DNA of 45,878 nt from Thermotoga sp. (GTDB lineage Bacteria > Thermotogota > Thermotogae > Mesoaciditogales > Mesoaciditogaceae), in the NCBI GenBank assembly GCA_020722015.1, contig DYLQ01000011.1, positions 1-45,878 of the forward strand, in the 5' to 3' direction. The position numbers and the translations under genes were made by a program. Shown in pieces: positions 1 to 45,878 of this stretch. A model generated the notes under the pieces. That model saw nothing but the letters and a program-made list of their open reading frames with translations, had not been told where the DNA came from and did not search any database. The stretch's first letter is position 1, and every line of letters begins with the position of its first letter.

Positions 1-18
1 AGAAAGAGGTGTTTTAAA

Positions 19-459
19 ACGGCAAGACCTCAGAAATACAGGATGATCGAATATGCCCTTAAACCGATCGAATTTTCTCCCAATAAGCCTGTTGAAGGAG
101 AAGTAGAACTTTCTATGGATGAACTTGAAGCCTTGCGCCTCGCAGATATTGAGAAGATGTATCAAGCAGATGCGGCAAAACTCATGGGTGTATCAAGGCA
201 AACATTCGGAAGGATCATAGATTCTGCCCATGCGAAGATCACAGACGCGATTCTCAATTCAAAGAGGCTAAAAACGGGAAAAGTTGGAAATTGCAGGGTG
301 ATCAAATTGATGAAATGTGAACAATGTGGAAAAATTTTCCGTGTCCCTGTTGATTATCAAAATCATGAATGCCCGTATTGCCATGAACACCATGTACACG
401 AGTTAAGTCAACTCCCCATCACCAAAGTCGAAGACACTCAAATGCCCAAAGAGAGGTAG
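19..459 (+). CDS. DUF134 family predicted DNA-binding protein
   Basis: The protein looks like the DUF134 family: an N-terminal helix-turn-helix resembling a sigma-4 region (AAKLMGVSRQTFGRII) and a C-terminal zinc ribbon with CEQCGK and CPYCHEHH. Members are predicted small DNA-binding regulators; their target is not known. The first ATG is at 43, but family members begin with an ARP.K.R segment, and here the codons ARPQKYR lie just upstream of it, after an ACG codon at 19. A good ribosome site, AAAGAGGTG, sits 7 bases before that ACG. The frame stays open to the window edge, so a start outside the window is also possible. The gene ends 6 bases from the convergent SNF2 gene. Family assignment is confident; the start is not. 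Confidence 0.82.
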   Translation, partial: TARPQKYRMIEYALKPIEFSPNKPVEGEVELSMDELEALRLADIEKMYQADAAKLMGVSRQTFGRIIDSAHAKITDAILNSKRLKTGKVGNCRVIKLMKCEQCGKIFRVPVDYQNHECPYCHEHHVHELSQLPITKVEDTQMPKER

Positions 460-465
460 ATATAT

Positions 466-3216
466 TCAATCAAGTTTGAAAAGCTCTGTAAGTTCATCGT
501 TTGACAGATCTCCTATCCATTTTTCGCCTGCTTTTATGACGGAATCGGATACCTTCCTTTTCTCTCTCAACATCTTATCTATCTTTTCTTCGAGTGTTCC
601 GGAAGTTATAAGCCTGTGAACTATGACGTTTTTATTCTGTCCTATTCTGAAAGTTCTGTCCGTTCCTTGATCTTCGACGGCCGGATTCCACCACAAATCG
701 TAGTGAATCACATGATTTGCGGCAGTTAAATTAAGCCCTGTTCCTCCTGCTTTTATGGTTAAAATCATTAAAGGTTTTGAATGCTTGGTTTGAAATTCAT
801 TTACCATGGCATCCCTTTTAGCTCTCGAAAGCTCTCCGTGAAAAAACAAAGGCTCTATGCCGAATTCCGAAGAAATCATTTCAGCCAATAAATCCCCCAT
901 TTCTTTGTATTGTGTGAAGATCACGGCTTTTTGATTCACATCTAAGATATCCGTGAGAATTTCGATCGTTCTTTCGGCTTTGCCGGACGATTCTGTTTTG
1001 GGCTTTCCAAGTTTTGTGTAATGAACAGGATGATTGCATATCTGCTTAAGAGCGGTCAAAATTCTGAAAATGGCACCGCTTCTTGACGCTTTACTTTCGG
1101 CGTCGTAAAGTTTCTCCATTTCGTTTTTTGCAACCTGCTTGTAAAGAACAGCCTGCTCGGTCTTCAGCTCGACATGATCGTCGATGATTATCTTATCGGG
1201 CAAATCTTTTATTATGTCTTTGTCTATTTTCATCCTTCTCATCATGAAAGGAGAAACAACACGCTTCAATTCATCGATCTTGTCTTTATCTCCGTCTTTT
1301 TCTATGGGAATTGAGTATGTTTTGATAAACCATTCTTTTTTGCCGAGATAATCGGGCATCAAAAAATCGTAAATGCTCCACAGTTCCGTCAGCCTGTTTT
1401 CTATTGGCGTACCCGTGAGAGCGACCTTTGAATCTGCTTTTATAGATTTCACGGAAAGACTCTGAAGCGTTGTGCTGTTTTTTATGTTTTGAGCTTCGTC
1501 TATTATCGCGTAAGACCATTTTATACTTCTCAATTTGTCAATATCGCTCCTTACGACACCGTAAGATGTTATGATCACATCCATGTCGTTAACATTCATC
1601 GCTCTGTCGGATCCATGATAAATCATCGTCCTCATCGAAGGGGCGAATTTTTCAATTTCATTCTTCCAATTTCCTATAAGTGTGGTAGGACATATCACAA
1701 GAGCAGGTTTTTGAAGTTTACCCATCTCAATTTTCTTGAGAATGACGGATATAACCTGAACTGTCTTTCCAAGGCCCATATCATCCGCAAGGCAAACGCC
1801 GAATCCCTTTTCCGTGTTCGAATAAAGCCATTGGAAACCTCTTACCTGGTATTCTCTCAGCACATTTTCAAGGGATTTCGGAGGATGAATTGAAGATAAT
1901 TTTTTAAAATCATCGATAAATTTTTTCAAATTGTCATCGAATTCTATCTTTACACCAAATCGCTCTCCGGAAAACAAAAATCTCAACGCTTCCGCATTCG
2001 AAGACACAGAAGGCGCTTTTGCCGCCTTCTGAATGAGCGCACGCATTTCGTCAGGATCGATGAAAACATAACTGTCCTTAAGCGCCACTATGCCTTTTGT
2101 TTTATCGTAAAGATTCGAAAGTTCTTCCGGCGAAAGTTCCTGATCTCCTATCTTTACCTTCCATTTGAATTCAAAAATGTCATCAAGCGTAAGATATGAC
2201 TTCACATGATCTTTTTTGTTTTTCGTCAGTGCGATCAACCCGAGCTCCGGTTTCCATATCTTTTTCAGTTCCTTTGGAAGCAAAATTTTAACTCCGAGTG
2301 ACCTTAAAATATGCTGGCCGTTGATTATGAAATCTTTTAAATCTTCTATTTCAAGATTCTTAATCTTTCCCATTTGGGCAACTTTTTCAACAAGAGGACT
2401 GTATTTTGTTATCACTCCGAGCTGTTTGAAAATTTCAGTGCGCTCATCTTCGATGCTTTCCGTTTTCAAAAAACGATTAAACTCGATCGGCAAATCAAGA
2501 GAATCTGTTTTTCTCTCAACGAAAAGTTCCATGTCAAATCCTTCTTCACCTTTTTCAATACCCACAACAAGAGCGTGATCTCCTCCGCTGATGTCCAAAA
2601 CGCTCAACCAGTTCGAAAGATTCGCAAAAGTTTGTTTCTCTTCAAATTTTTCCACTTTGTAAATTTCTCCGAGAAAGAAAGTGTTTAAAAATTTATCCTT
2701 TAGCACTTTCAAATAGTCATATTTGTACTTGATTATTTCGTTTATGATCAAAGTAAGCACGTAAGCTCCCGTAAAATCGCGTCTTAAAATCTTATCCTCA
2801 TCGTTTATCACGATATCTTTGGGAGCTATCGAAGAAAGATAATTCACATATTCGGCTTGCGAAAAAGCCGGAACAAAATCAACTTTGAAATCGCCGTTTC
2901 CGCCCACTCTTGAAGCTTTAGGCATTATAAGCCCACCGGCTACGAGCTTTTTTGCAAAAGTGAATGCTTTTTTGAAAAAAGCCGAATATTCGCTGTCGTT
3001 TTCATCCGCAACCATGGATATATTTTTGAAAAAGTCATAAAAATCCGAAAATTCGGCAACCCTGAAAGTTGATTCATCATCGTATCCGGTGGTAACATAT
3101 TTCATCGTATCTTTTTCAGATTTTTTCTTTTTCCCCTTCGCAGAAAAGTTAATTTTACGCTTTTTGTCGATCTTTATTTCTCCCGTATAAATCACAAGCG
3201 GTTTCGGGCCGAACAA
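466..3216 (-). CDS. SNF2-family DNA-dependent ATPase (helicase-like)
   Basis: This is a Swi2/Snf2 double-stranded DNA translocase. A poorly conserved N-terminal part (residues 1-450) precedes the ATPase core. Motif I is DDMGLGKT near residue 478, motif II is DEAQ near 573, motif III is ALTGTPIENR near 600, and the C-terminal helicase lobe carries GGTGLNL and QGTDRTFRIGQ. It follows a SWIM zinc-finger gene on the same strand, so the two probably act together on DNA or chromatin-like substrates, as such gene pairs do in other bacteria. The role (repair, transcription recycling or defence) cannot be read from sequence. The TTG start at 3216 has no ribosome site, and the same frame stays open upstream to about 3340 with protein-like content, so the true N-terminus is probably longer. 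Confidence 0.93.
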   Translation of the reverse strand: MFGPKPLVIYTGEIKIDKKRKINFSAKGKKKKSEKDTMKYVTTGYDDESTFRVAEFSDFYDFFKNISMVADENDSEYSAFFKKAFTFAKKLVAGGLIMPKASRVGGNGDFKVDFVPAFSQAEYVNYLSSIAPKDIVINDEDKILRRDFTGAYVLTLIINEIIKYKYDYLKVLKDKFLNTFFLGEIYKVEKFEEKQTFANLSNWLSVLDISGGDHALVVGIEKGEEGFDMELFVERKTDSLDLPIEFNRFLKTESIEDERTEIFKQLGVITKYSPLVEKVAQMGKIKNLEIEDLKDFIINGQHILRSLGVKILLPKELKKIWKPELGLIALTKNKKDHVKSYLTLDDIFEFKWKVKIGDQELSPEELSNLYDKTKGIVALKDSYVFIDPDEMRALIQKAAKAPSVSSNAEALRFLFSGERFGVKIEFDDNLKKFIDDFKKLSSIHPPKSLENVLREYQVRGFQWLYSNTEKGFGVCLADDMGLGKTVQVISVILKKIEMGKLQKPALVICPTTLIGNWKNEIEKFAPSMRTMIYHGSDRAMNVNDMDVIITSYGVVRSDIDKLRSIKWSYAIIDEAQNIKNSTTLQSLSVKSIKADSKVALTGTPIENRLTELWSIYDFLMPDYLGKKEWFIKTYSIPIEKDGDKDKIDELKRVVSPFMMRRMKIDKDIIKDLPDKIIIDDHVELKTEQAVLYKQVAKNEMEKLYDAESKASRSGAIFRILTALKQICNHPVHYTKLGKPKTESSGKAERTIEILTDILDVNQKAVIFTQYKEMGDLLAEMISSEFGIEPLFFHGELSRAKRDAMVNEFQTKHSKPLMILTIKAGGTGLNLTAANHVIHYDLWWNPAVEDQGTDRTFRIGQNKNVIVHRLITSGTLEEKIDKMLREKRKVSDSVIKAGEKWIGDLSNDELTELFKLD

Positions 3217-3283
3217 TATCTTAAAAGTCGAATCTTTGAAGTAAAAATGCTCTTCGACGGTATTCCCGAAATTCTCAAAATAT

Positions 3284-4012
3284 TCATTTTGGGGATTCGA
3301 AATGAAAACATAAAAAATCTCTGAGTTTTTCTTTGAAATTCAAATATTTGTAAAATAACGGATCATCATCAAGAAGATCTATAACTTTTAAAAAACTTTC
3401 TGCTTTTGAATCTAACCTTACCTCTTCCGTTTTCTGCGGATCCGACGCCTGGCTTTCGTCCACAAAGACGTATTCCTGAACATTCTGCTTTAAACCCGAA
3501 ATTTTCATCATCCATTCTTTGGATATTCCGCGCATTTCAAAGAGCAGAAAGGGATCTTTGTCTATTTCGAAGGCAATCACGTAATAAACGGCGGCAAGGT
3601 GTTTACACGGATTTGCCCAGTCCGGGCATGAACAATCGGCTTCTATTTCGTTCCAGGAAGCGGGAAAAAGATCGATGCCTTTTTTGATCAAAAGCTCATT
3701 CAACTCTGAAGGAATCTGACCGACAAGTATGCGCGCCGCAAGATCCGGCCTTCCAATTATCACAGACTCTAAAATTGCTTTTTCTCTTTCGCCGAAAGGT
3801 TTCAACGTCATATGTTCGCGATACGGATGAGGTCTTGATCCCCGAACGCTTGCCTTTATTTGTCCGCCGTTAATTTCAACTTTCAGGACATTTCCATTCT
3901 TCGCGTAACTTCTTCCCCTCGGAAGCCTGTTTTCGTCTATGTCTATTTTTTCAATGGCTCTGATCCATCTCTGGCCCCACCATGTAAGCCCGAATTTGTA
4001 CCTTTCTGCCAC
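3284..4012 (-). CDS. SWIM zinc-finger protein
   Basis: A 242-residue protein with a SWIM zinc finger, CSCPDWANPCKHLAAVYY, at about residues 126-144 (a CxCx-n-CxH pattern). SWIM domains bind DNA or proteins, and this form (WWGQRW near the N-terminus) is typically encoded next to an SNF2 ATPase. The GTG start at 4012 has a clear GGAGG site 7 bases upstream. The gene is first in a two-gene unit with the SNF2 gene, whose probable N-terminal coding overlaps the end of this one. A plausible reading is that it is the targeting subunit of the SNF2 motor. Domain recognition is firm; the function is inferred. Confidence 0.88.
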   Translation of the reverse strand: MAERYKFGLTWWGQRWIRAIEKIDIDENRLPRGRSYAKNGNVLKVEINGGQIKASVRGSRPHPYREHMTLKPFGEREKAILESVIIGRPDLAARILVGQIPSELNELLIKKGIDLFPASWNEIEADCSCPDWANPCKHLAAVYYVIAFEIDKDPFLLFEMRGISKEWMMKISGLKQNVQEYVFVDESQASDPQKTEEVRLDSKAESFLKVIDLLDDDPLFYKYLNFKEKLRDFLCFHFESPK

Positions 4013-4042
4013 TTTTGTTCCTCCAATGATTTCATTTTAATT

Positions 4043-4196
4043 ATATACTAAATCTTTTTTAAAACCAGCATGTAAATTCAAATTTGACGGAGAGCAAATT
4101 GCCTTGCAGGTGGCCTCCGCAGCGAAGCGAGGACCAGACACCGAAAGGTAATTGCTGAAGTCAAATGACCTCATTTTTAAAATTGGTTTAGTATAT
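4043..4196. repeat. Dispersed inverted-repeat element, copy 1
   Basis: This 154-bp element begins ATATACTAAATC and ends in TTGGTTTAGTATAT, so its ends are inverted repeats. The interior also pairs with itself: TTTGAC...GCAAATTGCCTT on the left matches GGTAATTGCTGAAGTCAAA on the right. A GC-rich core contains AGCGAGGACCAGACACCGA. A near-identical copy lies at 38962-39116 and a partial one at 45672-45722. It codes for nothing and sits between the divergent SWIM and cysE genes. It could be a MITE-like mobile element or a structured transcript. Confidence 0.85.
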
Positions 4197-4212
4197 CATC
4201 AAAAAGTTCATG

Positions 4213-4231
4213 GTATACCAAATCTTTTTCA
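4213..4231 (+). repeat. Fragment matching the left end of the dispersed element
   Basis: These 19 bases match the left end of the element (compare 38962-38980) at 17 of 19 positions and lie 16 bp after copy 1. This is probably a decayed second end or a partial tandem insertion. It could be chance in AT-rich DNA. Confidence 0.4.
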
Positions 4232-4251
4232 GAGTTGTATTTACGATCCTG

Positions 4252-4280
4252 TTGATTTTTTATACATTTTATGTTATATT
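4252..4280 (+). promoter_or_regulatory. Probable cysE promoter (extended -10)
   Basis: TTGATT at 4252-4257 and TATATT at 4275-4280 are 17 bp apart, with a TG one base before the -10 box. Transcription would start near 4287, ahead of the AGGAGTGG ribosome site at 4306. This argues that the upstream hydrophobic reading frame from 4210 is not translated. Confidence 0.6.
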
Positions 4281-4323
4281 ATTCACGAGTATAATTGTCT
4301 ACTTTAGGAGTGGTTTTCATGGG

Positions 4324-4974
4324 GTGCTTTTGTTCATCAGAGATCTTAAACTTACCTTTCGTGCAATAAGAGAAGATTACAGACTTGGAATGAAGTTAGA
4401 TCCTTCGGTTAAGTCTGGCCTTGATATTTCTCTCTTTTCTCCTTCGTTTCACGGATTGATGCTTTACCGATTTTCACACTTCTTTTGGAAATCAAAGATG
4501 AAATCTATAGCCATGATCCTCAGGTATTTAAACCGGGTGCTTTACAAAATGGATATACATCCTGCTGCAGAGATAGAATGTGGTATATTCATAGATCACG
4601 GCATAGGCGTTGTTATAGGGGAAACAACTTCTATTGGTCGTGGAACCTTGATATACCATGGTGTTACCCTTGGAACTGCAAGGGTGATGAAAGGGAAAAG
4701 GCATCCAACAGTTGGAAGAAATGTCATGATAGGAGCAAATGCCGTGGTGCTTGGTCCTGTGGTGATAGGTGACGGTGCAAAGATAGGGGCAAATGCTGTT
4801 GTCCTCAAAGATGTCCCTGCAATGGCAACAGCCGTAGGAAATCCCGCAAAAATCATAGAAAGAAAGGTGACAATGCGTGAATTTGATCTCTGTGATAGGC
4901 AAGACGCCGATCGTGAATTTGAAGACGATGAGTCAGATTTGGATAAAATTGGAGAAAACAAATCCGGCAGGTAG
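4324..4974 (+). CDS. cysE: Serine O-acetyltransferase
   Basis: Makes O-acetylserine from serine and acetyl-CoA, the first committed step of cysteine synthesis. An N-terminal helical domain is followed by left-handed beta-helix hexapeptide repeats with the CysE signatures FIDHGIGVVIGET and YHGVTLG, then KRHPT. I chose GTG 4324 (216 aa, normal for the family) because a promoter and an AGGAG site lie just before it. An upstream ATG at 4210 would add a 38-residue hydrophobic stretch that family members lack. The last 98 bases overlap cysK in another frame, giving an acidic 30-residue tail. It is first gene of a cysE-cysK-PP-loop operon. Confidence 0.92.
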   Translation: MLLFIRDLKLTFRAIREDYRLGMKLDPSVKSGLDISLFSPSFHGLMLYRFSHFFWKSKMKSIAMILRYLNRVLYKMDIHPAAEIECGIFIDHGIGVVIGETTSIGRGTLIYHGVTLGTARVMKGKRHPTVGRNVMIGANAVVLGPVVIGDGAKIGANAVVLKDVPAMATAVGNPAKIIERKVTMREFDLCDRQDADREFEDDESDLDKIGENKSGR

Positions 4975-5752
4975 TGTAAAAGACAGAATTGCTTTTGGAA
5001 TGATAAACGATGCTTTAAAAAGTAATCTCATAAAAGCAGGTTCTACGATCGTTGAGCCGACTTCTGGAAACACAGGCATAGGTCTTGCGATGATAGGTTT
5101 ATATTACGATGTAAAGGTTATTTTGACAATGCCAGAAAATCTAACGGTCGAAAGAAGGAAAATTCTCGAACTTTACGGTGCAGAACTTATTTTGACGCCC
5201 GCAAATTTGGGAATGAAAGGTGCAATTGAAAAAGCAAAAGAAATTGTCAAGGCAGAAGGTGCGGTGATACTTAATCAATTCGAAAATCCTTCAAACCCAA
5301 AGATTCATTTCCTCACAACTGGTCCTGAAATCTTGTCTCAAATGAATTACGATCTTGATGCTGTGGTATGCGGGGTTGGGACTGGTGGAACTGTATCCGG
5401 AATAGGAAGATTCATGAAACAATTTTCTAAAAATGTAAAGATATTTGCAGTTGAACCTTCAGAATCTCCCGTTATATCAGGAGGCAATCCCTCCGCGCAC
5501 GGAATTCAAGGAATAGGAGCAGGATTTATTCCAAAAAATTATGATCCTTCTGTTGTAGATAAAGTGTTAACTGTTTCAACGGATGAAGCCAAGGATATGA
5601 CAAGCTATCTCTCAAAAAGAGAAGGATTATTTCTTGGAATTTCCTCTGGAGCGGCCGTGGCGGCGGCAAGGAAGATCATCGACTATTTTGATCTGAAAAG
5701 GATCGTCGTGATAGCGCCAGATGGAGGTGAAAAATATCTCTCAATTTGGTGA
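4877..5752 (+). CDS. cysK: Cysteine synthase (O-acetylserine sulfhydrylase)
   Basis: A PLP enzyme that replaces the acetyl group of O-acetylserine with sulfide to give cysteine. The PLP lysine is K35 in NPAGSVKDR, the substrate loop is EPTSGNTG, and the phosphate-binding glycine loop is GVGTGGTVSG. GISSGAAVAAA near the end is also typical. At 291 aa it is slightly short at the N-terminus. GTG 4877 is supported by AGGTGA six bases upstream. It starts inside cysE (98-bp overlap) and its end overlaps the PP-loop gene by 32 bp, so translation of the three is probably coupled. A cystathionine beta-synthase-like relative is less likely. Confidence 0.93.
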   Translation: MNLISVIGKTPIVNLKTMSQIWIKLEKTNPAGSVKDRIAFGMINDALKSNLIKAGSTIVEPTSGNTGIGLAMIGLYYDVKVILTMPENLTVERRKILELYGAELILTPANLGMKGAIEKAKEIVKAEGAVILNQFENPSNPKIHFLTTGPEILSQMNYDLDAVVCGVGTGGTVSGIGRFMKQFSKNVKIFAVEPSESPVISGGNPSAHGIQGIGAGFIPKNYDPSVVDKVLTVSTDEAKDMTSYLSKREGLFLGISSGAAVAAARKIIDYFDLKRIVVIAPDGGEKYLSIW

Positions 5753-6701
5753 TGTCAATTCCATAATAGATGACATAAGAAATACAGTTGGAGACAAAAA
5801 ACTTTACGTGGCCTTTTCGGGAGGACTTGACTCAAGTGTTGTTGCCGTTCTTTCAAAGATGGCGCTCGGTAGTGAAAAAGTTGAACTTGTAACGACGAAG
5901 TTCGATTTCACGTACCCCCAAACAATTGAAATAGTGCAGAAATTTTCATCTGATGTCGGATTAAAACATGTCTTTGTCGATGGTTCTGAATGGCAAAAGA
6001 AAATATGGAAATCCGGTCCAGCGTGTAATGCATGTACGAGAGGGCCAAAACTTCAAAGCGTCAAAAATTACGCCAAAGATGGTATAGTTGCAACTGGGGC
6101 AGAACTTGAAGACACTTGGGGACAACAGGGAATAAAAATAAACGACGGGATATATTCTCCTATTTCTCATCTATCAAGATCCCAAGTCCGAGAGATGGCA
6201 AATTTTTTGAACTTGAAGATAGAAAAAATAGGAGAAAATTCAAGAAGAGAAGGATGCATTTTAAAGCATTTGCTTAAGATGATGACCTCTGAGTACCACA
6301 ACAAAGCGGTCTATGAATCCAACGTGCAATTGATGAAGATCATAAAAATGCATTTAATGAACTTTTCAATTGCAAATGTGAAGATCATAGGGCCACTTTC
6401 CAAAAATTTTGCCCTTGTAAATCTTCAACCATTTCCGGATCCGGACACCGAATTTTTGAAAGAGGTAAAGGACATTATAGGTTCAATCCCCCAAATAGAA
6501 AAGGTTGAAATAATCGATAGGCCCATTAAACTTAAAGTCATAGCCAATCCAGGCATATACAACGATGAGAAGGCGAGATATTGGGTGGAAAACGGGAGAT
6601 TAAAGCCTGACTTTGCATTTCCAATCTCTGTAGCATGGCAAATTTCAAAGAACGACAGGTTGAATACCTTTCAAGTTGTCGATTACGAATTCATTTATTG
6701 A
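5721..6701 (+). CDS. PP-loop ATPase, LarE/ExsB-like, probable sulfur transferase
   Basis: An N-type ATP pyrophosphatase with the PP-loop SGGLDSS at residues 33-39. Like LarE and thiouridylase relatives, it carries cysteines placed for sulfur handling: C102 and C105 in ACNACTRGPK, and C179 in REGCILKHL. A C-terminal domain of about 120 residues is not recognised. Being third in the cysteine operon suggests it adenylates a substrate and receives or donates sulfur derived from cysteine, but the substrate is unknown. ATG 5721 lacks a ribosome site of its own. A strong GGAGGTGA lies just after it, with only a non-standard ATC (5736) at good spacing, so the exact start is uncertain. Its 3' end overlaps the convergent small ORF at 6691. 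Confidence 0.8.
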   Translation: MEVKNISQFGDVNSIIDDIRNTVGDKKLYVAFSGGLDSSVVAVLSKMALGSEKVELVTTKFDFTYPQTIEIVQKFSSDVGLKHVFVDGSEWQKKIWKSGPACNACTRGPKLQSVKNYAKDGIVATGAELEDTWGQQGIKINDGIYSPISHLSRSQVREMANFLNLKIEKIGENSRREGCILKHLLKMMTSEYHNKAVYESNVQLMKIIKMHLMNFSIANVKIIGPLSKNFALVNLQPFPDPDTEFLKEVKDIIGSIPQIEKVEIIDRPIKLKVIANPGIYNDEKARYWVENGRLKPDFAFPISVAWQISKNDRLNTFQVVDYEFIY

Positions 6702-6918
6702 AAGCCGTTATCAAAACAAGATCGTCGCCACCTATTTGAATTATGGCAACGATCTTTTCATTTTCAACCCTTATTCTTCCATTCCTTTGCAAAGTTGCGG
6801 AAGAAGTTTTTGACTCGATCATTTCCTTTAAATTCTCAAGGCCAATTTCTCGTTCTATAGACCTTTGTAATGCATGAGACCTTATGTAAAGAAATTTACC
6901 AAAAAAAGAAATGTAAAT
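6691..6918 (-). pseudogene. Small ORF without a standard start, DUF4258-like
   Basis: Immediately after the glutaredoxin stop codon, and in the same frame, an open stretch of about 75 codons runs to a stop at 6691. It reads like protein (IRSHALQRSIEREIG, then GRIRVENEKIVAIIQ), with the SHA...R pattern seen in small DUF4258-type proteins. There is no ATG, GTG or TTG in the first half. The earliest candidate is a rare ATT at 6918; the only ATG is deep inside. It may be a gene with an unusual start, a fused domain cut off by the TAA, or a decaying gene. Family assignment is weak. Confidence 0.4.
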
Positions 6919-6936
6919 TCTGAATTCTTCTGTCCT

Positions 6937-7176
6937 TTACCTCACCCCTAAGATCCTATCGATTTTATTCCTGTCAAAACCTATGACAATTTGATTTCCG
7001 AGTTCTATAACAGGTACACCATACTGATGAGTCTTCATGACCATTCTCTCTGCTTCCCTCTGATCCCTCGAAACATCTATATCCTCAAAAGGTATTCCAA
7101 GGGATTTGAAATAATTCTTTGCAGCCTTACAATGAGGACAGGTAGGAGTAGAATATATTTTTACCTTCAAAGACAA
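6937..7176 (-). CDS. Glutaredoxin-like thiol-disulfide protein
   Basis: A 79-residue glutaredoxin/NrdH-type protein with active site TCPHC (residues 12-16), the cis-proline segment YGVPVIE, and the C-terminal IGFDRNKIDRIL typical of this family. It reduces disulfides in the cytoplasm, possibly for ribonucleotide reductase or peroxide defence. TTG 7176 is preceded by AAAGGAGATGATC, a strong ribosome site. The small ORF at 6691 follows in the same frame after its TAA. Confidence 0.9.
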   Translation of the reverse strand: MSLKVKIYSTPTCPHCKAAKNYFKSLGIPFEDIDVSRDQREAERMVMKTHQYGVPVIELGNQIVIGFDRNKIDRILGVR

Positions 7177-7360
7177 TTAAGATCATCTCCTTTAATCGTT
7201 TTTCCAAATATACCTTTATAGAGTATATAATATCAAGACCTTTTATGTCAAGGATCCGAATTGAATCAAAATGATTATCTTTGTATTGTCACTTAAATGT
7301 TTTTATCAGAAAATTTTAAAAATCTTACTTCAATTTTAATCGTTAGTGCATATTGAAAGT

Positions 7361-7413
7361 ACAAAATGCCTCTTGGATTGGCGGTTATTGCACGATCTCG
7401 AGAGGCATTTTGT
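7361..7413 (-). terminator. Hairpin downstream of the solute-binding protein gene
   Basis: A perfect 13-bp inverted repeat (ACAAAATGCCTCT, with its complement at 7401-7413) encloses a 27-nt loop. The T-rich right arm and its position 40 bases past the stop of the minus-strand gene suggest a terminator. The loop is longer than usual. Confidence 0.65.
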
Positions 7414-7453
7414 TTACTTCAAACTTAAAATTAGTCTCAATCCAAACCGATTG

Positions 7454-9343
7454 TTACTTGGACAGAACGTAGAAATAAGGACCCATTTCAGCAATTTCTG
7501 CGTTGTAGTACCATCCTTTTACCCACGATCTTGCAACCCAATAACCTTCAGGCTGATCTGTCCATATGTAAAGCGCATTATCATGATCGACTTGAGTTAA
7601 CTGTTTGGCTATCTCAGCCCTCTTGGCCGTTTGTGTTGTATTTATAAGGGCGGAAACAAGTGGATCTACGTTCTTATTTGCAAAATCCGTGTAATTTTGT
7701 CCAAAATTCCCGCTGTACGCACCAGTTGATGCGTAGAAAGCATCTGCAAAGTCGTAAGGATCCGGATAATCCGCAAACCATATTGCTATAAACATTGGCA
7801 ATTTTTGAGAAATTTCATCTGCAAGATAATTAGACCAAAGTTCTCCGACAACATTTATCTGAAATTTGGGATTTAATCTTCTTGCCGCATCGCTTAAAGC
7901 CTGAAGTGCAAGCTGATGTGTTGTGTCTCCCGTATCATATACAGCTGTAAACTTAAATCCTTTCTGCCATAATTCTCCGTTGTAGGCCTTTTTAAAATAT
8001 TCTTCGGCCTTTGCAAGATTCTGCTCATATGTCGGAAGATTTGGATCGTATCCCAACAATCCTTTTATTATCGCACTGTTAGGTTGTAATGCCATGCCGT
8101 TTAAGGCCTGCTGAATGAATTGTTTGTATGGGAAAAGATATTCAAAGGCTTTTCTGACGTCCAAATTCGAGAAGAAATCCGATGGAATCCCATTTCCATC
8201 CAGCTTTCCTGAACCTATGTAAGAATTTCCTTGGGCAGCTATATTCCACTGAAAGGCGATTCCGTAAACACCGAGAGTTGGTAAGCCTGTTACAACATTG
8301 ACTCCATTGACACCTTGAACTTCAGACAAATTCTGCAAAGGCACGCTTATTGCGTCTGCCTGACCGGCTTTGAGATCGAGTAAACTTGTGGTGAATTCGT
8401 TGATGTATTTCACAACGGCATACTTGATCTTTGCGGTACCATGCCAGTATTCATCGAATCTTTGGAGTACAACTTCACGTCCGGGCGTTATGTACTTAAC
8501 CATGTAAGGGCCAGTACCGTTCTCGATATTTTCGAGTGGATCGTTACTTTGCTCAGGATTGTGATAATACCACCAATCGGTAGGCAATCCATCCCATGCA
8601 TTTTGATCTGCACACCATTTTTGATCGAGTATAGAGGACCAGTTCGAAACAGGACCTGCGAGTATGTAAAGAAATGGAGCATAAGGTTGAGGAAGATGAA
8701 TTATCACGTCGTTACCTTTGATCTCAAAATCCTTCGCAAGCAAATTAAAGGTGTCGATTAAGGCTTGTTTGTATTTGTCTGTTAAAGGATTTTTTGTACC
8801 AGTCGCAAAAATGCCGAGTGAACTCAAACTCGTGTAATTAAGTGGGTTGCTCAGACCTAACTCTTTTGCCACAACCTGCGCTATCGTGCTGACGTATTGG
8901 CCGTCTATCATCGGGAAAAGTGGTCCTGCTAACATCCATGACGGCCCTCCGGATCTGTCGAAGATGACAGTCCTTTCAAGGGAGTACACAACGTCCTGAG
9001 GGGTTAAAAGATCTCCGTTGTGGAAATAAACACCCTGTCTGATGTGGAAGACGTAAGTCGTACCGTTATCAAGGATCGTACCATCTGCAACCGATGGGAC
9101 GTTCGTCGACAACATCGGAAGCAAATTAACAGTCGATGTTCCATCGTACTGAATAAGGTTTTCATAAACCTGCATGTTAATTTCATCGGATACGGTATCG
9201 TAATCCCATGCCGGATCGAGAGAAACAAAAGGTCCAGGTTCTTCATACACGAATGTATCAGGATTTACGACTGATTGCGCTATGGCAAATGTCGCAAATC
9301 CTACCATAAGCGCGACAATTAAGAATGTAAGTACTTTTCTCAT
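7454..9343 (-). CDS. ABC transporter substrate-binding protein, family 5
   Basis: A 629-residue family-5 (oligopeptide/oligosaccharide type) solute-binding protein. A signal peptide, MRKVLTFLIVALMVGFATFA, is followed by an AQ cleavage region and a mature protein with the family hallmark HIRQGVYFHNGDLLTPQDVVYS near residue 110. There is no lipobox cysteine. It would capture a peptide or oligosaccharide outside the membrane for an ABC importer. No permease or ATPase genes are beside it, so its partner is elsewhere. ATG 9343 has a GGGAGGTTG ribosome site. Substrate cannot be told from sequence; in Thermotogota many such proteins bind sugars rather than peptides. Confidence 0.93.
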   Translation of the reverse strand: MRKVLTFLIVALMVGFATFAIAQSVVNPDTFVYEEPGPFVSLDPAWDYDTVSDEINMQVYENLIQYDGTSTVNLLPMLSTNVPSVADGTILDNGTTYVFHIRQGVYFHNGDLLTPQDVVYSLERTVIFDRSGGPSWMLAGPLFPMIDGQYVSTIAQVVAKELGLSNPLNYTSLSSLGIFATGTKNPLTDKYKQALIDTFNLLAKDFEIKGNDVIIHLPQPYAPFLYILAGPVSNWSSILDQKWCADQNAWDGLPTDWWYYHNPEQSNDPLENIENGTGPYMVKYITPGREVVLQRFDEYWHGTAKIKYAVVKYINEFTTSLLDLKAGQADAISVPLQNLSEVQGVNGVNVVTGLPTLGVYGIAFQWNIAAQGNSYIGSGKLDGNGIPSDFFSNLDVRKAFEYLFPYKQFIQQALNGMALQPNSAIIKGLLGYDPNLPTYEQNLAKAEEYFKKAYNGELWQKGFKFTAVYDTGDTTHQLALQALSDAARRLNPKFQINVVGELWSNYLADEISQKLPMFIAIWFADYPDPYDFADAFYASTGAYSGNFGQNYTDFANKNVDPLVSALINTTQTAKRAEIAKQLTQVDHDNALYIWTDQPEGYWVARSWVKGWYYNAEIAEMGPYFYVLSK

Positions 9344-9489
9344 CTTTCAACCTCCCATAATAAAATGTGGAAAAGAAAAAATGCTTTGAAAAATTATATA
9401 TAAAAAAAATGATCATTAAAAGACTTTAAAATGAATTTTTGATGTTTTAAACATTAAATTGTCTTTTAAGACAAGCCAAAAAATAACCC

Positions 9490-9520
9490 AAAAAAAGAAG
9501 CCATTTGTAAGGGCTGCTTT
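9490..9520 (-). terminator. Terminator of the 11-gene minus-strand operon
   Basis: On the minus strand, AAGCAGCC and GGCTTCTT pair (one mismatch) around a 9-nt loop and run into a T tract. It lies about 60 bases past the amidohydrolase stop. The rest of 9344-9580 is AT-rich upstream DNA of the solute-binding protein gene. Confidence 0.6.
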
Positions 9521-9580
9521 TGTCAAATTCAATTTTAAAACGTGGTATAAATTAACATTTAGTGAGGATTTTGTCAGATT

Positions 9581-10894
9581 TTACCAGACTTTTATTCCAT
9601 TTTTGTAAGTGGCAATAACTTTTGCGGATTCATCATCTATTGGTTTTGACAATACGACGAAATCACCGATCATACCTTCAGATATCTTTCCTTTTTTGTG
9701 TTCTGCGAATTCTTGGAATGCCCCTTCCGTTGTGTATGCCAAAAGAGAAGTTGTTGGATCTATGCCTAACTTTTTTGCGGCACGAATTCCAAGTAATGGA
9801 TCTGGAATTTCAACCGGCGCATCTGATGAAAAAGCAGTCCTTATTCCAGAATCAATAAGTGCTTTGAATGGATAGGCATTCTTCATCCTACTTCCTATCC
9901 TATCTTTTGCCATTTTTTCATCTGAAATGAAAAACTGTGGCTGGACATCAACACATAAGTTCATTTTCTTAATTTTTTCTATTTGATCTGGCCATGCTAT
10001 CTGAACATGAACAATTCTGTGCCTTAAATTCGGATTCGTCGATTCAAAAGCTTCAAGTAAAACGTCAAGTGCACCGTCTCCTATTGCATGGGTAACTACC
10101 TGAATTCCATTTGAATCTGCAAAATGAATTATCCGCCTAAATTCTTCAGGATCGAAATTCAAAATTCCCCGATTCTCAGAATCATCGTAATTCGATCTCA
10201 GGAAGGCCGTTTTAGCTCCCAGAGAACCATCCAAGAGTAATTTGATGGATCTTGGCTTTAAAAAAACAGATTTTTTCATCTCTTCAAGAGAATGAATGTG
10301 CATATGTTCATAGACATCTATCTTCAAGTTTGAAATCAGTTTTTCAACAATTTCAGGAGGCAAGTTCGAGGAATCGTCAGAATGTACAGTTGTAACACCA
10401 TATTTAAAAAATTCATTTTCTGCTGCCTTCACACTACGCTTGAGATATTCAAGATCTGGTTTTACCTTTTCAAGGGCTTTTATCAAAATATTCTCTCTTA
10501 AGATTCCGTCATCGGAATATGCCCCTGTCATTTTTAGAAATTCGTCGTTTGCCACCCCCACATGGCCACACCTTCTGACAAGCAAAATAGGCCTGTCTAT
10601 TGAATCAAGCATGGTTTTTTCTGGATATCTTCCCAAAACTTCATCGTCCCATCCTCTTAAAACTGTAGCATCAGAATTTCGTGCTATTTGAATTATCTCA
10701 TCTATAGATCTTGCTTTTTCAAGATCCGGTGTTATGAGTTTCATCCCCAACCCTATTATGTGTGCATGAGAGTCTATGAAACCCGGGTGTACATATCCAT
10801 TTAACTTTTCTATCTTATCGCCATGATCAGACGATGCAAAATAACCGTCTTCAATGGCAAAAGATTCGTTGTAAGCTTTGAATAGAATTCTCAT
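9581..10894 (-). CDS. Amidohydrolase family protein (YtcJ-like)
   Basis: A 437-residue metal-dependent hydrolase of the amidohydrolase superfamily, YtcJ/exoenzyme-regulatory AepA-like group. The metal motif HPGFIDSHAHIIGLG is near residue 37, TVLRGWDDEVLGRYP and HSDDSSNLPPE follow, THAIGDGALD carries a conserved histidine, and SSDAPVEIPDPLLGI supplies the late aspartate. It should hydrolyse a C-N bond in a small cyclic or N-acyl compound; the natural substrate of this group is unknown. Its ATG overlaps the radical SAM stop (ATGA), so the two are translationally coupled. It is the last gene of the 11-gene operon. Confidence 0.87.
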   Translation of the reverse strand: MRILFKAYNESFAIEDGYFASSDHGDKIEKLNGYVHPGFIDSHAHIIGLGMKLITPDLEKARSIDEIIQIARNSDATVLRGWDDEVLGRYPEKTMLDSIDRPILLVRRCGHVGVANDEFLKMTGAYSDDGILRENILIKALEKVKPDLEYLKRSVKAAENEFFKYGVTTVHSDDSSNLPPEIVEKLISNLKIDVYEHMHIHSLEEMKKSVFLKPRSIKLLLDGSLGAKTAFLRSNYDDSENRGILNFDPEEFRRIIHFADSNGIQVVTHAIGDGALDVLLEAFESTNPNLRHRIVHVQIAWPDQIEKIKKMNLCVDVQPQFFISDEKMAKDRIGSRMKNAYPFKALIDSGIRTAFSSDAPVEIPDPLLGIRAAKKLGIDPTTSLLAYTTEGAFQEFAEHKKGKISEGMIGDFVVLSKPIDDESAKVIATYKNGIKVW

Positions 10895-11772
10895 ACTTTC
10901 ATCTTAAAAAGGTTGTAAGGCTCTTTTCCCGGTTTTTCGTTGTAGTAGGGTCTTGTACAATTTGGACAACCTGAGGTTTCAAAGGCAGATACAGGTACCA
11001 TAGTAGGGTCAAATCCATATCCCATGATTTTACCATCTTTCGAAAAATCAAAGTTGCAAACTTTCGAAAGGCCAGTTTTTATAAGATAATGAGATATTTG
11101 AATGCGCCTGTAAGATTCAAAAGAAGGGCTCGGTTTATTTTCAAGTTTTGTACCTTTAACAGGCGTGAAGGCAAATAGACCAACGCTTATCTTTGAATCA
11201 TACATCTTTTGAATGAATTCAACTACCTGCTTTTCGCTTTCTCCGAGGCCGACTATCACATGTGTGGTAACTCGATTTGGAAAAACGTTTGCGATTTTTT
11301 CGAGGAGTTCTACATGCTTTTCCAATTTTCCACCTCTGTAAGTTTCATAAAGTTTTTCATCGACAACGTCCGTTGCCATACCTAATCTTTCTATCCCCTG
11401 ATCGAACCATGCTTTTGCCTCTTCGAAACTTGATATTCTGGCACTTACAGATATGGGAACGTTCAACATTTTAATTTTTCGGATGAATTCGAACGCTTCC
11501 GCTTTTACAGATGGCGCCGATACAACCTGAAGGCAGATCCTTTTAACATCATTGGCATTTTTTAAAGCATTAACCACCATTTCAAGATCGAAATGCGGCC
11601 ATACAATTCTTGAAAGCAAATCCATCGAAGATTTGCTTGTCCTCGCCTGAGTACAATATGCACAGTCAAAAACACACCTTTCACCGAACATGGTGTAAAT
11701 GGTTTTCATCTCTAAAACAGGACCTGACGAGATAAGATTTAAAGATCTTGCACTTCCATAAGAAAGGCGCAT
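10891..11772 (-). CDS. Radical SAM protein, biotin synthase-related (LipS2-like?)
   Basis: A 293-residue radical SAM enzyme. The cluster-binding motif is CVFDCAYC (C33, C37, C40), followed by a TIM-barrel-like core. A second conserved tail, SGCPNCTRPYYNEKPG (C269, C272), could bind another metal or FeS cluster. The layout resembles the biotin synthase-related group, some members of which serve as the LipS2 half of two-part lipoyl synthases. That link is my inference; no LipS1-like partner is in this window, although a lipoamide dehydrogenase is. It starts directly after the tsaD stop and overlaps the amidohydrolase start, so those three are co-expressed. Confidence 0.82.
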   Translation of the reverse strand: MRLSYGSARSLNLISSGPVLEMKTIYTMFGERCVFDCAYCTQARTSKSSMDLLSRIVWPHFDLEMVVNALKNANDVKRICLQVVSAPSVKAEAFEFIRKIKMLNVPISVSARISSFEEAKAWFDQGIERLGMATDVVDEKLYETYRGGKLEKHVELLEKIANVFPNRVTTHVIVGLGESEKQVVEFIQKMYDSKISVGLFAFTPVKGTKLENKPSPSFESYRRIQISHYLIKTGLSKVCNFDFSKDGKIMGYGFDPTMVPVSAFETSGCPNCTRPYYNEKPGKEPYNLFKMKV

Positions 11773-12759
11773 TCAAACCTCCAAATCTGGCACGGCATTG
11801 AGATCTAAATCCGCAAACTTTCCGGATTTGTAGTCATGCCAACCTGCAGCTGCTATCATGGAAGCGTTATCGGTACAATATTTAAGAGGAGGAAAATGAA
11901 AGGAAAGCTCGTTTTGCCGAGCGGCTTCTTCCGTTTTTCTCCTTACAGCCGAATTTGCGGCCACACCGCCCGCTACTATGATATCTTTTACGCCATATTC
12001 TTTAGCCGCTTCCACAACTTTTTCTATGAGTATCGAAGAAAGCGTCTCTTGAAAAGAGGCAGCGACATCTTCGGCTTTTACCTCGGGATTATCTTTTAAA
12101 AAATATCGTATATGCGTTTTGAGACCGCTGAAACTAAAATCATATTTTCCAGCAGTCTTGGGTTTGGTGAATTTGTAAATGAAATTACCATTTTTTGAAA
12201 TTCCGTCTATCTGTGGACCTCCAGGATAAGGAAGGTTTAACATGCGAGCGACTTTGTCGAATGCTTCCCCTGCAGCATCGTCTATTGATTTGCCCAAAAT
12301 CTCGAAATCATTCATTGACTTCATGTAAACGATCTCTGTGTGGGCTCCGGAAATCATAAGTACAACACACGGAAAGTCGATATTTTTATCAAAAAGAAAA
12401 ACGGCATTAAGATGACCTATCATGTGATTAACACCTATGAGAGGCACCTTTAGAGCGAAAGAAAGTGCTTTTGCATAGGAAATTCCAACGAGCAAAGGTC
12501 CAACAAGTCCCGGGCCATAAGTGACCGCCACGGCAGATATTTTTTTGGGATCCATCTTTGCCTCTTCAAATACCATCTTCGTCAATATGGATATCTTTTC
12601 AAGATGATATCGCGAGGCTATTTCAGGCACCACCCCACCGTAAAGTGCGTGAATGTTTATTTGCGATGCGGTCTTCTCAGAAATCACACGCTCTCCATTT
12701 TCAACAATGGCAACTGAAGTTTCATCGCAAGAACTTTCTATGCCGAGAATCAAAGCCAT
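11773..12759 (-). CDS. tsaD: tRNA threonylcarbamoyladenosine synthase TsaD
   Basis: Transfers the threonylcarbamoyl group to A37 of ANN-decoding tRNAs. It has the ASKHA fold with ILGIESSCDETSVAI at the N-terminus, the metal-binding NHMIGH (H112, H116), VVLMISGAHTEIVYM, and GGVAANSAVRR near the end. At 328 aa it is full length. Its ATG shares a base with the clpX stop (TAATG). Essential, and here embedded in the protease operon. Confidence 0.96.
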   Translation of the reverse strand: MALILGIESSCDETSVAIVENGERVISEKTASQINIHALYGGVVPEIASRYHLEKISILTKMVFEEAKMDPKKISAVAVTYGPGLVGPLLVGISYAKALSFALKVPLIGVNHMIGHLNAVFLFDKNIDFPCVVLMISGAHTEIVYMKSMNDFEILGKSIDDAAGEAFDKVARMLNLPYPGGPQIDGISKNGNFIYKFTKPKTAGKYDFSFSGLKTHIRYFLKDNPEVKAEDVAASFQETLSSILIEKVVEAAKEYGVKDIIVAGGVAANSAVRRKTEEAARQNELSFHFPPLKYCTDNASMIAAAGWHDYKSGKFADLDLNAVPDLEV

Positions 12760-13982
12760 TAAGCAGATTCCCTCATTTCAACGACAGGTTCTTTACCATC
12801 TCTAACTGTTTCGGTGGTAACGATGACCCTTTTGACGTTTTGCAATCTTGGTACGTTGAACATCACTTCCATCATTATCTCATCTATGACACTTTTCAGT
12901 CCTCTTGCTCCTGTGCCCTTTTTTCTTGCCGCCTTTGCTATTTCTTTAAGGGCATCTTGCTCGAATTCAAGATCAACTCCGTCAAGTTCCAGCAACTTCT
13001 TGTATTGTTTGACCACAGCATTTTTGGGATCGACAAGTATTTTAACAAGTTGATCTTCATTTAACTGATCCAAAGTCGAAATTATCGGAAATCTTCCCAC
13101 GAACTCAGGCATAATACCGTATTTGACAAGATCATCAGGTGTAACCTGCTTCAAAATTGAATTTATATCCTCATCACGTTTTGATTTTACATTTGCAGCG
13201 AATCCAACCGTTGTCTGTTGGATTCTCGATCTTATTATCTCTTCAAGACCATCAAACGCGCCACCTATTATGAACAATATGTTTGTGGTATCAACTTTTA
13301 TGAATTCCTGATACGGATGTTTTCTTCCTCCTTGAGGAGGAACGTTGGCAACCGTTCCTTCGACGATCTTCAAGAGAGCTTGCTGAACTCCTTCACCGGA
13401 TACATCTCTGGTAATTGAAACGTTGGAAGACTTTCTTGCTATTTTATCTATTTCATCGATGTATATGATTCCATGTTGCGCCTTTTCTATGTCAAAATCA
13501 GCCACCTGAAGCAGTCTTAATATCACATTTTCGACATCCTCGCCTACATAACCGGCTTCGGTAAGTGGGGTTGCATCCGTTATGGCAAAGGGAACGTCCA
13601 ATATCTTAGCCAGAACCCTTGCTATCAAAGTCTTACCTGCCCCTGTTGGTCCTATGAGCATTATGTTGGATTTTTCTATTTCCACATCGTCAAATTTTTT
13701 GTTCATGAAAACGCGTTTGTAATGATTGTAAACGGAGACACTTATAGCCTTTTTGGCTTTTTCCTGGCCAATAACGTACTTATCAAGTTCAAGCTTTATT
13801 TCCGAAGGGCTTGGCAAAGTTCTAATCGTGCTTTTTTGTTCTTCCGTCTGATGATCGTGAAGTATATCGTGAAAAAGCTCAACACATTCATCGCATATGT
13901 AGATATCGTTAGGGCCTGCGATCAATCTGTTGACCTCAGACGCCTTTCTTCCGCAAAAAGAACAGAATTTCTCATTTTTCAC
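12759..13982 (-). CDS. clpX: ClpX, ATPase subunit of ClpXP protease
   Basis: The AAA+ unfoldase that feeds tagged proteins into ClpP. The N-terminal zinc-binding domain has C7, C10, C30 and C33 (CSFCGRK...ICDEC). Walker A is GPTGAGKT at 111-118, and Walker B is [11 protein letters not shown] near 172. The sensor-2 and C-terminal D2 domain ([13 protein letters not shown]) are present. The GTG start at 13982 overlaps the clpP stop, keeping the two subunits coupled. Full length at 407 aa. Confidence 0.97.
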
Positions 13983-14605
13983 TTTTTAGAATCTCCTTCT
14001 ATTTCTCTCTTTGAAGAGATGATTTTATCTATTAAACCGTAATTCAAAGCTTCTTCAGCGTTCATAAAGAAATCCCTGTCGGTATCCGTTTCTATCTTTT
14101 CAATTGGTTGTCCCGTGTGTTTAACAAGGATGTTGTTTATCTCATTTCTTATTCTCATGATTTCCTTCGCCCGTATTTCTATGTCTTTGGCCTGACCTTC
14201 TGCTCCTCCAAGTGGTTGATGAATCATAGCAGTCGCATGGGGAAGAGCGTATCTCTTTCCCTTAGTGCCAGCGGTAAGCAGTACAGCAGCCATTGATGCC
14301 GCAGAACCTATGGCAGTCGTAACAACATCACATTTGAGAAACTGCATCGTATCGTATATCGCTAACCCAGCTGTTACCGATCCTCCTGGCGAGTTTATGT
14401 ACATGTAAACATCTTTGTCTGGATCTTCTGCTTCAAGAAAAAGTAATTGCGCTACAACAAGACTCGATGTCGTATCGTCAATTATTCCTTCAAGGAAAAC
14501 TATTCTGTCTTTCAGAAGTCTCGAGTATATATCGTAAGCACGTTCAGTTCTTCCCGTTGTTTCTATGACTATCGGTATAGTCTGATTGCTGATTTCGTAT
14601 CTCAA
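13979..14605 (-). CDS. clpP: ClpP, proteolytic subunit
   Basis: Serine peptidase that forms the 14-mer chamber of ClpXP. The catalytic triad is visible: S104 in [12 protein letters not shown]129 in MIHQPLGG, and D178 in TDRDFFM. The oxyanion loop SPGGSV is intact. The TTG start at 14605 overlaps the trigger factor stop (TTGA) behind a GAGGGAG ribosome site. Order tig-clpP-clpX is a common bacterial arrangement. Confidence 0.97.
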
Positions 14606-15906
14606 TTTTCTCCCTCACTTTCATCATTTTCGATAGATGCTTTTTCATCTTCCTCTTCGACGGTTATAACGGCATCCTTTAAAAGTTCATTTGCAACTTT
14701 TGAGAGCAAAAGTTCATGTTTTATCGTTGAATAAATGGTATGATCTTTTTTGAGCATGATTTTCAATCTTTCATCGCTTATCTTTGATTCTTTGTAAACA
14801 TTTTTTGCTTCCTCAAAAACTTTATCATCCGAAACATTTATGGATTTTTCTTGAGCTATAAGCCTTATTGCTCCTTCCAATTTAAGATAGTCGATAATTT
14901 CAGATTTAATCGAATCAGTATAAGCCTTCTCATCGCCATGAAATTTATTTTTTAATTCATCATCGTAAACTTTGTCCTCTCTTTTCTTGTCTTTAATGTA
15001 ATCTGTGAAATAATCTATCGTTGAATCAAGCACATCTATCTTTGTTTTTTTTGCCAATTCGGCCAAGATCGCATCTCTTTTTATCGAAAGGATGAGTTCG
15101 TCCATTGATTTATCAAATTCATTTTTCAAAGCAGTTTTAAGATCATCAAAAGTTTCATATTTTTCATCGATCATTTTGGCAAAATTGTCATCAAGATCCG
15201 GGAGTTTTCTCGAATACAGTTTGTTCAACTTAACATGCAAACTTGTCTTATTTCCTGTATTTTCAGACACGGATGTGAAATCAAATTCATCTCCGATCTT
15301 TTTATCTATAAGATGAGAAAAAATACTCCCTTCTTCAGGTTTACCTATTTTTATTTCAAGTGTTTTCTTTTCAGGATCTTTTCCGGTTAAATCGAAATAT
15401 TCTATTTCAGCGACGTCTTCTATTTGAGCGCTTTGATCCTCAGCTTTCGGTATAAGTATGACTTTTTCCTCTCTCAGTTCTTCTATAGATTTTTCGACTT
15501 CTTGATCTGAATCACCGAAATCAGGAATTGTTATTTTGATGTCTTTCATTGATTCAATTTCAGCTTTTGGAAAGAAATGTATCTCGAAAAGTACATCTGC
15601 CGTCCCACCCAGTTCAACCGATTTAACCTTTGGAGGCAAAAGAATATTTTCATCTTTGAGATAACCTTCAGAAAGCACGTCAAAAGCTTTGTCTGCAACG
15701 TTATCTTTTACAAGGTCGTTAATTCTATCCATTCCTATTATCGTATTTATAAGGTTTCTCGGGACCATTCCAGGTCTGAACCCTTTGATTTTGATATCTT
15801 TAGAAATATAGTCGTAAACCTCATTTCTGGCATCATCTATTGATTCGTGATCCAAAGACACCTTGACTGTTTTGACGTTTTTGTTTTCTTCAACAACTTC
15901 TAACAT
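14602..15906 (-). CDS. tig: Trigger factor chaperone
   Basis: A ribosome-bound chaperone that meets nascent chains. The N-terminal ribosome-binding signature [14 protein letters not shown] is near residue 37 (the usual form is GFRxGKxP). A middle PPIase-type region follows, and the C-terminal two thirds are highly charged and helical, as in other trigger factors. 434 aa is normal. ATG 15906 follows AAAGGAGAG. The PPIase domain looks degenerate, so prolyl isomerase activity is uncertain. Confidence 0.93.
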
Positions 15907-15928
15907 AAAACTTCTCTCCTTTTCTGGC

Positions 15929-17314
15929 TCAAAGAATGTAGGAACTCAAATCCTCATCTTTGGCTATTTCTTCAACTTTACTTATGACGTAATTCTTATC
16001 GACAACAACCGGACTTTTGACCTTTGGAGCGTTATACGAAACCTCTTCCATAACTTTTTCCATAACCGTGTAAAGTCTCCGAGCACCTATGTTATCTTTC
16101 CTCTCGTTAATTTCATATGAGATTCTCGCTATCTCGGAAATACCGTCAGGCGTAAAATCCACCTCAACTCCTTCAGTCATAAGTAAAGCTTTGTACTGGT
16201 AAATTAAAGAATTTTTCGGTTCTATGAGTATTCTTTCAAAATCTTTCTGTGTTAGAGCGCGCAACTCCACTCTTATTGGAAATCTTCCTTGAATTTCCGG
16301 AATCAAATCTGAAGGTTTTGACATGTGAAATGCTCCGGCCGCTATAAACAGTATGTAATCTGTTTTTACAGGGCCATATTTCGTTGACACGGTAGTTCCT
16401 TCAACTATCGGTAAAAGGTCTCTTTGAACACCTTCTCTTGATACATCTGGCCCTGATCTTGAATTTGATCCCACTATTTTGTCAAACTCATCGAGGAAAA
16501 CCATTCCCTTGTATTGAGCCTTATCAATCGCTTCTTGGATCATTCTGTCTTTGTCTATGAGTTTTTCTGATTCGATTGGAAGCAAAAGTTTTCTCGCATC
16601 TTTGATTTTAACACGTTTTTTCTTCATCTTTTTGGGAATCATGCCGCCAAACATGTCTTGAATGTCTATACCAAGATCTTCAGGACTCATACCACCTATC
16701 ATTGGCATCGTTGGAGTCGTATCTTCTACTTCAATTTCAATTTCTAAATCTTCTATCTCATTGTTGTTCAATCTTTTGCGCATCTCTTCACGACTTGACA
16801 TCGCCATTCTGTGAGTTTCTGGTGAAACCTGTGGTTGTGGATTTTGAAAAAAGGACATTATGCCTCCTGAAGATTGTTTTTTGACGCTCTCCGGTACAAG
16901 TGCATCCAAGATACGTTCTTCGACAGCTTTGATTGCCTCTTTTTCAACTGTTACTGCCATTTCAGACTTAACCGTATTTATGCTCTCCTCAACCAAATCT
17001 CTTATTATGGACTCTACCGATTTTCCAACATAACCCACTTCCGTGTATCTCGTTACTTCAACTTTGATAAACGGTGCTCCAGAAAGTTGAGCAAGACGCC
17101 TTGCAATTTCAGTTTTACCAACACCGGTTGGTCCTGCCATGAGTATATTTTTGGGCATCACATCTCTTTGCATTTCTTCCGGCAATTTTATACGCCTGAT
17201 TCTATTTCTCAAGGCTATGGCAACAGATTTTTTAGCCTCTTCTTGCCCTATTATGTATTTATCAAGTTCCTCCACTATCTCTTTTGGATTAAGTTCCTCT
17301 ATATTTACTATCAA
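15929..17314 (-). CDS. hslU: HslU (ClpY), ATPase of the HslUV protease
   Basis: AAA+ unfoldase that drives the HslV peptidase. Walker A is GPTGVGKTEIARRLA, the I-domain insert lies around residues 110-240, and Walker B is GMVFLDEFDKI. The extreme C-terminus DLSSYIL is the tail that docks into HslV and activates it, so the pair is likely functional. TTG 17314 is preferred over TTG 17320 because the AAGGAGG site would be only one base from the latter. It follows hslV by a short gap. Confidence 0.96.
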   Translation of the reverse strand: MIVNIEELNPKEIVEELDKYIIGQEEAKKSVAIALRNRIRRIKLPEEMQRDVMPKNILMAGPTGVGKTEIARRLAQLSGAPFIKVEVTRYTEVGYVGKSVESIIRDLVEESINTVKSEMAVTVEKEAIKAVEERILDALVPESVKKQSSGGIMSFFQNPQPQVSPETHRMAMSSREEMRKRLNNNEIEDLEIEIEVEDTTPTMPMIGGMSPEDLGIDIQDMFGGMIPKKMKKKRVKIKDARKLLLPIESEKLIDKDRMIQEAIDKAQYKGMVFLDEFDKIVGSNSRSGPDVSREGVQRDLLPIVEGTTVSTKYGPVKTDYILFIAAGAFHMSKPSDLIPEIQGRFPIRVELRALTQKDFERILIEPKNSLIYQYKALLMTEGVEVDFTPDGISEIARISYEINERKDNIGARRLYTVMEKVMEEVSYNAPKVKSPVVVDKNYVISKVEEIAKDEDLSSYIL

Positions 17315-17326
17315 GATCAATCCTCC

Positions 17327-17857
17327 TTACAATTCTTCTACTGTTATGTTTGAATTGGTGTAGATACATATTTCACTTGCTATCTCCATGGATTTAACGG
17401 CAATTTCATGAGCGCTCATCTGTGTATTCCTGTAAAGTGCACGTGCAGCGGAAAGTGCATAATTACCGCCAGATCCAATTGCCATAATTGGTTCATCTGG
17501 TTGAATAACTTCGCCACTTCCAGAAAGCAAAAAGATGTTTTGACTATCGGCAACTATCAACAACGCTTCAAGGCGTCTTAGAGCCCTGTCCATTCTCCAA
17601 TCTTTTGCAAGCTCTATGGCTGCCCTTGACAAGACACCGTTTGATTCTCTTAATTTAATTTCAAATCTTTCAAAAAGTGTGAATGCATCTGCTACTGATC
17701 CCGCAAAACCGGCTATTATTTTCCCGTCTCCGAGTCTTCTGACTTTTTTAGCCGTTGACTTCATGATCGTTTCTCCGGTTGTAACCTGACCGTCGCCGGC
17801 CATGACGGTTTTACCATCTTTTCTTACAACAATGACAGTCGTTGAATGAAATTCCAA
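17327..17857 (-). CDS. hslV: HslV (ClpQ), peptidase of the HslUV protease
   Basis: Threonine peptidase related to proteasome beta subunits, forming a dodecamer capped by HslU. The nucleophile threonine lies in STTVIVV after a five-residue leader (MEFHS) that must be removed; K33-type and GDGQVT motifs are present. TTG 17857 has a GAGGAGG ribosome site. Bacteria holding both HslUV and ClpXP usually use them for overlapping stress proteolysis. Confidence 0.96.
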
Positions 17858-17862
17858 TTTAT

Positions 17863-18705
17863 TTACCTCCTCATCGCGGAGTCTAAAAGTTCAAGCACTA
17901 TATCTTCCATACTCAATCCATTCGCCTTTGCAGAGGCGGGTAGATCGCTTGTCGGGGTCATTCCTGGAATAGCGTTGATCTCCAAGAAATAAAATCCCTC
18001 ATTTGAAATTATACCATCTATCCTCGCAAATCCTTTACAACCAACTTCTTTGTAAATTTTCAGTGCCGCTTTTTCGATTCCTTCTCTTTCACTTATGTTC
18101 AAAGGTGCCGGAGCTATGAGAACGGAGCCTTCCGGTGAATATTTGGAAATGTAATCGTAAAATTTACCTTTTGGAATTATCTCGAGAATTGGAAGTACCT
18201 TTGGTTCTCCTTTTATTTCAAGTATTGAAATGGTTATTTCCCGTCCGTCGATATAAGTCTCGTAAAACCCACCTTTATCTTCATTTGTAAATTCTTTCGG
18301 AGAAAAGTAGATCTTGACGCCTATACTTGAACCTCCGAACCTTGGTTTAAAAACGCATGGAAATTCTTTGGGATATGAAAACCATCTTGGAGTTTTAATG
18401 TTCATGGTTTCGAAATATTCCTTTGTTTTGATCTTGTCTATAGTTATTTCACAACTTTTTGAGTCGGATCCTGTGTAAAGAACACCTTTTGATTCAAAAA
18501 ATTTTTGAACACTTCCGTCTTCGCCTGGCGAACCATGAAGCATTATAAAACAAATTGAATCTATTGATTCAAGCGATTTGAAATTTCCATCCCAAATGAA
18601 GAGAGTTGATTTCATGTTAAGTTTTTTAAGAGATTCAAATATGTTTCTTCCACTCGAAATTGAGACTTCCCTTTCAGACGAAGTCCCACCACAAAGTACC
18701 GTCAC
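17863..18705 (-). CDS. ddl: D-alanine--D-alanine ligase
   Basis: ATP-grasp enzyme that joins two D-alanines for peptidoglycan. [16 protein letters not shown] marks the N-terminal domain, [12 protein letters not shown] the ATP-binding loop, and [19 protein letters not shown] the catalytic end. GTG 18705 is chosen because it overlaps the coaD stop (ATGTGA) and gives the family N-terminus; an ATG at 18753 would add 16 residues not seen in homologues. At about 280 aa it is shorter than most Ddl proteins, with a compact middle domain. Confidence 0.93.
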
Positions 18706-19175
18706 ATTTGGAACTTTTCTCTTAACTTGTCTTCCACCACTTGAGGAACCCATTGTTTTAATTCTCCTCCAAATTGTGCTATTTCTTTCACCATCGACGA
18801 AGAGAGAAAAAGAAACCTTATGTCTGTCATGAAATATATAGTCTCAAGGTCTGGACACATCTCTCTGTTTGCAAGGGCCATTTCAAATTCGTACTCGAAA
18901 TCCTCAACTGCTCTTAACCCTCTTATGGCTATTTTGACTCCATTTTCTTTCACATATTGAACAAGAAGTCCATTGTGAAGATCTACTTTGACGTTTAAAT
19001 TTTTCGTTGCTTCTTTTATCATTTCAAGTCTTTCTTCGTAAGAAAACAAAGATCTTTTTCTCATGTTGTTCATTAAAACGATGGTAAAATCGTCGAAGAC
19101 CTTAGATGCCCTTTCGATTATATCTATGTGACCATAAGTTATAGGATCAAAAGATCCTGGATATATGGCTTTCAA
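18702..19175 (-). CDS. coaD: Phosphopantetheine adenylyltransferase
   Basis: Adds AMP to 4'-phosphopantetheine in coenzyme A synthesis. The nucleotidyltransferase motif GSFDPITYGHIDI, the IRGLRAVEDFEYEF segment and the SSSMVKEI loop are all present. TTG 19175 overlaps the previous gene's stop (TTGA) and has AGTGAGGTG six bases upstream; it gives the usual start MKAIYPGSFDP at 157 aa. An in-frame GTG at 19184 is less well placed. Confidence 0.96.
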   Translation of the reverse strand: MKAIYPGSFDPITYGHIDIIERASKVFDDFTIVLMNNMRKRSLFSYEERLEMIKEATKNLNVKVDLHNGLLVQYVKENGVKIAIRGLRAVEDFEYEFEMALANREMCPDLETIYFMTDIRFLFLSSSMVKEIAQFGGELKQWVPQVVEDKLREKFQM

Positions 19176-19807
19176 TTTTTGCACCTCACTTGGAATATTT
19201 TTTTATCTTCTAATCTCAAACAAGTAAGATTTCCACCATATACGCATCCTGTATCAATTCCTATCTTATCACTTTCGATCAAAGGTTTATCCATTGGCGT
19301 ATGGCCGAATACAACTGTATATCCTTTTAATGGATTTTCTGAGTATATGAATTCCTCTCTTATCCATAGCATATCTTCCGCTTTTTGATCGGAAAGATTT
19401 ATTCCAGGTTTGACTCCTCCATGGACGAACAGATATTTCTCTTCAACATGGTAGAGTTTTGTCTTTTCAAAGAAATTCAAGTGTGCTTTCGGGATGTTTT
19501 CTATGTTGTTTCCATAACTTTCAAGTGTTTTTCTTGCACCGTTGTATTCCCATAAATCCCAATCCTCACGGCTTCTTGTTTTGTAGAATCTTTCGATCAT
19601 CCATTCATGATTTCCCTTTATGAAAATTGTATTTTTGTGTGTTGCAGAGAACCTTAAAATGAATTCAACAACTCCTCTTGAATCAGGTCCTCTGTCTATG
19701 TAATCTCCAATGAAAATAACCTTATCTTCCAAAGTTGGGTTTACTTTTTCGATAAGTTGCTTCAGCGAATCCAAACATCCGTGTATGTCACCTATCGCGT
19801 ATATCAT
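19172..19807 (-). CDS. Metallophosphoesterase (PrpE/ApaH/PPP-like)
   Basis: A calcineurin-like phosphatase with all metal motifs: GDIHGC (9-12 region), GDYIDRGPDSRG, KGNHEW and, near the end, FVHGGVKPG and FGHTPMDKP. This pattern fits the bacterial serine/threonine phosphatase and diadenosine tetraphosphatase group; which one cannot be decided. First gene of the 11-gene operon, with a GAGGTGAG ribosome site directly after an 11-bp inverted repeat. Confidence 0.88.
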   Translation of the reverse strand: MIYAIGDIHGCLDSLKQLIEKVNPTLEDKVIFIGDYIDRGPDSRGVVEFILRFSATHKNTIFIKGNHEWMIERFYKTRSREDWDLWEYNGARKTLESYGNNIENIPKAHLNFFEKTKLYHVEEKYLFVHGGVKPGINLSDQKAEDMLWIREEFIYSENPLKGYTVVFGHTPMDKPLIESDKIGIDTGCVYGGNLTCLRLEDKKIFQVRCKN

Positions 19808-19817
19808 TTTCTCACCT

Positions 19818-19861
19818 CATACTAATAATAATATATTTTTAGTATTTTTCTTATTAGTATG
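19818..19861 (-). promoter_or_regulatory. Perfect 11-bp inverted repeat in the operon leader
   Basis: CATACTAATAA at 19818-19828 is exactly complemented at 19851-19861, with a 22-nt AT-rich centre that contains -10-like hexamers. It lies just before the ribosome site of the 11-gene operon. It could be an operator or an mRNA hairpin gating translation. Confidence 0.5.
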
Positions 19862-19865
19862 TGTT

Positions 19866-20260
19866 GTTGAAATTGTTGAAAACTCATTTTTAGCTATATG
19901 GTCATTGACTTTTTGATTGTTGAAAACTTTGTTGAAAACTTGTTGAAAACTTTTGGTGGATAAAATTGTTGAAAACTCATTTTACATGTTGACAAGTTGG
20001 ATTGTGTATAAAAAGGCATGACCATTGATAAAATTGACATAAAAATGTGTGAAAAGTTTTCAACAACGGTATTTTTCTTATTTCACAAGGTTTTTGTGAG
20101 TTTTCAACAATCGACTGTTGAAAGTGTTGAAAACTTTTGTTGAAAGTGTTGAAAACTCATTTTTAGATATATGGCTATTGATTTTTTTGATTGTTGAAAA
20201 CTTATAAATAGACGATATCGTGAGATTTAGGGAGATATATATTTATATTTGGCAATAAAT
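19866..20260. other. Candidate chromosomal replication origin (DnaA-box cluster)
   Basis: This gene-free stretch holds ten exact copies of TGTTGAAAAC: eight on the plus strand (starting 19874, 19918, 19930, 19941, 19967, 20125, 20147, 20192) and two inverted (20056, 20100). The reverse complement TTTTCAACA is one base off the TTWTNCACA DnaA-box consensus. A perfect consensus box, TGTGTATAA, lies at 20003, and GGTGGATAA (8 of 9 to the E. coli box) at 19955. An AT-rich tract follows at 20200-20260. Genes diverge from this point over 10 kb leftward and 14 kb rightward. No dnaA or dnaN is in the window. A regulatory or partitioning site is the alternative. Confidence 0.55.
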
Positions 20261-20335
20261 CGCTATAATCTTCTCTAAAATGTTATAATTGTCAAAATTG
20301 AGTCTTTGATTAGAACTTGAAGTGCGCTAACATAA

Positions 20336-20362
20336 TTAGCAGAAGAGATGTTAGAGTGCTAA
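20336..20362 (+). promoter_or_regulatory. CIRCE operator for HrcA, left arm degenerate
   Basis: The right arm GAGTGCTAA is a perfect CIRCE half-site. Nine bases separate it from TTAGCAGAA, which keeps the first six bases of the left consensus TTAGCACTC. Position and spacing in front of groES fit HrcA control. hrcA itself is not in the window. Confidence 0.8.
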
Positions 20363-20384
20363 TTTGAAAGGAGGTTTTCTTGGA

Positions 20385-20663
20385 ATGAGTACGAAAACGA
20401 GGATTAAACCGCTTGGCGAAAGGATTTTGATCAAGCCACTGAAAGAGGAACCTAAGTCTGCCGGAGGAATAGTTCTTCCTGAAAATGCTAAAGAAAAGCC
20501 ACAGAGAGCAGAAGTCATTGAGGTTGGAACTGGCGACGACATCAACGTGAAAATCGGTGATGTGGTTATTTTTGCGAAGTACTCAGGAAATGAGATCAAA
20601 ATTGACGATGAAGACTACATATTGATCGATTGGAATGATGTTCTCGCAAAGGTTGAAAAATGA
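20385..20663 (+). CDS. groES: GroES co-chaperonin
   Basis: The 10-kDa lid of the GroEL chamber. IKPLGERILIKPLKEE at the N-terminus, the mobile loop around SAGGIVLPENAKEKPQ, and DVVIFAKYSGNEI are standard. ATG 20385 is the start because AAGGAGG lies nine bases upstream; an upstream TTG at 20364 is within that leader. It is followed after 16 bases by groEL, and preceded by a CIRCE element, so it is a heat-shock operon. Confidence 0.97.
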   Translation: MSTKTRIKPLGERILIKPLKEEPKSAGGIVLPENAKEKPQRAEVIEVGTGDDINVKIGDVVIFAKYSGNEIKIDDEDYILIDWNDVLAKVEK

Positions 20664-20676
20664 AGGAGGTAAATGA

Positions 20677-22296
<1,620 letters not shown>

Positions 22297-22310
22297 TCAA
22301 ACCACATATC

Positions 22311-22341
22311 GAAAGCGGGCCTTATGGCCCGCTTTCATTTT
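22311..22341 (+). terminator. groESL terminator
   Basis: A perfect 11-bp stem, GAAAGCGGGCC with its complement, closes a TTAT loop and runs into ATTTTG, 15 bases past the groEL stop. Confidence 0.9.
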
Positions 22342-22367
22342 GAATTTGAAAGTTTGTGTTGTAAAAT
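22340..22367 (+). promoter_or_regulatory. Probable promoter of the TM2 protein gene
   Basis: TTGAAT at 22340 and TAAAAT at 22362 are 16 bp apart, directly behind the groESL terminator and ahead of the ribosome site AAAGGGGG. Confidence 0.5.
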
Positions 22368-22391
22368 GAAGACAATAAAGGGGGTATTGTT

Positions 22392-22742
22392 ATGGCGGAA
22401 GCAGGAAAAAAATATTGTGTGAATTGCGGCGCAGAAATTGACGAAAGGGCAGAAATATGCCCAAAGTGTGGTGTAAGGCAACCGGAAAGCACAATCCCAT
22501 ATCGCTCTTCGTTTCAAAATGAAAATGAGTACATTCATCATAAAAGAATAACGGCGGGTATTCTTGGTATATTACTTGGTGGCCTTGGAATTCATCAATT
22601 TTACCTTCATAACATCGGCTGGGGTATTTTGATGCTTATCTTTTGCTGGACGGGAATTCCGGCCATAATTGGCTTGATACAGGGAATACTTTACTTGACG
22701 GAAACAGACGAATATTTCGGGCGTGTGCACAATTTGATCTAA
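22392..22742 (+). CDS. Zinc-ribbon TM2-domain membrane protein
   Basis: A 116-residue protein. An N-terminal zinc ribbon (CVNCGAEID...CPKCGVRQP, residues 9-31) is joined to a TM2 domain with two membrane helices around residues 51-103, including the family signature GGLGIHQFYLHNIGWGILM. TM2 proteins are widespread in bacteria with no settled function. It has its own promoter and precedes the oxidoreductase gene by 16 bp, so the two may be co-transcribed. Confidence 0.86.
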   Translation: MAEAGKKYCVNCGAEIDERAEICPKCGVRQPESTIPYRSSFQNENEYIHHKRITAGILGILLGGLGIHQFYLHNIGWGILMLIFCWTGIPAIIGLIQGILYLTETDEYFGRVHNLI

Positions 22743-22758
22743 AAGGAGATAAGGTAAT

Positions 22759-23868
22759 TTGAAGATAAAATACGGGCTTTCTGGCTTTGGCGGCATATCG
22801 AAGATCCATCTTATGGGCATAAGAAACATGAAACTTTCGTTGCCGAGATCGATTGACTTTGACGTTGATTTGTTTGGATTGTCGACAACCTCTTCCTCTC
22901 ATAAAAAAGATGGGTTAGACCTCGGATTTAAAAACGTTGTTGATAATTTCGAATCTCTTTTGAATTTGGATATAGACCTTATCGATATATGTACTCCTAA
23001 TTTTTTGCATAAAGATCAGATAATTAAATCTGCTCAAGCCGGAAAACACATCTACTGCGAAAAACCGCTCGGAATGAATTCAAAAGAAACGGCAGAAATC
23101 ACGGAAGCAGTTTCAAAGTACGGCGTGAACAATCAAGTGGCTTTCATGATAAGATTCATTCCGGCCGTAGCTTACGCTCATTCGATTCTTTCTCAAAGAT
23201 TGCTTGGGAAAGTTTATGCATTCCGCGGAGAGTTCTTCCACTCAAGTTATTTGAATAGGGCGAAACCCATGTCGTGGCGCCTTGATAAATCAAAAAGCGG
23301 TGGAGGTGCAATTGCCGATCTTGGTTCTCACATGATAGATCTTGTGAGATTTTTACTTGGAGATTTCGAATCACTTCACTCAAAGACGAAAACTGTAATC
23401 TCACAAAGATTTGACGGGAAAGAAATGAAAAATGTCGATGTTGATGATTGGGCGTTGATCTTTGCCGATCTGAAGTCTGGAGCAACAGGTACTATAGAGT
23501 CTTCAAGAGTTGCGACTGGAAAGGAAGGAACGAGACTTGAAATATACGCGGAAAAAGGATCAATCTTTATAAACACTGATAATCCTTACATGTCGGAAGT
23601 TTTTGATGTGAATTCAAAACGGCTTTATTTTGATGAGGAGACTCTGTTAAAAGACGAATTTTACGGAAATGTAATGAATATCTATCCATCGCCCAAATTG
23701 TCTCAGGGATTTATGATAGATGCACATATGACATCTTTGATCTTTTTCTTTAAATCAATTTTAGGAGAAAAAATACAAGGCCTTCCGACTTTCGAAGACG
23801 GTCACAAAGTACAAATTGTCATCGACGCGGCTTTTAATACATCAAATCTGGATTTGCCACGTTTATAG
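22759..23868 (+). CDS. Gfo/Idh/MocA family NAD(P)-dependent oxidoreductase
   Basis: A 369-residue sugar- or inositol-type dehydrogenase. The N-terminal Rossmann fold has GLSGFGGISKIHL, and the family signature is YCEKPLGMNSKE near residue 99. GGGAIADLGSHMIDLVRFLLGD in the C-terminal domain carries the usual D...H pair. TTG 22759 has a ribosome site AAGGAGATAAGG. The substrate is unknown. Its 3' end overlaps the convergent 2-hydroxyacid dehydrogenase gene by 35 bp. Confidence 0.9.
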   Translation: MKIKYGLSGFGGISKIHLMGIRNMKLSLPRSIDFDVDLFGLSTTSSSHKKDGLDLGFKNVVDNFESLLNLDIDLIDICTPNFLHKDQIIKSAQAGKHIYCEKPLGMNSKETAEITEAVSKYGVNNQVAFMIRFIPAVAYAHSILSQRLLGKVYAFRGEFFHSSYLNRAKPMSWRLDKSKSGGGAIADLGSHMIDLVRFLLGDFESLHSKTKTVISQRFDGKEMKNVDVDDWALIFADLKSGATGTIESSRVATGKEGTRLEIYAEKGSIFINTDNPYMSEVFDVNSKRLYFDEETLLKDEFYGNVMNIYPSPKLSQGFMIDAHMTSLIFFFKSILGEKIQGLPTFEDGHKVQIVIDAAFNTSNLDLPRL

Positions 23869-24820
23869 GTTCCCCACTCTTGATATAACTTCTTATATTT
23901 TCGATCGTGGCGTTTAACATACCCTCAACTCCTTCGATCGTTAAACTTCCAACATGCGGAGAAATAACGACGTTTTTGAAATTGTGAATCGGGTATGAAG
24001 ACGGTAAAGTTACCGGCATGTCTTTTGATGGGTATCTGTACCATGTGTCTATAGCGGCACCTGCCAATATTCCATCCTTGAGCCCGTCGTACAAGGATTT
24101 TTCATCTATTATGTCCCCTCTGCTTACATTCACAAGAATTTTATCTTTCATTTTTGAGATGATATCATGATTTATGATACCTTTTGTCTGCGGCGTCAAA
24201 GGCAGAGCTATGAAAACAACATCGCTTTTAGATACCGTTTCTTCAAGATCGAATGTTATTTCATCGAAAAAATCTATTTTTTCATGCACTTTCTGCTTTT
24301 TAAAGCCTATCGTTTTACAATCAAAGGCCTTTAGGAGTTTCGCTATTTCTTTTCCAATGCCGCCTGTTCCGACTATTCCGCAATTTTTACTCCTTAAAGA
24401 TGTCCAAAAAGCGCTTTCGGCATCTCCTCCCGAGAATCCATGCCAGATACCTTTTTGAAGATCGTTGTTGTATTCAACCACTCTGCCCATTAAGGCCAAA
24501 GTAAGCGCAAGCGCACGTTCTGCAACGATTTTTGCATTGGAATGGTTGTTCGAAACGATTATGTTTCTTTTTCTGATTTCTTCCCAAGGAAGATTGTTAA
24601 CGCCTGTCCACGGAACGAATATGATCTTCAAGTTTTTGGCTTTTTCTATTTCACAAGGTAAAAAACGATCTCCGACTACTCCGTCTGCCGTCTCGAGTAA
24701 TTTTAACGCTTCCGAATGATCCCGAGGGATTGCGAATTCGACATCTTTGAACTCAGTTCTAAGGGCCTCTAATTTTTCAACCCAGCCAGCTTCTAAACGA
24801 TTCATAAAGATTATCTTCAC
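23834..24820 (-). CDS. D-isomer 2-hydroxyacid dehydrogenase
   Basis: A 328-residue NAD-dependent dehydrogenase of the phosphoglycerate/D-lactate family. The nucleotide-binding motif is GIVGTGGIGKEIAKLL, the catalytic arginine lies in LVNVSRGDIIDE, and the histidine in ISPHVGSLT. It interconverts a 2-keto acid and a D-2-hydroxy acid; glyoxylate, hydroxypyruvate or phosphoglycerate are all possible. It stands alone on its strand, divergent from lpd. Confidence 0.9.
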   Translation of the reverse strand: MKIIFMNRLEAGWVEKLEALRTEFKDVEFAIPRDHSEALKLLETADGVVGDRFLPCEIEKAKNLKIIFVPWTGVNNLPWEEIRKRNIIVSNNHSNAKIVAERALALTLALMGRVVEYNNDLQKGIWHGFSGGDAESAFWTSLRSKNCGIVGTGGIGKEIAKLLKAFDCKTIGFKKQKVHEKIDFFDEITFDLEETVSKSDVVFIALPLTPQTKGIINHDIISKMKDKILVNVSRGDIIDEKSLYDGLKDGILAGAAIDTWYRYPSKDMPVTLPSSYPIHNFKNVVISPHVGSLTIEGVEGMLNATIENIRSYIKSGEPINVANPDLMY

Positions 24821-24861
24821 GATAAATCACACTCCTCAAGATGATCTTAACATTTTTGAAT

Positions 24862-24891
24862 TTGAAAATATAAATGTGAAAGTTGTATCAT
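24862..24891 (+). promoter_or_regulatory. Probable lpd promoter
   Basis: TTGAAA at 24862 and TATCAT at 24886 are 18 bp apart; a start site near 24898 leaves a short leader that contains the GGAGGTG ribosome site. Confidence 0.5.
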
Positions 24892-24909
24892 ATTCACGGA
24901 GGTGTGGTT

Positions 24910-26268
24910 ATGGTATACGATCTTTTTGTCATAGGTGGAGGACCGGCAGGATATGTTGCTGCCATTCGTGGTTCTCAATTGGGAATGAAGGTTGCCATTG
25001 CTGAAGAAAAGTTTTTGGGAGGAACATGCACAAATGTTGGATGTATACCAACCAAAGCATGGCTTGCCTCTTCAGAACTCTTTCAAAACATCAAAGAGGC
25101 AAAGAAATTCGGTATAACGACTGAAAATTTTTCGATCGATATGAAACTCGTCAAATCAAGAACTGATAGGGTTGTCATGAAGGGAAGAAAGGGAATCGAA
25201 TATCTCCTCAAGAAGAACAACGTTGATCTCCTGACAGGCCATGCAATAGTTGATAGTCTTAACAAGGCGCATGTTTCTGATAAATCTGTTGAATTCAAAA
25301 ATCTCTTGCTTGCACAAGGATCACATCCAATAAAATTTCCCCCTTTTAACGTCGATGGTGTTATGACGAGCGATGAGATCTTTTCCATCGATAAAATACC
25401 GTCAAGTATTCTGATCGTCGGTGGTGGAGTCATAGGCGTTGAGATGGCGAATTTCTTCTCATCTGTGGGATCGAAGGTCACAGTCGTTGAGGTAATGGAC
25501 CATATTTTGCCCAATATGGATTCAGATGTTGCCGATGTCATAACGAATTCCATGAAAAAGCGTGGCATAGAAATACATACCGCTACAAAGACGCTTTCCG
25601 TCGATAAAATTGATGAAGGGTTCAAAGTTGCTTTTGAAGAAAAGGAAAAATTCGAGAAAACTTTTGAAACGATCCTTCTCAGCGTCGGAAGAAAATCTAA
25701 CGTTACTGATGATGTAAAGGCACTTGGAATCGCACTTGATCCGAAGGGCAATGTCATCACAGACGATGGACTTAGAACCAATATAGCCAATGTTTACGCG
25801 GCCGGTGATATAAATGGGAAATACATGCTTGCTCATGTTGCCTCAAGAGAAGGTATCGTAGCAGTTACAAACATGAAGGGCGGGAATCTGAAGATGGATT
25901 ACAGATCATCTCCGAGTGTGATCTTCACAACGCCTGAAATAGGAAGCGTCGGTTATGGTGAAGATGAATTAAAACGCTCTGGAATAGAATACAAAAAGGG
26001 TCTTTTCCCGATGACGGCTCTTGGACGTGCTCGCACGCTTGAGTTTAACGATGGATTTGGAAAAATTCTCACCGATAAAGATGGAACCGTCTTAGGGGTA
26101 ACGATAGTCGGACCGATGGCAACGGAGGTGCTTATGGAGGGCGTTATAGCCGTTCATTCAAAGATGAACCTTGAAAATTTGCTCGATCATGTTCATCCAC
26201 ATCCGACAATCTCAGAAATTTACATGGAAGCAGCCGAAGTTGGCATGGGAATGGCCATAGATTTATGA
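24910..26268 (+). CDS. lpdA: Dihydrolipoyl dehydrogenase
   Basis: FAD disulfide oxidoreductase, 452 aa. FAD motif FVIGGGPAGYVAAIRG, redox-active pair in GGTCTNVGCIPTKA, NAD motif ILIVGGGVIGVEMANFF, second FAD contact NVYAAGDINGK, and the catalytic HVHPHPTISEIYMEA near the C-terminus. It reoxidises dihydrolipoamide on an E2 or GcvH protein. No 2-oxoacid dehydrogenase complex or glycine cleavage gene adjoins it, so its partner lies elsewhere. ATG 24910 is chosen over a track start at 24883 because GGAGGTG precedes it and the promoter overlaps the upstream part. Confidence 0.93.
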   Translation: MVYDLFVIGGGPAGYVAAIRGSQLGMKVAIAEEKFLGGTCTNVGCIPTKAWLASSELFQNIKEAKKFGITTENFSIDMKLVKSRTDRVVMKGRKGIEYLLKKNNVDLLTGHAIVDSLNKAHVSDKSVEFKNLLLAQGSHPIKFPPFNVDGVMTSDEIFSIDKIPSSILIVGGGVIGVEMANFFSSVGSKVTVVEVMDHILPNMDSDVADVITNSMKKRGIEIHTATKTLSVDKIDEGFKVAFEEKEKFEKTFETILLSVGRKSNVTDDVKALGIALDPKGNVITDDGLRTNIANVYAAGDINGKYMLAHVASREGIVAVTNMKGGNLKMDYRSSPSVIFTTPEIGSVGYGEDELKRSGIEYKKGLFPMTALGRARTLEFNDGFGKILTDKDGTVLGVTIVGPMATEVLMEGVIAVHSKMNLENLLDHVHPHPTISEIYMEAAEVGMGMAIDL

Positions 26269-26339
26269 TATCGAAAGGGGGCGTGCGATTTTCTGCCTTC
26301 TTTGAAAAGAGAGGTATCCATTGCTTGATGTTTGGTATA

Positions 26340-26368
26340 TTGATCTTAGAGATGTTTTATGGTAAAAT
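26340..26368 (+). promoter_or_regulatory. tRNA-Gly promoter
   Basis: TTGATC at 26340 and TAAAAT at 26363 are 17 bp apart, with TGG just before the -10 box (extended). The start site would be a few bases ahead of the tRNA. Confidence 0.7.
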
Positions 26369-26377
26369 CTTTTTTGT

Positions 26378-26453
26378 GCGGGCATAGCTCAGTTGGTAGA
26401 GCATCGGCCTTCCAAGCCGAGTGTCGCGGGTTCAAGTCCCGTTGCTCGCTCCA
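26378..26453 (+). tRNA. tRNA-Gly, anticodon TCC
   Basis: A complete cloverleaf. The acceptor stem GCGGGCA pairs with TGCTCGC (one G-T pair), followed by T73 as in bacterial glycine tRNAs, and CCA is encoded. The D arm has AGCTCAGTTGGTAGAGC. The anticodon loop CTTCCAA gives TCC at 26411-26413, and the T loop is TTCAAGT. A plus-strand reading frame across it (26393-26740) is not a gene. Confidence 0.97.
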
Positions 26454-26477
26454 AAGCGGGCGTAAAGCCCGTTTTTT
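26454..26477 (+). terminator. Terminator after tRNA-Gly
   Basis: AAGCGGGC pairs with GCCCGTTT around a GTAAA loop and ends in six T residues, directly behind the CCA end. Confidence 0.88.
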
Positions 26478-26495
26478 CCTTCAGAGGCGGCGTTT

Positions 26496-26711
26496 ATGGG
26501 AGAGATCATCTTTGGAATTTTAGGTGCTGTTTCTTACGTTTACCTTGGAATAAGAATAATTCCCATGCGGGTGAAATTTGCGTCTTTTGTTTATCTTCTG
26601 TTTTTGGGGATCTTTCTCGCAGCACTTGTCATCAACAACCAATTATTCACTGTTATATGGGTCGTGATCACAATACTTCTTACCATTCTCATATTTGTAC
26701 TGGTAAGGTAA
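26496..26711 (+). CDS. Small hydrophobic membrane protein, unknown
   Basis: A 71-residue protein with a likely short N-terminal membrane helix (residues 3-19) and two strong helices near 29-47 and 50-70, linked by a KFAS segment. I do not recognise a family. ATG 26496 follows a GAGGCGG ribosome site and lies just after the tRNA terminator. It precedes the PAP2 phosphatase by 18 bases, so the two may form a small envelope operon. Confidence 0.65.
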   Translation: MGEIIFGILGAVSYVYLGIRIIPMRVKFASFVYLLFLGIFLAALVINNQLFTVIWVVITILLTILIFVLVR

Positions 26712-26729
26712 ATGAGTTGGTGACCGAGA

Positions 26730-27299
26730 GTGTCAATTAGAATAAAATTTCTCATATTTTGTATCATGCTAATTTCATTTTATGCCTTTGCGTCTGAAAG
26801 CATAGATCTCATGCTTTTGAAATCCATAAATGGAACGGACGAACCTTGGTTTGACGTTATGAAACCGGTTATATCTACGGATTATTTCGCAGGAATCGTT
26901 GGGATTTCACCTTTGATTTTGAATCGCAATCAAACAATTTTGAGCTTTGGTCTCACACTTGGAGAAGTTGAACTTCTTAAGTTACTCTTTCACAGACCAA
27001 GACCTTTTCAAACTTACAACTGGGTTGTAAAGCGTGCCAACGCTTCAGGATATTCAATGCCGTCAGGTCATGCCGCTATGGCCTTTGAAGCTGCTTACAT
27101 ATGGAGTGAATATTTTCCTCAATTCTCATTTATCTTCTATTCATTGGCCACTTATATTGCGATTTCGAGAATTTACTACGGAGTTCATTATCCTTCAGAT
27201 GTGATCGTCGGATCGATTTTGGGATATGTTAACTCGAAGATCGTCTCTAAAATTACCGACTCAAAAACCTTATCTTTTGGATTTTCTTGCAGTTTTTAG
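26730..27299 (+). CDS. PAP2-family membrane phosphatase
   Basis: A 189-residue PAP2 (type 2 phosphatidic acid phosphatase) protein. The three catalytic motifs are KLLFHRPRP (residues 84-92), PSGHAAMAF near 111, and SRIYYGVHYPSDVIVG near 146. An N-terminal hydrophobic segment ending in YAFAS may be a signal or anchor. Candidates for the substrate are undecaprenyl pyrophosphate or a phospholipid; which one cannot be told. GTG 26730. Confidence 0.88.
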   Translation: MSIRIKFLIFCIMLISFYAFASESIDLMLLKSINGTDEPWFDVMKPVISTDYFAGIVGISPLILNRNQTILSFGLTLGEVELLKLLFHRPRPFQTYNWVVKRANASGYSMPSGHAAMAFEAAYIWSEYFPQFSFIFYSLATYIAISRIYYGVHYPSDVIVGSILGYVNSKIVSKITDSKTLSFGFSCSF

Positions 27300-27300
27300 T

Positions 27301-27323
27301 ATGCAAAATATTGCATAATGCAA
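27301..27323 (+). promoter_or_regulatory. Triple half-site operator ahead of the acyl-kinase operon
   Basis: ATGCAA-AATA-TTGCAT at 27301-27316 and TTGCAT-A-ATGCAA at 27311-27323 are two overlapping perfect inverted repeats sharing a half-site. It directly follows the PAP2 stop and lies about 110 bp before the aminotransferase start. Such nested palindromes usually bind a dimeric repressor; none is encoded nearby. Confidence 0.5.
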
Positions 27324-27431
27324 TTAATGGCATTCTATTTTTTTCATTAAAACCTATGTATTGGTTGATATTTCTCAATGCGATGTTTTGGCATGAATAA
27401 TGCTAATATATCTTTGGAAGGAGGAAGATCT

Positions 27432-28643
27432 ATGTTAGAAAATTCATTTTCTTTGATGTCTAAACGTATGAAATCCTCTATAATAAGAGAACTGTTGCGA
27501 GATACTGGGATAGTGTCTTTGATCTCTTTCGGGGGAGGTGCACCGGATCCTGAAACTTTTGACAGAGAAACCATGGCGGAAATTTCAAAGGAGGTTATCC
27601 TTAACGAATACAAATTTGCCCTTCAATATGGTCCTACAGAAGGCGATCCGATCTTAAAAAATGAATATATAAAAGTTTTAAAAGAAAGAAAGGGAATAAC
27701 AGGGCTTAAGCAGGAAAACCTTCTTATAACGACGGGATCGCAACAGGCACTTGATTTGATCGGCAGAATAATGCTTGACACCGACTCGTACGTGATGGTC
27801 GGTCATCCGGTTTATTTGGGTGCAATAAGCGCTTTCAGAAGTTACGGTCCAAGATTTATAGTGATAGATGTGGAAGACGATGGTTTTAACATAGATCAAA
27901 TTGAAAGGGAGATAAAAAAGCTCGATCAAAAAGGAGAACTCTCAAAGTTAAAATTCGTGTATACAGTTCCTAACTTTGATAATCCATCCGGTGTAACTTT
28001 GAGTTTCGAAAAAAGAAAAGCCCTTGTAGAACTTTCAAAAAAATACAATATCATGATAGTTGAAGACGATCCATATGGTGAACTAAGATATGAGGGTGAA
28101 AAAATCCCCGATCTTTATCAAATTGCCGAAGGGCACAATGTTTTGCTTTTGAACACGCTAAGCAAGGTCATGAGCCCAGGTCTTAGAATAGGGTTAGTAG
28201 TCGGAGACAGTAAGATTATCGCTAAGGTTGCACTTGGGAAACAAGGTGTAGATCTCTGCACTCCAGGACTTACTCAAAGAATAGCGGCAAGATACCTTCA
28301 AAAAGGGACTATCTTTGAAAGAATAAAAGAATCTGTGAAAATTTACAGGAATAAGAAAAATAAAATGCTCAGTGCCATTGAAAAATACGTTAAAGTAAAT
28401 GGTGCAAAATGGACAAAACCCGACGGAGGTTTATTTATATGGCTTCAATTGCCTGAAACTTTTGATACGATGGAGATGTTTGAAAAAGCCAAAAAAGCTG
28501 GGGTTGCCTACATACCTGGGACGGCTTTTTACGTTGATGACAGAAAGAGTTCAGCCATGAGACTTTCTTTCTGTCTGCCGTCTGAAGACGAAATAGAAGA
28601 AGGAATAAAGAGAATTGGCAAATTGATAGAAATTCAAGGGTGA
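27432..28643 (+). CDS. PLP-dependent aminotransferase (LysN/2-aminoadipate-like fold I)
   Basis: A 403-residue class I/II aminotransferase. SFGGGAPDPETF is the N-terminal substrate segment; YTVPNFDNPSG and VEDDPYGELRYEG hold the PLP contacts, and NTLSKVMSPGLRIG carries the PLP lysine. This group, which includes LysN and the MocR-related enzymes, accepts leucine, 2-aminoadipate and aromatic acids. As first gene of an operon with acyl kinases and a 2-oxoacid oxidoreductase, it probably deaminates branched-chain or other hydrophobic amino acids. ATG 27432 has GGAAGGAGG upstream; an earlier ATG at 27378 lacks one. Confidence 0.92.
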   Translation: MLENSFSLMSKRMKSSIIRELLRDTGIVSLISFGGGAPDPETFDRETMAEISKEVILNEYKFALQYGPTEGDPILKNEYIKVLKERKGITGLKQENLLITTGSQQALDLIGRIMLDTDSYVMVGHPVYLGAISAFRSYGPRFIVIDVEDDGFNIDQIEREIKKLDQKGELSKLKFVYTVPNFDNPSGVTLSFEKRKALVELSKKYNIMIVEDDPYGELRYEGEKIPDLYQIAEGHNVLLLNTLSKVMSPGLRIGLVVGDSKIIAKVALGKQGVDLCTPGLTQRIAARYLQKGTIFERIKESVKIYRNKKNKMLSAIEKYVKVNGAKWTKPDGGLFIWLQLPETFDTMEMFEKAKKAGVAYIPGTAFYVDDRKSSAMRLSFCLPSEDEIEEGIKRIGKLIEIQG

Positions 28644-28649
28644 ACTTCC

Positions 28650-29724
28650 ATGAATAGGATTTTAGTCATAAACTGCGGATCAACTTCGACAAAAATAGCG
28701 ATTTTTGAAGATGAAGTCCGTGTTTTAGATGAAGAAATAGATCATGATTTTTCTGAACTTTCTAAATTCGGAAAGGTTATGGATCAATTTGAATACAGAA
28801 AAAGCAGTGTGCTGAAGGCAATTAAAGACTCTAAATTTTCTGTCAAGGACATGAATGCAATTTCTTGCAGGGGAGGATTAATAGGTCCAGTTGAAAGCGG
28901 TACTTATCTTGTAGATAAAAGTATGATTGATGCTCTCAGAAACTCAAAAGTAGATCATGCCTCAAATCTTTCCGGACTTATAGGATATGAAATTGCAAAA
29001 GATGTTGGCATTCCCGTATATGTGACGGATCCAGTTTCCGTCGATGAAATGGATGATCTTGCAAGGATATCAGGCCTTCCGGATTTGGAAAGAAAAAGTT
29101 ATTCTCATGCACTCAACATGAAATGGGTTGGAAGAATGGCAGCGCAATATTTAGGTAAAAAATACGATGAATGCAACTTTGTGATAGCCCATCTTGGCGG
29201 AGGTATTTCTGTGGCGGCTCACAAACATGGGCGAATAATCGATGTCAACAACGCAAACGACGAAGGACCGTTCAGTTCTGAAAGGACAGGAGAACTGCCT
29301 GTCGGTGATATCGTTAGAACCGCTTACTCCGGAAAATACTCGAAAAATGAATTGAAAAAAAGATATGTAGGTCAAGGAGGACTTATCGCCTATTTGTCCA
29401 CAAATGATCTTAGAGTAGCCTTGAATTTGGCAAAGAAGGATCAAAAGGCCAAGATCATCGTTGAAGCAATGGCATACCAGATAGCAAAAGGAATTTCAGA
29501 AATGGCTACCGTCCTCGATGGAAAAGTCGATGGAATAATTTTAACTGGAGGTATGTCATACAGTAATGAATTCGTTGATATTATAAAATCATACATATCT
29601 AAAATATCTCTTGTGTTTGTAATAGCAGGAGGACATGAAATGGAAGCACTTGCAATGGGGACGCTCAGAGTTTTAGAGGGCAAAGAAAAAGCAAAATTTT
29701 ACGATCAAAGGAGTGTGAAGGTGA

Positions 29725-29741
<17 letters not shown>
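28650..29741 (+). CDS. buk: Butyrate kinase 1 (divergent paralogue)
   Basis: An acetokinase-family enzyme making ATP from an acyl phosphate. The ASKHA phosphate motifs are [13 protein letters not shown] at the N-terminus, HLGGGISVAAHKHGRIID near 180, and ILTGGMSYS near 290. Compared with the usual Buk pattern it has INCGS where NPGS is normal, and NANDEGPFSSERTG, one residue shorter than [15 protein letters not shown] in its neighbour. It is intact and so probably active with a shifted substrate preference. It overlaps ptb by 17 bp. Branched-chain fatty acid kinase is an equally good name. Confidence 0.9.
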
Positions 29742-32366
<2,625 letters not shown>

Positions 32367-32378
32367 GGAGTGATTAAT

Positions 32379-32612
32379 TTGGCAAAGAAAGGATACGTTG
32401 AGATAAACAGCGAGAGATGTAAAGGCTGTGGTCTTTGCATAAATGCGTGCCCTCAACATGTTTTAAAATTTTCGGAAAAATTCAACGATAAAGGCTATCA
32501 TTATGCCGAACTATACGATCCCGATGATAAATGTCCAGGTTGTGCATTTTGTTATTACATGTGTCCAGATGTTTGTATAACCGTTCATAGAGTCTCTGAG
32601 GAGCGTGTTTGA
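32379..32612 (+). CDS. Ferredoxin (delta) subunit of 2-oxoacid:ferredoxin oxidoreductase
   Basis: A 77-residue protein with two [4Fe-4S] motifs, [12 protein letters not shown] and [13 protein letters not shown]. It passes electrons from the TPP site to free ferredoxin. TTG 32379 is preferred over GTG 32370 because GAGGAG sits eight bases upstream. First of four subunit genes in the order delta-alpha-beta-gamma. Confidence 0.92.
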
Positions 32613-32615
32613 AAT

Positions 32616-33665
32616 ATGAAAATGCTTATGAAAGGAACAGAAGCCATAGCAGAGGCAGCCATAAGAGCTGGTTGCAGACTTTACTTTGGGTATCCCATAA
32701 CACCTCAAAGTGAATTGACAGAATACATGGCAAAGAGAATGCCAGAGGTAAAAGGCACTTTCTTGCAATCTGAAAGCGAGGTTGCAACTGTCAACATGCT
32801 TTACGGGGCAGCATGTACGGGAAGAAAAGTAATGACTTCAACCTCTTCGCCTGGCTTTAGTTTGATGCAGGAAGGCATCTCTTACATGGCAGGTGCTGAA
32901 TTACCGGCAATTTTCATAAATGTCATGCGCGGTGGTCCTGGCCTTGGTGATATACAACCATCGCAAAGCGATTATTTTCAGTCTACAAAAGGTGGAGGAC
33001 ATGGGGATTACCGTATGATAGTACTTGCACCGCATACCCTTCAAGAAGCCACCAACATGATGAAAGAGGCCTTCGATCTTGCTTTCAAGTACAGAATGCT
33101 TGTGACAATTCTGGTAGACGGCATGATAGGGCAGATGATGGAGCCTGTTGAATTACCGGAATGGACAAAGCCAGAAGAATTCGAAGAACCTAATTGGGCT
33201 CTTACAGGTGCAAACGGAAGAAAACCAAGAAAGGTAACATCATTCGATCTCGATCCTTACGAACTTGAAAAGATGAATTTGAGGTACCAAGAAACGTACA
33301 AGAAGGTCTCCCAAAACGAAGTGAAATACGAAGAGTTCAAAATAGAAGATGCAGAAATAACTGTCGTTGCCTATGGCACGATGGCAAGGATAGTTAAGAC
33401 CGTCATCGATTACGCGCGCAAATCGGGCATAAAAGTGGGACTTTTTAGACCGATAACTTTATGGCCATTTCCTTATGAAAGATTATCGGAAATCTCTAAA
33501 AATGTCAAAAATATCCTTACAGTTGAAATGAGTTATGGCCAGATGGTTGAGGATGTAAAATTGGCCGTTGAGGAAAAAAGCGATGTTCATTTTTACGGAA
33601 GAAGCGCTGGCGTTGTGCCAACACCGGCCGAAATTCTTGATGCCATAAAAAAGATCGTGAGGTGA
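32616..33665 (+). CDS. 2-oxoacid:ferredoxin oxidoreductase, alpha subunit (VOR type)
   Basis: The 349-residue alpha subunit. KGTEAIAEAAIRAGC and GYPITPQSEL begin the pyrimidine-binding domain, SESEVATVNMLYGAA and MTSTSSPGFSLMQEG follow, and PSQSDYFQSTKGGGHGDYR matches the 3-methyl-2-oxobutanoate (Vor) and related families. It binds CoA and completes the TPP site. Placement behind buk-ptb-buk favours branched-chain 2-oxoacids over pyruvate or 2-oxoglutarate, but substrate is not proven by sequence. Confidence 0.93.
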   Translation: MKMLMKGTEAIAEAAIRAGCRLYFGYPITPQSELTEYMAKRMPEVKGTFLQSESEVATVNMLYGAACTGRKVMTSTSSPGFSLMQEGISYMAGAELPAIFINVMRGGPGLGDIQPSQSDYFQSTKGGGHGDYRMIVLAPHTLQEATNMMKEAFDLAFKYRMLVTILVDGMIGQMMEPVELPEWTKPEEFEEPNWALTGANGRKPRKVTSFDLDPYELEKMNLRYQETYKKVSQNEVKYEEFKIEDAEITVVAYGTMARIVKTVIDYARKSGIKVGLFRPITLWPFPYERLSEISKNVKNILTVEMSYGQMVEDVKLAVEEKSDVHFYGRSAGVVPTPAEILDAIKKIVR

Positions 33666-33670
33666 TTTAA

Positions 33671-34429
33671 ATGGCCATAGATAAAATAGTTGCGCAAATG
33701 CCAAAATCTTTGAGCAAGATCGAATTCAGTTATTGTCCTGGATGTCATCATGGCATAGTGCATAGAATAGTTGCAGAAGTCATAGATGAGCTTGGAATAG
33801 CTTCTAAAACGATAATGGTTGCTCCTGTGGGATGTTCGGTTTTTGCTTACAATTTTTTTGATCTCGATGGCACTGTGGCTGCTCATGGAAGGGCACCTGC
33901 CGTTGCCACAGGAATGAAAAGGGCTCTGCCGGACAGGGTGATCTTCACATATCAAGGAGATGGGGATCTTGCCTCCATAGGTACAGCAGAGATCGTACAT
34001 GCCGCAAATAGAGGAGAGAATATCACCACAATTTTCATAAACAATGCCGTTTATGGAATGACAGGCGGGCAGATGGCACCAACGACGTTGCTTGGACAAA
34101 AGACAACGACCTCTCCTTACGGAAGAGATGCAAAGGCGAATGGATATCCGATAAGAATGAGTGAAATGCTTGCAACTTTGGATGGTTCGGCATACATAGA
34201 AAGGACAATGGTTACAACACCTCAGAATGTCATAAAGACAAAAGCAGCCGTAAAGAAGGCATTTCAGGTTCAATTAAAAGGACTTGGATTTTCCATGATA
34301 GAAGTACTGTCAACTTGCCCCACAAACTGGGGAATGACTCCCATCGAGTCGATGAAATGGCTTGAGGATAACATGACGAAGACCTTTCCTTTGGGTGTCT
34401 TTGTGGACAGAACAAAGGGGTTGATCTGA
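33671..34429 (+). CDS. 2-oxoacid:ferredoxin oxidoreductase, beta subunit (TPP)
   Basis: The 252-residue TPP-binding subunit. YCPGCHHGIVHRIV (C22, C25) and APVGCSVFAY (C55) supply cluster cysteines; the TPP/Mg motif runs from GDGDLASIG to NNAVYGMTGGQMAPTT. GTG AGG TGA ribosome site precedes ATG 33671, five bases after alpha. It performs the decarboxylation and hands electrons to the ferredoxin subunit. Confidence 0.95.
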   Translation: MAIDKIVAQMPKSLSKIEFSYCPGCHHGIVHRIVAEVIDELGIASKTIMVAPVGCSVFAYNFFDLDGTVAAHGRAPAVATGMKRALPDRVIFTYQGDGDLASIGTAEIVHAANRGENITTIFINNAVYGMTGGQMAPTTLLGQKTTTSPYGRDAKANGYPIRMSEMLATLDGSAYIERTMVTTPQNVIKTKAAVKKAFQVQLKGLGFSMIEVLSTCPTNWGMTPIESMKWLEDNMTKTFPLGVFVDRTKGLI

Positions 34430-34430
34430 A

Positions 34431-34970
34431 ATGATCAAATCCATAATCATAGCCGGATTTGGTGGTCAAGGCGTGATGTTGATGGGTAAGATCATAGCCG
34501 AGGCTGCCATGTTCGAAGGATTAAACGTCACGTGGCTACCTTCTTACGGTCCTGAGATGCGAGGAGGTACTGCCAATTGTACGGTTGTAATAGGAGATGA
34601 ACCCATAGGTTCTCCTGTCGTTGATTTTCCAGATGTGGTTATAGCCATGAACATCCCATCTATGATGAAATTTGAAGAGGTTTTGAAAAAAGATGGTACG
34701 ATGTTGATCAATTCCTCTGTCATAGATAGAGAACCTTCAAGAAAAGACATAAAAGTTAGCAAAATAGATGCAAATAAAATTGCAGACACAATAGGAAACT
34801 CAAAAGTTCTTAACATGGTAACACTTGGGGCCTTTGCAAAGATAACCGGCCTTATAAAGATAGAAGCGATAGGCAAGGCCTTAGAAGAAACATTTGCCAG
34901 TAAAAACAAAAAACTCGTTGATTTGAATTTACAGGCCGTTGAGCATGGAATGAAATCGGTCACCGATTGA
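34431..34970 (+). CDS. 2-oxoacid:ferredoxin oxidoreductase, gamma subunit
   Basis: The 179-residue gamma subunit with [18 protein letters not shown] at the N-terminus, then [20 protein letters not shown], both family signatures. Last gene of the plus-strand operon. Its end overlaps the convergent aroE gene by 42 bp, leaving no room for a standard terminator between them. Confidence 0.95.
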
Positions 34971-35720
34971 TGAGAGGTATGCTGCAGCCTCTTCCATAGA
35001 CCATACCTTCAAATTCAAGATGGCTTGATTTATGAGCATCTTATATCCATCAATTGTTCTAAGACCGATTTCTGAGGCATGTTTTAGGAATTTCGTAGGT
35101 GATGGATTGTAAATGAGATCGTAAACAACGCAGTTTTTGTTCAATTTTCTCAAATCCACATCTGGTAGTTCATCAACGTGTGGATACATTCCAACAGGTG
35201 TTGCGTTAACGACAAGTGCAACGTTTTCAAGTACAGGTTCATCAAGATTTGCTTCAAAGATTTTCTTTAATTTCAGTGCTTTCTCTGGGGTTCTATCTTT
35301 TATGTATATCTTCATGTGCATCTTTTTGAGGGCAAAGCAGATAGCCTTTGCTGCGCCTCCGGCTCCTATCACGATGGCAGAATCACCGCTTAAATCAACA
35401 TCCTTAAGACTTTCGTAAAAACCTTGCCAATCGGTGTTGAATCCCATCATGGATTCGTTGACAAGGTTAACTGCCATCATGCTTTTTGCATCATCCGAAA
35501 TCGCCGTCAAGTTTGAGATAATCTTCTCTTTATAAGGAATCGTCACGTTGAAACCATTCAGTGCTTTTGTCATCTTTTCAACATCACGATCGAAATTTTC
35601 CATTGGTATCTCGATCGTTTCGTAACTTGCGTTTATATCGAGCTTTTTGAACAAAAAGTTGTAAATTGCAGGTGATATGGTATGACCAAGATGTTCTCCG
35701 ATTATGGCGTATTTTTTCAT
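34929..35720 (-). CDS. aroE: Shikimate dehydrogenase
   Basis: Reduces 3-dehydroshikimate to shikimate with [19 protein letters not shown] binds substrate, [12 protein letters not shown] carries the catalytic lysine, [13 protein letters not shown] binds the cofactor, and NATPVGMYP follows. 263 aa, full length. Last gene of the mog-moeA-aroH-aroQ-tyrA-aroE unit; its ATG overlaps the tyrA stop. Confidence 0.95.
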
Positions 35721-36427
35721 TTTTTTAAATCCTCCGAGATCATTTGAAGGGCTTTTATCATCTCATCTAAGAATTCTGATATGTTTTTCGAATTGTATTT
35801 TTTGAAAGTTTCTTCAAGTAAAGGACTTTGCTTTGAAAGTCTCGTCATGGATGAATACCCAGGTCCTGACAATGCTTCGTACGGTAAGCCCAATGTCTTT
35901 ATGGCCTTTGAGATGAAATAAAGACCCTGACTCGTGTAAGCAAGGGCCTTATCATGAAGCTCAGCATCTACCGCAACGGGATTAGCACCTAATTTCCTTA
36001 TAAATTCCATCACGATTTTCATCGAAGAATCGTCGGCATTTGCCTTGATTATTGCAAACGGTCTTCCTTCAAACATATCTGGATCCCATGAATCCTTTCC
36101 AGTTCTTTCGTTTCCGGCTATGGGATGTCCTCCGACAAATTTAAGTCCTGCGCTTGACGCCGCCTTTATGATTGGAACTTTGACAGAGGCCGTGTCCAAG
36201 TAAAGATTGTCTTTTGGCAAATCATTCATGATTTTCAAAATGACATCGGAATAAAGGGCAAGCACGACAAGATCGTATCCATGACCTTTGAATTCTTCAC
36301 ATCTGCCTCCGATACTTTGGCAAATTTGAGGATTGATGTCGAAAAGATCCGGATTATATCCTGAATTTCTTAGTTTTAATGCCATGGAACCACCGATTTG
36401 ACCCAATCCCACTATGGCAATTCTCAT
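35717..36427 (-). CDS. tyrA: Prephenate dehydrogenase
   Basis: Oxidatively decarboxylates prephenate (or arogenate) on the way to tyrosine. IVGLGQIGGSMALKLR is the NAD site, and VGGHPIAGNERTG the prephenate-binding segment. At 236 aa it is short: there is no ACT domain, so tyrosine feedback through such a domain is absent. Overlaps aroQ and aroE by four bases each. Confidence 0.93.
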   Translation of the reverse strand: MRIAIVGLGQIGGSMALKLRNSGYNPDLFDINPQICQSIGGRCEEFKGHGYDLVVLALYSDVILKIMNDLPKDNLYLDTASVKVPIIKAASSAGLKFVGGHPIAGNERTGKDSWDPDMFEGRPFAIIKANADDSSMKIVMEFIRKLGANPVAVDAELHDKALAYTSQGLYFISKAIKTLGLPYEALSGPGYSSMTRLSKQSPLLEETFKKYNSKNISEFLDEMIKALQMISEDLKK

Positions 36428-36849
36428 TTTTGCTCCATGATATATTCAATGCCTAAGATGTAGCCATACCAGCCTAAGCCTGAAATGACACCGTTGCATG
36501 CGTGTGAGATGACACTTTTTGATCTGAACTCTTCTCTTTTGAATATGTTTGAAATGTGCACCTCAACTTTTGGACCTTTGAAAGTTTCAAGCGCATCGTG
36601 AATTGCATAACTGTAATGTGCAAAGGCTCCTGGATTTATAACGATTCCGTCTGTATCTGGTACATTTTGAATGTAATCGATTATTTCACCTTCATGATTT
36701 GATTGGAAAAAATGAAGAATCACATCTTTTGAATTGGCCCAGTTTTTTATCTTATCAACGATCTGATCGTATGAAAGTTCTCCGTAAATTGATGGATCTC
36801 TTTTGCCTAACATGTTCAAATTAGGACCATTCACAACGTGGATGATCAT
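36424..36849 (-). CDS. aroQ: 3-dehydroquinate dehydratase, type II
   Basis: Dehydrates 3-dehydroquinate in the shikimate pathway. NGPNLNMLGKRDPSIYG contains the catalytic arginine and tyrosine region, NPGAFAHYSYAIHDAL the histidine face, and VEVHISNIFKREEFR the substrate loop. 141 aa, a normal dodecameric type II enzyme. Confidence 0.96.
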   Translation of the reverse strand: MIIHVVNGPNLNMLGKRDPSIYGELSYDQIVDKIKNWANSKDVILHFFQSNHEGEIIDYIQNVPDTDGIVINPGAFAHYSYAIHDALETFKGPKVEVHISNIFKREEFRSKSVISHACNGVISGLGWYGYILGIEYIMEQK

Positions 36850-37187
36850 TTTTTTTCTCCGTTTTTTAAAATTTCGGCACCGTTTTCATAAACATGTTTT
36901 ATATTTTCACAATTGGCAAAAACCATCACTCTGATGGTCATGCCATAAGAGTCATCGAATTCCGCTTCTTGAAGACACATAATTGGAAGATCATGACCTG
37001 CTTTTCTGAAGGCTGTGGCTGGATTAAAAGCATTTACATCTTTTGTCACGCTGAAAATTACCGAGATGATGTCTTTGTCTGATATGCCATTTACTTCATA
37101 AATCTTATCCATGAGTTGTGATGTTCTCAAAATGATTTCGTCTGATGTATCTTCATCGATAAAAATAGCTCCTCTTATTACTTTCAA
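36846..37187 (-). CDS. aroH: Chorismate mutase, AroH class
   Basis: A 113-residue trimeric-type chorismate mutase, converting chorismate to prephenate. IRGAIFIDEDT, SVIFSVTKDVNAFNPATAFR and the C-terminal IRVMVFANC...IKHVYENGAEIL match the Bacillus AroH family rather than the helical AroQ class. It feeds tyrA two genes downstream. Fifteen bases separate it from moeA. Confidence 0.93.
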   Translation of the reverse strand: MKVIRGAIFIDEDTSDEIILRTSQLMDKIYEVNGISDKDIISVIFSVTKDVNAFNPATAFRKAGHDLPIMCLQEAEFDDSYGMTIRVMVFANCENIKHVYENGAEILKNGEKK

Positions 37188-37202
37188 AGCGAACCTCCTT
37201 AT

Positions 37203-38393
37203 TTAGATCATGAAATATTTTACAAGATCGTTTTCATTTATCTTCTCGATTTCTGATTGTGCTATGAAAAAGGCATTTGCCTTTGAAAGAGACGTGAAAT
37301 CACCTGAACCATTGTACTTTATCTGTTTTATGAATCCATCCTCGACCTTGCATGGAACAAAATTAACTCTGCCCACTTTTTTCATGAATGTACCCGAAAA
37401 TATGCCTTTAAAGATGACCGGATGTAACTCGTCAGTTCCAACCATCTTTTCAACAAGAGGTACAACGACCATTTTAAAAGCAAGATACGTCGATACGGGA
37501 TTTCCTGGCATTCCGAAGATCCACATTTCTCTTGACATGCTTAATTTAGACACGATAGTTGGAGCCCCTGGTTTCATGGCTATTTTTTCAACTAATATCT
37601 CTGCTCCCAACTCTTCGAGTACCTTACCGGTTAAATCTTTGTCTCCGATCGACGATCCGCCGGTTATAAGTAAAATATCACAACCTTCTTTGAAAGCGTC
37701 TTCAACTTTGGATCTTATTTCATCCTCATCATCGTGAGATATACCCAAATTCACAGGTATTTGATGTATTTCGCTTATCTGGGCTTGAAGAGAATATCTC
37801 GATGAATCTCGTATTTTTCCGTTGTCTATTTCCGCTTCCACATCGACAAGCTCATCGCCGGTAGGTAAAATACCTATTTTTAACTGTCTTTTGACGTTAA
37901 CGTATTTCATTCCAAGTGAGGCAATAAGGTTTATTTTGTTTGTGGTTATCAAACTGCCCTTTTTTAAGGCTACCTCGTTTTTCTTGAGATCCTCCCCTTT
38001 GAAGGCTATGTTTGCGAATTTCGGAGGTATCTTTTTGATTTCAATCATGTCTCCATTTTCCTTACAGATCTCAATTTCTGCCACAGTGTCACACGAAGGA
38101 GGGACAAGACCACCTGTCATTATTCTTACACATTCTCCCTCTTTGAGATCCACAGAAGTGGGACGACCCGCAAAAACTTCGTCTTTAACCTTTAAAATTG
38201 GAGATCTAAGCACGTCATCGTAACGAAAAGCAAAACCATCCATTGCCGATCTGTTGTAGGGTGGGAAATCGTAATTAGAAACGATGTCGTGAGACAAGAT
38301 CCTTCCGACGGAATTCTCTATCGTTACCGATTCTTCTTCGTTGATCTCTTGTAATTTATCAAAAATTTTTATCGCTTCTTCAAGGCTTTTCAA
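37203..38393 (-). CDS. moeA: Molybdopterin molybdotransferase MoeA
   Basis: Inserts molybdate (or tungstate) into adenylylated molybdopterin. NRSAMDGFAFRYDD, RIMTGGLVPPSCDTVAEIE, ILPTGDELVD, LITGGSSIGDKDL and FGMPGNPVSTYLAF are the family motifs. TTG 38393 is chosen because AGGAG lies nine bases upstream; ATG 38402 touches that site. It overlaps the end of mog. In thermophilic anaerobes the metal is often tungsten. Confidence 0.94.
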   Translation of the reverse strand: MKSLEEAIKIFDKLQEINEEESVTIENSVGRILSHDIVSNYDFPPYNRSAMDGFAFRYDDVLRSPILKVKDEVFAGRPTSVDLKEGECVRIMTGGLVPPSCDTVAEIEICKENGDMIEIKKIPPKFANIAFKGEDLKKNEVALKKGSLITTNKINLIASLGMKYVNVKRQLKIGILPTGDELVDVEAEIDNGKIRDSSRYSLQAQISEIHQIPVNLGISHDDEDEIRSKVEDAFKEGCDILLITGGSSIGDKDLTGKVLEELGAEILVEKIAMKPGAPTIVSKLSMSREMWIFGMPGNPVSTYLAFKMVVVPLVEKMVGTDELHPVIFKGIFSGTFMKKVGRVNFVPCKVEDGFIKQIKYNGSGDFTSLSKANAFFIAQSEIEKINENDLVKYFMI

Positions 38394-38895
38394 TAAAACC
38401 ATCTCCTGATATCCTTGTATGTGTATGTGGGTTACCCTCCAGCAAAGAAATCCCAACTGGAAGTATATCCATTATGACCTCAAGGTTTTCTCTTACCCCA
38501 TTTGGATTTCCGGGTAAATTTATCACCAAAGTTTTGCCTCTGATTCCAGCTATGGCCCTTGAGAGAATAGAATTTTTTGTTTTGGAAAAAAATGTTGCCA
38601 CTCTCATTATTTCAGGTATCCCTGGTACCTCTTTTTCTATGACATCTCTTGTTGCCTCTGGTGTGGTATCTCTTGGTGCAAAGCCGGTACCTCCAGCCGT
38701 CAAAACAAGATCAACTTTTAATTTGTCACAAAATTCGACGATCTTCTTCGAAATCATGTTTTTGTCGTCCGGCACCACATCGTAAGCGACAATATCACCG
38801 ATATTTGAAAAGATTTCCCTTATGGTTAAGATGTTTTCATCCTTCATTTCTCTCCTTGCACATCTATCACTGACTGTTAAGACTCCTATTTTCAA
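38380..38895 (-). CDS. mog: Molybdopterin adenylyltransferase Mog/MoaB
   Basis: Adenylylates molybdopterin before metal insertion by MoeA. VLTVSDRCARREMKDE is the N-terminal signature, LVLTAGGTGFAPRDTTPEAT the catalytic loop, and INLPGNPNGVRENLEVI the C-terminal one. 171 aa. First gene of the six-gene minus operon; the upstream DNA holds repeat copy 2. Confidence 0.93.
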   Translation of the reverse strand: MKIGVLTVSDRCARREMKDENILTIREIFSNIGDIVAYDVVPDDKNMISKKIVEFCDKLKVDLVLTAGGTGFAPRDTTPEATRDVIEKEVPGIPEIMRVATFFSKTKNSILSRAIAGIRGKTLVINLPGNPNGVRENLEVIMDILPVGISLLEGNPHTHTRISGDGFIEKP

Positions 38896-38961
38896 ATTCC
38901 AACCTCTTTTCTTTTAACGAATCTTTTTAATTTCTCCTTATTATATGATATATCATCTCAA

Positions 38962-39116
38962 ATATACTAAATCTTTTTCAAAACCAACGTATAAATTTAA
39001 ATTTGACGGAGAGCAAATTGCCTTGCAGCTGATCTGCGCAGCGTAGCGAGGACCAGACACCGAAAGGCAATTGCTGAAGTCAAATGACTTCATTTTTTAA
39101 AGTTGGTTTAGTATAC
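38962..39116. repeat. Dispersed inverted-repeat element, copy 2
   Basis: A 155-bp near-copy of 4043-4196 in the same orientation, from ATATACTAAATC to GGTTTAGTATAC. Differences are scattered (for example AGCTGATCTGCGCAGCGTAG against AGGTGGCCTCCGCAGCGAAG), and some preserve pairing. It lies between the divergent mog and thioesterase genes. Confidence 0.85.
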
Positions 39117-39133
39117 AAACATCGTGCATTTGA

Positions 39134-39208
39134 TGTGGTCACTCTCATCTTCCCATTGAAATGTGGAGCCTTCCCGTTTCTGATCGTAGATGATAGAGTG
39201 ACACATTC
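39134..39208. other. Imperfect stem in intergenic DNA
   Basis: GTCACTCTCATCT near 39140 pairs with AGATGATAGAGTGAC near 39189 with a two-base bulge, enclosing a roughly 40-nt region. No known RNA family is recognised; may be a leader structure or a terminator-like relic. Confidence 0.3.
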
Positions 39209-39238
39209 TGAATTAGTCATGAATTCACTTTAAAAATT

Positions 39239-39247
39239 TGGTATAAT
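39239..39247 (+). promoter_or_regulatory. Extended -10 element of the thioesterase gene
   Basis: TGGTATAAT is a TGn-TATAAT extended -10 box, placed 35 bases before the ATG at 39282. No good -35 box is visible, which an extended -10 can tolerate. Confidence 0.5.
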
Positions 39248-39281
39248 GAAAAATGACGTTCAACAATCTCAAGGAGGCATT

Positions 39282-39719
39282 ATGAACAACATTTCTCATC
39301 TTGTAAAGAGCGAAGATTTGAACCATCATGGTACTCTTTTTGCCGGAAAGGCAGCAGAGTGGTTTGTGGAAGCAACTTACATCGAAGCTAATCTTGCGTA
39401 TAAAAATCCAGAAAACCTTGTTTGTTTGAAGATACATGGTTTGAAATTCATCAATCCTGTCAGAAACGGAAGTATCTTGAATATAAAAACTTCTCTTGCT
39501 TATACGGGCAAGACAAGCATAATGGTGTACGGTAAAATCTACAACGCGCTGAAACCGGAAGAGGTTATGGTTGAAGGATTCGTAACTTTCATTTCTGTCG
39601 ATTCCAATGGGAAGAAACAACCGCACAACGTGAACTTCATACCTCAAACCGAAGAAGAAAAAGAGATATATCAAAAAGCTCTTGAATTGAGAAAGTCTGA
39701 ATTGCAAATCGATCATTAA
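39282..39719 (+). CDS. Acyl-CoA thioesterase-like hotdog protein
   Basis: A 145-residue single hotdog-fold protein. HHGTLFAGKAAEWFVEATY matches the N-terminal helix region of the acyl-CoA hydrolase (BACH/YciA) group (usual form NHxGtlfGG..l.w.D). It would release CoA from an acyl-CoA in the cytoplasm. The usual catalytic aspartate position reads as glutamate or alanine here, so activity is uncertain. ATG 39282 has AAGGAGGC upstream; an earlier ATG at 39246 overlaps the promoter. Confidence 0.75.
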   Translation: MNNISHLVKSEDLNHHGTLFAGKAAEWFVEATYIEANLAYKNPENLVCLKIHGLKFINPVRNGSILNIKTSLAYTGKTSIMVYGKIYNALKPEEVMVEGFVTFISVDSNGKKQPHNVNFIPQTEEEKEIYQKALELRKSELQIDH

Positions 39720-39734
39720 GGGGTAGGTAAAGAA

Positions 39735-40193
39735 TTGAATCACCTGATCCAGATAATTCTACTTTCAATGATGCCGATTTCTGAATTAAGAGGCGCAATA
39801 CCGCTGGGAATACTCGCATATCATATGAGCCCCATCTTTGTGGCGGTTATTTCGATCATTTCCAACATTGTGCCGGCAATTGCCATAATTTTGTTTTTCG
39901 ATTCGATACTTCCTTGGGTTAAAGAGAAATTTCCGCCGATAGGAAGATTTGTTGAGAGGTTTTCCCAAACGCGAAAAGAAAAAAACAGAAGGAAAATAGA
40001 AAGATACGGTTTTCTTGCCATAATAGCGTTTGTGGCAATTCCGCTACCTCTGACCGGTGCATGGACCGGTTCTTTGCTTACAGTACTTTTTGAAATGTCA
40101 AAGTTTAAATCCATTCTTGCCGTTGCGATTGGAGTGACAATAGCAGGTGCGATTGTAACTTTGTCTATCTTACTTGGTACAAACAAACTATAA
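39735..40193 (+). CDS. Small multidrug export/COG2426-type membrane protein
   Basis: A 152-residue membrane protein with about four helices. ISELRGAIPLGI at the N-terminus and the basic cytoplasmic stretch followed by FVAIPLPLTGAWTGSL are characteristic of the COG2426 family, annotated as putative small multi-drug exporters. The exporter role is not well proven. TTG 39735 lies 16 bases after the thioesterase gene, so the two probably share a transcript. Confidence 0.8.
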   Translation: MNHLIQIILLSMMPISELRGAIPLGILAYHMSPIFVAVISIISNIVPAIAIILFFDSILPWVKEKFPPIGRFVERFSQTRKEKNRRKIERYGFLAIIAFVAIPLPLTGAWTGSLLTVLFEMSKFKSILAVAIGVTIAGAIVTLSILLGTNKL

Positions 40194-40244
40194 TTTAATC
40201 GTGTCGCCCGTTTTTCATGCTCTACTAGCCACTTTTTCAAAGGC

Positions 40245-40273
40245 TTGACTTTTGAAATAGAATATCATATAAT
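40245..40273 (+). promoter_or_regulatory. Promoter of the arsR-CDF operon
   Basis: TTGACT at 40245 and a perfect TATAAT at 40268 are 17 bp apart. Transcription should start at about 40280, at or next to the ATG of the regulator. Confidence 0.8.
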
Positions 40274-40281
40274 CATGATAT
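40262..40281 (+). promoter_or_regulatory. Operator overlapping the arsR -10 box
   Basis: ATATCAT and ATGATAT form a perfect 7-bp inverted repeat with a 6-bp centre, covering the -10 box and start site. This is where an ArsR/SmtB repressor would bind to shut off its own operon. Confidence 0.65.
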
Positions 40282-40590
40282 ATGGATAAATCTAATTTGG
40301 ATCTTATGGCAAAGATAAGTTCACTTTTCGGAAATGAATTAAGAATTGCGATTCTTATGTATCTTCTTGAAAAAGGAGAAGCATGCGTCGGTAAAATCGT
40401 CGAAGCGCTCGAAATTAAACAATCTACCGTTTCAAATCAGTTGAAAATTCTAAAACTCGGCGGTGTTGTTAAAACAAGAAAGGTGGGTAACAAGATATTT
40501 TACTCGCTTGCGGATTCGCATATTTCAAATCTTTTGATGGCTCTAAGAGATCATGTTAAGGAGGATTTTTATGGAAAAGGAGACTCGTAA
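40282..40590 (+). CDS. ArsR/SmtB-family metal-responsive repressor
   Basis: A 102-residue winged-helix regulator. GNELRIAILMYLLEKGEACVGKIVEAL leads into the recognition helix KQSTVSNQLKILKLGGVVKTRKVGNKIFYSL. A single cysteine at the alpha-2/3 position and histidines near the C-terminus (DSHISNLL...RDHV) fit metal sensing at the alpha-5 site, as in zinc or cobalt sensors. It has no ribosome site and its ATG lies at the predicted transcript start. It overlaps the CDF exporter gene by 20 bp, so it probably represses that exporter until metal binds. Confidence 0.9.
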   Translation: MDKSNLDLMAKISSLFGNELRIAILMYLLEKGEACVGKIVEALEIKQSTVSNQLKILKLGGVVKTRKVGNKIFYSLADSHISNLLMALRDHVKEDFYGKGDS

Positions 40591-41467
40591 ACATGAAAGT
40601 GCTTCGATGGCTTTGGGGGCGAATATCTTTCTCAATTTCGGAATAGTCTTTTTTGAACTTCTCTTTGGAATTATATCGGGAAGTTTTGCGCTTATAACTG
40701 ATTCTTTACACAATCTCGAAGATGCCGGTGGAATGATTTTGAGTTTTTTTGCCAATATCGAATCAAAAAAGCATGGCAATGAAATAAAGACGTACGGCTA
40801 TAAAAGGGCCAGGATCATAGCGGCTTTGATCAACTCACTTGTACTTTTAATGGTCTTTGTCTTTCTTGGATATGAGGCTACCATAAGGCTTATCCATCCT
40901 GAAATGGTAAACGGAGAAACCGTGATGTGGGTAGGACTTATAGCCCTTATCGCAAATGCACTTGGAGCACTTTTGCTGCACGCACATTCTCATCATGATC
41001 TGAACGTGAAAGCTGCTTTTATTCATATGCTTTCGGATTCCATGAACTCTGCCGCTGTCGTAGTCGTCGGCATACTCATAGGTGCTTACCAATGGTATTT
41101 TCTCGATCCGCTTGTAACCTTCGGAATAATCGCTTACATCTCCTACGAGTCATTTAAAATAATAGGCAAATCGATAAATGTACTCATGGAAGGTGCACCG
41201 GAGAAAATGGATCTTGCCCATATGAAAAAGGATGTTGAATCGATAGAAGGTGTACTTTCTTTTCACCATGTTCACATTTGGAGTCTTGACGGCGAAGATG
41301 CGATAATGGAATGTCACGTACGCGTAAAACCATCTGAGATCGAAAAGGCTGACAAAACAAGAATGCAAGTGTATGATTTACTGAGTAAAAAATACAAGAT
41401 AAACCATTTAACGATTCAAATTGAGGGAAGTCCATGTTTGGATGAATCGCTGATCGTGATAAGATGA
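40571..41467 (+). CDS. CDF-family cation efflux transporter
   Basis: A 298-residue cation diffusion facilitator exporting zinc, cobalt or a similar metal by proton exchange. Six membrane helices are predicted; ITDSLHNLEDAGG in helix 2 and HMLSDSMNS in helix 5 hold the metal-site aspartates and histidines, HAHSHHD is a histidine-rich loop, and the cytoplasmic domain carries FHHVHIWSLDGE. ATG 40571 follows AAGGAGG. It is co-transcribed with the ArsR regulator. Confidence 0.93.
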   Translation: MEKETRKHESASMALGANIFLNFGIVFFELLFGIISGSFALITDSLHNLEDAGGMILSFFANIESKKHGNEIKTYGYKRARIIAALINSLVLLMVFVFLGYEATIRLIHPEMVNGETVMWVGLIALIANALGALLLHAHSHHDLNVKAAFIHMLSDSMNSAAVVVVGILIGAYQWYFLDPLVTFGIIAYISYESFKIIGKSINVLMEGAPEKMDLAHMKKDVESIEGVLSFHHVHIWSLDGEDAIMECHVRVKPSEIEKADKTRMQVYDLLSKKYKINHLTIQIEGSPCLDESLIVIR

Positions 41468-41521
41468 TGATAAGATAATTTTCCAATTCAAGCATCGTGA
41501 ATGGGGTTTGGAGGAAAAATC

Positions 41522-43021
41522 GTGAGGATTGTGATCGTCGATTATGGATCTCAGTACACGCAACTACTTGCAAGGCGTATAAGAGAAATGGGAGTTTTTT
41601 CAGAAATCGTAAATTCACGGTTCAAATTCGAAGGCGATGAGATAGGCATAATCCTTTCTGGAGGTCCGATGAGTGTTTACGACAAATTGGCTTTTGACTT
41701 ACCGGAGGAGTTGTTTGATAAAGCCATCCCCGTACTTGGAATATGTTACGGAATGCAACTCATAGCCAAAAATTTTGGCGGTAAGATCGAAAAAGGAGAG
41801 ATAGCAGAATATGGTTTTACAAAAATATCACTTTCTGATTCCGTTCTTTTTGAAGGTATTCCGCCAGAAATAACGGTGTGGATGAGTCACGGAGATGTTG
41901 TCAAAGCCCTACCGAAAGGATTCATTCAAACTGGGAAAAGCCAATCTGGTCTTATCGCAGCTTTCGAATTTAAAAATACATATGCAATTCAGTTCCATCC
42001 CGAAGTTACACACACCGAATATGGAATTGAGATCTTGAAAAATTTTGTTTTCAAAGTATGCAAGGCACAACCAAAATGGGCTGTTGAAAATTTCGTCGAA
42101 TCTGAAATAAAAAAGATAAGATCGATTGTCAAAGACGAAAAAGTCATAGGTGCAGTTTCAGGAGGTGTCGATTCAACAATCGCAACTGTTCTGACGGCAA
42201 AAGCGATAGGAAAGAATTTAATCCCCATTTTTGTGAATCATGGCCTTCTTAGAATCGAAGATATGAAAGTCCCGATGGATTTAAAGAAAATTGGAATAGA
42301 CGTAAAAGTCATCGATGCTTCAGATTTGTTTTTTGAAAGGTTAAGAGGTGTAGAAGATCCGGAAACAAAAAGAAGGATAATAGGACACACTTTCATAGAG
42401 GTTTTCGAAAGGGAGGCACTTCCGTACGATGCTAAATTTTTGCTTCAAGGCACGATATATCCGGATGTAATCGAATCCGCAGTGGCTTCCAAATCATCCG
42501 CAAAGATAAAGAGTCATCACAACGTCGGCGGCTTGCCGGAAAAGATGAATTTGAAACTTTTGGAACCGATAAGGGAACTCTTTAAAGATGAGGTAAGGCA
42601 ACTTGGCAAGATACTCGGCCTTCCAAATATCTTTGTGCAAAGACATCCCTTTCCGGGGCCAGGTCTTGCTGTGAGAATCATAGGAGAAGTGACGCGGGAG
42701 AAAGCTGAAATTTTGAGATTGGCAGACGATATTTTCACAAAGATTCTCAGAGAAAAAGGGGAGTACCAGAAGATATGGCAGGCTTTTACCGTTTTACTTT
42801 CCTCAAGATCAGTGGGAGTTAAAGGGGATGCGCGATCTTACGGATACGTATTAGCCATTAGAGCTGTTGACAGTGTTGATGGGATGACCGCATCATGGCA
42901 CGATATGCCTTACGACATTCTCAAAGAAATATCATCGGAAATAACGGGACATGTGTCGGAGATAGGACGCGTCGTGTATGATATAACAGACAAGCCTCCT
43001 TCAACGATAGAATGGGAGTGA
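41522..43021 (+). CDS. guaA: GMP synthase (glutamine-hydrolysing)
   Basis: Converts XMP to GMP. The N-terminal class I amidotransferase domain has GICYGMQLIA with the nucleophile cysteine and FHPEVTHTEYG with His/Glu. The ATP pyrophosphatase domain has SGGVDSTIA, and the C-terminal dimerisation domain ends DKPPSTIEWE. GTG 41522 has TTTGGAGG seven bases upstream; ATG 41501 would put that site inside the gene. Four bases separate it from guaB. Confidence 0.97.
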   Translation: MRIVIVDYGSQYTQLLARRIREMGVFSEIVNSRFKFEGDEIGIILSGGPMSVYDKLAFDLPEELFDKAIPVLGICYGMQLIAKNFGGKIEKGEIAEYGFTKISLSDSVLFEGIPPEITVWMSHGDVVKALPKGFIQTGKSQSGLIAAFEFKNTYAIQFHPEVTHTEYGIEILKNFVFKVCKAQPKWAVENFVESEIKKIRSIVKDEKVIGAVSGGVDSTIATVLTAKAIGKNLIPIFVNHGLLRIEDMKVPMDLKKIGIDVKVIDASDLFFERLRGVEDPETKRRIIGHTFIEVFEREALPYDAKFLLQGTIYPDVIESAVASKSSAKIKSHHNVGGLPEKMNLKLLEPIRELFKDEVRQLGKILGLPNIFVQRHPFPGPGLAVRIIGEVTREKAEILRLADDIFTKILREKGEYQKIWQAFTVLLSSRSVGVKGDARSYGYVLAIRAVDSVDGMTASWHDMPYDILKEISSEITGHVSEIGRVVYDITDKPPSTIEWE

Positions 43022-43025
43022 GTAT

Positions 43026-44477
43026 ATGTTCAGAAAGGCTTACACATTTGATGATCTGTTGCTTGTACCGCAATACAGCGATATTTTACCGAAAGATGCT
43101 GACTTGAAAACGCGTCTTACGTGTGAGTTGATGATCAACATCCCGATAATTTCCGCCGCTATGGATACGGTTACCGAATCTGATATGGCTATAGCCATAG
43201 CGCGAGAAGGCGGAATAGGGATCATCCACAAGAACATGGATATCGCAAAACAGACCATGGAGGTGAAAAGAGTTAAACTGACAGAAAATGGCATCATAAA
43301 AGATCCTGTGACGATAACGCCAAACGAAAGTGTCGAAGATGCCGAAAAGCTAATGAGTTTTTACAAAATAGGAGGATTGCCAGTTGTTGAAAGCCATAAA
43401 CTCGTGGGAATTCTGACAAACAGAGATATAAGATTTCAAGAAGAAAGAAGCATTAAAGTTAAAGATATGATGACCCCTTTTGAAAAGCTCATAGTCGCAT
43501 ATCCGCCCGTAACGTTAGATGATGCCAAAAAGATTTTGCAGGCACACAAAATAGAGAAATTACCGATAATAGAAAAAGATGGTTCTCTTGTCGGATTGAT
43601 AACCATAAAGGATATACGTTCCGTATACGAACATCCTAATGCGGCTCGTGATGTTCGAGGAAGACTTTTGGTCGGAGCTGCCGTTGGAGTTACGGACACA
43701 CTTGAAAGGGTAAATGCACTTGTGAATGTCGATGTCGATGTGATCGTCTTGGATACCGCACACGGAGATTCAAAAAGGGTTGTGGAAGCCGCAAGGAAAA
43801 TAAAGGCCATATACCCTAATTTACAATTGATAGCGGGGAATGTTGCAACTGCTCAAGGTGTGAGAGATCTTGCAAGTGTTGGTGTGGATGGTATCAAGGT
43901 TGGAATAGGGCCAGGTTCGATTTGTACAACAAGGATAATATCCGGAATCGGTGTGCCTCAGATAACAGCCATAATGGATTGTGCTGAAGAATCATCAAAA
44001 TACGATATTCCAATAATAGCAGATGGCGGAATAAGATATTCCGGTGATATTGTGAAGGCAATAGCAGCGGGCGCGTACACGGTCATGATAGGTAACTTGC
44101 TTGCGGGAACAGATGAGGCCCCGGGCGAAACCGTGATATACGAAGGAAGGAAATTTAAAACTTATCGTGGTATGGGAAGCATAGGAGCGATGAAACGTGG
44201 AAGCGGAGATAGATACGCTCAGGAGAATTATTCTGTTGACAAACTCGTTCCTGAAGGCATAGAAGGCATGGTTCCGTACAGGGGAAAGACCTCTGAAATA
44301 CTGTACCAGTTGACGGGCGGGCTGAGATCGGGAATGGGTTACTGCGGTGCAAAAAACATAGAGGAACTTCACAAAAAAGCACAATTCATAGAAGTAAGCC
44401 AATCTGGGATGAACGAATCCCATCCTCATGACATCTTTATAACCAAAGAAGCTCCGAATTACGAGTCAAGGAGATGA
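43026..44477 (+). CDS. guaB: IMP dehydrogenase
   Basis: Oxidises IMP to XMP, the step before gua[16 protein letters not shown] at the N-terminus, two CBS domains at about residues 90-205, then the catalytic loop [10 protein letters not shown] with the nucleophile cysteine, and [10 protein letters not shown]. 483 aa, full length. Pairing with guaA makes a complete IMP-to-GMP operon. No clear terminator follows. Confidence 0.97.
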
Positions 44478-44828
44478 AATAACATATCATCGAATTGATA
44501 GCTAAAATGCTTGTCTTCATTTTGCTGTCATCGTAAATACGAATTTTCTCATCTTTTGTAATGGTATTCAAGACTCATGGTATGCCCCCCAGAGTTGATA
44601 CAGTCAAAAGTGAAGATCACGTACTTATGAATGTATCATTGCATGTTCGGCGTCTGTTTTGTAAAAACATGCTCGTTTCAATTCTCAGTGATATCGCCGA
44701 TATTATAAATTTCATAGTTGTAGTTTGAAACCATTATATCATTCAGTTAGTCATCAAGTGTGATCCCTAACATAGGTCCGCACTACGGTAAGCGCGAAAA
44801 AAATTCCTGAGCAAAAAGTGAAAAACGT
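44478..44828. other. Gene-free stretch between guaB and the methyltransferase
   Basis: About 350 bases with no reading frame of note on either strand, no tRNA and no strong terminator hairpin. It is the convergent gap between a plus and a minus gene. I see nothing assignable in it. Confidence 0.6.
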
Positions 44829-45602
44829 TCAAGCGCTCTTTATCGCCTTGAAATGTATATGCATTGCCCGATCGACAAGTGCGGGATCGTTCTTGTACTT
44901 CAACTCATTTTCGACGATCTCTTCGAAGTACGATTGCAGTGCATTCTCATAAGGTCCAAAAACAATCATTCCAGATATTTCAAGGACTTTAAATCCGTAA
45001 TTTTCGAGAAGTCTGGAAAGTGTATCTGATGTGAAAAGTCTTGTTTTAAACGTAAGATCGACGAAAGGATCCCCTATAAACAAAACAGGGTTCTTTTCTA
45101 TGGAGGAAATTTCCTCAAATTCGCCCATTCTTGAAAGATCTTCCAAAAACCAATACTTCGAATCAACAGTTCCCGTAAAAAGACCGCCTGGTTTCAAAGC
45201 TTTACGGATTCTTTTAAGACCTTCGTCAGGATCTTCGAGATAACTTAAAATGTCTCCTTGAGCGTTAACAAGATCGAATTCTTCTACAAAGTCCATCTTT
45301 TCGGCCGTGAGTTTTACAAAGCCGATCTTTCTCGAAAGATTTTTCGGGATCTTTTCTTTCATGATTTCTAACATCTTCCCGGAAGGCTCGACGGCGGTAA
45401 CATCAAAACCCATTTCAGCAAAAAAGATCGTCCATTTTCCGGTTCCGGCGCCGAGATCCAGGATCTTTTGAAGCGATCTCTTTTTGATTTCATCCGTGAG
45501 AATCCGGCTGATTATCTCATAATGGACTTTCCAGGTAAGTTCCTCGTACATCTGATCGTATTTTCGTGCGATTCTCTCATAAAAATCGTATGATTTGGCC
45601 AT
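44829..45602 (-). CDS. Class I SAM-dependent methyltransferase
   Basis: A 257-residue methyltransferase. ILDLGAGTGKWTIFFAE is motif I, VTAVEPSGKMLEIM motif II, FDLVNAQGDILSYLEDP motif IV, and LKPGGLFTGTVDS follows. YDFYERIARKYDQMY at the N-terminus is typical of the UbiE/small-molecule group. Substrate is unknown. ATG 45602 is chosen; an earlier TTG-type start at 45698 would translate 32 residues of repeat DNA. Confidence 0.87.
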   Translation of the reverse strand: MAKSYDFYERIARKYDQMYEELTWKVHYEIISRILTDEIKKRSLQKILDLGAGTGKWTIFFAEMGFDVTAVEPSGKMLEIMKEKIPKNLSRKIGFVKLTAEKMDFVEEFDLVNAQGDILSYLEDPDEGLKRIRKALKPGGLFTGTVDSKYWFLEDLSRMGEFEEISSIEKNPVLFIGDPFVDLTFKTRLFTSDTLSRLLENYGFKVLEISGMIVFGPYENALQSYFEEIVENELKYKNDPALVDRAMHIHFKAIKSA

Positions 45603-45639
45603 ATCAATAAAAACGGAAATATCTTTTAGCTTTATCGTA

Positions 45640-45722
45640 TTGGATTCCCGATGAACTCGGGAATGACAGTTCAGTGTCTGGTCCTCGCTGCGCTGCAAAG
45701 ACTACTCGCAAGGCAATTTTTA
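45640..45722 (-). repeat. Partial copy of the dispersed element plus a GGGAAT hairpin
   Basis: On the minus strand, bases 45722 to 45672 repeat the core of the element (AAATTGCCTTGC, then AGCGAGGACCAGACAC). Next to it at 45645-45665, ATTCCCGA and TCGGGAAT form a perfect 8-bp hairpin, a type of intergenic palindrome common in bacterial genomes. The outer ends of the element are missing. Confidence 0.65.
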
Positions 45723-45820
45723 AAACCTCACTTTGATTTTACCACTTATTTCAAAAAAATAGTCCTTTCGAACTTTAAATTGTAAAACACAGCGTCTGTT
45801 CTTTTTTCTTTACAAGGTGT

Positions 45821-45878
45821 ATCAAGGTTGGAATTATAGGAGCCGGAGGAATCGGATCAGCCCACGCTAATTGCTACA
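45821..45878 (+). CDS. Gfo/Idh/MocA-type oxidoreductase, N-terminal fragment
   Basis: The last 58 bases read KVGIIGAGGIGSAHANCY, the first strand and dinucleotide loop of a Gfo/Idh/MocA dehydrogenase, cut by the window edge. No ATG, GTG or TTG lies in this frame after the upstream stop at about 45775; the codon where M is expected is ATC. The start is therefore unresolved. Confidence 0.6.
   Translation, partial: MKVGIIGAGGIGSAHANCY

Follow-up and report, generated by a model that had tools for sequence, protein, structure and literature searches.

What purpose is served by ten identical 10-mers packed between two genes that are transcribed away from each other? We addressed this question in a window (the whole stretch of DNA analysed) of 45,878 nt (45.9 kb), covering forward strand positions 1 to 45,878 of contig DYLQ01000011.1, assembly GCA_020722015.1. 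The host is an Athalassotoga-like bacterium for which a hot spring is named as habitat; its nearest named relative, Athalassotoga saccharophila NAS-01 (G001), stands at 74% by the phosphoesterase protein, which places the host in Mesoaciditogaceae, Thermotogota. The initial annotation had read the array as a replication origin, and this reading gained support from conserved position, canonical boxes in genus g3, a DNA unwinding element (DUE) with DnaA-trios, a dnaA locus free of box clusters and a local change of skew sign at the array. We conclude, at a probability of roughly 93%, that the stretch between the phosphoesterase gene and groES, at about 19815-20205, serves as oriC of this host. 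No paper on a Mesoaciditogales replication origin was found in the open literature, and the array provides a mapped origin candidate for a deep thermophilic lineage.

The host genome scanned comprised 1.93 Mb in 166 contigs. Ten genomes of the family were used, belonging to four genera labelled g1 to g4, and the array was compared in nine species of all four genera: seven from g1, g2 and g4, and two from g3 (G007 and G008). A further g3 genome, G006, stands outside this comparison, since its contig stops within the phosphoesterase gene.

The array and its gene neighbourhood

The genes and the regulatory element bordering the array are as follows.

19172..19807, minus strand: ApaH/PrpE-type metallophosphoesterase gene, left border (open reading frame; bis(5'-nucleosyl)-tetraphosphatase models matched below cut-off)
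20336..20362, plus strand: CIRCE-like element of groES, TTAGCAGAA-N9-GAGTGCTAA, outside the array (sequence, kept in relatives)
20385..20663, plus strand: groES, right border (PRK14533 co-chaperonin GroES above cut-off)
20680..22296, plus strand: groEL (TIGR02348 above cut-off)

Genes run away from the array on both sides, as had been described initially, with hslU/hslV, ddl, coaD and the divergent phosphoesterase to the left and groES-groEL to the right. Between 12759 and 22296 it is flanked by genes of protein quality control (clpX, clpP, trigger factor, hslU and hslV lie to one side of it, groESL to the other), and a 116-aa open reading frame without an NCBIfam match (22392-22742) follows directly after groEL. 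Rfam models gave no match over 19000-21000, and a promoter and terminator scan gave no useful excess.

Lying between divergent genes and bordering a chaperone operon, the array might be taken for a transcriptional operator of groESL and/or the phosphoesterase. This we find extremely unlikely: groES has its own conserved element at 20336-20362, which resembles the CIRCE consensus, ten sites over 330 bp accompanied by trios and a DUE are more than an operator would need, and the version of the repeat found in g3 is a DnaA box. In the CIRCE-like element itself the left arm is unusual, reading TTAGCAGAA in place of TTAGCACTC, and the ATAATTAGCAGA stretch is invariant among the aligned relatives.

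The repeat TGTTGAAAAC occurs in ten exact copies within 330 bp of the intergenic region and nowhere else in the window, for the whole of which 0.23 copies are expected by chance; none of 100 shuffled sequences reached ten. All ten copies claimed in the initial annotation, on both strands and beyond chance, were thus recovered. Their density elsewhere in the genome, which it had proposed to count, is that of background: 10 of the 21 genomic copies are in the array and the remaining 11 occur singly on other contigs, a level comparable to the 14 genomic copies of a reversed control pattern. Pairs of TGTTGAAA at most 30 bp apart number seven in the array and two in the rest of the genome, and the box cluster is unique in the genome, as belongs to an oriC. 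The tandem pair at C103:10269 was rejected, as it resembles lysine-rich coding sequence.

From left to right the boxes are oriented + + + + + - - + + + (boxes 1 to 5 and 8 to 10 below are each supported by an exact copy and by the alignment).

19865..19873, plus strand: degenerate box TGTTGAAAT, abutting box 1 and forming a tandem pair with it beside the trios; kept in relatives
19874..19883, plus strand: DnaA box 1 (TGTTGAAAAC)
19918..19927, plus strand: DnaA box 2
19930..19939, plus strand: DnaA box 3
19941..19950, plus strand: DnaA box 4
19967..19976, plus strand: DnaA box 5
20056..20065, minus strand: DnaA box 6, inverted; the aligned site has the lineage's exact box form in 9 of 9 species
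20100..20109, minus strand: DnaA box 7, inverted; 44 bp from box 6 in 9 of 9 species
20125..20134, plus strand: DnaA box 8
20147..20156, plus strand: DnaA box 9
20192..20201, plus strand: DnaA box 10

Two consensus boxes had also been pointed out here, and both are present in the sequence (TTATNCACA at 20003-20011 and TTATCCACC, an 8/9 match to TTATCCACA, at 19955-19963), but neither is conserved in the relatives aligned. For this reason each was rejected as a part of the origin, and both are probably incidental.

Conservation and identity of the boxes

Besides g3, the array was found at the matching place in six relatives from three genera. With the window's host included, the seven species of g1, g2 and g4 carry 7-10 exact boxes each in the same intergenic place, with strands kept and with recurring steps of 44/45, 11/12, 44, 22 and 45 bp; G005 has one extra, outlying exact copy on the minus strand. 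Over the nine species, identity amounts to 0.96 in box columns vs 0.67 in the remaining array columns, and 79% of columns are invariant in boxes vs 19% elsewhere in the array. The array is thus kept at one place across nine species and four genera, as befits an oriC.

The matching sites in g3 read TGTGGAAAAC, which is the reverse complement of GTTTTCCACA and contains the standard DnaA box TTTTCCACA; no copy of TGTTGAAAAC occurs in the g3 array. Exact TGTGGAAAAC boxes number seven in G007, where a few left-hand boxes are degenerate, and nine in G008. Nearly every matching position in g3 has a standard box; in G006, copies of TGTGGAAAAC are scattered. Because the g3 sites are the standard DnaA box, the repeat in the window is identified as a DnaA box too. 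The window's version, TTTTCAACA, differs from TTTTCCACA solely by C to A at position 6: the canonical consensus TT(A/T)TNCACA (TTATCCACA / TTTTCCACA) has C there, g1, g2 and g4 have A, and g3 has TTTTCCACA at the aligned sites, like the consensus. The earlier proposal of a variant DnaA box, made on the likeness of the 10-mer's complement to the consensus, is supported, the two being one base apart and g3 carrying TTTTCCACA itself.

Repeated 10-mers do look like iterons, and an integrated plasmid or phage origin might have left such a series. The occupation of one chromosomal place in four genera already contradicts that explanation, no replication gene is present among the named neighbours, and the g3 boxes are the general DnaA consensus; its probability is practically negligible. 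Two more distant Thermotogota contigs lack the array, and the gene upstream of their phosphoesterase gene, as read by eye, is presumably topA; the groES neighbourhood is therefore not common to them.

Putative unwinding element, dnaA and skew

Next to the first boxes two further elements were recognised.

19820..19860, no strand: putative DUE, TACTAATAATAATATATTTTTAGTATTTTTCTTATTAGTAT (lowest nearest-neighbour stability; AT-rich in nine species)
19852..19860, plus strand: putative DnaA-trios TAT-TAG-TAT (TATTAGTAT), 4 bp from the first box, TGTTGAAAT (aligned with TAGTAGTAGTAGG)

By nearest-neighbour energy, no 40 bp of the window are less stable than 19820-19860, which agrees with the AT-rich tract noted beside the repeats in the initial annotation. 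It adjoins box 1, and 9 of 9 species have an AT-rich tract at the matching place, so that boxes and an AT-rich DUE lie side by side as in an oriC. TAGTAGTAGTAGG, exact or slightly altered, adjoins the first box in species of g2, g3 and g4, and the trios in the window's own genus are degenerate. A basal unwinding system, by the published rule, has three or more NAN no farther than 16 bp from a DnaA box (PMC8287927), and TAT-TAG-TAT of the window offers just that minimum.

A comparable arrangement is known in the same phylum: the 149-bp oriC of Thermotoga maritima has an AT-rich DUE with TAG repeats and TTATT beside a DnaA-box cluster, one box being inverted, and its three TAG repeats are essential for unwinding (PMC10316083). 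It differs by its five ACCTACCAC boxes, unrelated to TTTTC[A/C]ACA of the Mesoaciditogaceae array; the array here is not of this Thermotoga type, its boxes being TTTTCAACA. The basal unwinding system of Bacillus subtilis (boxes 6/7 plus trios) likewise combines tandem boxes, a short spacer and TAG repeats leading into an AT-rich region, and, given the generally known orientation of its boxes, trio, spacer and box follow one another in the same relative order as in the window. The window departs from it in one base of the box, in the split from dnaA and in the ten-box layout with an inverted central pair.

These known systems lead us to expect that DnaA binds at the array, that the DNA unwinds and that the origin fires there. 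The helix-turn-helix of DnaA domain IV would bind the ten TTTTCAACA-type boxes, while ATP-DnaA would nucleate on the tandem pair 19865-19883, extend from it onto the trios at 19852-19860 and open the adjoining DUE at 19820-19860, after which helicase loading could start bidirectional replication.

On the complete A. saccharophila chromosome the array occupies 516,163-516,444, 516 kb away from dnaA, whose position is base 304, and the 700 bp upstream of dnaA contain no TGTTGAAA or TGTGGAAA in the three genomes inspected (G000, G002 and G003). These positions agree with the initial suggestion of an origin next to groESL and away from dnaA, but this separation is not a peculiarity of the lineage: in the Thermotoga-type genome G054, dnaA lies near base 621 and the origin, also distant, at ~787 kb.

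GC skew measured over 5-10 kb at eight loci was -0.12 to -0.20 to the left of the array and +0.01 to +0.18 to the right (weakly positive in G004), and AT skew likewise reverses there in the tested loci; the local skew follows gene orientation. The cumulative skew of A. saccharophila, calculated from 40 sampled stretches covering ~1/4 of the chromosome, is noisy and has its minimum near 355-440 kb, ~100 kb off the array, and its maximum near 800-900 kb, which would mean very unequal arms or a rearrangement. Fourfold-degenerate sites of the same chromosome gave no clear replichore signal. Taken together, the skew data lend weak support to a switch near 516 kb and argue, short of proof, against a switch point at dnaA (base 304). 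A distant skew minimum, named initially as an argument against the origin, was not encountered, but with a noisy curve and a sampled minimum ~100 kb away this check was not cleanly passed. No parS near-match was detected in G000 or G001, and the single palindromic one in G004 is on a contig other than that of the array, so no near-match that could mark the origin was found in the genus. This lack, the degenerate trios of the window's own genus, the dependence of local skew on gene orientation, the offset minimum and the fourfold sites speak against oriC.

The offset of the sampled minimum is also what might be expected if the array were a DnaA-binding control locus, such as a datA/DARS-like or titration site, with the origin located elsewhere, and loci of this kind cluster DnaA boxes likewise. 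Such a role is very unlikely here: the array is the sole box cluster found in the genome, it adjoins a DUE with DnaA-trios, none was found in the 700 bp upstream of dnaA in the genomes inspected, and local skew changes sign at the array itself. All of these observations favour oriC.

Two versions of the box and the DnaA recognition helix

Judged from the aligned arrays, the family has two versions of the box, TTTTCAACA and TTTTCCACA, with all boxes of an array having changed in concert. In the tree g1 is sister to all the others and g3 stands beside g2 and g4, so the shortest history would be one change on the g3 branch, although the outgroups are distant and the T. maritima box is unrelated.

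Both ends of the array are built alike.

19864..19927, plus strand: left outer module, box 1, 34-nt spacer, box 2 (repeat family D1; within-genome spacer identity 0.86)
20137..20201, plus strand: right outer module, box 9, 35-nt spacer, box 10 (pairs with the left outer module)

Inside each of the seven TTTTCAACA genomes the two spacers (19884-19917 and 20157-20191, enclosed by boxes 19874/19918 and 20147/20192) show a mutual identity of 83-94%, against 60-63% in the two g3 genomes, while outer spacers of less related species are mostly 50-75% identical. These identities suggest gene conversion between the array ends, a process which could help a box variant to spread.

The recognition-helix signature of DnaA is GRDHSSVVY in g1, g2 and g4 (ARDHSSVVY in G004) and RDHSSVMY in g3. 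The V/M site, four residues past the histidine, would correspond to position 438 by E. coli numbering. Within the compared part of domain IV, the sole g3-specific differences are V/M and I/L (EIG/ELG), apart from the C-terminal tail. In E. coli DnaA, helix 434-451 reads the TnCACA part of the box (PMC5742627). As g3 is one clade, shared ancestry could explain the match between V/M and box version, which may therefore serve as a lead to co-change, not as proof of it.

That the array-wide switch between TTTTCAACA and TTTTCCACA was coupled to V/M, and possibly spread by gene conversion of the modules, is a tentative proposal to which we give slightly less than an even chance. If true, nature would here have recorded a joint change of code by an initiator and its origin. 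The evolutionary puzzle is how a multi-site origin can change its word although all its boxes have to fit a single essential protein. Sister genera retain two versions of the ten-site layout at one and the same place, and their DnaA proteins show few fixed differences in the DNA-binding domain, so a swap is directly testable in vitro; what should interest specialists is that the DnaA box differs by one letter throughout the array from one sister genus to another.

The Thermotoga-type genome G054 differs in both partners. Its T. maritima-type origin with ACCTACCAC boxes (L211:1400-1700) is not at groES, unlike the Mesoaciditogaceae array, and lies beside genes which we read as an rpmF-plsX block; its domain IV signature is of a different type, NRSHPVVLDS vs GRDHSSVVYA.
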